IMG/VR virus record: IMGVR_UViG_3300020728_000012
Span: 1 to 41,461 of that record
Length of the DNA: 41,461 nucleotides
Strand: one strand, 5' to 3'
Source: a virus
Shown here: in pieces, positions 1-41,461 of the stretch
How positions within the stretch are numbered: position 1 is the stretch's first letter
How the letters are laid out: each line of letters begins with the position of its first letter
Translations under genes and position numbers: made by a program
The notes under the pieces: generated by a model
Told to the model about the DNA's origin: nothing
What the model saw: only the letters and a program-made list of their open reading frames with translations
The model's database searches: none

Positions 1-46
1 GGCGTCTAGCCTTGTACAAACGATAAGCAGTAATTAGCTTAGTCAA
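1..46 (-). CDS. 5' end of an unidentified gene (truncated by window edge)
   Basis: A reading frame opens with TTG at 44-46, overlapping the end of the primase gene, and stays open to the window edge, giving about 15 residues (MTKLITAYRLYKARR). A strong Shine-Dalgarno sequence (GGAGG) sits 6 bases upstream, inside the last codons of the primase, which is the main reason for accepting a TTG start. Too little is visible to assign a function. Its place directly after the primase suggests another replication or DNA-metabolism gene, which is inference only. Confidence 0.5.
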   Translation of the reverse strand, partial: MTKLITAYRLYKARR

Positions 47-980
47 GAGCTTCCTCCCCCATCACACAGTGTTTGGCGTTATCAATGCCCCACTGTATAT
101 CAATTAGATCCATATCGCCAATATCTTTTACTTCTAGGTTTCCGTAGTTGAATATAGAGAACTCCATACCCTGTTCACGTAAAGCCTTGAATAGCAGCCG
201 GGTAGATTCTTTGCCTGTGGCATCGTTATCTAAAGCCAGTATCAAGACATCTGCTTTACGCATAAGGGTCAGCTGTTCCTTACTTACTATGGCCCCCATG
301 ACAGCTACCCCACCGTCAATGCCAAGGCTTGATAGTCGAACAACGTCTAGTGGTGACTCTACCACCACCATGGTTCCACCTTCAAATTTATCGATGCTAA
401 AGAGGGTGCTCGACTTTGTGATCCCTGGAGGACGGTTAAAGAACCGGCGGGTTAGCTCGCCCTTTTCTTGCCAGCCAAGAAGCTTTCCTGCCTCTGTACG
501 GACTGGAAGGATCCAGGTAGAGTCTGAGTGTCTCCAAAGGATCTCGTGCTTCTTACAGGCTTCTAGGGTTAGCTTACGGTTACTGGCTGCCCACTCTGGA
601 ACGTCCTGGAATACCGAAAGGCGAGCATCGCTCATGTCAACTAGTCTGGGGATAGGTTGGTAGCTGTTACGAGCTTCTTCCAAGGAAGCTGACAACCTAT
701 CCCAGTCAACCTCTACGTTCTCGTCTAGCCATTCCCTGGCCTTAGAGATGCTGTCTAGTTCTAGGACATCAGAGATTAGGCTTAATAAGTTGCCCTTGTA
801 GCCACAGGAGAAACAGTTATGGGCTCCAGTAATTATATGAATACCCCAAGAAGGGTTGCTGTCTTCTACACCCTTGATTGCTTTATGCATTGGGCATAGA
901 GCCGTAATGTTGCTATTACGTTCTGTTCCCTCAATACCAAGGCGCAGTAGTACCCGCTCTACGTCACCAGCAGTAAACAT
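39..980 (-). CDS. dnaG: DnaG-type DNA primase (zinc finger + TOPRIM)
   Basis: 313 aa. Likely primase that makes RNA primers for phage DNA replication. Residues about 20-65 form a CHC2-type zinc finger with ligands C29, H32, C56 and C59. Residues about 200-265 form a TOPRIM domain: E209 in VVVESPLD and the metal-binding pair D251/D253 in LALDND. It is shorter than bacterial DnaG (about 600 aa) and lacks an obvious C-terminal helicase-interaction domain, as is common for phage primases. It follows helicase, WhiB and two small genes in one tight cluster. Its ATG is at 978-980 and overlaps the TAA of the preceding small gene by one base. Confidence 0.9.
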   Translation of the reverse strand: MFTAGDVERVLLRLGIEGTERNSNITALCPMHKAIKGVEDSNPSWGIHIITGAHNCFSCGYKGNLLSLISDVLELDSISKAREWLDENVEVDWDRLSASLEEARNSYQPIPRLVDMSDARLSVFQDVPEWAASNRKLTLEACKKHEILWRHSDSTWILPVRTEAGKLLGWQEKGELTRRFFNRPPGITKSSTLFSIDKFEGGTMVVVESPLDVVRLSSLGIDGGVAVMGAIVSKEQLTLMRKADVLILALDNDATGKESTRLLFKALREQGMEFSIFNYGNLEVKDIGDMDLIDIQWGIDNAKHCVMGEEALD

Positions 981-1132
981 TACTCTAGTTCCAATCCGAT
1001 CTTTTTAGCAAGAGTATCGACTAGCTCTCTGCTTGCTGCATACATGACTCCTTGAGCTTGCATGATCTCAACAAGTCCTGCAAAGGATTTCTCTAGATCT
1101 TCAACTCGCTCTTCTAATGTCTTATCCATCAT
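980..1132 (-). CDS. small acidic coiled-coil protein, function unknown
   Basis: 50 aa, starting MMDKTLEERVEDLEKSF. The first ATG (1130-1132) overlaps the TGA of the upstream zinc-ribbon gene as ATGA, the coupling pattern used throughout this genome, and the TAA overlaps the primase ATG by one base. The first 25 residues carry a heptad-like spacing of L, V, L, F, L and V and are rich in E and K, suggesting a short coiled coil and possibly oligomerisation. There are no cysteines or membrane segments. I do not recognise the family. Its place between helicase and primase suggests a replisome-associated accessory role, but nothing shows this directly. Confidence 0.75.
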   Translation of the reverse strand: MMDKTLEERVEDLEKSFAGLVEIMQAQGVMYAASRELVDTLAKKIGLELE

Positions 1133-1356
1133 TCCCCCTTAATATATCCCGGCTTATCAACCGGGGTTGGAGCTGTAGCAAATGTTCCACAGATGGCACA
1201 CTCCATCGGTAAAAGATACTGTGATATCTCATAGTCTTCAAATGAAACCTTTAGGTTCCACAGATTTGATTCACACTTGGGGCACTCATGACATATGGTG
1301 TTCTCATAGTCCATGGTCCCGGTGTAATCAGGCCGTAGCTCTCGTATTGACTTCAC
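1129..1356 (-). CDS. small zinc-ribbon protein
   Basis: 75 aa. Cysteines C22, C25, C28, C53 and C56 give a CxxC (25/28) - 24 residues - CxxC (53/56) arrangement typical of a zinc ribbon, so zinc binding is likely while the partner (DNA, RNA or protein) is unknown. The start is GTG at 1354-1356, with GAGG 4 bases upstream; it overlaps the last codons of whiB by 29 bases in another frame. A later ATG at residue 15 is possible but has a poorer ribosome-binding site. The stop overlaps the next gene as ATGA. Confidence 0.75.
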   Translation of the reverse strand: MKSIRELRPDYTGTMDYENTICHECPKCESNLWNLKVSFEDYEISQYLLPMECAICGTFATAPTPVDKPGYIKGE

Positions 1357-1591
1357 TGGACCTCATCCTTCTACGTAGCTTACGACGTTCTTCCGTGGTT
1401 GTTCCGCCCCAGATACCCTCTAAACGTTCGTCTAGAGCTAGGGTCAGACACTGTGACTGTACATCACATGTTGAACAGATACTTTTAGCAAGAAGACTCT
1501 GCATACGATCCTCTTCGTCTTCAGGAAAGAAGATGTCCGGATCTTTATCCGAACAAGCAGTGTTTCCATCAAACAGCGAAGGGGTTTCCAT
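1328..1591 (-). CDS. whiB: WhiB-family iron-sulfur transcriptional regulator
   Basis: 87 aa from the chosen start. Four cysteines (C13, C39, C42, C48) in the pattern C-x25-CxxC-x5-C match the WhiB [4Fe-4S] cluster site. They are followed by the signature turn GIWGG (59-63) and a basic tail (RRKLRRRMR, 69-77) used for DNA contact. WhiB proteins act with the primary sigma factor of Actinobacteria. Phage copies are known in actinophages, where they can alter host gene expression or superinfection. The start is not certain: ATG at 1589-1591 or at 1607-1609 (93 aa), both overlapping the helicase end and both with weak Shine-Dalgarno sites. The frame stays open further upstream but enters helicase coding sequence. 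This is the clearest host-range marker in the window. Confidence 0.88.
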   Translation of the reverse strand: METPSLFDGNTACSDKDPDIFFPEDEEDRMQSLLAKSICSTCDVQSQCLTLALDERLEGIWGGTTTEERRKLRRRMRSSEVNTRATA

Positions 1592-2816
1592 ATTCTTCAA
1601 AGCGTCCATTCTCCCAATCCCATAGTAGCTCTGCTTCTGCTGGTCCACTGTTACGACTTCTATCAATCCGAAGGATTCTAGAACTGTCGTCTTCTTCATC
1701 CTGGCGCTGTAGTGCTAGGACTACGTCTGAGTCTTGCTCAAACGAAGAAGAGTAACCGATGGCACTTGACGTAACTCGACCCTTGGTCATCTTGCTTGTG
1801 AGGACCTGGGTAGTCTGGATTACCGGTATGTTGTACTTCTGAGCAATGCGCTTCATGCCCTGAGTAATGTGCTGGAGGTTGCTTGGACTACCACGACGTG
1901 TTTCACCACGGCTGGCTTCCTCATCCTCCATAAGATAAACACCATCAACGAACAGTGCATCAGGACGATGCTTCTCTACCTTAGCAATAAGAGATGTTAG
2001 GTTCATTGCCTGGACGGAGTCAGTTAATAGAAACGGATGCATCTCTGAGTTTCTCTTAAGCCAAGCTTCATAGCGCTCTTCTTCATCAGGATTAAGAGCA
2101 CCACGAATAAGTCTGCTTTGAGCGATGTGAGCACGCATAGAGTCATAACGATGCTGTTGCTCTATGTTAGTCATTTCAAAAGATTGGAACATAGGTACAA
2201 AGCCATCTTCATGGAGGTTAGCTGCTACCTGCAAAGCAAGAACAGATTTACCTGTCTTTGGTGGAGCAATGATAGTGACTAGCTGTCCACCCTGCAGCCC
2301 ACCAGTTGCTAGGTCAATGGTGTTGAACCCACTGGCCATACCGATCAAGCCGTTAGGACGTAGCTTAATGTTTCTATAATCCTCAAGGCGTTGCTCTGTG
2401 TTGCTTGACAGGTTAACGTCATGGCTTTCAGAACCACCGGTAAGGGCAACCTTATGTATACCCGAGGTAAGGATCTCTGTGATTACGTCATTGTCTGCTA
2501 CCTCTTTAATGGAGGAACCAGCTGCTTGGACAGTATCAATCAGGGTCTGTCGATTGCGATAAGCAATCAACTGATCCAGTAAGTAACTAACTGAGTCGTC
2601 TACTTTTAGAAGGCGGTAGGTAGGATAGTTATCTAGCAGAGTTACTGCTGTAGGCACTTCTCCATATTTTGAAAAGTGATTACGAATAAACTTCCATATT
2701 TGCTGGTTCTCTTCGACAAAGAACCAATCATCTTTTACACCACGTTCTAATAGGTAGCCGAGATCACGATCACGGATGACCTTAGAGATTAACCGTACTT
2801 CGTTGTCCGCTGCCAT
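1569..2816 (-). CDS. dnaB: DnaB-type replicative helicase
   Basis: 415 aa. Hexameric 5'-3' replicative helicase, acting with the loader and primase encoded nearby. An N-terminal helical domain (about 1-110) is followed by a RecA-like ATPase. Walker A is APPKTGKS at 184-191, where the usual first glycine is alanine. Walker B is LFVDG around 288-292, and a later QTTQV segment resembles motif H3. It is slightly shorter than bacterial DnaB (about 450-470 aa). ATG lies directly after the preceding stop, with GAGGG upstream. Its 3' end overlaps whiB. Confidence 0.92.
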   Translation of the reverse strand: MAADNEVRLISKVIRDRDLGYLLERGVKDDWFFVEENQQIWKFIRNHFSKYGEVPTAVTLLDNYPTYRLLKVDDSVSYLLDQLIAYRNRQTLIDTVQAAGSSIKEVADNDVITEILTSGIHKVALTGGSESHDVNLSSNTEQRLEDYRNIKLRPNGLIGMASGFNTIDLATGGLQGGQLVTIIAPPKTGKSVLALQVAANLHEDGFVPMFQSFEMTNIEQQHRYDSMRAHIAQSRLIRGALNPDEEERYEAWLKRNSEMHPFLLTDSVQAMNLTSLIAKVEKHRPDALFVDGVYLMEDEEASRGETRRGSPSNLQHITQGMKRIAQKYNIPVIQTTQVLTSKMTKGRVTSSAIGYSSSFEQDSDVVLALQRQDEEDDSSRILRIDRSRNSGPAEAELLWDWENGRFEEYGNPFAV

Positions 2817-3221
2817 TTACACCCTCTCGATCTCCATGTACCAATGCCCGTATGCTAATGATCTATCTGGTATATCAATTACATTTTTTACTTCTGGTCT
2901 ATACGGGAGCTCTCCCACAAGATCGGAATAAGTTCTATATGCAGTTACGTAGTTAAACGGATTGGTACCTAGATTGTCAAGATCTTCTTCAATCTCTTTC
3001 ATCTCTTTTTTGGTATACCCGAACCCTGCTAACTCTAAGCGATACTCATGCTTCTCTGCAAATCGCCAGAACCTGGCGAGCTTGACCCTGTCGTACTCTA
3101 CTTCTTCAGTGTTCCTGACGATTCCAAGAACCCGAGTAATAGCAGGACGCCTACTAAGGATGCAGTCCAAAGTAACCACAATCCTCTGCGGTACTTCATT
3201 TGATATGTCCCCCCCTTGCAC
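2817..3221 (-). CDS. conserved-looking protein of unknown function in the replication block
   Basis: 134 aa from GTG at 3219-3221, which lies 1 base after the upstream TAA, so translation is probably coupled. No clear Shine-Dalgarno precedes the GTG; a run of seven G falls just inside the frame. The segment RIVVTLDCIL near residue 13 looks like a beta strand ending in an acidic residue, vaguely as in HAD or nuclease folds, but no full motif set is present. The middle is rich in charged helix (ARFWRFAEKHEYRLELAGF). There are no cysteine motifs or membrane segments. I do not recognise the family. A nested out-of-frame membrane ORF (3098-3199) complicates the start assignment. Confidence 0.7.
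   Translation of the reverse strand: MQGGDISNEVPQRIVVTLDCILSRRPAITRVLGIVRNTEEVEYDRVKLARFWRFAEKHEYRLELAGFGYTKKEMKEIEEDLDNLGTNPFNYVTAYRTYSDLVGELPYRPEVKNVIDIPDRSLAYGHWYMEIERV
3098..3199 (-). CDS. possible nested 33-aa single-pass membrane peptide
   Basis: Out of frame inside the preceding entry, an ATG at 3197-3199 opens a 33-aa frame beginning MKYRRGLWLLWTASLVG and continuing with a hydrophobic stretch to LLLLGFLE, then a short polar tail. It has the shape of a single transmembrane helix with a positively charged N-terminus. A seven-G run lies 9 bases upstream of this ATG, a better ribosome-binding site than the one available to the longer frame. Whether both frames, or only the longer one, are translated cannot be decided here. 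Chance overlap is a real alternative. Confidence 0.3.
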   Translation of the reverse strand: MKYRRGLWLLWTASLVGVLLLLGFLESSGTLKK

Positions 3222-3222
3222 T

Positions 3223-3507
3223 TTAAATAACCGTTACTGTTCCCCAGTAAAGGAGTAGGTCACGAAAGGCTTCATGTGAGGCCTTAGCCTCTTCAATAAG
3301 ATGCTTAGGTGTGTACTTAGAGATCTCTACAGGAAAGATGTCATCTTCCAGGCTGTCTAATACATAGCGAGTATGCTTGCAATTCTTACGGGTATTAAAC
3401 CCATTGCAAGAGCAGCGCAGATCCTTTTCAGTTGAGGCCTGTACCTCATCTACGCCATCAAGAGATAAGAAAAACTTAATTGTTTTCCACTCGATCACTT
3501 TACTCAT
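3223..3507 (-). CDS. SWIM-type zinc-finger protein
   Basis: 94 aa. C32, C34, C43 and H45 give the CxCx(n)CxH pattern of SWIM zinc fingers (RCSCNGFNTRKNCKHTRYV), a fold that binds nucleic acid or protein partners. The N-terminal part predicts short beta strands and the C-terminal part an amphipathic helix ending YWGTVTVI. ATG at 3505-3507 overlaps the loader stop as ATGA and has GGAGGGAG upstream. Its place in the replication block between loader and helicase fits a DNA-metabolism accessory role, which is inference. Confidence 0.8.
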   Translation of the reverse strand: MSKVIEWKTIKFFLSLDGVDEVQASTEKDLRCSCNGFNTRKNCKHTRYVLDSLEDDIFPVEISKYTPKHLIEEAKASHEAFRDLLLYWGTVTVI

Positions 3508-4169
3508 TTCCTTCTATCTCCCTCCAGAGAATTTACATTCAAGTGCATGAATGCTTCATGAGCAAAACTATACATAGGTTCACCGTATATGTCACTCCAG
3601 CTTTCAATAGGAACGTTTGTCGTTACTATTGTTGGCAGGCCCTTATTAAAACGTGAACGCAGCATGGCATCAAGTGTTGACTCAGCCCAACCACTGCTAG
3701 TCCTGTATTCTTTTCCAAGATCATCTACAATGAGAAGCTTTATACTTTGGTCGTCTAATTCACCATACAAAGCCGCTGTTACATCGGTGTCATCTTCCCA
3801 ACCATTCTTCTCAATTCTAAGAAGCTTTGGAAAGTCACCAAAGTAAACTGGACGTGATGCAATCTTATTTCCCCACAGACCCTGTGGAGCATGACGAATA
3901 ATCTCTTGTGCAATTGTTGCAGCCAGTGTGGTCTTACCATGTCCTGGCTTACCGATCATAAGCAGTCCAACACCACAGGTGTCTTTGCCTTCGGATTTAA
4001 TTACTTCTCCATTTAGCAGAGCGTTCATCCAACCAATAACGTCTTCGATGACCTCGCCTTCATACGGGTCTAGATCTGAAAGCTCTTTACCAATATGCTT
4101 CATGGGGAAGTCAGCATTCTTAATCTGACTACGCAAGCTATATGGGTGAAGTTCTGAGACGCTATACAT
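3504..4169 (-). CDS. AAA+ helicase loader (DnaC/DnaI-like ATPase)
   Basis: 221 aa. Walker A is GKPGHGKT at 73-80, Walker B LLIVDD at 145-150, and a sensor-I TTN at 183-185. The short AAA+ core and its position between a winged-helix initiator and the DnaB-type helicase fit a helicase loader that places the hexamer on origin DNA, like phage lambda P in role though not in fold, or bacterial DnaC/DnaI. The ATG overlaps the end of the initiator gene by 8 bases. An IstB-type transposition ATPase is an alternative family name for this domain, but there is no transposase nearby. Confidence 0.88.
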   Translation of the reverse strand: MYSVSELHPYSLRSQIKNADFPMKHIGKELSDLDPYEGEVIEDVIGWMNALLNGEVIKSEGKDTCGVGLLMIGKPGHGKTTLAATIAQEIIRHAPQGLWGNKIASRPVYFGDFPKLLRIEKNGWEDDTDVTAALYGELDDQSIKLLIVDDLGKEYRTSSGWAESTLDAMLRSRFNKGLPTIVTTNVPIESWSDIYGEPMYSFAHEAFMHLNVNSLEGDRRK

Positions 4170-5160
4170 TCTTGCTATCCAATCTTCCGAAGACTTCCTT
4201 CATTCGCTTCTGAGCTTTTGAATCAGCTGTAGCAGCTTCAACAACTTCTCGTTCCACAAACTTGTACCGGAACTTGTACCAGTACTTGAAGAACCGATGC
4301 ATGATGCTATCCCCTTTGCCTGGCTCACGCAAACTACGTGGGTCATTAAAGAAAGCTCGAATAGCAGCGAGTAGCTGAACTCTAGTAGCACCTTCACGAA
4401 TGTGCTTGTTGATCATGACTGACAAGGTCTTGGCGTTTGCCTGATCAGGAACGCCGGGAAGCTTCTGCTGCAATAGAGCATAGAACTCTCCGACTAGGTC
4501 GTGAGTGTTCCAGAACTCTTCTGGCTTATCAAAGCGGCTGGCCGCTTTTCTTTCTGGGACAGTCTTCTTGTACTTAGCGTTAAGCCGTGCACGCTTCTGC
4601 TCTGGAGTTTCTTCGAAACGTCCAACAGCACCAACGACATCTTCGTCAGCCATAGCAGCCAAGCGACGTATCTGGCTCTTAGAGAGCTCTGGCTTCTCCT
4701 CGCCGTCAAGATTCCAACCCATCTCATTTCCCTCCTTGGGTTTCACGCCCGCAGGGCGGGCAACCTGAATTGAAGGACGTAGTCCTTCAATGAGGTTTTG
4801 CTTACTACTATTATCTATATATATGACCGGCATACGGTTGCCGGTCGGTAAACTGCCGGTCGGTGTACTGCCGGTCGGTGAAGTCAATCCAAAGGCCTCA
4901 GGCGTATTGTTCAAGGATCCCCATGCGAACATCAGTTCCGTGCCGCATTGTCCATTTTCATCTCGGTACTTATGTGATTCTATGTAGCCATGCTTCTTAA
5001 GCTCCCTCATCCAACCCTCGATCTTTTTAAGACCATCTGGTAGGAACTGGTGAAACTCGTCAGCTGTTATTACTCGTCCTGTTTGCATCATCTTTAAGAA
5101 AAGATAACGTGCACCAACAGAAAGCATCGGATCGTCATAGACGTCTTCCGGCTTTTTCAT
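4162..5160 (-). CDS. winged-helix replication initiator / replisome organiser (DnaD/lambda-O-like role)
   Basis: 332 aa. Residues about 14-65 form a winged-helix DNA-binding domain (helical LSVGARYLFLKMM, then ITADEFHQFL and KKIEGWMRELKKHGYI). Residues about 94-112 hold a repeated PTG linker (SPTGSTPTGSLPTGN) encoded by direct repeats. The C-terminal part (about 225-305) is a helical domain like those of DnaD-type replication proteins. It is followed by a helicase loader and helicase, so a role in origin recognition is likely. A strong Shine-Dalgarno (AAGGAGGGG) precedes the ATG. The central coding sequence probably contains the origin itself (see 4747-4879). I cannot name the exact family. 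Confidence 0.75.
   Translation of the reverse strand: MKKPEDVYDDPMLSVGARYLFLKMMQTGRVITADEFHQFLPDGLKKIEGWMRELKKHGYIESHKYRDENGQCGTELMFAWGSLNNTPEAFGLTSPTGSTPTGSLPTGNRMPVIYIDNSSKQNLIEGLRPSIQVARPAGVKPKEGNEMGWNLDGEEKPELSKSQIRRLAAMADEDVVGAVGRFEETPEQKRARLNAKYKKTVPERKAASRFDKPEEFWNTHDLVGEFYALLQQKLPGVPDQANAKTLSVMINKHIREGATRVQLLAAIRAFFNDPRSLREPGKGDSIMHRFFKYWYKFRYKFVEREVVEAATADSKAQKRMKEVFGRLDSKNV
4747..4761. repeat. GC-rich hairpin (6-bp stem, 3-base loop)
   Basis: GCCCGC (4747-4752) and GCGGGC (4756-4761) pair perfectly around a 3-base loop. It lies in coding sequence beside the longer hairpin at 4762-4797, in the candidate origin. There is no U-tract, so a transcription terminator is unlikely. Confidence 0.6.
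4762..4797. repeat. extended perfect inverted repeat (hairpin) in candidate origin
   Basis: TTGAAGGAC (4770-4778) and GTCCTTCAA (4782-4790) form a perfect 9-bp stem with a 3-base loop. Outer arms AACCT (4762-4766) and AGGTT (4793-4797) extend it beyond a small internal bulge. Such a stem could act in single-stranded form during initiation or bind an initiator dimer. Confidence 0.65.
4801..4824. other. AT-rich tract, possible DNA-unwinding element
   Basis: Twenty of 24 bases are A or T, ending in an alternating TA run (4816-4824). It sits between the iteron array and the hairpins. In iteron-type origins this position is the duplex-melting site where helicase is loaded. Confidence 0.5.
4839..4879. 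repeat. three direct repeats (iterons), 15-bp period
   Basis: TGCCGGTCGGT occurs exactly at 4839-4849, 4854-4864 and 4869-4879, separated by variable 4-base spacers. Next to the first copy, GACCGGCA at 4825-4832 is the reverse complement of TGCCGGTC at 4839-4846, making an inverted repeat. The repeats encode (S/T/L)PTG units in the initiator linker. They are likely initiator-binding sites, though selection on the protein linker could also explain them. Confidence 0.7.
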
Positions 5161-5169
5161 TACCCCTCC

Positions 5170-5445
5170 TTAAGGACGGGGAACTCTCCTCGGCAATCCA
5201 CTTAGATCCCGGGCGTTGACCCCGACGAAAGTTTGCTCCACAAGTAATGAACTTGTCAAACCGAGAAATGTAGATGCCAGGATTTCAAAAATTGTCGCCC
5301 GACTTAAGGGCATCATTATTGTTGTTCCCAGGACCGAGAATAGTAGCGCAAGTAAACCCCTCCATTTACCAAGGGGTGCGATGAGGCTTTCTACTGCCGT
5401 TAAAACGCATGCTGTTGCAAAAGCTACGATCAATACGTTGGACAT
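5170..5445 (-). CDS. small membrane protein, holin candidate
   Basis: 91 aa. Hydrophobic segments at about residues 4-22, 29-46 and 52-68 suggest three transmembrane helices, followed by a polar, proline/arginine-rich tail ending RRVPRP. Size and topology fit a holin (inner-membrane pore former for lysis), and it lies just after the tail genes, a common place for lysis genes. No separate endolysin is adjacent, so the holin label is only a suggestion. The ATG follows the fibre-gene stop by about 7 bases, with GGTGG upstream. Confidence 0.7.
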   Translation of the reverse strand: MSNVLIVAFATACVLTAVESLIAPLGKWRGLLALLFSVLGTTIMMPLSRATIFEILASTFLGLTSSLLVEQTFVGVNARDLSGLPRRVPRP

Positions 5446-5452
5446 TTACCAC

Positions 5453-8400
5453 CTACTGTGTAAAGATTGTCCTGTCAATGTAGAAGTGGGAAGTTCCAGC
5501 TATATCATTGTCCGGCACAAAGCTGACAGAGATAGTTGCAAAACTTGTACCCGCTCCATATACTTCAGGTTGGCGTACTACTACAGGTAGATAGTACCAG
5601 ATCCCTGCAGTAGTGATGTGAGTTGAGTTACTCTTGCTGAATACCGGGGTTCCTGAGGTATCTCCGGTGGTGTAGAACTTTGCCGTAAGAGTATAAACAC
5701 CAAAGCCATTTGAATCCGGAGCCTTAAGAACTACAGAGCCAGTAGCTCCACGGTTGCTGTAGATCTGAGCTGTACTAGCGGTTAAACCAAACGCCCCAGT
5801 GCTAACTGAGGTGACATGGCAGTAACCCTGTCCGTGACTACAAAGATCATTGTATAAAGATCCTTTAGAAACTAGTCTCGCAAGAACAGCGTTAGTGGGG
5901 GTCCAACCAAGAAGGCTTGCTTCAAAAGAAGGAGACTCAATTAAGTTACCCGCACCGTACTCTGTATATACATCTTCAGATGCTGTGTCTCCGGTTTGAT
6001 GAATATAGCTAGAACCCAAAGGCAAGAAGTTTGAAAGGTTAGCATCAAGACGATAGTTCTTTAGCTGATAATTAGGCCAGTAGTTACTGATGCCACCATG
6101 AGCACTAGGAACTCTTGTACCCCAATAATTTGATCCGGAGTTTCCTAAGCTAGGAAGCTTAAAGGTATAGGCGTCTGCTGGATCAATAAACTTACTAGCA
6201 TATTTTCCATTCTCTACCTGTACACCATCTAGATAAAAGGTTACGTTAGCCTGTATAGAAAGAGTAAAGCTTGTTTCTCCCTGTACTGGAATTCTTTCAA
6301 CAAAAATACGTCGCCAGTTATTTGCATTGTATGAGTCAAGAACTACCACATTAGAAGTGGTAGAGCCATTAGCAGTCGTGCTGATCGTATAGGTTCCTGC
6401 AGGACCGTAGATGTACGCTGAAGAAATAATGTCCTCACCATTAGAGCCACCGCTTAAAGTGTAAGGTGGATAGATCGTGGTAGAAGCAGTCACTGTGCCG
6501 CCACTCTTAGTTACCTTAGCTAAAGTGGTGCCAAACTTTGCTGTTGGGCTTTGATCAGAAGACATGGCAATGCTTCCGCCAGTTGCTGTCCATCCAGAAG
6601 TATTGGTTACAAAACTTGGGTTATTAACAAAGTTAAAGCGATCTCTTACTTCCCACAAGCAATCATTGGGGTCGTAATGATTCTCAGCTAGTGGATCGTT
6701 TGTTTGCCAAGATCCATCTCCTGTAAAGAATAGGGAGTTACTGTCAGTCATCTCCATAGCCATACCAAGTTGATTCATAGTATGGGTAAAAGAAGCGTTA
6801 CTTATATAGAAGACGTCTCCGATATTTGCATTCTCAACATACACGGTGACCTTTGCTAAAGGTTGAGGAGAGTCTTGCGTTGAATCAGGTGCTACGCCGC
6901 CTGAAACGAGCTCTTGATATGCTTGAGTAAGCATCATCGGCATTGAGTCTGTTACATCATTTACATTTGAATAGTATGGGTAACCCTGGCTGTCTTTAAG
7001 GATTTGAGTCTGCTCATTCGCACTTTGAGGAGCTGAGTACTCTACTCTAGCAACAGCGTTAGTCATACCGGCAGCTTCGAGAGCAGCTGTAGTAGCCACA
7101 TCAACATTAAACTGATAGTACCTACTTGGGTAAACTGCCATCCACTCTGAAACAACTGCAATTGTTCCTGCAGCAGTAGCCGTGACCTTAAGCATGGTGC
7201 TGTTATATGGCATAGAGAATGTGACGTTTGCTGTTTTACCTGTAATCGCTGCAGTTGTTGGAGAGGAAAGGGTAATAGAAGCCTGTTGATTAAAGTCAGA
7301 CAATACAATGCTGGAGATTGTTGTACCTGAAGCAATACCTGTTCCAGAAACAGACATGCCTTGAACAATGTCCACGTAGTTAACCGCAGGTACTCCACTA
7401 ACGGCGTTATTTAATAGAAGGGTTGTCGAGTTATTAGCTGCAGAACCGTTTGTTGTAATAACGGCTCCTGGTCTTAAAGCTGCAGCTGGTGGATTAGAGT
7501 CCACTGTTAAGGAAGCGTTATACCCAAACCAACCAGTAGTACTGTCAACCATTCGTGGGTTAACAATGTTGTTTACTTGATCTCCGTCAGCTGTAAGCTG
7601 AGTAGCTCTAGGATCCTGGTACTCAAGGGTTTTAATTTGAGCTTCTGCAAATTGCAACATATCAATAGCAAAGCGTTTTCCAACAGTTGTACCTGTGATC
7701 TGAATTCTCATTACAGCAAAAGAAGCATTAAGTGGTGCAGTCAATCCTTGGCGGTCAATGCTTCCTCCGGTAATAAACTCTGACCAAGCACTAGTTGTAG
7801 TAAAAGAGCTAGTTACTACGTCTGATCCAATGTGCAGATTATTGTTGTCATACCAACCTACGACAACTGTGTAGGATGCAGGAGTATCAATATGGCAAAT
7901 CCAACCACTGAAAATGTAGTTCATACCGTTTTGAACAGGGATGCCATACTGGCTCGCATATAAGGCAGTCGGTCCACCTACAGCTGGGGTTTGAGGAAGA
8001 GAGATTGTTACTGCGGTACCGGTAGAGGTAATAAGGCCGTAACCTGCTTGACGTGGTGGATACTGATAGTTATACATGTTAGGTACCGGTGCTACGATTG
8101 CTTTACCAATGTCAGTAGAAGAGGTAGAGTACTTCTTATTTACAAAACTACCACCTGTAACGTACCAATGTCCTGTGCTTTCCTCAAATGAGGAATCGTT
8201 GTAATCAAGCATCATATTTATGTATGGATCTATATCAACAGACCAGTGCGTTAAAGCACCAATGTATTCTTGAATAGCAGAGCTAGTTCCTTTACTTGAA
8301 AAGTTTCCAAGACCAGTTCTATAAAGAGCACGGTGGTAGAAGTCGCCAAGTGAAGGTTCATAATTAAATCCAAGATCTGCCATCTTTGCAGGCAAAATCT

Positions 8401-8971
8401 GAGAAGGAATAGAGCTACTTGAGTTTGATAATTCAAGCAGGTTTAGGTCTGCTCTAAATCGATCATACTCAAAAGCAAACGCATCTAGTACTAGGTCTAA
8501 GTCAAGGCGGTCGGCTTGTCCGGTAACATCACCGTACCCCTGGTAACTGTTTAACCAAGCTCCAGGAAACCATCGTTCAATTTTTTGCTTAGATCCGGTA
8601 TCTCCAACAATGGTGGTATAGGTGCTGCCACAAGGAATCCAAGTAGTTCCATTGAATACCCAAATAGAGTAGAAGACTTGCTTTCCAAAGTTTGCATCTA
8701 CATCATTAAAGCTTGTACGAAAGTTGTTGATGGTACCCCCATCAACCAGTGTTCCGTCATAGGGAGTGTCTGGTGTGCCGACGTAGGTCTTAATTACCTT
8801 CCAATGAGTTATAACTCTATCCGCAGGATCACCAGAGATGGCATTCCAAGTTAACTGGATTTGGCCATAGTCATAGCACCATGCTTTTAGATCGGATGCG
8901 TAAAACGCTCCGACGTTAATAACTTCTCCATACGTTTCAGTACCGTATAGAATTAGACCATATTTTGCCAT
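5453..8971 (-). CDS. gpI-like tail/baseplate protein with long adhesin-like extension
   Basis: 1172 aa. Residues about 30-125 resemble a fibronectin-III-like fold (QIQLTWNAISGDPADRV). Residues about 130-270 resemble the phage tail protein I family that joins baseplate J to fibres (DLDLVLDAFAFEYDRFRADL). The rest is beta-rich, with at least four modules starting with an N/S-P/S-F...GW pattern near 262, 467, 789 and 1016, as in CBM-type jelly rolls that bind glycans. A VQGMSVSGTGI-type module near residue 530 recurs in two other fibre genes. Directly after J and a small protein, it is probably the baseplate protein carrying receptor-binding parts. Confidence 0.75.
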   Translation of the reverse strand: MAKYGLILYGTETYGEVINVGAFYASDLKAWCYDYGQIQLTWNAISGDPADRVITHWKVIKTYVGTPDTPYDGTLVDGGTINNFRTSFNDVDANFGKQVFYSIWVFNGTTWIPCGSTYTTIVGDTGSKQKIERWFPGAWLNSYQGYGDVTGQADRLDLDLVLDAFAFEYDRFRADLNLLELSNSSSSIPSQILPAKMADLGFNYEPSLGDFYHRALYRTGLGNFSSKGTSSAIQEYIGALTHWSVDIDPYINMMLDYNDSSFEESTGHWYVTGGSFVNKKYSTSSTDIGKAIVAPVPNMYNYQYPPRQAGYGLITSTGTAVTISLPQTPAVGGPTALYASQYGIPVQNGMNYIFSGWICHIDTPASYTVVVGWYDNNNLHIGSDVVTSSFTTTSAWSEFITGGSIDRQGLTAPLNASFAVMRIQITGTTVGKRFAIDMLQFAEAQIKTLEYQDPRATQLTADGDQVNNIVNPRMVDSTTGWFGYNASLTVDSNPPAAALRPGAVITTNGSAANNSTTLLLNNAVSGVPAVNYVDIVQGMSVSGTGIASGTTISSIVLSDFNQQASITLSSPTTAAITGKTANVTFSMPYNSTMLKVTATAAGTIAVVSEWMAVYPSRYYQFNVDVATTAALEAAGMTNAVARVEYSAPQSANEQTQILKDSQGYPYYSNVNDVTDSMPMMLTQAYQELVSGGVAPDSTQDSPQPLAKVTVYVENANIGDVFYISNASFTHTMNQLGMAMEMTDSNSLFFTGDGSWQTNDPLAENHYDPNDCLWEVRDRFNFVNNPSFVTNTSGWTATGGSIAMSSDQSPTAKFGTTLAKVTKSGGTVTASTTIYPPYTLSGGSNGEDIISSAYIYGPAGTYTISTTANGSTTSNVVVLDSYNANNWRRIFVERIPVQGETSFTLSIQANVTFYLDGVQVENGKYASKFIDPADAYTFKLPSLGNSGSNYWGTRVPSAHGGISNYWPNYQLKNYRLDANLSNFLPLGSSYIHQTGDTASEDVYTEYGAGNLIESPSFEASLLGWTPTNAVLARLVSKGSLYNDLCSHGQGYCHVTSVSTGAFGLTASTAQIYSNRGATGSVVLKAPDSNGFGVYTLTAKFYTTGDTSGTPVFSKSNSTHITTAGIWYYLPVVVRQPEVYGAGTSFATISVSFVPDNDIAGTSHFYIDRTIFTQ

Positions 8972-8979
8972 TAGTTAGA

Positions 8980-9534
8980 TTACATCCCAGCTAGTAAGAA
9001 TGGGTTAAATGGGTTTGACGAGGCAACTGCAGCTGTTGCAGTAATCTCTGATTGAATAGTGTTCCAGTCTGAACTGTTTACATAAACTACATTTGCTGCA
9101 CCAACATGGGGTATACCGCTATTGTCGACATTAAATCCAAGAACATTTCCGTAGGTATAAGTTTCTACAAGGTTCCTGGTATTTGAAGAGATTCCATTTT
9201 TTACCGTAATACCAACACTTGATATCGCAGTGACGGCATCTCCACTCTTGGAGAAGTACGGACTGTTAGAGGTTGTCACACCATTAACAAGTCCAGCTTC
9301 AATGTTAGCCAAGCGATCAGACAGAGAATTCCATGGAGTAGAAGGTTGTGAAAAGGTTCCAGTCCATGTGGATGTGAGCATGCCTTCTTGAGCGATGCTT
9401 GTTCCATTGAGGTAGTACTCAATGTTGTAAACCTCAGTCTGCAAGGAGTTTACGTCATCAGCATTTACCGTATCCTGAAGGTTTACTTTAGGAGTAAAGG
9501 TGCGTACGTTTAACGGGAAGTATTGGGATGTCAT
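8980..9534 (-). CDS. small baseplate/fibre-associated structural protein
   Basis: 184 aa. The N-terminus (SQYFPLNVRTFTPKVNLQDTVNADDVNSLQTEVYN) looks like a short extended attachment segment followed by a helix. The rest is polar, beta-rich and low in charge, as in tail fibres, ending FNPFLLAGM. It sits between baseplate J and the gpI-like protein, so it is probably a virion protein at the baseplate periphery. No enzyme motifs, cysteines or membrane segment. The ATG has AGAGGAAAAG upstream. I do not recognise the family. Confidence 0.7.
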   Translation of the reverse strand: MTSQYFPLNVRTFTPKVNLQDTVNADDVNSLQTEVYNIEYYLNGTSIAQEGMLTSTWTGTFSQPSTPWNSLSDRLANIEAGLVNGVTTSNSPYFSKSGDAVTAISSVGITVKNGISSNTRNLVETYTYGNVLGFNVDNSGIPHVGAANVVYVNSSDWNTIQSEITATAAVASSNPFNPFLLAGM

Positions 9535-9548
9535 TCTTTTCCTCTTCT

Positions 9549-11096
9549 TTAGCTATGTCCACCGGTAGGATTAATAACAAGATTACTTGCTGTAATGTAT
9601 GGCAACTGGTTGGGGTTCAATGAGATTGTACCCACACTGTTGTCGTTAGCGGTGTTTAAAGCGGAAAGGGTTACGAACAGTACACCCGGTACGTTATTGA
9701 TTGCCGATACAAGCTGAGACTGTGCAACTACTCTTCCAAATACATTCTGATCGTATGCAAAGAATCCGCCTGCATTTAAAAGTGCTTTCTTAATTGCAAT
9801 TACAACGCTAGATTGTTTGTAAGCACCATCAATTGTTACGTTAGCAGTTACATAGATCGGTACATACGTTGGAGGTAGCACGGTTACAGAGCTTCCAATA
9901 ATTAAGTTAGGCTCAAGAGATGCCTGTACTGCGAGCGCTAGATCGTTCCAATTACCTGTAGGAGTTGGAGTTCCATTAGTGGTTACAATTCCAGGGGTAT
10001 AGGTTCCATCATCCTGGGTTTGAACGTAAAGACTGACTGAGCTCCATGTTCCAGCTACGGCATTAGCTTTACCAACAAGAGGTACTGTTAACGCAAGGTT
10101 GCTGAAATCATTGAGGGTTACTCCTCTAAACTGAGTATTGATTGCCGCCTTAAGCTTGGACTTAAGCTGAGTTAGATCATCAGCGTCCGCACCACCTGAT
10201 GCAGCATAGGTGTTGGATACTTGCAATGAAGAAAGAGCAGAAAGATCTGGGTTACCTGGAATAAAGGTAACTTCAGTCAATGCTCCTGCAACAATGTTTC
10301 CGGATAACCCTGCACTGGTCTTATAGATGGCTCCAACTAACTGGTTAGTGGAAGGAATCATTCCATTAACGCCATCACCAAATACAACATTTGTTGTCCC
10401 ATCTTCATTTAAGAAGGTAGTAAATACGTGGTCTGTAGGGCCTGCTTCAATAAGGTTTGCAACGTATGTCCACGGTGAAAAAGCTGCACCCTGACCAACG
10501 TATATGTTTAAAGATCCTTGAACAACGTTTGTATCATAGATTGTAAACGTTTGGCTAAGTGACCCATCTGTTGTTCCCAAGCTAATGGGGATAGGCTTAT
10601 GGTAGGTGGGATCAATTAAATCCGGGCGATCTGTATTTACTGTCTTACCTTCAGTGGCGGCAATAGTTACTGTCTCACCTGGTTGAAGCTGGGTTGTTAG
10701 CTCAGCGGCCTCAAAGAAGACTTCACGATATAAGCCATAAATTAGGGGTGCCATAAACTGGGTACCTATTGGTACATCTAAAGCAGTAATTCCATTATTT
10801 GTAATACTTACTTCTACGTTAGCTGGAGTTGGGCCAGAGGGGGTATAGCCAAAAAGCTCTGCAAGCTGTAAAACGGTAGATGTTTTAGCTGAGGTTGTTA
10901 TGGCGATTTCATTTGCAACACGGTCGGTGTAATAGGACATGATGTCGCCCATATAAGCAAAGGCTTCTACCATGATGTTTCCTAGATCATTTGGATCCGT
11001 AGGATTCCAGTTATAGCCTGTTCTAACGTTAATTAGATTGATGAGGTCGGCTTTGATAGATTCAAAGTCTCTAGAGGTATAGTCTATTTGAGTCAT
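9549..11096 (-). CDS. baseplate J-like wedge protein
   Basis: 515 aa. The N-terminus (IDYTSRDFESIKADL, then a segment on dimensions GNIMVEAFAYMGDIMSYYTDRVANE) is the characteristic start of Baseplate J / T4 gp6-type wedge proteins. The C-terminal half has the usual repeated beta-alpha parts (VYVTANVTIDGAYKQSSVVIAI, GRVVAQSQLVSAINNVPGV). It forms the ring of the baseplate with the gp25-like protein encoded just before it. ATG at 11094-11096 overlaps the gp25-like TAA. Confidence 0.92.
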   Translation of the reverse strand: MTQIDYTSRDFESIKADLINLINVRTGYNWNPTDPNDLGNIMVEAFAYMGDIMSYYTDRVANEIAITTSAKTSTVLQLAELFGYTPSGPTPANVEVSITNNGITALDVPIGTQFMAPLIYGLYREVFFEAAELTTQLQPGETVTIAATEGKTVNTDRPDLIDPTYHKPIPISLGTTDGSLSQTFTIYDTNVVQGSLNIYVGQGAAFSPWTYVANLIEAGPTDHVFTTFLNEDGTTNVVFGDGVNGMIPSTNQLVGAIYKTSAGLSGNIVAGALTEVTFIPGNPDLSALSSLQVSNTYAASGGADADDLTQLKSKLKAAINTQFRGVTLNDFSNLALTVPLVGKANAVAGTWSSVSLYVQTQDDGTYTPGIVTTNGTPTPTGNWNDLALAVQASLEPNLIIGSSVTVLPPTYVPIYVTANVTIDGAYKQSSVVIAIKKALLNAGGFFAYDQNVFGRVVAQSQLVSAINNVPGVLFVTLSALNTANDNSVGTISLNPNQLPYITASNLVINPTGGHS

Positions 11097-11488
11097 TATG
11101 CCTGTCCTGTAATCGTTCCATCAGAATTAAAGATCGAGGTTTTGACAGTGCTTTGTAGCAGACTGCCGTCTGGTATCTGTATGACAACAAGAAGAGTTGC
11201 TGTTCCAAACTCATCAAAGTTCTCTACATCTACAGAGATTAATTTTACATCCGTCATCCATTTAGAAATGGCTGTACTTACAGCTGTTTGGACTGCTGGA
11301 CCAAACTTGTTCTCATTCTGAAACAGGGCGTTAGTAAAATCAGTGCCGTAGGCTTGAAGCATTGGGCGTTGACCTACGTGGGTTGATAAAAGAGTCAACA
11401 AACGATCCAAGTAAATTTGTCCTGGATCTACAGTTGTATATACAACTCCAAATTTATCTAAAGTAAAGGGGTACTTAAGGGCTCTCAC
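11096..11488 (-). CDS. gp25-like / GPW baseplate wedge protein
   Basis: About 130 aa. It matches the GPW/gp25 family: YPFTLDKFG near the start, DRLLTLLSTHVGQRPMLQAYGTDF in the middle, and the C-terminal lysozyme-like fold with AVSTAISKWMTDVKLISVDV. It is a sheath-initiator and wedge component of contractile tails. I choose GTG at 11486-11488, overlapping the upstream TGA as GTGA with GGAG nearby. A TTG at 11501-11503 would add five residues (MDWSP). It precedes J, the standard order. Confidence 0.88.
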   Translation of the reverse strand: MRALKYPFTLDKFGVVYTTVDPGQIYLDRLLTLLSTHVGQRPMLQAYGTDFTNALFQNENKFGPAVQTAVSTAISKWMTDVKLISVDVENFDEFGTATLLVVIQIPDGSLLQSTVKTSIFNSDGTITGQA

Positions 11489-12000
11489 TGGACTCCAATC
11501 CAAACTGGGTACTCAGGGTCTCCGGCTATAAACATAATCCACACAAGCTGCCCTACATCAGGCACCGTTCTATGGGGGGTGTGTTCTGTGGTAGCGGCGT
11601 TGTCTGCTGCTACTGCAAGGGAATTTTTACCTGTAACGGTTTTATGTGCATGGGTCAAAGTTCCCGCACCAGACTTGGCGACCACAGTCAAAGCGGGAAT
11701 GCTTACAGAACCACCTTGAGGGTCTCCTGCGCTTACCGGTGTAGTTGTAAGTAGGGCAGCAACTGACGCCGCAGTATGGGCTACATGGTCAGCATGAGTT
11801 TCATTTACAGTCACTGGAAGAACTGCTCTAGCCCACCCATGAACCTCTTGCCCTGTAGGTTGGCTAACCGTAACTTGAATCCTATTTTTCTTTAATGGGT
11901 CGTTGATAGAGGTTACTTTGCCCTCATAAATTCCATAGAATCTAAGTCGACCGGTAGGATCCATACCATATTCTTGATCGGGATAATGTTGAGTCGTCAT
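11485..12000 (-). CDS. baseplate spike protein, gp5/gpV-like OB fold with His-rich insert
   Basis: 171 aa. The start (FYGIYEGKVTSINDPLKKNRIQVTV) and end (VPDVGQLVWIMFIAGDPEYPVWIGV) are the two halves of the OB-fold domain of gpV/gp5-type central spike proteins. Between them is a 70-80-residue segment containing THADHVAHT, LTHAHKTV and EHTPHRTV, rich in histidine. HxH motifs in spike proteins of other myophages bind iron at the membrane-piercing tip, so metal binding here is plausible but inferred. It follows the hub genes in the usual order, with ATGA coupling to the gene before it. Confidence 0.82.
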   Translation of the reverse strand: MTTQHYPDQEYGMDPTGRLRFYGIYEGKVTSINDPLKKNRIQVTVSQPTGQEVHGWARAVLPVTVNETHADHVAHTAASVAALLTTTPVSAGDPQGGSVSIPALTVVAKSGAGTLTHAHKTVTGKNSLAVAADNAATTEHTPHRTVPDVGQLVWIMFIAGDPEYPVWIGVQ

Positions 12001-12602
12001 AGAACTGCGCTCCCCTTAGTTGCTGTCCAAGTAGTGGTTAACGAAGAAACTCCGTAATTAGGAACTGTGGCCGTATAGTTATATCCAGAAGCAGGATCTT
12101 CCGCAGCTGCAGTTACCGGAAAGGTGACTTGTGGAGAGGCTACGTATCTTGGTACTGGTACTGAGTTAGCGTTTACATTTGCGTCATAAGAACTCAGAGT
12201 TGAGTTAGCAACAGTTAAGCTTTGTCCAGCTATCTCTGAGTTAACGTTTCTATTTTCAGATGTGTTCTTAGCATTCGGATTGGTGTCACCAAGTTTATCT
12301 GTACCCAATTCTAGCTCGATCATGTACGGAGCTACTGTTCCACCAAAAACATGGTGGACTGACAATACTGTCCAGTAACCCGACATGTCATTAGGCAATC
12401 CATCTAAATAGATTGGATCATAAGGACGCAGGGTACACGTACCTACAACAGTCGCCTTAGCTCTGTAGGCATAACGATGTGTATCAGCTAGGTCGCTAGC
12501 GATGTACTTAGACTCGCTAAGAGAGGTTGCTACTTCATATACGTGGTGCTTCTTAAACTTAGCTGGAGAGCTAGATGAAGCACTTGAAAATCTACTCGCC
12601 AT
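11997..12602 (-). CDS. baseplate hub, C-terminal half (gpD/gp27-like part 2)
   Basis: About 201 aa from ATG at 12600-12602. The segment SKYIASDLADTHRYAYRAKATVVGTCTLRPYDPIYLDGLP with GYWTVLSVHHVFG resembles the C-terminal domain of gpD/gp27-type hub proteins, which are usually one polypeptide. Here the N-terminal half is a separate upstream gene ending in another frame 11 bases into this one. The rest is a long polar tail. An in-frame GTG at 12618-12620 would add six residues. There is no strong Shine-Dalgarno before the ATG, so coupling or frameshifting from the upstream gene is possible. Confidence 0.72.
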   Translation of the reverse strand: MASRFSSASSSSPAKFKKHHVYEVATSLSESKYIASDLADTHRYAYRAKATVVGTCTLRPYDPIYLDGLPNDMSGYWTVLSVHHVFGGTVAPYMIELELGTDKLGDTNPNAKNTSENRNVNSEIAGQSLTVANSTLSSYDANVNANSVPVPRYVASPQVTFPVTAAAEDPASGYNYTATVPNYGVSSLTTTWTATKGSAVL

Positions 12603-13434
12603 AAGTAAAGAAGTCCTCACTAGGGCTTAGGGATCCAAGATTAGGAACGCTGTAGTCCTTTGCAGCGTGGGTCGTAGCTATTGGTGTCGAGGTAATTGTT
12701 GAGGTACCAGTGATTACTCGGTTTACCTTTGCACCTAGATCTGGATTATCATCAGAGATCTCTGGTTCAAAGTAAAAGCAAGTACCATACATGCGGTTGT
12801 GGATACTTAATCCATCCTCATACTTAAAGTATGGGGCAGATGGCTTTTTTTCATTGTAGATTTTATCCTTAGATACAAATGTAAGGGTTGTGTTTTCAGC
12901 ACGTAAAGCAAAGCCGGCTTGTTTAGCTAACCTACGAAGAAGCTGCCAATCGCTTTGTCCTGCTTGAACTATCGACTCACGAATACGGGGATGGCGCTGG
13001 GTTACAGACTGCATGCCGTGCTTAGCTGCAATCTTAGAAACAACCCCATCAGCCGTGGTGTTCTTGTAAACCTTTTGATCAGTATTTTTTAGGAGGTACG
13101 AAGCGGAGACACAAGTAACAGTTGTAGAGTGAACCTCTGTACCTGAGCTGGGTTCTAGGGTATACACGTAACCATTAAACTTAGAAGAATTGGGTCCGCT
13201 TGTATAAACAAACTCAACAGGGTCCCCAGAGACTACGATCGTGCTATCTAGAAAGGGTTTTCCTTTAAACTCAAGAACTAAGATGTCATGAGAATCTATC
13301 TCTTGAAAAAGTTCAGCACCGATCAAGAGCAGCTCTGTAGAAGGTGTTTTGGGAAAGCTTACAGAGAAGCTAGAGTGTCTAGCCGTAGACTCCCATAGGA
13401 AGTTACTTTGAGGGGAGATAGTTGTATCAGCCAT
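12592..13434 (-). CDS. baseplate hub, N-terminal half (gpD/gp27-like part 1)
   Basis: 280 aa. It resembles the N-terminal domains of phage late-control D / T4 gp27-type hub proteins: an early beta barrel (SFSVSFPKTPSTELLLIG), a signature FVYTSGPNSSKFNGYVYTLEP strand pair, then the helical part DGVVSKIAAKHGM with SDWQLLRRLAKQAGFALRAE. The hub connects the tube end with the central spike. It lacks the usual final domain, which is encoded by the next gene. ATG overlaps the stop of the LysM gene. Confidence 0.85.
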   Translation of the reverse strand: MADTTISPQSNFLWESTARHSSFSVSFPKTPSTELLLIGAELFQEIDSHDILVLEFKGKPFLDSTIVVSGDPVEFVYTSGPNSSKFNGYVYTLEPSSGTEVHSTTVTCVSASYLLKNTDQKVYKNTTADGVVSKIAAKHGMQSVTQRHPRIRESIVQAGQSDWQLLRRLAKQAGFALRAENTTLTFVSKDKIYNEKKPSAPYFKYEDGLSIHNRMYGTCFYFEPEISDDNPDLGAKVNRVITGTSTITSTPIATTHAAKDYSVPNLGSLSPSEDFFTYGE

Positions 13435-13714
13435 TAGGAATCCTAATAACTGTTCCAGGAATAATGTCCCATGGGTCTGTAATCTCTGGATTTAAATCCA
13501 TGATCTCCCACCAGTATGATGAGCTGCGTATTGCTCCAGAGTTTTGAGCAAGGTTACCTAATGTATCTCCGTCTTCCCAAGGATACTCAACATATGATGC
13601 GCTGAACTTGGTAGGCCAGTTTCTGTATACAGATATGTCTGGAGAAATAGTTACTGCATTTACTACTTGAAGGATCGGTCCGTCGTAATATCTAGAGAGT
13701 CTGCTTATGCTCAT
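13427..13714 (-). CDS. LysM-like tail/baseplate protein
   Basis: 95 aa. The second half (EYPWEDGDTLGNLAQNSG, then YWWEIMDLNPEITDPWDIIPGTVIRIP) follows the LysM pattern, including the closing IPGTVIRIP. In contractile-tail phages such a small LysM protein (gpX/gp53-like) lies between tape measure and hub genes and helps hold hub and wedges together. ATG overlaps the upstream stop as TAATG. Confidence 0.85.
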   Translation of the reverse strand: MSISRLSRYYDGPILQVVNAVTISPDISVYRNWPTKFSASYVEYPWEDGDTLGNLAQNSGAIRSSSYWWEIMDLNPEITDPWDIIPGTVIRIPNG

Positions 13715-15501
13715 TACTTCTTACCCTTCACTGAAGCCTTAGTTGTAGCAACCTTTGGAACAACTGCATTGGCTGTAGCAGCTGCAGTAGTTGCATCGGT
13801 TGATCCAAATACAGGAATACGCATAGCTTGAATATCTACCGTAGTTAACATAGGGACCATGTTTGCTGTAAACATAACGTGGTTAACATTTATAGAGCTA
13901 AGAGAGATCTTGTAACGAAGGTTGTCATGGAATCTAATCCAACATGGGATACCCGTGATATATCCAAAGTCTGAGCTTTTATCATTCATGGTCAATAACT
14001 CGCCTGAAGCAGCTTGCGGATCACCGTTAAGCAGTCTGTATAAGAACTCTAGGTCGTATTCTGTTCCACGATTGATTAAACCGGCAACCTCTGTAGGTGT
14101 AAGAGTTCTAGGATAGTTCTTTGAATAAGAACCGGTTATTCCTGAAAGCTCTGTCATATCTGCAATTCGGTTTAAGTAAAGAGTAAAGCTGACTGTGGTA
14201 TTACCACCAATAGTATTGGCTGGATCTGCAGATGCTTGGGTCCAGTCAATTGGACTAGTAACAGTAGTGTTGTAAGAAATAGTTGTAGGGTTATAAGCAA
14301 ACCTAAACTTATAGGCATTGGGGCTTTGAGACTTCCAGTTGATATTGTTTGGATCAGAGAAGAAGTATCCTAAATTATTGTTTAGATCAGCATAGCCAGC
14401 AAATCCAGTTAAACGCTTTGTAAGCGGCACATCTCTAGTTAAAAAATGATTAGGAGGATTAGTAATGAACTTATCATCCATTGTATTATTGGCATAGTTA
14501 TTTATATTGGGGTTTGTTGTAGTGGTTCCAGCAGAACTAGGTCCGGTGGGATTTGTAGCGGGGCTAGGGCTACAGTTAAGCTGAGATGTAATATAGGCTT
14601 TAGCTGCTTTAAATGAGGAACCAGCATGATTAAGGCTTACTAACTCAGAGTTAGGGTTAAGGGTAGTTGGGCTTGAGAGCTTGTTTCCATATCCATCCCA
14701 AGCATCTACGTAAAAGTTATAGAAACTATTTATAGGTGGGGTAGTAGAGTACTCATACCGCATAGTAAGCCAACGCTTATTGCAAGGATCGTACCCACCA
14801 ATACCTCCATACATAGCTAAAGCATCGAGGACTTCTTGAGGAGCTTGTCCGGTATTCTTTCCACCTGCAGAAAAGGTTACTGGCTTTGGGGTGTAGAAAA
14901 GCTGAGACGTTGGAACATCAATATTGCTATTAGTGCTATTTTCATCAACATAAGTATTAGCTTTTAATACAACACCCACATCAGGAATTCCAATGTAACC
15001 GGTTGCATTAGGAAGGGGAACTACCTCTATATAAAACGCATCACCATGAAATGTGCTGCGGTATGCACCACGTTGAAGAGTTGCTGTAGGGTCTACCGGG
15101 ATAGCGGTAGAGGAAAGATCATCGTTTCCATGCACTGTATTAACAGCGTAGATCTTTGCTACTTTTTTTAATCCGGCAATCCAGGTGTCAAGGCTTTCCC
15201 CAGACGTATTTGGTATGGAAATAACATCATTAGTAAGAGAGGTTCCGTTAGTTGCCAGATCGTTCATCTGTGAGGTTGTTAAAGCAGTCGTTTGATTTGG
15301 GTATGTAATGCCGCTCCAAACACGGATGACATACATTACATACTGCCCGTTGTTTACAGTTCCATTAGTTAATGGCAACCATCCGCCATTAGATCCAAAG
15401 TACTTAAACGCAGGGTTGGAGGAAGTAATGGGGGTAACCGTAATAGCCGGGTCACTAACAAACGCTTCAATAGTATAAAAGGCTTTTGTATCGTATGACA
15501 T
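13714..15501 (-). CDS. tail tube-end / baseplate adaptor with C-terminal CIS-tube-like domain
   Basis: 595 aa. The N-terminal 380 residues are polar and beta-rich without clear motifs. The C-terminal part (from YKFRFAYNPTTISYNTTVTSP, through FTLYLNRIADM, LEFLYRLLNG, then WIRFHDNLRYKISLSSINVNH) resembles the tube-like domain that in other contractile injection systems is fused to or precedes LysM, linking the tube to the hub. Ends with a lysine-rich tail. Position between tape measure and LysM protein supports this. The N-terminal extension may be surface-exposed. Confidence 0.65.
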   Translation of the reverse strand: MSYDTKAFYTIEAFVSDPAITVTPITSSNPAFKYFGSNGGWLPLTNGTVNNGQYVMYVIRVWSGITYPNQTTALTTSQMNDLATNGTSLTNDVISIPNTSGESLDTWIAGLKKVAKIYAVNTVHGNDDLSSTAIPVDPTATLQRGAYRSTFHGDAFYIEVVPLPNATGYIGIPDVGVVLKANTYVDENSTNSNIDVPTSQLFYTPKPVTFSAGGKNTGQAPQEVLDALAMYGGIGGYDPCNKRWLTMRYEYSTTPPINSFYNFYVDAWDGYGNKLSSPTTLNPNSELVSLNHAGSSFKAAKAYITSQLNCSPSPATNPTGPSSAGTTTTNPNINNYANNTMDDKFITNPPNHFLTRDVPLTKRLTGFAGYADLNNNLGYFFSDPNNINWKSQSPNAYKFRFAYNPTTISYNTTVTSPIDWTQASADPANTIGGNTTVSFTLYLNRIADMTELSGITGSYSKNYPRTLTPTEVAGLINRGTEYDLEFLYRLLNGDPQAASGELLTMNDKSSDFGYITGIPCWIRFHDNLRYKISLSSINVNHVMFTANMVPMLTTVDIQAMRIPVFGSTDATTAAATANAVVPKVATTKASVKGKK

Positions 15502-18404
15502 TAGACGCTCGCAATTCCCTTACGTCGTAGCTGCTGATGCAGCTGCCTGTTAAATTCATTCACCATATCGTTAGCACCCTGAACGCTCGCCGTTGCAATA
15601 TTTACATTCATCTGAACTTTAATGTTTACCTGCTGATTAGCATTAAAGGATGTGCTTGTAGGCATTCCATACGCACCCTTAGATGCACCCACTTCAGCAA
15701 GAGACATGCTTGGAGCAGAACTGCCGCCCACACCGTATCCATCTGACTTAGCTGTTAGCTGAGCGTCATAAAGGTATTTAGAGAACTCTCCGCCGGTATA
15801 GGTAGACCAGGCATTCCAATTAGTTCCGTGGTTACTCTTATCCCAAGCAGCTTTAATATTATACGCTGGGTTTTGAAGTCTACTTGCGTCTCTATCTGGA
15901 TCGTTCCATTTCTTCCAATCCTTTAAAGAACGAATCTGGAATAAGCCAACGCTTGGACCCCACTTGCTATCTTCAAGCTTTACATCACCAATAGCATTTG
16001 GTCGACCTTGAGACTCTGCAAGTGAAACAGCAAATGCAGTAGAAAGGGCTTTTCCACGAAATCCCTGTGCATACAGCATCCTCATGTATGCCCCTCGGCT
16101 GCCTCCAGGCATGCCCTTTACATCTCCAGGTACAAGATTGATGGTGCTATCAATCAATGGGGTTCCATCTGTTGCAGAAAGCTTTGAGCTGTTACCCAAG
16201 GTATTTAACATGTCGCTGTAGTTGAGTGGGTTACCTGCCATCATCGCACTAGCTAGCTGCGATGGTAGTCCTACAGAGTTTAAGATTCCTGGATCAGAGA
16301 TAGTGTCAATACTGACTGATTTATTATTAGCACCCTTAGCTGGGGCACCCATGGCTGTAGGAAGCGGTGGTGAAAACTTAGAGCTTCCTGCTCCAATATA
16401 TTTAGATGGATCAACACGGCCCTGTGCACCGACGCCACCGTTATCACGAAGTTCAAAGTGAAGATGCGGACCAGTTGAATTACCAGCTCCAGGGGTTCCT
16501 GGCTTACCACCAGAGAGTCCGATCTCTTCACCCTTACGAATCTTCTGTCCAGAGTGAACCTTGACCTGAGAAAGGTGGGCATAGAGAGTTGATTTCTTAC
16601 CGTGGGTAATGATTACGTAATTTCCGTAATCCTTATCTAGGCCTGTATAGGAAACAACGCCATCAGCCGCAGCATGTACTGGTGTGCGGGGTTGAACGGC
16701 GTAATCAATACCTGTATGTGAAGTCCACTTAGATGGGTTGTGGGGATCACGGCGCTTACCGAAGCCTGAGCTTACGGCGTGCTTATCTGTGGGGTAGTTC
16801 ATCTCTGGGCTGCCACTAGATGCGGCTGTACCCATTCCTGGGGCTGCATTACCGCCCTGGAATAATCCCTGGATTAGACCCGCACCTGCTCCTAAAACGG
16901 CTCCTATGGCCGTTCCAGGGCCCGGAAGGATGCTTCCTATGGAAGCGCCTATAAGAGCGTCTATGCCCATGTCAGCGGCCGTGTTACCGACCTTTTTGAC
17001 TGTCTTATTCTTGGCTAATCCAGTGTTATCCAGACCGCCCTTAAGAAGACTTGCCAAGGCAGCCAAGCCGGCTAGTCCTCCGGCTTTACCTAAACGTCCC
17101 GCAATTCCAGCCCCGCCCTTGGCTGTACCGACTGTGTATCCCTGACCTGGAAAGTTTTCTGCAGCAGCAATCGGATTGTTCTGAGAACTAAGCATCTGTG
17201 ATAGAGCACGGTTTTGAAGAGCTCCATAACCAAAGCTCATACCTGCCCCAGCTAATGTGGAGATGGTTGCTCCAGGACCACCAAGTCCTGGGAAGGTTTC
17301 AAGAACGCCTTTAAGCTTTCCAAATAGATCGACAACTCCAGGAAGGGTATTGGCTAATCCAGCCATGCCGTTATTAATCGAGGCAGCTGTGTTAAGGGAG
17401 GTGTTGTATCCAGATACAAGTCCGCCGCTCATTGCGGTGGTTACATTAGATGTACTTGTATTGTAATTAAACTGAGCGGCTAAAGGACTTCCTGCCCCAA
17501 CCTTCATTAGTCCAAGAGCAGATGTAGATCCGCTTAGATCTGATTTACTTAAACCAGAACCCTTTGATGCACGAGCAACAATACCTGCTTGAATGCTCGC
17601 CATGAGGTCTGGGTTGCCGCCAGCAATCTGTGCAATAGTGTTATAGCCCTTGCTGTTAGGGTTGTAAACCATCTGAGCTTGATCAAGGGTTACAGTCTTA
17701 CCACTATATAAAAAGTTATATACACCATTGATGATGTCGTTGATTGGCTTAAGAGAGCCATCAGGATTACGAGCGGTCACACCAACTCGTAAGAAGTTCA
17801 TGCCGTTAATTCCGGAGAGTCCAGCAGCTACTTGCTGATTGCTTCCTCCAGTAAGTGCGCTAAGTCCACCTACAGCCCCCATAATATTTTTGGAGCTCAT
17901 GGTGTTGGCTAAATAACCACCACTATATGCAGCAGTGGCCATCGCTTGAATAGGGCCGGTAGCACTAGTGGCTCCGTTACCTACGGCTTTATTAGCCGCT
18001 TGCATTGCCTGCATAGCAGACATGCCACTAAGGCCTGCAAATGTATCTGCAGTCATACGCTGGGTTACAGCGTTCATCGTTGAAGGCATCATGCCCATAC
18101 CGATGCTACCTACTGTTGCTACAGCGGCAATTCCACCTGCAACCTTTTCAGCAGTTGTATATGGGACATTCGGCATAGTTCCCATGCCGATGTTTCCACT
18201 ACCAGTGTTGTTACCATTTTTACCAACACTGCCTAGGGACTTAGCAATATTGTTTGCAGACTTTTCCATCTGCAACATCAGCTTTAAGCTGACATTAAAG
18301 CCCTTGTTTACTTTATTAAAGAAAGAGTCAAGACCAGCGTTTGAGCCCAGGGCAAGTGCACCCCCCGAGTCGGAAGGCATCTGCATATTGCCGTATGCGG
18401 CCAT
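15501..18404 (-). CDS. tape measure protein with M23 peptidase and lytic transglycosylase domains
   Basis: 967 aa. The N-terminal half is alanine/glycine-rich with hydrophobic segments (about 90-110, and GAGAGLIQGLFQGG near 510), as usual for tape measures that set tail length. Residues about 540-670 form an M23 (LytM-type) zinc endopeptidase: HTGID (HxxxD) near 563 and HLHFE (HxH) near 647. Residues about 775-880 form a lysozyme-like transglycosylase (SLAESQGRPNAIG, then SVGLFQIRS). Two enzymes against the two bond types of peptidoglycan imply local wall opening during DNA entry. ATG overlaps the stop of the chaperone extension. Confidence 0.92.
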   Translation of the reverse strand: MAAYGNMQMPSDSGGALALGSNAGLDSFFNKVNKGFNVSLKLMLQMEKSANNIAKSLGSVGKNGNNTGSGNIGMGTMPNVPYTTAEKVAGGIAAVATVGSIGMGMMPSTMNAVTQRMTADTFAGLSGMSAMQAMQAANKAVGNGATSATGPIQAMATAAYSGGYLANTMSSKNIMGAVGGLSALTGGSNQQVAAGLSGINGMNFLRVGVTARNPDGSLKPINDIINGVYNFLYSGKTVTLDQAQMVYNPNSKGYNTIAQIAGGNPDLMASIQAGIVARASKGSGLSKSDLSGSTSALGLMKVGAGSPLAAQFNYNTSTSNVTTAMSGGLVSGYNTSLNTAASINNGMAGLANTLPGVVDLFGKLKGVLETFPGLGGPGATISTLAGAGMSFGYGALQNRALSQMLSSQNNPIAAAENFPGQGYTVGTAKGGAGIAGRLGKAGGLAGLAALASLLKGGLDNTGLAKNKTVKKVGNTAADMGIDALIGASIGSILPGPGTAIGAVLGAGAGLIQGLFQGGNAAPGMGTAASSGSPEMNYPTDKHAVSSGFGKRRDPHNPSKWTSHTGIDYAVQPRTPVHAAADGVVSYTGLDKDYGNYVIITHGKKSTLYAHLSQVKVHSGQKIRKGEEIGLSGGKPGTPGAGNSTGPHLHFELRDNGGVGAQGRVDPSKYIGAGSSKFSPPLPTAMGAPAKGANNKSVSIDTISDPGILNSVGLPSQLASAMMAGNPLNYSDMLNTLGNSSKLSATDGTPLIDSTINLVPGDVKGMPGGSRGAYMRMLYAQGFRGKALSTAFAVSLAESQGRPNAIGDVKLEDSKWGPSVGLFQIRSLKDWKKWNDPDRDASRLQNPAYNIKAAWDKSNHGTNWNAWSTYTGGEFSKYLYDAQLTAKSDGYGVGGSSAPSMSLAEVGASKGAYGMPTSTSFNANQQVNIKVQMNVNIATASVQGANDMVNEFNRQLHQQLRRKGIASV

Positions 18405-18556
18405 TACTTCACCCTAGGTCTCTCTATGGCTTTGTTAATCCAAAGCATTCTTTCTCTGACAGAGAGATTGCGGATCTCAGTTAAAGTCCAACCAGGATAA
18501 TTCTGAGCCAGAATATCGTAGGTCTGGATTACTAGATCGTAATCAATCTCACTCTT
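18404..18556 (-). CDS. frameshift-expressed C-terminal extension of tail assembly chaperone
   Basis: A 50-codon frame beginning KSEIDYDLVIQTYD and ending AIERPRVK, with the motif NYPGWTLTEIRNLSVRERMLWI typical of second products of tail chaperone pairs. It has no ATG, GTG or TTG before residue 37 of this stretch, and the frame upstream is closed by TAA within the chaperone gene. It therefore cannot start alone and is most simply read by +1 frameshifting from the 270-aa protein (fusion about 318 aa). It ends overlapping the tape measure ATG, where such extensions usually lie. Confidence 0.78.
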   Translation of the reverse strand, partial: KSEIDYDLVIQTYDILAQNYPGWTLTEIRNLSVRERMLWINKAIERPRVK

Positions 18557-18563
18557 GAAACAA
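18549..18563 (-). promoter_or_regulatory. probable +1 frameshift site (UUG UUU CAA GAG UGA)
   Basis: On the coding strand the chaperone ends TTG TTT CAA GAG TGA. At TTT C, tRNA-Phe can move +1 from UUU to UUC with full pairing, entering the downstream frame two codons before the stop. UUU-C is a known +1-prone context. A -2 shift would reach the same frame but lacks an obvious slippery run. Confidence 0.6.
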
Positions 18564-19361
18564 CTCTGCCAACGTAAGTGGCATCGGGACCTCCGACCCG
18601 CAGAACTTACATGGCACTGTTACTTCGCTGAGTTGTGGACCTGGGTTGCGATCTGATATAGCCTTAAGGATATCCCGGCGGTCTTTGATACTGAGCTGAC
18701 GAACCTGCTCCGTATCCATGACAGGGAGACCATTAATGGTCTTAACGCAGCTCTTGAGTACGAGGGTGTCTAATTCAGCTGCGGTCTTATTGGATGAGTT
18801 TACTATAGCTTTCTGTGTAATACCGTTTGGAAGAGATACTTCTACCTCACCAATCTTGCACTTAAGAGTGAAAAGGCGATCACCGTCTAGCTTTTTAACC
18901 TTAACGTCTTTGTTAAGATCAATAGATACTTCTTGAACGTCTGAAGAACATGGGCAGATATTTCCTTCAAAATTAATCTCATCACCAAAGGTGACACGAC
19001 GAATCGTAAGGAGGATAAGCTCACGGTCTCCAGCTAGTAACATATCGAGTGTATCCCGATCTACTGCTTTTTCACCAAGCTTTACTACTGCTCGTTCTAG
19101 GATGGCAAGGAGGGCTTTGCCTGTATCTCCAGCTTTTGCAATAGCTTCTTCATCTGCTCCGTTTAGTTCACGAACTTCTGCAGTTCCAATAAATCCATCA
19201 AATGGATCCATTAATCCTGCAGCCAACTCTACGTGAGTATCAGGAGGCGTCTCAACACGCTTCTTAGCGGGTTTAGCTACCGCCTCCTGAGCCTCTAATG
19301 CTTCTGCGACCATCTTATTCGCAAGTTGTGGATTATTAATTGCACTTACTTCGTTAGTCAT
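18549..19361 (-). CDS. tail assembly chaperone, T4 gp26/baseplate-protein-like, zinc-binding
   Basis: 270 aa. A core around LLAGDRELILLTIRRVTFGDEI followed by a CxC (136/138) and a later CKFCGSE (251/254) matches the T4-type baseplate/gp26-like chaperone family, where the cysteines make a zinc site. The N-terminal 45 residues are a charged, alanine/lysine-rich extension. Its position between tail tube and tape measure is that of tail assembly chaperones, and the zero-frame product would be the short form. ATG with AAGG 8 bases upstream. A longer form is probably made by frameshift at its last codons. Confidence 0.82.
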   Translation of the reverse strand: MTNEVSAINNPQLANKMVAEALEAQEAVAKPAKKRVETPPDTHVELAAGLMDPFDGFIGTAEVRELNGADEEAIAKAGDTGKALLAILERAVVKLGEKAVDRDTLDMLLAGDRELILLTIRRVTFGDEINFEGNICPCSSDVQEVSIDLNKDVKVKKLDGDRLFTLKCKIGEVEVSLPNGITQKAIVNSSNKTAAELDTLVLKSCVKTINGLPVMDTEQVRQLSIKDRRDILKAISDRNPGPQLSEVTVPCKFCGSEVPMPLTLAELFQE

Positions 19362-19386
19362 ATTGTTTACCTTATCGTTTTAATGT

Positions 19387-20022
19387 TTAAGCTGAAGGAA
19401 GGGTCTGTGCTCCACCTGCAGTTGTATAGTCCTGAGCGTATGAAACGTCAAAGCCTTCATGAACAACCTGAATTTCTTCAACCATGAGGGTGTTAGCACC
19501 GGCATCAAGGTTGCTGTAGCTGAGGTTTGTGATCCATGCGTTATAGACTTTGAAGCGCAGTGATACATGCTGATCTGTTGGATTTCCAGCAACTCCTCCA
19601 TTAAGGTTAGTTGTGCCCTGTGGGTTAGGGTGGCTGAGTACTGCGATGTCAATTGTGCAACGGAAATCTGCGCCAATTCCTGTTGTAGCATCTCCACTGA
19701 GTACTGTAAACAAACGCTTCATCCACATTGGGTTTGCATCCTGTGCAAGCATTACACCCTTAGAAAAGCTAATAGGTGTAAAAGAAGTCTGACCAGGAAT
19801 CTGGTGGAAGTTCGTGTTATATCCACCTTCACGGTAAGCGATTGCTTCAGTAGCAATACTCAAACCAGAAGCTGATACGAATCCCATAGTTGCCCAGGCC
19901 TTATTTGCAGATGCCCATGTAGAGTCTTGTGCATGGGGGCTAAACGTAACCAAGAACTTAAAGTTACGAACTGGATCCGTAGCAAGTGTGCTAAACGGAT
20001 TAGTGATTGGACCGTTAGTCAT
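19387..20022 (-). CDS. tail tube protein (T4 gp19-like)
   Basis: 211 aa. Pattern DPVRNFKFLVTF near residue 17, FVSASGLSIATEAIAYREGGYNT, then GQTSFTPISFSKGV is the usual tail-tube signature, and the C-terminus (LRFKVYNAWITNLSYSNLDAGANTLMVEEIQVVHEGF) completes the tube fold. It forms the inner tube inside the sheath, stacking hexameric rings whose number is set by the tape measure. Directly follows the sheath gene. Confidence 0.93.
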   Translation of the reverse strand: MTNGPITNPFSTLATDPVRNFKFLVTFSPHAQDSTWASANKAWATMGFVSASGLSIATEAIAYREGGYNTNFHQIPGQTSFTPISFSKGVMLAQDANPMWMKRLFTVLSGDATTGIGADFRCTIDIAVLSHPNPQGTTNLNGGVAGNPTDQHVSLRFKVYNAWITNLSYSNLDAGANTLMVEEIQVVHEGFDVSYAQDYTTAGGAQTLPSA

Positions 20023-20036
20023 TTTTAGTTATCTCC

Positions 20037-21593
20037 TTACGCCGTAGCGTTTCCGGTAAGTTGTCCCAACTTGATGACAACAAACTCTGCTGGGTATTCA
20101 ATAGCTACGCCTATTTCGACATTTACAATGCCGTTCTGGATATCTGCATCGCTGTTATTAGTAGCGTTACAAGTTACATAAAAGGCCTGGCTTGGATCTG
20201 TTCCACGAAGTCCACCCTGCTGCCAATATCCACGAAGGAAGGTAGAGAGTGAGGTTGTGATGCGTCCCCATAGAATTGAGTCATTATTCTCAAACAGAGC
20301 AAATGCGCTGCGCTGTTCAAGCTCTGTCTTCAAGTACATGATAGAACGACGAACGTTGATGTAGCGGTTAGATGTGGTGTTGTTCATGGTACGAGCGCCC
20401 ATGATTACGATTCCACTACCTGGGATCTGACGGATAGCATTGATTGGTTCTGTACCAGTATTCAATGTATCAAGGTCAGAGTTAGAAAGCTGGGTCTGTG
20501 TTGCAACAGCCAGTGCAATTCGGTTGCTGAATCCTGCTGGTGCTTTAAAGACACCACGTGCTGAATCGGTAGCAATGTACTGGCCGATTGCTGCAGCTCC
20601 AGGAGCTTGATTACGAAGTGCGCCACGAGCAGCCTTTGTTGTATCTGGAATACTGATCCAAGGATAGTAGAGGGCTGCAACTTCACCAGCAGAAGAACCT
20701 GCAAATGGTGATGTAGCTTTAAGGTCAGAAGCATACTGCTTAGCATCTGATACTGCAAGTCCTGATGGAACGTCACAGACTACAAAACAGTTTTCACGAC
20801 CGGCTGCATATGCAACAGCATCTGCCTGAAGCTGTAGAGACAATGTGCGATCTCCTGAGCTTCCACCTGAGGTGTACTGGTAAGCAGCCTGAGGAATGTT
20901 AAATACTAATGGATTCTGAATAGGATCAAAGTTAGTATAAACAGCCTGATAGTTAGCACGTGAAGGTGCTGATCCATCAAGACCACCTGTAAGTGCATGC
21001 TGTACTCCGTCAGCTGTAGGGTTGTTTCCTGGAGCAACTGTTGCAGAGTGCTCGTCAGTTACAACTACATACGCTGAAGATGCATTGATGTATGAGATTG
21101 CGTAGCGTGGATCAGTGCTTGACATTGAAAGATCAGTAAACTGCTCAATAAGAGTTGAAGTTCCACCGATCAATTCATATACGTAGAGAGCAAAACGACC
21201 AGCAGCACCGGTATTGATTACCTGAACTGAGAGTGAGTTGCCCCATGAACCAGCATTAGATGCAGTTACTAGAAGGGTTGACAAAGATGAGCTGTCTGTC
21301 AAGACAACTGATGAGGCTGCGGATCCTGAACCTAGGACACGCTGAACGTAAGCTTGGTTACCGCCATTAGCAAAAAAGTTATAGACAGCCCAAGTGGTTG
21401 GATAAGCATCTTGTACATCTCCGAAGCTATCAACAAACTTCTTCCATGAACGTACGAGTACTGGTGCTGAGGACTTTCCTGAAGGCAATGCTCCAAGGAA
21501 AGCGCCAACAGCAGAGCCATTGTCAGTTAGTTCAACTGTCTGGCTTACTGGCACTTCTTGTACAAAGACGCCGGGTCTACTAAATGTAGCCAT
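20037..21593 (-). CDS. tail sheath protein
   Basis: 518 aa. The N-terminus FSRPGVFVQEV is the sheath hallmark, followed by GSAVGAFLGALPSG and PVLVRSWKKFVDSFGD. The C-terminal conserved domain includes GARTMNNTTSNRYINVRRSIMYLKTELEQ and ends VEIGVAIEYPAEFVVIKLGQ. It forms the contractile outer sheath. It is preceded by a strong AAGGAG Shine-Dalgarno, fitting high expression. This gene alone identifies the phage as myovirus-type. Confidence 0.97.
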   Translation of the reverse strand: MATFSRPGVFVQEVPVSQTVELTDNGSAVGAFLGALPSGKSSAPVLVRSWKKFVDSFGDVQDAYPTTWAVYNFFANGGNQAYVQRVLGSGSAASSVVLTDSSSLSTLLVTASNAGSWGNSLSVQVINTGAAGRFALYVYELIGGTSTLIEQFTDLSMSSTDPRYAISYINASSAYVVVTDEHSATVAPGNNPTADGVQHALTGGLDGSAPSRANYQAVYTNFDPIQNPLVFNIPQAAYQYTSGGSSGDRTLSLQLQADAVAYAAGRENCFVVCDVPSGLAVSDAKQYASDLKATSPFAGSSAGEVAALYYPWISIPDTTKAARGALRNQAPGAAAIGQYIATDSARGVFKAPAGFSNRIALAVATQTQLSNSDLDTLNTGTEPINAIRQIPGSGIVIMGARTMNNTTSNRYINVRRSIMYLKTELEQRSAFALFENNDSILWGRITTSLSTFLRGYWQQGGLRGTDPSQAFYVTCNATNNSDADIQNGIVNVEIGVAIEYPAEFVVIKLGQLTGNATA

Positions 21594-21648
21594 TCCGGTT
21601 TACTCCTTAGTTATAGTTGGTTTCTGTAGGTACCTAGTGGTGAGCGTT

Positions 21649-22233
21649 TTATGAACCGTATGTATGGTCTTGATAGTTAAACGTGATCTTGGGCGTTTGT
21701 GTAACTTCGTAGATTTCTGAGAAGACTTCTGGGAAGAGCTCAGAACTAATACGAATAGTATAGACGTTACTGAACAGTCTTTTATCCTGTTCTGTTCTAT
21801 CTCTTTTGGTGAAGCTCAAAACATCCAGACGACGGGCGGTCCCATCCTCAGGGATATATAGCTGACCAAATCTAAATGGCAGTCTTCCAGGACTGAAGAG
21901 CGCATTAATCATCGCCCGATCATGTCGTGGTTGACGGCAGTAGGTGGTGACCTGATAGTCAAGGTTTACTGGAATTGGTTCCCAAGTAGCTATAGGACCA
22001 GCTTGACCTTCTGGGGTATATGGCGTGGTTATATACCCACGCATGGCACGGTCAAAAGCTTCAGCAATTCCAATCAATTCAATGGTTATATATGGATATG
22101 ACTGCTGATGGATTTCTTTATCTGGCTGACCATAGAACACCGAAACAGGACGAGCCGAGTTTCCGGTATCAGAGACCGTAATCCCTGTTAGTAGGGCTTT
22201 AAGGGCAGCCTCTTCGTTTAATACAAATGGCAT
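21649..22233 (-). CDS. probable tail terminator / tail completion protein
   Basis: 194 aa. Early text EEAALKALLTGITVSDTGNSARPVSVFYGQPDKEIHQQSYPYITIELIG, followed by IPVNLDYQVTTYCRQPRHDRAMINALF, follows the pattern of tail-terminator proteins that cap the tube and sheath at the neck (small alpha/beta fold with a central sheet and helix pair). Place immediately before sheath fits. I infer the role mainly from position and fold pattern. Confidence 0.7.
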   Translation of the reverse strand: MPFVLNEEAALKALLTGITVSDTGNSARPVSVFYGQPDKEIHQQSYPYITIELIGIAEAFDRAMRGYITTPYTPEGQAGPIATWEPIPVNLDYQVTTYCRQPRHDRAMINALFSPGRLPFRFGQLYIPEDGTARRLDVLSFTKRDRTEQDKRLFSNVYTIRISSELFPEVFSEIYEVTQTPKITFNYQDHTYGS

Positions 22234-22529
22234 TATGCAAGCCCCTTACCTTTAGCAGCTTTAGTAAAGTGATTAGCAATGTCGTCATAAGAAATGCTGC
22301 TCAGGGTATTCCTGATCATGGGATTAGCAGAAGTATCCTCACCACCAAGTTCCACGTGGTAGGCGTCGTCTGTAATACCTGTTACGGTAGGGACCATGTC
22401 CTCAAGGCTAAATCCCAGGTTCTTTGCATGCGGAATATTCAGGCTCTGTAGCTTGGCCTGTTGCTCTGCTTCAAAGTTTGAGATTGACTGCTGTAACGCT
22501 GCTATAAAATCGGATCTTGGTGATGTCAC
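22233..22529 (-). CDS. small neck-region protein, function unknown
   Basis: 98 aa from GTG at 22527-22529, overlapping the stop of the preceding gene as GTGA. The N-terminus is a glutamine/alanine-rich helix (FIAALQQSISNFEAEQQAKLQ); the middle is beta-prone (MVPTVTGITDDAYHVELGGE), and it ends in a basic helix (NHFTKAAKGKGLA). Between a connector-like gene and the terminator-like gene it may be part of the head-tail joint, resembling in size minor capsid or neck proteins. No recognised motif. Confidence 0.68.
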   Translation of the reverse strand: MTSPRSDFIAALQQSISNFEAEQQAKLQSLNIPHAKNLGFSLEDMVPTVTGITDDAYHVELGGEDTSANPMIRNTLSSISYDDIANHFTKAAKGKGLA

Positions 22530-22684
22530 TTGCCACGCCTTGAAGCTAGGTATCCTGCAATTAACCCGCCAGCGATTTTAACGTCTGTCTTTTTAGGGTC
22601 AGCAGATCCCGTAACTCCACGGACAAATTCACGTGTGTCAGCATCGGACTCATTACGTAAGAGTCGTTGCACTAATAAGATCAT
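22526..22684 (-). CDS. 52-aa basic small protein in neck region
   Basis: ATG at 22682-22684 with GGAGG 5 bases upstream opens a 52-aa frame beginning MILLVQRLLRNESDADTR and ending IAGYLASRRGK. The segment KTDVKIAGGLIAGYLAS is moderately hydrophobic, giving a possible amphipathic or short membrane helix near the C-terminus. It is coupled to the next gene by a GTGA overlap. It is the first gene after the terminator at 22756-22781. I do not recognise it. Confidence 0.65.
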   Translation of the reverse strand: MILLVQRLLRNESDADTREFVRGVTGSADPKKTDVKIAGGLIAGYLASRRGK

Positions 22685-22723
22685 AAATCCTCCAGATGAA
22701 GGCGCAGGTACAGCAGCAGGGTT

Positions 22724-22737
22724 CCGGATTACTCCGG
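22724..22737 (-). other. short hairpin with GNRA-type loop after terminator
   Basis: On the coding strand CCGGA-GTAA-TCCGG can fold as a 5-bp stem with a GTAA (GNRA) tetraloop. It lies in the only untranslated stretch of this part of the genome (22685-22786), between terminator and the next gene. It could stabilise a processed 5' end, but chance is possible. Confidence 0.3.
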
Positions 22738-22755
22738 CGTCAAGTACAAGGATAA

Positions 22756-22781
22756 ATGAAAAAGCCCCACATAGTGGGGCT
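22756..22781 (-). terminator. intrinsic (Rho-independent) terminator
   Basis: AGCCCCAC (22763-22770) pairs with GTGGGGCT (22774-22781) around a 3-base loop; on the minus strand this GC-rich stem is followed directly by a T-run (TTTTTC at 22757-22762). It lies just after the small lysine-rich gene at 22787-22924, separating the surface/neck block from the tail block. Confidence 0.85.
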
Positions 22782-22786
22782 AATCC

Positions 22787-22924
22787 TTACTTCTTTTTCT
22801 TCTTCTTTACGGTCTTCTTGACCTTCTTGGCTAGTTTGGCATCGTTCTTTTCATCCTGCTCTTCAAAGGCTTTTCTTTGAGCTGGAGTCATGCCCTTTTC
22901 AAACTTACTATCCTTGTGAGCCAT
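22787..22924 (-). CDS. 45-aa lysine-rich small protein
   Basis: From ATG at 22922-22924 (MAHKDSKFEKGMTPAQRKAFEEQDEKND) to a tail of almost pure lysine (VKKTVKKKKKK). The frame is open further upstream, but that part overlaps two cysteine-rich micro-genes in other frames and looks like their shadow, so I use this ATG. A GGCGGA site lies upstream. Strong positive charge suggests binding to DNA, RNA or an acidic protein. It ends just before the terminator. Confidence 0.62.
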   Translation of the reverse strand: MAHKDSKFEKGMTPAQRKAFEEQDEKNDAKLAKKVKKTVKKKKKK

Positions 22925-22973
22925 TAGATCCGCCCTTACCGCAGGTGCAGTTCTGACACTTGCACTCTGGCAT
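22908..22973 (-). CDS. possible 21-aa cysteine-rich micro-protein
   Basis: ATG at 22971-22973 begins 0 bases after the stop of the larger cysteine-rich micro-gene and encodes MPECKCQNCTCGKGGSNGSQG, with four cysteines in 8 residues (CxCxxCxC). It overlaps the lysine-rich gene by 17 bases. The motif resembles metallothionein-type metal-binding clusters. Very short, so it could be chance, but adjacency to a second cysteine-rich frame makes it notable. Confidence 0.4.
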   Translation of the reverse strand: MPECKCQNCTCGKGGSNGSQG

Positions 22974-23066
22974 TTACTTGCCTTTCTTAGTGGTTGGCTT
23001 AGAAGTCTTCTTGCAAGCACCCTTGCAATTAGGCTTTGAGCATCCACATCCACATGCTTTGCACAT
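22974..23066 (-). CDS. 30-aa cysteine-rich micro-protein, metallothionein-like pattern
   Basis: ATG at 23064-23066 with GGGAG 7-8 bases upstream opens a 30-aa frame starting MCKACGCGCSKPNCKGAC followed by a lysine/threonine-rich tail (KKTSKPTTKKGK). Six cysteines lie within 17 residues (CxxCxCxCx4CxxxC), a density expected for metal-thiolate binding. It follows the acidic small gene after 2 bases. Function unknown; it could chelate zinc or another soft metal or be a small structural or anti-host factor. Confidence 0.55.
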   Translation of the reverse strand: MCKACGCGCSKPNCKGACKKTSKPTTKKGK

Positions 23067-23068
23067 AG

Positions 23069-23194
23069 TTATTCTCCCTGTTCGGTTGTTGGGGCTTCCT
23101 CTGCTGGAGCCTCTTCTGATGGTGTATCTAAGTCTAATACAAACTCTGGGTGAAGCCCGTCGTCTGTTGTAGCTGCGTCAATATCTGGCATCAT
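23069..23194 (-). CDS. 41-aa acidic small protein
   Basis: ATG at 23192-23194 overlaps the previous gene's TGA as ATGA. The 41-aa product (MMPDIDAATTDDGLHPEF ...) is strongly acidic, with a Glu/Ala/Pro-rich second half (PSEEAPAEEAPTTEQGE) that is probably disordered. It sits beside two strongly basic small proteins, so complex formation by charge is possible. No known family. Confidence 0.6.
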   Translation of the reverse strand: MMPDIDAATTDDGLHPEFVLDLDTPSEEAPAEEAPTTEQGE

Positions 23195-23418
23195 CCTGTC
23201 TTTCTGTGAGTGGAGTGCCATTTCTTAGCACCCGCTATACCCTGCTGGGGGTTCTTTACCCGACCGTTACTTACCTCGGTTAGATTCATCTTCTTGTGTG
23301 AAGTTCCAGACTTTTCATCCGGATGGTTAAGCATAACGTCCCCGCCAGGCTTTTGTGTAACGACGTGCTTTTGACCCTGAATGGTAGCGGTCTTTTTACG
23401 AACTTTACTCTTTGGCAT
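23191..23418 (-). CDS. 75-aa basic small protein
   Basis: Starts MPKSKVRKKTATIQGQKHVV and ends KKWHSTHRKTG, with about a quarter basic residues and several histidines. Low hydrophobic content suggests a mostly extended nucleic-acid- or partner-binding protein. ATG has no very strong ribosome site but follows the preceding gene by 2 bases. It heads the run of coupled tiny genes down to the terminator. No recognised domain. Confidence 0.65.
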   Translation of the reverse strand: MPKSKVRKKTATIQGQKHVVTQKPGGDVMLNHPDEKSGTSHKKMNLTEVSNGRVKNPQQGIAGAKKWHSTHRKTG

Positions 23419-23420
23419 AA

Positions 23421-23912
23421 TTATCCTACGTTATAAATAGTTAAGTTGGCTGATGGAGATGCTGGGCGAGTCGGGTTAGTACCAGCCGCTGTAGCAAGAA
23501 GTGACATTCCAGAAGCACCTGACCACCAATGAAATTGAATGTAATCATTTGGTACAACAGTAATTGGGGACTCAATGTTTGCTAAAACTTGTGAGCCTTG
23601 CGCTGAGGCCGTGGTAAACGTAAATCCAGATGATGGCACAATTACACCGTTTTTAGAAAACCATGTTGTAATGTGGTAGTCGCTTGTACCGCCAGTGAAG
23701 TTAAACTGACCTAAAAAGTTAAGGTTATAAGTACCCGGATTTGCAAACACGATCTTAGTAGTGTCTGAGTTTATAGACATACCCTTACTTAGGTTTGTTG
23801 TATCCCAGCTAATGACGTTATCTGAGGTTGTGCCGGCGCTAGACATGCTGGTACTTCTAGAAAAGTTGCCGTAATAAAGAGGTGTTGGTGGAGTGATTAT
23901 TTTAATGCTCAT
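23421..23912 (-). CDS. C1q/TNF-like beta-sandwich virion protein (head or fibre surface)
   Basis: 163 aa. The sequence runs IVFANPGTYNLNFLGQFNFTGGTSDYHITTWFSKNGVIVP, then NDYIQFHWWSGASGMSLLATAA, a typical strand pattern of C1q/TNF-like jelly rolls (an F-x-G-x-Y strand, then W-x-K-N-G). Such domains trimerise and occur on phage fibres and capsid decorations. ATG overlaps the previous stop as ATGA. Probably a virion surface protein. Confidence 0.65.
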   Translation of the reverse strand: MSIKIITPPTPLYYGNFSRSTSMSSAGTTSDNVISWDTTNLSKGMSINSDTTKIVFANPGTYNLNFLGQFNFTGGTSDYHITTWFSKNGVIVPSSGFTFTTASAQGSQVLANIESPITVVPNDYIQFHWWSGASGMSLLATAAGTNPTRPASPSANLTIYNVG

Positions 23913-24217
23913 CGGGTGTACTGCAATACTGCTACGCTGGATGAACCAGTAGAGATAGCATAGATAGTGTCTGACTGACCTAGATCATCAAGACTTGCGG
24001 TTGCTCCCGGAGCAAGTTGAACTCCATAGCTTGAAGAAGTTACTCCTGAACCACCAAGATATACGGTAGCTGAAAGATCAACATTCTGAACAGAGAGTGT
24101 GCATCTAGCCCAAGCGGCGTAGTTCTCTCCTGTTACGGAGTTCTGGGTTACAGTATCGGTATTTAAAGCTACAGCTGTTGAGCTATTTAAAGCCACGATT
24201 CCATGAGAGATTGCCAT
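23909..24217 (-). CDS. small beta-sandwich virion protein
   Basis: 102 aa. The pattern ISHGIVALNSSTAVALNTDTV ... ARCTLSVQNVDLSATVYLGGSGVTSSSYGVQLAPGATASLDDLGQSDTIYAIS matches small Ig-like virion proteins, where strand - PGAT - LxxSDxIYAIS closes the sandwich. Similar sequences appear at 29343 and 36445. Likely a head-decoration or fibre-attachment protein. Coupled to neighbours. Confidence 0.65.
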   Translation of the reverse strand: MAISHGIVALNSSTAVALNTDTVTQNSVTGENYAAWARCTLSVQNVDLSATVYLGGSGVTSSSYGVQLAPGATASLDDLGQSDTIYAISTGSSSVAVLQYTR

Positions 24218-24385
24218 TTATCCTTTTACCTTCTTTAGATTTGGGTTCTTCTTCTTTGCAGAAGCAGAAGCTTTGCGGGTCTTAGAAGCAACAATGGCTC
24301 CAGCTTGTTCCTTGGTATAGCCTTCGGCTTCTACTTTCTTTTGAACAGCTTTAAATCCTGGATGCTCTTTACTTTTTTTTGCCAC
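24218..24385 (-). CDS. 55-aa lysine/alanine-rich small protein
   Basis: GTG at 24383-24385 opens MAKKSKEHPGFKAVQKKVEAEGYT and runs to a tail KKKNPNLKKVKG. The helix EAEGYTKEQAGAIVASKTRKASASAKK resembles small phage proteins that start with an HPGFKAV motif. Overlaps the end of the preceding small gene in another frame; TAA lies directly before the next ATG. Probably nucleic-acid or capsid associated, but unassigned. Confidence 0.6.
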   Translation of the reverse strand: MAKKSKEHPGFKAVQKKVEAEGYTKEQAGAIVASKTRKASASAKKKNPNLKKVKG

Positions 24386-24503
24386 TCTTCTTCACTCTCT
24401 CTGGTAGTTTCTTTCCTTTAGGAGTCTTAGCTTCAAACTCCGCAGCAAGTTTAGGGTTTTTGGCGTAGAGTGCTATACGTTGTGCCTTTGATTTAAAAGG
24501 CAT
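24369..24503 (-). CDS. 44-aa MPFKSKAQR-type small protein
   Basis: From ATG at 24501-24503: MPFKSKAQRIALYAKNPKLAAEFEAKTPKG and a basic tail KKSGKKK. Many phages carry small proteins beginning MPFKS-x-AQR with a Y/H-A-x-x-P-x-x-A helix; their function is unknown. ATGs at 24507-24509 and 24510-24512 are alternatives, but the conserved start favours this one. Overlaps the end of the connector-like gene. Confidence 0.65.
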   Translation of the reverse strand: MPFKSKAQRIALYAKNPKLAAEFEAKTPKGKKLPERVKKSGKKK

Positions 24504-25074
24504 CGCCATCATCCGTAAATGCTGAGTATCCTGCAAATGTTGTAAACTGAGGATCGTTGACGAGCTCTTCGGCGTTAACCTGGACACAGTCAATAGTCAC
24601 CAGTGTGTACTTACCCTTAATAATACCCTTTGGCTGGATCTGATCTGGGGTAAATACTTCATTTCTAAAAACAATACGATCACGTAGAAACTCATCTGGG
24701 TTATCAGTGAGGTTCTGGATCTTGCTGGCTTTGGGGAAACTTGAGCCAGAAATAGGGGTGTGTTGTTCAATGACGTCCATATTGACGGTCACACGCAAGA
24801 TATCGGTATTGTAGAAACCACGATCTCCCTGCATGGTCACGCCTTGGAATAGAGCAGCCTGCACAACAGGAATGGTGTGGGGACCATCAAAGATACGACC
24901 ACCAGTATTAGCGCCCACATCGTAGATGGGGTCAATAGAAGAAAGGGCAGGATCGTAGTAGTACCAGTCAATAGACTGACCTACTGTGTAGACGAGCTCT
25001 TTGGTAGTGCCGGAGATTATGCTAGCTCTTTCAGAGTCTATGGTAAAACGACCCTGGACTCTTTCACCACGCAT
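24493..25074 (-). CDS. probable head-tail connector / neck protein
   Basis: 193 aa. Starts MRGERVQGRFTIDSERASI; central IDWYYYDPALSSIDPIYDVG and GRIFDGPHTIPVVQAALFQG, later DRIVFRNEVFTPDQIQPKGIIKGKYTLVTIDCVQVN. The beta-rich pattern with a late GKYTLVTIDCVQV strand fits head-closure (stopper) proteins of myophages. Its position upstream of the tail terminator supports a neck role. Assigned by pattern and context only. Confidence 0.6.
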   Translation of the reverse strand: MRGERVQGRFTIDSERASIISGTTKELVYTVGQSIDWYYYDPALSSIDPIYDVGANTGGRIFDGPHTIPVVQAALFQGVTMQGDRGFYNTDILRVTVNMDVIEQHTPISGSSFPKASKIQNLTDNPDEFLRDRIVFRNEVFTPDQIQPKGIIKGKYTLVTIDCVQVNAEELVNDPQFTTFAGYSAFTDDGDAF

Positions 25075-25076
25075 GT

Positions 25077-25343
25077 TTACTCTCCTGCTTCAAGATCCTC
25101 GTCTGTCAATTGTACAGCGCTCAGGTTCATCTGACCCCATTTACCTACAGGACACTCAGCATTAGGGAGCTTAGTCTTGAGGTTCATAAAGCAACCACAC
25201 TCTTTACACTGATGTGTAAGGGCAATGAAGTGCTCACATCCCTGGCATATCTCATAGCGGGCAGCAGCTACAGTCTCTGTAACTCTGCCTATCTTTTTAT
25301 TAAAGAGGTCCCAAGGTCTAGCTGGACGATCTGCTTCACTCAT
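25077..25343 (-). CDS. zinc-ribbon protein in neck region
   Basis: 88 aa from ATG at 25341-25343 (MSEADRPARPWDLFNKKIGRV), overlapping the previous TGA as ATGA. C33/C36 then C46/C49/C51 and C64 give CxxC-x9-CxxCxC-x12-C, a zinc ribbon with extra cysteines, in a form (CQGC...CKECGCFM...CPVGKW) often seen among small phage proteins near portal or neck genes. It may bind zinc and a virion partner. An in-frame GTG seven codons upstream is less likely. Confidence 0.72.
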   Translation of the reverse strand: MSEADRPARPWDLFNKKIGRVTETVAAARYEICQGCEHFIALTHQCKECGCFMNLKTKLPNAECPVGKWGQMNLSAVQLTDEDLEAGE

Positions 25344-26005
25344 TTGTAACTCTTTCTCTGCCACCAGTTCTTCTTATAAACACCAAATGGGGGATTAAGG
25401 ATTCTATATGCTTCGTTATGTTGCATCTCACCCTTCTTGCTATCTCGTACTTCCATTTCCCAATCTTCTCTTTTAAAGGGAATGCATTGGATCATTGGTG
25501 TGCCTGCTTCAATAATTCCAGTCCAACCCTTCTTTAAAAGAAAGGGATAGTTGACTACTACAGGGTGTACGTCCGTATCGACCACAGCAGTTAATGACTT
25601 AAAAGGAAGATCGGTTCTATTAATTGGGTGGGTAAATAGGGTGCTATAGCCCTTGGGTGTCTTAATTCTAAAACTGCTATTGAACTTCCAAGGATGTTCT
25701 CCATCTAAGTCTTCATCGATCTCAGCGTTAGTCACCTGATACTTTGTGTGACTAGATACCGGTTTTGATAGGATGGAGTTATGCCTCCACTCTTCACCTG
25801 TGAATTCAATATCACAGGGAACTGGAACCATGTACCCGGCAGTCATTCCATCTAAAAATGGGATGCAAGTTTTAACAGTGATGATCTTATCTTCGCCCAC
25901 CATAGGTATGGCTTTATACCATTCAGGGATAAACTTAGATGCAGGACCGGGAGCAAGAATATCCAGGTCAGGATTTTCCCTTAGAAACTCAATCTTTTTT
26001 GACAA
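25340..26005 (-). CDS. unknown-function protein, paralog A of a tandem pair
   Basis: 221 aa from TTG at 26003-26005, chosen because AAGGAG lies 7 bases upstream and the sequence then begins MSKKIEFLRENPDLD. Conserved blocks: ASKFIPEWYKAIP, TCIPFLDGMTAGYMVPVPCDI, TPKGYSTLFTHPINRTDLPF, GIIEAGTPMIQCIPFKREDW. The same blocks occur in the gene at 26345-27022, so these are paralogs. The family is seen in phages as uncharacterised; I cannot assign an activity. The repeated TPKGYSTL...PINR and GTP-x-x-Q-x-IPFKR blocks suggest a compact beta-rich fold. Confidence 0.75.
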   Translation of the reverse strand: MSKKIEFLRENPDLDILAPGPASKFIPEWYKAIPMVGEDKIITVKTCIPFLDGMTAGYMVPVPCDIEFTGEEWRHNSILSKPVSSHTKYQVTNAEIDEDLDGEHPWKFNSSFRIKTPKGYSTLFTHPINRTDLPFKSLTAVVDTDVHPVVVNYPFLLKKGWTGIIEAGTPMIQCIPFKREDWEMEVRDSKKGEMQHNEAYRILNPPFGVYKKNWWQRKSYK

Positions 26006-26345
26006 GTGTCTCTCCTTCAGCTGGAGTAAATGTTTTAGACACATTATCGTACGTCCAACCTATTGTTGGGCGTACTGGGTAAATAGTAGGGTCTAAGCTA
26101 ATAAACACTGGCTCGCTTAGTAGTATTGCTGCTAACCTATCGTTTACTCCTATAACTTCAACAACCTCATTGTCTATGAGTACAGCGATATTGTGTACTA
26201 CTACTGGAGGTAGGTCAGTGATCTTCCCCGCTTCAACAGGGCGTCTATCAGAAGTCTTTTTAACTAAGTACTCACCTAGCTTATGAGCTGTCCATTTAGG
26301 TAGGCTCATACAGGTTGCAACAAATGGCTTATTCTTTTTAAACAT
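25989..26345 (-). CDS. GW-motif small protein between paralog pair
   Basis: 118 aa from ATG at 26343-26345 (MFKKNKPFVATCMSL), overlapping the previous TAA and with AGAAGG 10 bases upstream. The C-terminal half (VVVHNIAVLIDNEVVEVIGVNDRLAAILLSEPVFISLD then RPTIGWTYDNVSKTFTPAEG) follows the pattern of small phage proteins that end with a GWTYD-x-F-x-P unit. Two more occur at 27063 and 32247. In some phages such domains are fibre-assembly or accessory proteins. Role here unknown. Confidence 0.65.
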   Translation of the reverse strand: MFKKNKPFVATCMSLPKWTAHKLGEYLVKKTSDRRPVEAGKITDLPPVVVHNIAVLIDNEVVEVIGVNDRLAAILLSEPVFISLDPTIYPVRPTIGWTYDNVSKTFTPAEGETLVKKD

Positions 26346-27022
26346 TATCTGTATACCTTCTTTACCCACAAAAACTTCTTATAAAAGTGCTCGTTATCTC
26401 TGGTTATTGAACCCTGTCTAATTGCTGTATTAGAAAGACCAAAGTCGATCATACTCTTCCATGAAGCTCTCTTTACAGGAATAACCTGAGCAAATGGAGT
26501 GCCAGCGACTATTCTTCCTTCAAAATCTTCTTTAATAAAGAAGGGGATATTACCGTAGTTATAGTACTTGTCACTATCCATATATGCGCTAAGTGTAGTA
26601 AACGGTAGATCATGATGGTTGTAGGGATGGGTAACAATAGTGCTCCAACCTCGTGGAGTTTTCCAACCCCACTTAGAGCTCCAGACCATTCCATTAGGAG
26701 AGTGTCCAGCAGGACGTGGGATTGTTGAACCTAGTTCAACTGGGCGTTCTCCAATAAATCCCTCCCAACCATCGGGAGCGTTCCAACGAATATTTTGAGT
26801 GCCGTCTTCATTTTTAGTAACAAAGATATCAAATGGGGTTACTAACATGTATCCACTGATCAAAACATCTAAAAAGGGTATGCAGGCCTTCATACCGGGA
26901 TCACCGGTAGAAAGCTCTAGCTCGCCCTTCTTCCACCAACCAGGAACAAAGTTCTTTGCTGGTTGGGGTACACCTACGGACGAGTTAATGCCGGTGGATG
27001 GCACAAATCTAATAAGCTTCAT
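26345..27022 (-). CDS. unknown-function protein, paralog B of a tandem pair
   Basis: 225 aa from ATG at 27020-27022 with AAGAAGGAA upstream. Blocks KNFVPGWWKKG, KACIPFLDVLISGYMLVTPFDI, TPRGWSTIVTHPYNHHDLPF, GRIVAGTPFAQVIPVKRASW align one by one with the downstream paralog at 25340-26005. It carries an extra tryptophan-rich stretch before the TPRG block. Function unknown; duplication and retention suggest a structural or host-interaction role. Confidence 0.75.
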   Translation of the reverse strand: MKLIRFVPSTGINSSVGVPQPAKNFVPGWWKKGELELSTGDPGMKACIPFLDVLISGYMLVTPFDIFVTKNEDGTQNIRWNAPDGWEGFIGERPVELGSTIPRPAGHSPNGMVWSSKWGWKTPRGWSTIVTHPYNHHDLPFTTLSAYMDSDKYYNYGNIPFFIKEDFEGRIVAGTPFAQVIPVKRASWKSMIDFGLSNTAIRQGSITRDNEHFYKKFLWVKKVYR

Positions 27023-27054
27023 ATGTTCCTTCTTATACTCCGAATTATTAAAAG

Positions 27055-27060
27055 ATTATA
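27055..27060 (-). promoter_or_regulatory. possible -10 promoter element
   Basis: The coding strand has a perfect TATAAT here, 30-some bases before the ATG at 27022, in one of the few AT-rich intergenic stretches. No good -35 hexamer lies at 16-18 bases; TTACAG is at 19. A promoter for the paralog/neck genes is possible. Confidence 0.3.
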
Positions 27061-27062
27061 TA

Positions 27063-27347
27063 TTACGCCTTAGGAAGACCTGTAACTGGATCTAAAGTTT
27101 GAGGAGAAGCTAAGTTTGCATTAGGGTTTGTAAAGACCCCCGTAGCAGCATCGTAGGTCCAGCCCATTTGAGCTTGCCCATTCTCGATCTGTACGAAGGT
27201 AGGCTGCGCCATGAAACGTGCAGCATCTACACCCTGAAGATTCATAACCTGATTTACAACGCCATCAATAATGAGGGCTATAAAGTAAGGTTGTGTAGGA
27301 ATCGCCACAGGTTGAGGTACTGGTGGTAGTGGGGGGAGCGTTGTCAT
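27063..27347 (-). CDS. GW-motif small virion-associated protein
   Basis: 94 aa. A proline-rich start (PPLPPVPQPVAIPTQPY) is followed by IALIIDGVVNQVMNLQGVDAARFMAQPTFVQIENGQAQMGWTYDAATGVFTNP, the same fold pattern as at 25989 and 32247 (a strand pair, helix, then VxxGWTYDxxxxxF). The proline leader suggests a flexible linker to a virion structure. No catalytic motif. Confidence 0.68.
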   Translation of the reverse strand: MTTLPPLPPVPQPVAIPTQPYFIALIIDGVVNQVMNLQGVDAARFMAQPTFVQIENGQAQMGWTYDAATGVFTNPNANLASPQTLDPVTGLPKA

Positions 27348-27359
27348 TGCTGACCTTTC

Positions 27360-28514
27360 TTAGTAATTTGGAGTAGCGCTGTAGTCATCCAGGGAATTAC
27401 CCTGGTTGTATGAAGAAGGTGAAAGAACTATACCATAGGTGGTTGATACGGTGGCTCCTGTAGCCGTGTAGACAAGGTCAGATCCTACCTGTGTTACCAG
27501 ATTATCAGAGTAAACCTTTATGTCTATATTCTTATTATTTTGGTTGGCTGTAACTGAAAAGGCCTTGATAACTGAGGCTACGGTCCACTGATACAGCTGG
27601 CTTACCGCATTAGCTATAGACTGCAGTACCTGGACAGTAACTGGGTAACAGGTCTGGCAATTACAGGAATAGTTAGTTCCAGCAACATAGGAACAGCTAT
27701 TGCAACCAGAATAATAGGTGTTTCCGCTAACGCAGCTATTGCAACCTGAATAGTAGGGAGTTCCTGCGTTTGTATTACAGGTCTGATCTGAGTTACAACT
27801 GTTGCATCCCGCATAGTAGGTGTTTTGATAGCAAGGTCCGGCAGCGTTAACGTAGTTATAACAACCGTATCCACCACCAGAACCACATCCATAACAGCAT
27901 ATTTGAGCCGCATTTCCAGGTACACAGTACTGGTTAGTACCACAGGGGCTGTGGGTACAGTACTGGTTACCAGCGTATGTGCAGTATTGGTTTCCAGCGT
28001 TAGTTCCACATACGGAGCTATTGCAATATGAATTAGATCCACAAGGGTTACTATTACAAGCAGTGTATCCGTTATTACAGGTCTGACAGTTACAGCTAGT
28101 AGAGCTTTGACTTGATGTTACAGCAAACCAGTTTCCGCTATCTGTAGCCCACAAAACTAGTCCTGTTCCATCTCCGGCACTATCAATAGTTTGGGTTACT
28201 GAGGCTGCTCCCTGACCAATGCTTTGAGTGGCGATAGGGTATGTTGAAGGGTTGTCAGTAGTAGTAGCAGCGCCGGTTTTAACAAACCAGTTGCCTCTAA
28301 GAGCGGTCCAGGGTTGTCCGCTATCAGCGGTGCCTAAACCGGTAGTGGTATCTGCACGAGTAAACGTATCAGAGATTAAGGCAGCAAACCAAAGTCTCCA
28401 AGTGGTTCCTACCTTTACAAAGCCCTGGCTTACAGTTCTCCAAGAATTACCGACTTTTACATTGACGCCTGAAATTGTGCGCCAGGTACCATTTATGTTT
28501 ACCTTACCAGTCAT
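27360..28514 (-). CDS. virion surface protein with a 26-cysteine insert
   Basis: 384 aa. Residues about 1-45 contain three short W-R repeats (GTWRTI, NSWRTV, TTWRLW). Residues about 46-135 look like a concanavalin/LamG-like beta sandwich (SDTFTRADTTTGLGTADSGQPW ... GLVLWATDSGNWFAV). This is interrupted at 141-289 by an insert with 26 cysteines and many N, G, Y, S residues, bounded at both ends by CNCQTC and containing repeated YYSGCNSC units. The sandwich resumes after 290 (IKVYSDNLV). Both flanks stay in one frame, so the insert is real coding sequence. Likely a fibre or decoration protein; function of the insert is unknown. Confidence 0.75.
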   Translation of the reverse strand: MTGKVNINGTWRTISGVNVKVGNSWRTVSQGFVKVGTTWRLWFAALISDTFTRADTTTGLGTADSGQPWTALRGNWFVKTGAATTTDNPSTYPIATQSIGQGAASVTQTIDSAGDGTGLVLWATDSGNWFAVTSSQSSTSCNCQTCNNGYTACNSNPCGSNSYCNSSVCGTNAGNQYCTYAGNQYCTHSPCGTNQYCVPGNAAQICCYGCGSGGGYGCYNYVNAAGPCYQNTYYAGCNSCNSDQTCNTNAGTPYYSGCNSCVSGNTYYSGCNSCSYVAGTNYSCNCQTCYPVTVQVLQSIANAVSQLYQWTVASVIKAFSVTANQNNKNIDIKVYSDNLVTQVGSDLVYTATGATVSTTYGIVLSPSSYNQGNSLDDYSATPNY

Positions 28515-28750
28515 TACACGTATACCAACCAGACGTCGCCATCTTGACCCTGGCTATTTGTAGGGGTTGCAATAGAGGATGTAGTGTTTCTTACAACATT
28601 GAGGGAGCTGTTTGAGGTTGTTACTTGTCCGTTAGAAACGGCCACAGCACCGAGTGATGTGGCGGTAATTCCTAGAGAAGCTGCACTAATCTGTGCAGAT
28701 CCAAACGATACCCATTGATTTGTAGATGCATTCCATTTAGCGATAGTCAT
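28514..28750 (-). CDS. small fibre-associated protein
   Basis: 78 aa: TIAKWNASTNQWVSFGSAQISAASLG ... NSQGQDGDVWLVYV. Serine/threonine/alanine-rich and uncharged, as in fibre shafts; DGDVWLVYV resembles the DGDVWMN of the next gene upstream. Overlaps both neighbours by one base or so, so coupled. Probably a small virion protein. Confidence 0.65.
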   Translation of the reverse strand: MTIAKWNASTNQWVSFGSAQISAASLGITATSLGAVAVSNGQVTTSNSSLNVVRNTTSSIATPTNSQGQDGDVWLVYV

Positions 28751-29331
28751 TAGTTAACTCCGTAGACTAATGCGGTTCCTGACATGGAGCCGGTAGACAA
28801 TACAAGGTTTACAGAAGAAATTGCTACAGAAGATTTATAGAGACCGGCTGCCATAATAGCTGTTCCGTTATTTCCCTCTAAACGTCCCATCTGCCAAGAT
28901 GTAGTATCCTGAGTATCTTGAAGAGTTATGATCAATCCGTTAGTAGTCACTCCAGAAGATAGTGGTACTTGAAACAGAGCAGATGTGATAGTTGATCCAC
29001 CAATAATGGCTCCAGCATAATCAGAGGAGCCGGTGCCGCCATCACTATTTAAAGTGATAGTAAGGTTAGCGGCAGCACTAGCGGTTAGTCCTTGAATTAC
29101 GATACATACATCTTTATATGATGGGTTTACTGCAAGGTTAACAGTTCCTCCGCTTAGGGTGACCTGAGACATTAGGTTCTTTCCAGCATTGTTTAACGGG
29201 CTGGCATTCATCCACACATCGCCATCAGATGGGTTTGAAGGGGTATTGGTTCCTACAAACAGTCTGCTGCTTGCATTAGTGTCTGTAAATCTAAGGGGAC
29301 TTGAGGGTACCCCGTTTTTTGCTACTGCCAT
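28750..29331 (-). CDS. fibre or decoration protein
   Basis: 193 aa. N-terminus with SSRLFVGTNTPSNPSDGDVWMNASP, a motif of phage fibre N-termini. The rest is a polar beta sheet (KDVCIVIQGLTASAAANLTITLNSDGG, later TSWQMGRLEGNNGTAIMAAGLY). No enzyme motifs. Part of the chain of coupled small surface genes. Confidence 0.65.
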   Translation of the reverse strand: MAVAKNGVPSSPLRFTDTNASSRLFVGTNTPSNPSDGDVWMNASPLNNAGKNLMSQVTLSGGTVNLAVNPSYKDVCIVIQGLTASAAANLTITLNSDGGTGSSDYAGAIIGGSTITSALFQVPLSSGVTTNGLIITLQDTQDTTSWQMGRLEGNNGTAIMAAGLYKSSVAISSVNLVLSTGSMSGTALVYGVN

Positions 29332-29342
29332 TTACTTACTCC

Positions 29343-29684
29343 TTAGGAGAGCTCTGAGCCAAAAGCCTGGAATGCCAAGCCGGTGCTGGTGCTATACGCA
29401 CCGATTAGATCGTTAGGAGCTAAGGTAATTCCAAGGGTATAGGTGATAGTTTCACCGGCTGCTACGGAAGCACCGTAAGCGATGTATTGCTTTGTTGAGA
29501 GGGTAGCCCCACCCTGACGTACGGCAATGTTATACGTGGCAGTGTTACTGCTGGTATTGCATACAGTTATTGTTGAGATTACTGAGCCGAGGACGTTGCT
29601 GTTAACTGAGTAGATTACCGACTCATTTGTACCTACGCCTGATGTGGGATTAACCTGCCCCAGGATTTTATAAGCTGTTGCCAA
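29343..29684 (-). CDS. small beta-sandwich virion protein, TTG start
   Basis: 113 aa from TTG at 29682-29684 with AAGGAG 7 bases upstream, inside the end of the glycosyltransferase gene. STITVCNTSSNTATYNIAVRQGG ... AAGETITYTLGITLAPNDLIGAYSTSTGLAF is the small Ig-like fold also seen at 23909 and 36445, with AGETI preceding the LAPNDLI turn. Likely a decoration or fibre-attachment protein. Confidence 0.75.
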   Translation of the reverse strand: MATAYKILGQVNPTSGVGTNESVIYSVNSNVLGSVISTITVCNTSSNTATYNIAVRQGGATLSTKQYIAYGASVAAGETITYTLGITLAPNDLIGAYSTSTGLAFQAFGSELS

Positions 29685-30771
29685 CTGAAGGCTCCTTTAA
29701 ATAGAAAGCAAGATTTTGTTGAAGACGTACTTCATTTGGTTGCAATTCTACAGCCTTAGTGCCATATTTAATGGCTCTTTCTAAGAGAACTTTAGCCTCT
29801 TCAAGATCAGATTCAGTGGTAGATAGGTAATAGCAGGATATGGCAGCATAATCCCAAGGCTGTGGTCCCCACGCCCATGACTCACATAGGAAATCCAAAG
29901 GCTTTTCTTCAATAGATAAAGCTAAAGTAGATGCTTCTAGGCATTCTTCCCAACGCTTTTCTTCATAGTAAAGCTTAGCCAATTCCACATAAGCTTCACG
30001 ACGTGCAGGGTCTTCTTCTACAGCTGCCTTAAACCACTTGATCATTTCCTCTAAATCTGGGGAAACCATATTAGCTATGTAACGCATAGCTGCAGCACGC
30101 TCTGGCTTCCATTGAGCATGGGGCATAGATAGGTATCGTTTAAACTCCTCAATTGCTTGAGGATATTGGGTGTGAAAGAAAAGCTCACGGGCATAGTAGA
30201 AAGAACTCCGCTCATCATTGGGAGCTTCTTGAACTGTAAGAGCTAAAAGAGGCAGGTACTGTCCACGTGATTTAGATGCATCAGCACGGTGGTGTATCTC
30301 AAGATCAATATACTCTGCCGTCTCTTCAATGCGGTCTGGGACTAGGATCTCGTGTACGGCATTCTTCCAACGATACCCATGACGTGTGTGGATGTGATCC
30401 CCACCAAAGGTTAATCCCGGGGTACCATCTGGATTAAAGTTCCAAGTGTACTGGTAACGAGGTCGTGTGACCTTGGTCTTTTCAAGAGCCTTACGCCATC
30501 CAGGCATAAGCATCTCATCCATATCGACGGATACACAATAGTCAATGTTGTCTGGAAGTAGGGCTAGGGCCGCATTACGGGCGTCATCAAACCGCCAAGG
30601 CTTAACGCTGATTGTGTGGCACACAATACCAAGGGACTTAGCTAGCTCTACGGTTTTATCTGTAGATCCAGTATCAACTATCATAAGATAGTCAGCGTCC
30701 TTATTGTGCTGAGCCCAACGAGCTACATGCTGCTCTTCATTAAGGGCAATAGTGTATACAGCTATTTTCAT
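29668..30771 (-). CDS. GT2-family glycosyltransferase with C-terminal TPR-like helices
   Basis: 367 aa. Start MKIAVYTIALNEEQHVARW, DTGSTDKT at 33-40, and metal/nucleotide-sugar-binding D83-M-D85 (SVDMDEML) define a GT-A fold glycosyltransferase, family 2-like. Residues about 170-350 are repeated helix pairs rich in E, A, Y and L (FYYARELFFHTQYPQAIEEFKRYL; AYVELAKLYYEEKRWEECLEAS), consistent with tetratricopeptide repeats. It could glycosylate virion or host surface molecules. Sugar and acceptor are unknown. Confidence 0.88.
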   Translation of the reverse strand: MKIAVYTIALNEEQHVARWAQHNKDADYLMIVDTGSTDKTVELAKSLGIVCHTISVKPWRFDDARNAALALLPDNIDYCVSVDMDEMLMPGWRKALEKTKVTRPRYQYTWNFNPDGTPGLTFGGDHIHTRHGYRWKNAVHEILVPDRIEETAEYIDLEIHHRADASKSRGQYLPLLALTVQEAPNDERSSFYYARELFFHTQYPQAIEEFKRYLSMPHAQWKPERAAAMRYIANMVSPDLEEMIKWFKAAVEEDPARREAYVELAKLYYEEKRWEECLEASTLALSIEEKPLDFLCESWAWGPQPWDYAAISCYYLSTTESDLEEAKVLLERAIKYGTKAVELQPNEVRLQQNLAFYLKEPSVGNSL

Positions 30772-30786
30772 AGCTTAAGTATAGCG

Positions 30787-31209
30787 TTAGTTAGTACCAG
30801 CTAAGTTAGACATAACTTGACGGCCATAGATTGTGGTTCCACCGTCAGGGCTAAGGAACTCATAGATGCTACGAGCAGTAGTAGCCTGTCCCGGAGCAGT
30901 TCCAGCGTGCCAAGTAATTCCCGTCCAAGTAACTGTATAGGTAGATGGGTTAGAAATCTCTAAGTACCACTTATGGGCGTATGTTGATGGCATAGTTGCA
31001 ACATTCCAAGATAGGGTTGCATTACCAGAAAGAACAACCTTTGAGTACCCGCTACCAGCATTTGTGCTTCCAGCGATATTCTGATTAGGTGCTCCTAAAG
31101 AGACAGTGCCAGAGACTCCAGTTGTATATGAACCTGTGTAAGTTGTTCCAGCGTTAATGTATGCAAGAGTATTCTTTTGCATAGGCTGTGGATATTCTGT
31201 AATAGGCAT
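30787..31209 (-). CDS. small structural protein, related to 31771-32247
   Basis: 140 aa. It ends with WYLEISNPSTYTVTWTGITWHAGTAPGQATTARSIYEFLSPDGGTTIYGRQVM, matching strand by strand the end of the 158-aa protein at 31771 (TLTFNNVVWDGGSAP...). The start MPITEYPQPMQKNTLAY is polar. Probable fibre or decoration module that has duplicated. Confidence 0.68.
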   Translation of the reverse strand: MPITEYPQPMQKNTLAYINAGTTYTGSYTTGVSGTVSLGAPNQNIAGSTNAGSGYSKVVLSGNATLSWNVATMPSTYAHKWYLEISNPSTYTVTWTGITWHAGTAPGQATTARSIYEFLSPDGGTTIYGRQVMSNLAGTN

Positions 31210-31760
31210 TAGTTCTGTGCCACTACCCTTCCTAGAAATAAAACGCCGTCAGTAGTAAATATCTCAACAAGGAGATAGCTTTGAACTGCAGAGGGTGGAT
31301 TTCCACCATTTTCCCATCTAATTTGGGGAGTAAAGGGTACATATCCATTATACTGAGCTTGAAAGACGATAGAGTTTCCAGCAGCGTTTGGTATAAACTC
31401 AACGTAAAAACTAGAGCCTACTTGAGCAGCAATTACCCCTCCAAGTCCAACTCCCGCACTGGCAGCATCTGTCTGTCCTAGATTATTTGCCTGCACTTGT
31501 CCATAGATGTTGGCTGGAGTGGTACCTGCGTAAGGAAAAAGATCGTTACCGACAGGATGGAGTGGGTATGCCGTTACATCTATGCTCGCATAAAAAGTAG
31601 ACGTTGACGGTTTAAAAATTCTAATATAAGGAGTTGTCCAAGCGCTAAAGTAAACACCAGAGGCGGGATTAGTAAAAGTTGTCTTAACAATAGATGCGGT
31701 TGCAGTGTTGTACGCTGTATTAGCGCCAACAAGTACCGCTGGGGTTGAGGTAAGTGTCAT
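31209..31760 (-). CDS. small beta-rich structural protein
   Basis: 183 aa. Alternating polar strands (SGVYFSAWTTPYIRIFKPSTSTFYASIDVTAYP; QVGSSFYVEFIPNAAGNSIVFQAQYNGYVPF), low charge and no enzymatic motif. It sits between two related small structural genes with one-base overlaps. Likely a virion protein; no closer identification possible. Confidence 0.65.
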   Translation of the reverse strand: MTLTSTPAVLVGANTAYNTATASIVKTTFTNPASGVYFSAWTTPYIRIFKPSTSTFYASIDVTAYPLHPVGNDLFPYAGTTPANIYGQVQANNLGQTDAASAGVGLGGVIAAQVGSSFYVEFIPNAAGNSIVFQAQYNGYVPFTPQIRWENGGNPPSAVQSYLLVEIFTTDGVLFLGRVVAQN

Positions 31761-31770
31761 AGTCTATTCC

Positions 31771-32247
31771 TTAGAATGAGTAAAGTAGCTTGCCATTGAT
31801 AGTAACCCCATCAAAACTGGTAAATAGAAGAGTAGGAGCACCGCTTCCAATGCTCGCCGGTGCTGATCCACCATCCCACACAACGTTATTAAATGTAAGG
31901 GTGTACGATGTTGGAGCTACAGTGACTCTCCATACTGTTGGCTGGTACATGGTCACACCGTAGGCGTCTACATACGTACCAGGCATTCCCACAAAGTTAA
32001 CCGTTAAGTTTGATGTTAAATTAAGCAAACTAATAAAAGCACCATCAGTAGGATTTATTGTAAGGGTAGAAGTTGTAGCAATTGCAGCCTTTTGCTTACC
32101 ACCAAGAGTTGTAGCTACATTGTAATTTCCCCAACTTCCAGCGGCTGGACTGGTCAGGTTAAATACTTGAACACGAGAAAGGTGAGCACTATTCTGGACA
32201 ATATCCTGGGACTGTCCAAGTACCTGTGGCACTGAGGTGACTGACAT
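31771..32247 (-). CDS. small structural protein, related to 30787-31209
   Basis: 158 aa. Begins SVTSVPQVLGQSQDIVQNSAH and ends WRVTVAPTSYTLTFNNVVWDGGSAPASIGSGAPTLLFTSFDGVTINGKLL, the strand order shared with the 140-aa neighbour. The W-D-G-G-S-A-P segment followed by FxSFDGxTxxGxxL is typical of phage fibre modules. Uncharged and beta-rich. Confidence 0.68.
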   Translation of the reverse strand: MSVTSVPQVLGQSQDIVQNSAHLSRVQVFNLTSPAAGSWGNYNVATTLGGKQKAAIATTSTLTINPTDGAFISLLNLTSNLTVNFVGMPGTYVDAYGVTMYQPTVWRVTVAPTSYTLTFNNVVWDGGSAPASIGSGAPTLLFTSFDGVTINGKLLYSF

Positions 32248-32534
32248 TACTTCCTCTTTCTAAACAAAGACTTACGCTGAGGTACTTCTTCTACTTCAAT
32301 AACTTCTTCGGCTTCATCAAAGCCGGTACCGTTCCATAGTGTACGAGAGACACCCGTAAGGGTATCTGGATACCAAACACCGTTTTCAAATGTCCACCCT
32401 ACCGTTGGGCGTGGTTCTGCATCTGTTACATCCACCTGAGTTAGGTGGGCTACATCTGGACCGAGATCTTGACCGAGTGTGGCGACAACCAGGTGTTTAA
32501 CCTGGTTGCCGTCCATTAGAGCTATATATGCCAT
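32247..32534 (-). CDS. GW-motif small protein with acidic/basic tail
   Basis: 95 aa. MAYIALMDGNQVKHLVVA then PRPTVGWTFENGVWYP is the GW-motif pattern also found at 25989 and 27063. The C-terminus is an acidic stretch (EAEEVIEVEEV) ending in basic KSLFRKRK. It precedes the small structural genes and follows the 1287-aa adhesin; it may be a chaperone or accessory for it. Confidence 0.65.
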   Translation of the reverse strand: MAYIALMDGNQVKHLVVATLGQDLGPDVAHLTQVDVTDAEPRPTVGWTFENGVWYPDTLTGVSRTLWNGTGFDEAEEVIEVEEVPQRKSLFRKRK

Positions 32535-32548
32535 CCTAAGAGTTTACC

Positions 32549-35500
32549 TTAGAATGTTTGCTTATCGAACCAACGAATGATCGCTAGACCGTCTGATCCG
32601 TTACCACCGTTAGAGTTGTAACCGAGGTATGCAAGGCCTGACATATCGAGATCGACGGTATCGCCGGCATCGAAGTAGTCACCTTCCCATGTTACGTCAA
32701 ACAAGTAAGCGTTAGATGGTGCAGCTAGAGTTGTCCAGCCACCAACCTGTGTGTAGGTACCGTTAACGCCGAGGTAGTTAGTTGTGTTAACTGCGGTGAA
32801 GACGATATCAACGAGAGGACGATCTTCACGAATAATCGTGTTGGTCTGATCCTTCCAACGGATTGTTGGACGTACACGCTTTGTTGTTCCTGAGAACACT
32901 GGGCTGTTGATCGTTGAAGTTGGAGACGAGGTCAAACGAGCTGCAAGCGTTGGGATGGTGATAACTGTACGAGGCAAGATCTGGAATGTCTGAGACATTG
33001 TTGTGACCTTGAAGTTACCGTCATCCTGTACTGTGATACGAAGACCGTTAGAACCTGAAACAATCGCTGCAGATGAGCTTGGCTCAATATCTGTGGCGTT
33101 ATAAAGTGGGATCCACTTGTAGTACTCAGGTGAAGCGGCTTCGTATGAAACAGCGAGGTTTGCAGGGAAGTGCAAGATTGGCTGATCTGGAGCCTGACCA
33201 AAGTTGGTCGAACCTCCACCGCCACCGGCACCGGTGTTAGCAATAGCGTCGATACCACGGGCAAAGTAGTTACCCATAGCTGAACCCCAAGAGGTAATAG
33301 TTGACTGGGTTAGGTCGACGATGAAGTTACCGCCACCCTTACCGCCGCCAGCTACTCCACGACCTGGAACCATCTGTCCATTGAACTGCGCACCAGTAGG
33401 TGTTGTAAGGTTGGTAGCACCACCTTGGATGTTGGCGTTAGTACCTGATACAGACCAAGTAGACCAACCAGCTCCACCGCCTCCGCCACCAAGGGCGACG
33501 CCGACAAGTGAACCAGAGTTAAGACCTGAGATAACGGTACCTTGTCCACCATCACCAGCGTAGCCAGGGATTACGGTGTTGTTGTTACCGGTATTCATAA
33601 TGGCGAATCCGCCGTTGTTACCACGCTGAGGGAATGAAGGTTGAGTGTAAGCAGCGGTTGTCTGCCATCCACCTGTCCAGTTCATTGTGGTTGAAGCTGA
33701 TGTTGACTGCAAGAAGCTCTGACCATTCTGACCAGGTGTGAGAGATCCTCCACCACCGCCAGCAAGAGCAAGAGCTGCTGAAGTTGAGTTGTAAGCTGCG
33801 TGACCGCCGTTGTTAGCACCCTGAATACCAAACATCCAGTAGATGTTGTTAGAGTTGTAGGTACCTCCACCTCCGCCGCCTTCTGCTGCAAGAGTCCATC
33901 CGGAGATCAAACGGGAAGCACCAGTCTGACCTTCGTAGTAGATCGTTGCACCGTCAGGGCGCTTTGGAAGCGTTGCGGTTGCTGAAGCTTCAAGTACAGG
34001 GTAGAGCATGTTGTACTGAATGTTGTTCACAGTAGCTGACTGAGCACCGTTAAGTACGGAGAAACCTACACGAGCGTAAGCAGCTGCGGCCACTGGCTGG
34101 TAACCGGATGTAGTTGCTACTGGAGCCACTGCACCGTTTACACCAACACGAGCACCGTAGTTAGCGGCTGGCATTTCAGTTGCGTTAGCAGCATATCCTG
34201 TGTAACCAAGGAACATGTTTGGACCAACAGAACGTGAAAGAACGTTGTAATCAGCATCAAGCCATTCAATAAATGCGTTGATTGGACGATACTGGTTAGC
34301 AAGACCAGAGCCATAAACCCACATAGAAGCTGAGTAAGTGGTACCTGCGGTAACACGTACTGGACGGTGAGCGGTTTCAATGTTGCCAGTCGTGGCTGTG
34401 TATGAGTTAAGAACCATAGAGGTTTCAAAGCCATAAACAGGAGGCTGCCATGTTGTTGGGGTTCCACCAAGTTCAAGCTGAACGTTGTCGACCCAGAAGG
34501 TTGTGCTTGGCTGCTGGAACAAGATAACTGGATATACGAACTGAGGTGTTGAACCGTAGGCGTATGTTCCGTTTGAGAGTGTTGCAGCAATTGCTGGGGT
34601 TGTAAAGGTTGTTGATACACGACGCCATCCTGCAGGAATAAACTGCGATCCGGTTGGTGTACCAAAGGTGATCGATGTAGAGGCTGGAAGGGCTGCTGTA
34701 AGAGCAGTTCCGATTACGATCTGAGTTGAGTTAACGATAGAAGAAATCGCTACACCAGATGCAAGACCAGTTACTGAAGAGGATACAGTCATACCAGCAA
34801 TAAGGTTAGCTGTGCTTGTCAAGGTGATTGTTGTTGCACCCTGAGCGTTTGTTCCTGAAGAAGATGTGGTTACTGAAGCACCATATCCTGTAAGAGGAGC
34901 AGGCTGACCTTGACGTACGAAGAAGCCGTTTGCCTGACCAGCATCGATAGAAGAGGTAGTTCCTGAGGTTGTACCACCAAGGTAGTTAGCGTTAACTGCT
35001 GCGTTGTAAGAGTTACCAACAGAACGAAGCTGGAACAAAACCGGTGTAGTTGTTGTAACAGTGGCGTTTGAGTAGATGTACGCAGACAAGGTGTAGGTCT
35101 GACCTGGGATATAAGGGATACCTGTAGAACCGGTAGTTGTGACACCACCAGTTGAAACAGTTGTACCTGTAAAGGAGGTGAAGTTAACCCATGAAGGTGA
35201 GGCTGTAGAAACACCAGAACCGGTAACGACGTTAAGTGAGTTCTGCCCTACAGTTCCCGCATAAGAAGCAACAACTGGGGTAGAAGACATCGTTGTAGCA
35301 ATTGTCTGGTTAAGGGTTACAACGTTACCTGAAATGTTGACGATGAAGGTACCAGTTGAGAGGTAACCTGCAGCAACAAGGAACATGTCAGGCAAGAGGT
35401 TAGCTGTGCTAGCCAAGGTTAGCTGGTAAGAACCAGAGTTACCTGTACCTGTTGTTGTAAGAACCGAACCAACCTGTTCCGCTAACTTAGCAGGAAGACC

Positions 35501-36412
35501 TGAGTTAGTTAAAGCGAAGGTAGCAAATGCTGTACCGTTTTGCTGAATCAAGCTGTTTGAGATAAGTGTTGTATCTTCAAGCTGAGCAAGACGAGGTGGG
35601 AGAAGGTTGTTAGAAAGGTTTGCACTCTGATTAGAAGAGTAGCTGTTGTTAGTAAATGTATTCGTACCAGAAAGTGCGTCAATACCAACCTGGTTTGTCT
35701 GATAGAACAAGATCTGGCCCTGCTGGATGGTTGAATCACCGTTGTCGAAACGAACGATGCCTGAAACAGCACCTGAGTTAGCCACTGTCAAGTTAACAAT
35801 GTTACCGACTACAGAAGAAACCTGGGTGTTAGATCCAAGACCTGAGGTTGTTGTTGCAACTTCAGGAGAAGCAGTTGTAACTGCTGATCCACCGTAGACG
35901 TACTGTCCAACAACGATACCGTTAGCGTTAGGGAATACTTCGATAGAAGATTGTCCCGAGATACCTGTAGCACCACGGTAGAGAACTTCTGGATCCCAAC
36001 CAAGAACGTTAAGGTCAAAGTCTGGGTTAGTGAGGTAGTTCCATACTGTTACAGAACCAAATGTGGTTGTACCACCGTTAGTTCCTGGAAGAGTAGAGGT
36101 TGTATCAGATGCGGCGGTAAGTGCGCCGAGGCCACCTTGTCCACCTGCACCGATTAGAATTGGGTAAGCAGTACCTGGTGTTACAGAAAGATTCTGAACT
36201 ACGACGGCACCACCGGCGCCACCACCACCTGCTGAGTACTGTGATCCACCACCGCCACCGCCACCGGCACCAACAAGGATGACCTGTGCGGAGCTTACAC
36301 CTGCTGGAGCTGTCCAGGTGCCACTAGTGGTAAAAACCTGCTCCTTGATATTGACGCGACCAGAGTTGTCGTTAGGAAAGACAACGAGATCTTTATATGA
36401 AGAAATTGCCAT
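32549..36412 (-). CDS. giant glycine-rich tail fibre / adhesin-like protein
   Basis: 1287 aa. N-terminus KEQVFTTSGTWTAPAGVSSAQVILVGAGGGGGGG is the common glycine-rich fibre start. Poly-glycine loops recur near residues 49-70, 845, 984 and 1065, as in adhesins that use stacked polyglycine-II helices for receptor loops. Between them lie CBM-like jelly rolls (NYLTNPDFDLNVLGW near 134) and VSG-type beta modules (near 560). The C-terminus holds a final beta sandwich ending LAIIRWFDKQTF. Likely a host-binding fibre. Confidence 0.8.
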   Translation of the reverse strand: MAISSYKDLVVFPNDNSGRVNIKEQVFTTSGTWTAPAGVSSAQVILVGAGGGGGGGSQYSAGGGGAGGAVVVQNLSVTPGTAYPILIGAGGQGGLGALTAASDTTSTLPGTNGGTTTFGSVTVWNYLTNPDFDLNVLGWDPEVLYRGATGISGQSSIEVFPNANGIVVGQYVYGGSAVTTASPEVATTTSGLGSNTQVSSVVGNIVNLTVANSGAVSGIVRFDNGDSTIQQGQILFYQTNQVGIDALSGTNTFTNNSYSSNQSANLSNNLLPPRLAQLEDTTLISNSLIQQNGTAFATFALTNSGLPAKLAEQVGSVLTTTGTGNSGSYQLTLASTANLLPDMFLVAAGYLSTGTFIVNISGNVVTLNQTIATTMSSTPVVASYAGTVGQNSLNVVTGSGVSTASPSWVNFTSFTGTTVSTGGVTTTGSTGIPYIPGQTYTLSAYIYSNATVTTTTPVLFQLRSVGNSYNAAVNANYLGGTTSGTTSSIDAGQANGFFVRQGQPAPLTGYGASVTTSSSGTNAQGATTITLTSTANLIAGMTVSSSVTGLASGVAISSIVNSTQIVIGTALTAALPASTSITFGTPTGSQFIPAGWRRVSTTFTTPAIAATLSNGTYAYGSTPQFVYPVILFQQPSTTFWVDNVQLELGGTPTTWQPPVYGFETSMVLNSYTATTGNIETAHRPVRVTAGTTYSASMWVYGSGLANQYRPINAFIEWLDADYNVLSRSVGPNMFLGYTGYAANATEMPAANYGARVGVNGAVAPVATTSGYQPVAAAAYARVGFSVLNGAQSATVNNIQYNMLYPVLEASATATLPKRPDGATIYYEGQTGASRLISGWTLAAEGGGGGGTYNSNNIYWMFGIQGANNGGHAAYNSTSAALALAGGGGGSLTPGQNGQSFLQSTSASTTMNWTGGWQTTAAYTQPSFPQRGNNGGFAIMNTGNNNTVIPGYAGDGGQGTVISGLNSGSLVGVALGGGGGGAGWSTWSVSGTNANIQGGATNLTTPTGAQFNGQMVPGRGVAGGGKGGGNFIVDLTQSTITSWGSAMGNYFARGIDAIANTGAGGGGGSTNFGQAPDQPILHFPANLAVSYEAASPEYYKWIPLYNATDIEPSSSAAIVSGSNGLRITVQDDGNFKVTTMSQTFQILPRTVITIPTLAARLTSSPTSTINSPVFSGTTKRVRPTIRWKDQTNTIIREDRPLVDIVFTAVNTTNYLGVNGTYTQVGGWTTLAAPSNAYLFDVTWEGDYFDAGDTVDLDMSGLAYLGYNSNGGNGSDGLAIIRWFDKQTF

Positions 36413-36444
36413 TAGTTAGCTACCTGTCCTTAGGTCCTGAGTTA

Positions 36445-36747
36445 TTACTGGTATACGCCAGAGATGAAGAAATCTACTGCTGATGCAGCATCTGCTGTTA
36501 CTACTACCAAGTCGCTTGGGTTAGCAACAAGACGTGCATCAAAGTTAACTGTTCCGTTTGCTGGAACTTGAAGATTTGTGCAGAAAGAATATCCGCCAAC
36601 TGTAAGTGTTACGTAGCGGGTATTGGCTGTCTTGTTTGACAAGACAACGTTAGTGATGATTGCGGCTGTAGATGCTGTGATGCTTACGCCAGAGTCGGTA
36701 GTACCTGCGGTACCACGACGAATAAGTGTTACTGTAGGTGTAGCCAT
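36445..36747 (-). CDS. small beta-sandwich virion protein
   Basis: 100 aa. TVTLIRRGTAGTTDSGVSITASTAAIITNVVLSNKTANTRYVTLTVGGYSF...VPANGTVNFDARLVANPSDLVVV follows the strand layout of the small Ig-like proteins at 23909 and 29343, with N-G-T-V replacing the PGAT turn. One internal cysteine only. It stands before the giant adhesin gene; probably a virion decoration. Confidence 0.68.
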   Translation of the reverse strand: MATPTVTLIRRGTAGTTDSGVSITASTAAIITNVVLSNKTANTRYVTLTVGGYSFCTNLQVPANGTVNFDARLVANPSDLVVVTADAASAVDFFISGVYQ

Positions 36748-37085
36748 TATGCTAGAACTCCCATGTATGCGTAGGTTTGGATATTACTTGCTGTTGAAGA
36801 TACCGCAGCAACCTGAGTGGCTCCTGCAGAGTTTACTGCTGATACTTGAGTAGTTCCAGCGGTGTTAACGAGACCAACCTGAGTTGTTCCTGTTGTTGTA
36901 ATAGTAGATACCTGGTTTGATGTGGCTGCCACAATGTCATTGACACCCAAAACAGAACCGAGGGTTACTAAAGCGTTTGCGTAGTATGCGTAGTCCGATG
37001 CTGAGCTGACTCCACCAGCAAGGGTGGTTGTCATGTCCGCAGTTAGCGCATTGATCTGCGTTTGCAGTGTTGCGTAGCTTGTCAT
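36747..37085 (-). CDS. small repeat-containing virion protein
   Basis: 112 aa. N-terminal helix (YATLQTQINALTADMTTTLAGG) then three near-identical units TTQVGLVNTAG, TTQVSAVNSAG, ATQVAAVSS, each about 10-11 residues, which fits a trimeric coiled coil or beta-roll fibre segment. Uncharged. ATG follows a 76-base spacer that holds a possible promoter. Probably a fibre connector. Confidence 0.68.
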   Translation of the reverse strand: MTSYATLQTQINALTADMTTTLAGGVSSASDYAYYANALVTLGSVLGVNDIVAATSNQVSTITTTGTTQVGLVNTAGTTQVSAVNSAGATQVAAVSSTASNIQTYAYMGVLA

Positions 37086-37118
37086 TGTGGGGATTACCTG
37101 CTTTCCAAGGTTTCTAGA

Positions 37119-37124
37119 AGTATA
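37119..37124 (-). promoter_or_regulatory. possible extended -10 promoter
   Basis: In the spacer between the 1108-aa gene and the next gene the coding strand reads TGATATACT, an extended -10 (TGn + TATACT). The -35 region at 16-17 bases is poor. With a 34-base leader to the ATG at 37085 it could start transcription of the downstream adhesin block. Confidence 0.3.
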
Positions 37125-37161
37125 TCAGATTTGACAAACCTGGATACTTTAAGTAAGGAGA

Positions 37162-40100
37162 TTATGCCTGGGCTTCCGTCCAGGACAAACGAGCTGAGAT
37201 TTGTGATGACGATGCACCGATGTTGGTAGCCAAAATCACCAATACGTCAGGACCGTTAGGGAATCCTGGGGTAGAGACGTTTCCGTTACCAGACATGTAT
37301 GAGTTTCCGATGTCTTTTGCACCAATAAGAGAGTACACAGAAGAGTTGTAGTTTGAAGCTCCACCACCGTTTTCAGAGAAGAACGAGAAGATAGAGTCAC
37401 CGCCCTGGGCTACTGCTGATGCGGTCTGGATAGCTCCTTGACCATAGCCATTATCGAAGAAGATAGCTTGAGCCAAAGAGGACTGACCAACAGAGTCACG
37501 GGTCCAGTCGTTAGGTAGACCTGTATAACCAACCTGAGGTGTGAAGGTAATAGTTCCAGACACTGTGGTTGTATTAGCTACGCTTAGGTATACCACTGAA
37601 CCACTGATAGCTGTGATATACGCACCAGATCCAATACCTGTACCAGACACAGTCATACCAACCTGAAGGCCTGTAGTACCACCGGTATTCAGAGCTGCGT
37701 CAGAGATAGTGATCGTGCTCTGACCTGAGGTTCCTGCAACTGTAGAACGGGTAGCAGCAAGCTGAGCAGTGGTAAGGGTGTTATAGCTAATAGACGATGG
37801 GTTCAAGATAACGTCGATACGGTATGAGCCGTTAGTCTGGACACCCACAGATTGAAGCTGGAGGGCCATGCGGTTGATCAACTCACGAATACCGAAGTTA
37901 CGTGCTTGAGCGTTATCCACTGTAGGGGCTACACGGATTGCGATCAATGGACGGGTAACACCGGCCGCAATCTGCTGATACTTAGTCATACCAGCTGTAA
38001 AGATTGGGAGCAAGTCAGCCTGGTATCCGCCATCCATAACTACTGAAGAACCCCAGTGCTGGATGATAGGTGCGCAGTTCTGAGTAATAGGTAGGACTGA
38101 AACCTGTGCGTTTCCACCAGTTCCTGTAAATGAAGAGTCAGCAGCAAATGTTACTGGGTTCAATGTACCTGAGTATGTAAATGGCTGGTCGGGGTATGTC
38201 ATGGTTACTGAGGCACGACGTTGTGAGATCGTAATTGGATAAGCATTAAGAGTTGTATTCAACGCACCAATAGATGAGATCTGCATGATTTCAAGGTTAG
38301 TATCATCCTTAACTACGATATAACCTGGATTTGCCCATTCCCAAATAGCATCAGCTTGAACGTACATAGTCGTATCGTTAGGTGCTAATTGAGACCCGAT
38401 TACACCAGAACCTCCAGCAACCATCTTGCCGTATGTAATCGGTGAGTTATCTACTTCGTAACGAGCTGGCAGGTTACCTGACTTCTGGTAAGCAAGCTGG
38501 TTAACGTTAGAGTTAACAATACGGTGTACGTAAATGATATTTCCACGTGGACCACGAACACCGAAACGAATAGTTCCAGCACCATACCAAGAGTAATCGA
38601 TGTAGATCATCTGCATGCGCTTTGGATCGAGGTTATAGCCAGAAGGACCAGTACCATCGCACTTGTCCATGTTCCAGTTAGCTTGAGGAATACGGATATT
38701 CTGTGTGATTGTTGCACGAGCACCGGTCTGTGAAACACCCTTATAAGCTGGGGCAATGTAAAGCTGGGTATCTGAAGAGATAGCAGTAACAAGGTAAGAA
38801 GAACCCTTGATTACAATCTTTTGACCGGCCACGATCTGCTTACGGAACTGAGTTCCTACACCAGTGATTAGTGGGCTGTACTGTGTCAAGTTAAGACGGC
38901 CGCTTAGTACCTTCTCTGAGTGGCGACGGTTAACATAAATCTCTTGTCCATCATAGGCAAAGTAGAAACCGTTTTGCTCATCAAACATTCCAGAACGAGT
39001 CTCTGCACCCCACCAGTTAATCGCATGTGCGTATGAGGACTGTCCATTAGGTGTCAAATCACTAAATGATACGGCCTGTGTAAGGGTAACTTTATATTGG
39101 AACACGTTCGAGTTTGTTACAGCAGTAACTGTAAACGTTCCGTTATAAGGATTGTAACCATTTGAGTTTAAAGTCTGAATATTTTCAATGTATACAACAG
39201 CACCTGCTTGCAACCCATGATCTTCCATAGTTGTTACGGTGACTGTCTGGAGTCCTACAGAGCCCGCACCCATTGAGATTGCATCAATATTAAAGGTGGG
39301 GGTTAACTTTGCACCAGTAGAGAACTGGACTGCTTTACCCGCTTGGTAACGGAAATAACGACGTGTCTGACGAATAGCCTGAAGACCTGGTACGTTATTG
39401 TAAGTTGTAATAGCAACACCGGCATCGTATGGGCGGTGAATAACGTAACCGTCTGACTTAGTAATGATACGTCCAGTAGATGGAACAGATACTGAGCCAT
39501 ACTGCTGGTATGCAGTGAATACCAAGGTGTTTACCGTTGGTACCTGCTTGATTACATAGTCACCATCAAAGGAGTTAGTTCCAGAAATAGAGATGGTTGC
39601 ACCAGGATAGATTCCATGAGGGTACTGGAATGTTACTGTAATAGTAGAAGGTGTTCCGTTGTCTGTTGAAGCAGACCATGGATTCATTGTATTTGGTGCT
39701 ACTAATGCCTGACCAAGGGGAAGGGTTCCTAGTCCAGCAAAGTTACCGCCTGGGATGTGTGCACCATCAAATACGTCTCCACCGTAGACTACAGAGTCAT
39801 TCTGGAAGATAGTTTCACCAGATACAACTCCACGACCACGATATGTAAAGGTGTAGATAGTAGGTGCTGAAAGAACTTGGAAGGTTCCTTCTACACGATA
39901 GTTTTGAGTTTCTTGAACGTTTATTACCTGACCTACTGAAAGGCCGTGAGGAACCGAGGTTGTTACTGTGATAATTGAGCGGGGAGAAGTTCCATCACCA
40001 TAAATGGATGTTGCTGCAATAGAGTTACCGCCGTTAGGCTTAGCAAAATAGCTAGGGTAGTTAGATGTAAGAAAGATTGATTCCCATTTAGAAGGCTGAA

Positions 40101-40488
40101 CTGAATATTCAAAGTCGGTATCGATCAAGGACTGCGGTGTAGAAACACGCTGCTTCTGAGCACCATCAGTTAGAGTCTCATCCGGAATGGTAGTCTGAGC
40201 GTATTCATCGACATATACCTGGATATTGTCAGTAGACAACATTGTTACGCCACTAAACTTAGCTGGGTTTAGAACAATTACGGTAGAAAGAATACCCGTT
40301 CCATTATCAACCGAGGTTACTGAGGTATAAGAGGTGCTAGGATCTGAGAAGTTGTAAAGAGTAACGTTACGTGTTACGTTAGTAATGAGCATGATGCGCT
40401 CAGGACGAATCCAACGCTCGTTAATTGTAAGGGTATAAGTAGACGGATTAAAAGTATAATCTGTCTCCTGCAATACATTTCTTGACAT
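37162..40488 (-). CDS. giant multi-module virion structural protein
   Basis: 1108 aa. Three repeats of a beta module near residues 173-222, 285-335 and 415-470, each with a VPHGL / YPHGI / EDHGL turn, a V-x-I strand, then G-(T/D)-(F/Y)-x-V and a final F-x-Y strand. A region 700-850 shows QVSVLPITQNCAPIIQHWGSSVVMDGGYQADLL, found in large phage structural proteins. A VGMTVSGTGI module lies near 950. It may be a long baseplate- or head-attached fibre. No enzyme motifs. Confidence 0.75.
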   Translation of the reverse strand: MSRNVLQETDYTFNPSTYTLTINERWIRPERIMLITNVTRNVTLYNFSDPSTSYTSVTSVDNGTGILSTVIVLNPAKFSGVTMLSTDNIQVYVDEYAQTTIPDETLTDGAQKQRVSTPQSLIDTDFEYSVQPSKWESIFLTSNYPSYFAKPNGGNSIAATSIYGDGTSPRSIITVTTSVPHGLSVGQVINVQETQNYRVEGTFQVLSAPTIYTFTYRGRGVVSGETIFQNDSVVYGGDVFDGAHIPGGNFAGLGTLPLGQALVAPNTMNPWSASTDNGTPSTITVTFQYPHGIYPGATISISGTNSFDGDYVIKQVPTVNTLVFTAYQQYGSVSVPSTGRIITKSDGYVIHRPYDAGVAITTYNNVPGLQAIRQTRRYFRYQAGKAVQFSTGAKLTPTFNIDAISMGAGSVGLQTVTVTTMEDHGLQAGAVVYIENIQTLNSNGYNPYNGTFTVTAVTNSNVFQYKVTLTQAVSFSDLTPNGQSSYAHAINWWGAETRSGMFDEQNGFYFAYDGQEIYVNRRHSEKVLSGRLNLTQYSPLITGVGTQFRKQIVAGQKIVIKGSSYLVTAISSDTQLYIAPAYKGVSQTGARATITQNIRIPQANWNMDKCDGTGPSGYNLDPKRMQMIYIDYSWYGAGTIRFGVRGPRGNIIYVHRIVNSNVNQLAYQKSGNLPARYEVDNSPITYGKMVAGGSGVIGSQLAPNDTTMYVQADAIWEWANPGYIVVKDDTNLEIMQISSIGALNTTLNAYPITISQRRASVTMTYPDQPFTYSGTLNPVTFAADSSFTGTGGNAQVSVLPITQNCAPIIQHWGSSVVMDGGYQADLLPIFTAGMTKYQQIAAGVTRPLIAIRVAPTVDNAQARNFGIRELINRMALQLQSVGVQTNGSYRIDVILNPSSISYNTLTTAQLAATRSTVAGTSGQSTITISDAALNTGGTTGLQVGMTVSGTGIGSGAYITAISGSVVYLSVANTTTVSGTITFTPQVGYTGLPNDWTRDSVGQSSLAQAIFFDNGYGQGAIQTASAVAQGGDSIFSFFSENGGGASNYNSSVYSLIGAKDIGNSYMSGNGNVSTPGFPNGPDVLVILATNIGASSSQISARLSWTEAQA

Positions 40489-40501
40489 TTAGTAGACCTT
40501 C

Positions 40502-40912
40502 CTAGATCAGGTAAATCGGCGGTATAACAGAGGTTGCGGTTGTTACATAAGTTGTGTTAATGTTCTTAGGGAAGTAAAATCCAATACCCATTCTAGCATC
40601 TGCAATGACCTGTGCGTTCAAAGCAGTATCACCAGGCGTTCCAGCAGGACCAGTTACTCCGGGGGCTCCTGTAGGTCCAGTCGCTCCTGCAGCTCCTGCA
40701 GCTCCTGCAGCGCCAGTAGGTCCTGTTGGACCCGTTACTGAGGCACCCGCAGGTCCTGAAGCATAAGGTAGAGAATTCCAAGTAGTGACTCCGTCACCAA
40801 TTTTAAATTTAGATGTATCTGTTTCTAGGGCTAACTCACCCTGGGCTAATAGAGTATTAGCAGCAGTCCATTGTGCGGCTGTTCCACGACGTAACTGTAG
40901 CTGAATAGACAT
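40502..40912 (-). CDS. collagen-like fibre protein with capsid/fibre N-terminal domain
   Basis: 136 aa. Residues 4-50 (LQLRRGTAAQWTAANTLLAQGELALETDT, then KIGDGVTTWNSLPY) match the N-terminal domain found on many phage tail fibres and on Mtd-type proteins. Residues about 53-95 are Gly-X-Y repeats (GPTGPTGAAGAAGAAG) that should form a collagen triple helix. A short C-terminal part ends PPIYLI. TGATG overlap with the gene before it. Confidence 0.78.
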   Translation of the reverse strand: MSIQLQLRRGTAAQWTAANTLLAQGELALETDTSKFKIGDGVTTWNSLPYASGPAGASVTGPTGPTGAAGAAGAAGATGPTGAPGVTGPAGTPGDTALNAQVIADARMGIGFYFPKNINTTYVTTATSVIPPIYLI

Positions 40913-41244
40913 CAGACTCCTCCGAAGTTAATAGCGGCAACTCCGCCGTAATTTGTTGTGGGCCCACCACCATCTACATTGATAATGCTAGCACCTTGGG
41001 CACCCGTTGGTCCTGTTGGACCTGGAATAGTTGAAGCAGCACCTGTCGGACCTGCGATACCTGTAGCACCTGTAGGTCCTTGAGGACCGGTAGGGCCAGG
41101 AACTGTAGACGCAGCACCAGTTGGACCTGTAGGTCCGGAGGTTGTTGATACAGAGATCCAGGCTACACCTGTCCATTGCCAAGTACGAGTTCCGTATGTA
41201 TAGCTTTGTCCAGGGGTGGGAGAAGCTGGGAAATTAATAGCCAT
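40912..41244 (-). CDS. collagen-like fibre protein
   Basis: 110 aa. Start MAINFPASPTPGQSYTYGTRTWQWTGVAWISV is the common short fibre N-terminal domain. Residues about 37-85 contain Gly-X-Y repeats (GPTGPTGAASTVPGPTGPQG), including two near-identical stretches ending AAST(V/I)PGPTGP. Predicted trimeric collagen-like shaft. It is encoded between the truncated upstream fibre gene and the second collagen-like gene. Confidence 0.78.
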   Translation of the reverse strand: MAINFPASPTPGQSYTYGTRTWQWTGVAWISVSTTSGPTGPTGAASTVPGPTGPQGPTGATGIAGPTGAASTIPGPTGPTGAQGASIINVDGGGPTTNYGGVAAINFGGV

Positions 41245-41246
41245 TG

Positions 41247-41461
41247 TTACCTCACGTAGATTTCTACTCGTGCTGAACGGTTAATACCTGTGTATGTCTG
41301 GCAGCAGTTGATCTGATCACCGGCTGAGTAGTTACCGAATGAGCTATCCATACCAATACCGCCACCAACGTCATCGGATCCTGGAGCACCACCACTTGCT
41401 AGAGTAGCTGGGCTAGTATACGGCCCCTCACTGTTCTCATTCCAGATAAAGCCCCAACGAA
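41247..41461 (-). CDS. C-terminal end of a fibre-like gene (truncated by window edge)
   Basis: Open to the right edge; 70 residues visible, reading RWGFIWNENSEGPYTSP ... GGGIGMDSSFGNYSAGDQINCCQTYTGINRSARVEIYVR. Polar, beta-rich, with a CC pair, and next to collagen-like fibre genes. Likely the end of a virion fibre or adhesin protein. The TAA is at 41247-41249, just upstream of the next ATG. Confidence 0.7.
   Translation of the reverse strand, partial: RWGFIWNENSEGPYTSPATLASGGAPGSDDVGGGIGMDSSFGNYSAGDQINCCQTYTGINRSARVEIYVR

Follow-up and report, generated by a model that had tools for sequence, protein, structure and literature searches.

A -1 frameshift in the tail assembly chaperone gene was reportedly found to be widely conserved by Xu, Hendrix, and Duda in 2004. 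A 2016 review states the same with the words "except T4" and describes the shift of HSTV-2 as "very likely +1" (PMC5009743). For HF1-like haloarchaeal myoviruses, a +1 shift at TTT-CGC has been proposed, which is a prediction there too (PMC7230728). Poly-T signals for -1 shifts are known in T4-like chaperone genes and are credited, in PMC12846349, to Vladimirov, Gautam, and Davidson 2022, whose title (Virology 566:9) names for T4 a mechanism other than frameshifting; the same paper places a -1 chaperone frameshift of the Vandenendeviridae and Andersonviridae at GTTTTT. In influenza A PA-X (UCC_UUU_CGU) the +1 product was detected by mass spectrometry; the authors favor P-site UUU_C slippage and expect a whole class of +1 sites in which UUU_C is combined with restricted neighbors (PMC3498833).

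We analyzed a 41,461-nt stretch of viral DNA (herein the window; IMG/VR record IMGVR_UViG_3300020728_000012), in which genes for a sheath, a gp19-type tube, and a probable chaperone pair are followed by a large M23/lysozyme gene in the tape measure position (Table 1). The pair lies between tube and tape measure, the place of a dual-product tail assembly chaperone, and five Streptomyces phages have the same order of sheath, tube, pair, and large gene. The ATG of the tape-measure-position gene overlaps, within TAATG, the codon that ends the +1 frame. On comparative grounds we consider it very probable (roughly 0.93) that the gene is a dual-product tail assembly chaperone whose long form is made by a +1 slip at UUU-C. 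Comparison with relatives shows that both frames are coding, that their relation is fixed, that the slip site is conserved, and that the gene sits between tube and tape measure position; the occurrence and efficiency of the slip, the P-site re-pairing, and the roles of both products are what we infer from this.

Table 1. Features of the putative dual-product chaperone locus and its neighbors in the window
Feature	Position	Strand	Evidence
Tail sheath	20037..21593	-	PF17482 6e-7; PHROG_23 2e-46
Tail tube, gp19 type, gene upstream of chaperone	19387..20022	-	PF06841 1.7e-19
Zero-frame short form, T4 gp26-type, 270 aa, probable tail assembly chaperone	18549..19361	-	Profile matches
Stop closing +1 frame upstream	18620..18622	-	Stop-to-stop ORF 18404-18619
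GGAGG, Shine-Dalgarno core, starts 34 nt upstream of slip codon	18590..18594	-	Conserved position
Putative slip site UUU-C	18557..18560 (TTT 18560-18558, C 18557)	-	TTT-Y conservation in relatives
Zero-frame stop TGA, two codons past slip codon	18549..18551	-	Sequence
Predicted +1-frame C-terminal (T-type) domain of long form, 50 aa + stop	18404..18556	-	Conservation, codon pattern, model
Tape-measure-position gene, M23 peptidase + lysozyme-like domains	15501..18404	-	PF01551 5.5e-27; PF18896 2.9e-23

The zero frame ends GCA GAG TTG TTT CAA GAG TGA, and the +1 frame is open for 71 codons between stops. A slip at TTT-C adds 50 further residues (KSEIDYDLV...RPRVK) through the junction ELFKSEI. 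The window contains no ATG, GTG, or TTG in the +1 frame from the upstream stop to 12 codons beyond the slip. The sequence-only reading had pointed to this 50-codon frame, the upstream stop, the missing start codon, and the chaperone end TTG TTT CAA GAG TGA, all of which are present. The two frames overlap by 71 nt in the window, so that the slip cannot be localized from the window alone.

The position of the slip is narrowed by close relatives (group A; 86 sequences, 84 complete with the window included and two uninformative because cut by contig ends; 39 non-redundant, or 38 without the window). In 37/39 non-redundant sequences the +1 frame is shut by a stop lying 14 to 29 nt ahead of the last base of the zero-frame stop codon, so that only a few codons are left for the shift; the exceptions are the window and one relative with 74 nt. 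Zero to three codons lie between the slip codon and the zero-frame stop across the 39. The overlap holds a conserved slippery site: the slip codon reads TTT, with C or T as the next base, in all 84 complete sequences and in 39/39 non-redundant ones, whose kinship makes these fewer than 39 independent trials. The earlier proposal of a UUU-C site thus holds for the invariant UUU and needs widening at the next base, which is C in 74 sequences and T in 10, each of the 10 having UUU directly before the stop. Elsewhere in the same 39 genes TTT:TTC is 155:43, TTT thus being the commoner Phe codon in most; TTT-C is also kept in 5/5 relatives from bacterial genomes, where TTT makes up 4 to 13% of Phe codons. 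From 15 codons before the slip to two after it, TTT and the GAG within an upstream GGAGG are the only conserved codon columns that do not vary synonymously. The A-site codon varies around the fixed UUU-Y (CGC, CGT, CGG, CGA, CAG, CAA, TGA, TAA, TAG), with CGN in 53, CAR in 21, and a stop in 10 of the 84; it is CTC and CCG in two of the bacterial-genome relatives. CAA, the A-site codon of the window, occurs there at 14.2 per 1000 codons. Streptomyces phages BRock, LuckySocke, Alone3, GiJojo, and pSt2308 keep CTG TTT CGC/CAG. The alignment therefore bears out the expectation that TTT stays fixed while nearby conserved codons change synonymously. Either of two findings would have spoken against the slip, a direct fusion of the frames and a start codon belonging to the second: fusion occurs in 0/84 complete group-A sequences, and no start codon is common to the 84, the overlapping second ORF having no conserved start of its own in the window or in group A. 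The absence of both, with the conservation of UUU-Y, supports the +1 slip of tRNA-Phe near the stop that had been put forward from the window.

Substitutions in group A fall at positions 1, 2, and 3 of the +1-frame codons in the ratio 1105/719/1876, and single-base codon differences in the second frame are 1076 synonymous and 513 non-synonymous. This is the pattern of a translated frame, and by this comparison coding constraint acts on the second frame. Among 92 other gene ends, taken from the loci of the 38 non-redundant relatives, at least 120 nt are open past the stop in +1 at three and in -1 at four. Profiles of the second domain match in +1 in 84/84 group-A sequences and in none of 184 control frames (the same 92 gene ends, without the window); these loci also supplied the seeds of the profiles, which makes the classification of frames partly circular; the gene-end control is clean. 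Among 256 usable loci including distant ones, many of them near-copies, the second domain is out of frame with the first in 255 (+1 in 191, -1 in 64), and frame 0 is the best frame in 0/256. TTT TTT TGG, with T runs of at least 7, is found in 79 loci among the distant relatives. The predicted shift is +1 in the window and in 84/84 complete group-A sequences, unlike the usual -1 of chaperones, and this unusual type of frameshift seems to be maintained over a wide group of phages.

The 270-residue product belongs to the T4 gp26 family (PF12322 T4_baseplate, 32.8 bits against a cut-off of 24.5) and matches PHROG_150 baseplate hub at 7.4e-8. The two halves were modeled separately. The AlphaFold model of the first has a mean pLDDT of 85.5, and its best PDB match is the HK97 tail assembly chaperone 2ob9 (Foldseek probability 0.99, E 0.05), with a moderate alignment (93 aligned, rmsd 3.5, Z 7.0; values of Z below 8 may reflect no more than a similar arrangement). 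PDB sequence searches with profiles gave nothing or chance-level matches. The second domain is modeled as three helices (pLDDT 90.1), for which a fold search returned no match. It matches PHROG_6416 tail protein weakly (E 0.002). With an E limit of 0.1, P2 GpE (PF06528) matches 5/21 members (lowest E 1.8e-4), leaving 16/21 without a match; one bit score is 19.1 against the curated cut-off of 23. The window's own second domain does not match PF06528 in either profile search, nor does the P2 GpE profile match in four virus records that include close relatives of the window and T4. One weak match is to DUF6760 (E 0.18), the domain behind the idea that contractile injection systems may carry the same gene pair.

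In the mechanism that we propose, most ribosomes would read the 270-aa gp26-type protein through to UGA. On some, the P-site tRNA-Phe (anticodon GAA) would slide one base forward, re-pairing from UUU to UUC, and 50 more residues in the +1 frame would give a 318-aa protein extended by the three-helix domain. If the two forms act as lambda G and GT do, the tape measure would be coated by the short one, and tail tube subunits would be recruited by the long one. The peptide ELFKSEI, named in the sequence-only reading as the diagnostic junction, agrees with the predicted +1 product; trypsin would, however, cleave it behind the K, and the tryptic end that tells the products apart is therefore ...LTLAELFK, compared with ...LTLAELFQE in the zero frame. 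The predicted window peptides end ...PMPLTLAELFK after a +1 slip, ...PMPLTLAELFFK after a -2 slip, and ...PMPLTLAELFQE in the zero frame; for BRock, the predicted tryptic end is ...VPLNVGILFANSNYK after +1 and ...VPLNVGILFR in the zero frame.

Records of the five Streptomyces phages omit the second half of the gene or list it as a separate hypothetical protein, the latter in the public records of BRock, LuckySocke, Alone3, and GiJojo, as would be expected if the second frame were a small gene in its own right, with a separate start. An ATG, GTG, or TTG does occur within 12 codons past the slip in 19/39 non-redundant sequences, and arrangements with two genes are known from other phages: in T4, gp51 is a paralogue of gp26 (BLASTP 1.7e-6, gp26 residues 18-162; weak matches of the second-type domain in gp51, E 0.026 and 0.073), and Bacillus phage 0305phi8-36 is described with a two-gene form without frameshift (PMC2147016). 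A separate gene is nevertheless improbable. The window and 20/39 sequences have no such codon in the searched stretch; where starts are found, they lie at least 7 codons past the slip, within the first predicted helix, and lose the invariant Tyr; and the invariance of UUU-Y would have no reason.

Frame arithmetic is the same for a -2 slip as for +1, and the use of a -2 frameshift by phage Mu counts in its favor. It is less probable again, since at UUG-UUU-C tRNA-Phe would face UGU with a second-position mismatch, and it is the +1 slip that needs the conserved UUU-Y; the predicted junctions would differ by one Phe (...LAELFK after +1, ...LAELFFK after -2). Slippage of RNA polymerase rather than of the ribosome is a still more distant prospect: across the 84 complete group-A sequences, window included, the run at the site is three T plus C, or four T at UUU-stop, and three or four T are too short for transcriptional slippage, although T runs of at least 7 occur in many distant relatives and the direction of the shift differs by branch. 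Such differences between branches are linked with transcriptional slippage in transposases in PMC3711429. A shifted frame in a single contig can also be an error; a broken gene or sequencing error is here close to inconceivable, given the same +1 relation in 84/84 complete group-A sequences, including five phages whose hosts are named, and the coding constraint on the second frame.

The +1 slip at UUU-Y may be assisted by GGAGG, which stands at the same position, 34 nt before the slip codon and separated from it by 29 nt, in 36/39 non-redundant group-A genes and in only 1/52 unique -1 contexts. Its Glu codon is GAG in 39/39, though GAA:GAG is 523:289 in these genes. An internal start at GGAGG was considered and rejected: no conserved start codon lies at initiation distance, codon 8 before the slip being mostly CTT, CTG, or CTA across group A and ATG in the window itself, which makes GGAGG unlike an ordinary ribosome binding site. 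Its spacing is too long for the known prfB or dnaX geometry and rules out a prfB-like arrangement. A wider reading, part of which is that +1 members have a new long-range stimulator in the form of a Shine-Dalgarno core mostly 25 to 34 nt upstream, is tentative and somewhat doubtful. A rare A-site codon as sole cause is ruled out by the variation of that codon. Downstream RNA structure as a stimulator was also considered and set aside: in the window, the 92 nt past the slip are more stably folded than their shuffled versions (z -3.40), and of 12 relatives three give z from -3.2 to -4.0 and nine from -2.24 to +0.61, 11/12 being below zero. Folding 19 sequences together gives 14 consensus pairs, one with a compensatory change; there is a mild leaning to structure and no shared element was found among these sequences.

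Compared with lambda G/GT, the shift here is +1 at UUU-Y rather than -1 at a heptamer, and the first product is of the T4 gp26 type (PF12322). T4-like chaperones share the gp26-type first domain, with two genes in T4 and one gene with a +1 shift here. The Vandenendeviridae and Andersonviridae likewise have a chaperone pair, a poly-U slip near its end, and a second half annotated apart in public records; their shift is -1. Closest in slip motif, direction, and gene position are the HF1-like haloviruses (HF1 reads AAG TTT CGC AGA TAG), although the 156-aa first ORF of HF1, without Cys, was compared with the gene here by inspection only. The view that +1 is unusual for tail chaperones thus stands, with the reservation that it was proposed earlier for these haloviruses (PMC7230728). 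PA-X shares the P-site UUU_C but involves a eukaryotic ribosome and an unrelated gene; of the features of the UUU_CGN class (PA-X, HF1-like), the +1 shift and P-site UUU_C are present (TTT C in the window and in 74/84), whereas the A-site codon of the window is CAA instead of CGN. Bacterial prfB (CUU_UGA) also shifts +1 at a U-rich P-site codon, and UUU stands directly before the stop in 10/84 group-A sequences; the prfB Shine-Dalgarno lies ~3 nt before the slip codon, unlike the GGAGG at -34 in the window, where CAA takes the place of the A-site stop. Listings from open-licence PubMed Central showed no description of +1 or UUU-Y frameshifting, either for gp26-type genes or for Streptomyces phages of the BRock type, and none of the upstream GGAGG.

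To our knowledge, programmed +1 frameshifting in bacteria is known from few genes besides prfB. The genes described here form an alignable, conserved phage set in which a fixed UUU-Y is followed by four Arg codons, two Gln codons, and three stops, and this natural A-site variation allows a direct test of the sequence rules that govern +1 slippage. The upstream GGAGG offers a ready hypothesis for what may set slip efficiency. The set also supports the view that T4's lack of a chaperone frameshift would not be general to its gp26 family.

The gene pair under study lies on the minus strand, between the tube gene and the gene in the tape measure position (feature table). The 270-aa product matched PF12322 in a profile search (32.8 bits; cut-off 24.5) and also PHROG_150. 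The gene ends TTG TTT CAA GAG TGA; counted back from the last base of this zero-frame stop, the +1 second frame is open for 71 nt. Consistent with the earlier remark that this frame lacks a usable start, it contains no ATG, GTG or TTG between the stop that closes it upstream and the twelfth codon after the slip codon. A slip at TTT-C would give a predicted 318-aa long form, with 50 residues added. Besides the window, a virus record of 41,461 bases, two metagenome contigs encode an identical protein; one of them has 103,932 bases, and both were left out of the relative counts. The two-frame arrangement of this probable tail-chaperone gene pair, as observed, is confirmed. The second-frame stop overlaps the ATG of the downstream gene (TAATG, 18406-18402), which suggests translational coupling.

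Features of the probable chaperone locus (window positions)
Feature	Position	Strand	Remarks
Tail sheath	21593-20037	-	
Tube, gp19-type	20022-19387	-	
270-aa gene, zero frame	19361-18549	-	PF12322 T4_baseplate; PHROG_150
GGAGG, Shine-Dalgarno core	18594-18590	-	starts 34 nt upstream of slip codon
Second frame	ends 18404	-	+1 relative to 270-aa gene
967-aa gene, tape measure position	18404-15501	-	M23 peptidase and lysozyme-like domains

A tblastn search of a phage collection returned seven records (BRock twice), including Streptomyces phages BRock, LuckySocke, Alone3, GiJojo and pSt2308 and a 484-kb uncultured phage. The window, these five Streptomyces phages and the best 80 loci from a longer list in an IMG/VR profile scan (46-67% identity) form group A (86 sequences); L059 and L062 run off contig ends, leaving 84 complete, and a 90% identity cut leaves 39 non-redundant. 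The second frame stays +1 beside TTT-Y in 84/84 complete sequences. The slip codon is invariably TTT, followed by C in 74 and T in 10 (39/39, with C in 33 and T in 6, in the non-redundant set); elsewhere the non-redundant genes use both Phe codons (TTT 155, TTC 43), and other conserved columns vary synonymously (Leu, Thr, Pro and Ala near the slip; Leu, Arg, Gly and Tyr in the second frame). Across the 39, the codon after the slip codon is CGC (10), CAG (8), CGT (7), CAA (4), TGA (3), TAA (3), CGG (2) or CGA (2). In the non-redundant set the zero-frame stop falls 0 to 3 codons past the slip codon; in 6 of 39 it follows TTT immediately, so the residue past Phe can be dispensed with, whereas UUU-Y is retained. 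In 37/39 the distance from the opening of the +1 frame to the last base of the zero-frame stop is 14-29 nt; the others are the window (71 nt) and L005, a Streptomyces phage record (74 nt). These comparisons support a +1 frameshift reading of the pair, with a predicted long form. The sequence-only reading had proposed slippage at UUU-C, to be checked by whether TTTC is kept amid varying codons; UUU is conserved, and the next base may be U as well as C. In public records of the annotated Streptomyces phage loci compared (L003, L004, L005, L006, L008), the second half is a separate hypothetical protein in BRock, LuckySocke, Alone3 and GiJojo and is omitted in pSt2308.

The second frame shows the pattern of a protein-coding frame. 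Over 86 pairs with ≥65% nucleotide identity, changes at codon positions 1/2/3 number 1105/719/1876; of the codon differences that involve one base, 1076 are synonymous and 513 non-synonymous. The domain is predicted to form three helices (mean pLDDT 90.1); a fold search with this model returned nothing useful. It matches PHROG_6416, a tail protein (E 0.002). P2 GpE (PF06528) was matched by 5 of 21 second-domain members (best E 1.8e-4; the single bit score on record, 19.1, is under the cut-off of 23), and the profile search gave no PF06528 match for the window's own domain. Assignment as a T-type domain is moderately supported. MAFFT placed the relatives' zero-frame stretch equivalent to 18725-18636 (-), EQVRQLSIKDRRDILKAIS in the window, on the second-frame domain at 18496-18407 (-), TEIRNLSVRERMLWINKAI; this may be chance, mimicry or a repeat within the gene.

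The predicted model of the first product (mean pLDDT 85.5) resembles a tail assembly chaperone. Its best PDB match, with a Foldseek probability of 0.99 and E 0.05, is 2ob9, the HK97 tail assembly chaperone (Z 7.0, rmsd 3.5, 93 residues, where Z <8 may reflect mere common arrangement), followed by an unknown-function protein of a PICI-like element (Z 4.6). Among viral predicted structures, SP-15 and T4-like baseplate hub assembly proteins are matched. T4 gp26 and gp51 are paralogues (BLASTP 1.7e-6), and the longer gp51 weakly matches second-domain profiles (E 0.026 and 0.073); this fits Vladimirov 2022, by whose title chaperones of T4-like phages arise by a mechanism other than frameshifting.

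A single profile scan of bacterial genome contigs found five relatives: two in Streptomyces, one each in Saccharothrix and Terracoccus, and one on a contig labelled Proteobacteria MAG. TTT-C is present in all five (TTT CGC in three, TTT CTC, TTT CCG), and in each the +1 frame is open and encodes a similar second domain, which the profiles match. TTT is 4-13% of Phe codons in long ORFs at these loci and 11-29% in four Streptomyces phages.

With group A and these genome loci, ten distant records and two further profile scans (80 best loci each from longer lists; three in the later scan ran off contigs) gave 256 usable loci of 261, near-copies included and one phage twice. By second-domain profiles seeded from the very loci they classified, the second domain lies in a shifted frame at 255 of 256 (+1 at 191, -1 at 64) and frame 0 was best in none; the one miss, L174, reaches a contig end. 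As a control, the same profiles were run on 184 frames at the ends of 92 other genes of the group-A loci and gave no match. All 191 +1 loci carry UUU then C or U, or CUU-U, within the first frame's last 54 nt (TTT TTT TGG in 79); sites were labelled by whichever of these codons came last, and no shuffled sequences served as control. L088, labelled CGC CTT TGA, has its actual site at ATC TTT CGC. The 64 -1 loci include PA5oct, Atu_ph07 and RAS14; in the same interval a canonical X XXY YYZ heptamer is present in 63 of them (T TTT TTC 59, T TTT TTT 2, A AAT TTC 1, A AAT TTT 1) and absent from L093.

When slip direction is mapped on a FastTree tree built from 153 gp26-type proteins, two changes suffice (shuffled mean 33.5), and well-supported branches force one. 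Because the tree has long branches, we claim no more than that the predicted direction is clustered, with one change or more. Candidate switches are L125, L093, L250, L252 and L254: their second domain is in the -1 frame, yet it matches the profile from the second scan, whose loci are largely +1 (match shown for L125, L093, L250 and L254). L125 has A AAT TTC; its nearest rows are +1.

Upstream, GGAGG starts at -34 from the slip codon in 36/39 non-redundant genes and lies 20-40 nt upstream in 79/84 group-A sequences; the three exceptions among the 39 are Streptomyces phages that keep GAGGT. Its Glu codon is GAG in 39/39, though GAA:GAG is 523:289 in the same genes, and the preceding codon encodes eight different residues yet ends in G in 36/39; GGAGG is thus kept at the nucleotide level. 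In the non-redundant comparison no start codon is conserved at initiation distance from it, and to our knowledge its spacing falls outside known stimulator geometry. Among unique contexts, GGAGG occurs 12-50 nt upstream of the slip at +1 sites in 51/55 (group A), 5/5 (genome loci), 46/75 (second scan; mainly -31, -34, -25), 8/13 (third scan) and 3/6 (distant), and at -1 sites in 1/48, 0/1 and 0/3. With so few changes of direction on the tree, shared ancestry or base composition may account for this association. Compared with shuffles, the RNA after the slip (18551-18460, -) has a more stable fold in four sequences: the window, L010, L011 and L032 (z -3.2 to -4.0). In nine other folded relatives the advantage over shuffles is smaller or absent.

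The literature searched contained no report of conserved UUU-C +1 shifting in gp26-type genes, tolerance of many A-site codons, a direction change within the family or the upstream GGAGG. The sequence-only reading considered that +1 would be unusual for this pair; for tail chaperones it is unusual, with the earlier proposals given below. A review describes G-T frameshifting as widely conserved "except T4" and +1 as very likely in haloarchaeal HSTV-2 (PMC5009743); another source reports -1 chaperone shifts at GTTTTT in Vandenendeviridae and Andersonviridae and adds that chaperone genes of the T4-like kind are known to carry poly-T -1 signals (PMC12846349). Further papers describe, in Bacillus phage 0305phi8-36, a form with two genes and no frameshift (PMC2147016), 350 forward sites among PRFect positive cases (PMC10885494), and influenza PA-X, with its +1 product detected by mass spectrometry and UUU_C slippage favoured (PMC3498833). 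A +1 shift at TTT-CGC at the same gene position was proposed for HF1-like haloviruses (PMC7230728); chaperone +1 shifting at UUU-C has thus been proposed before. Halophage HF1 (L261, about 2570-3040) reads AAG TTT CGC AGA TAG, and its first ORF is 156 aa. It shares the site, whereas its chaperone gene differs in length and make-up; the TTT-CGC +1 site may therefore have arisen more than once.
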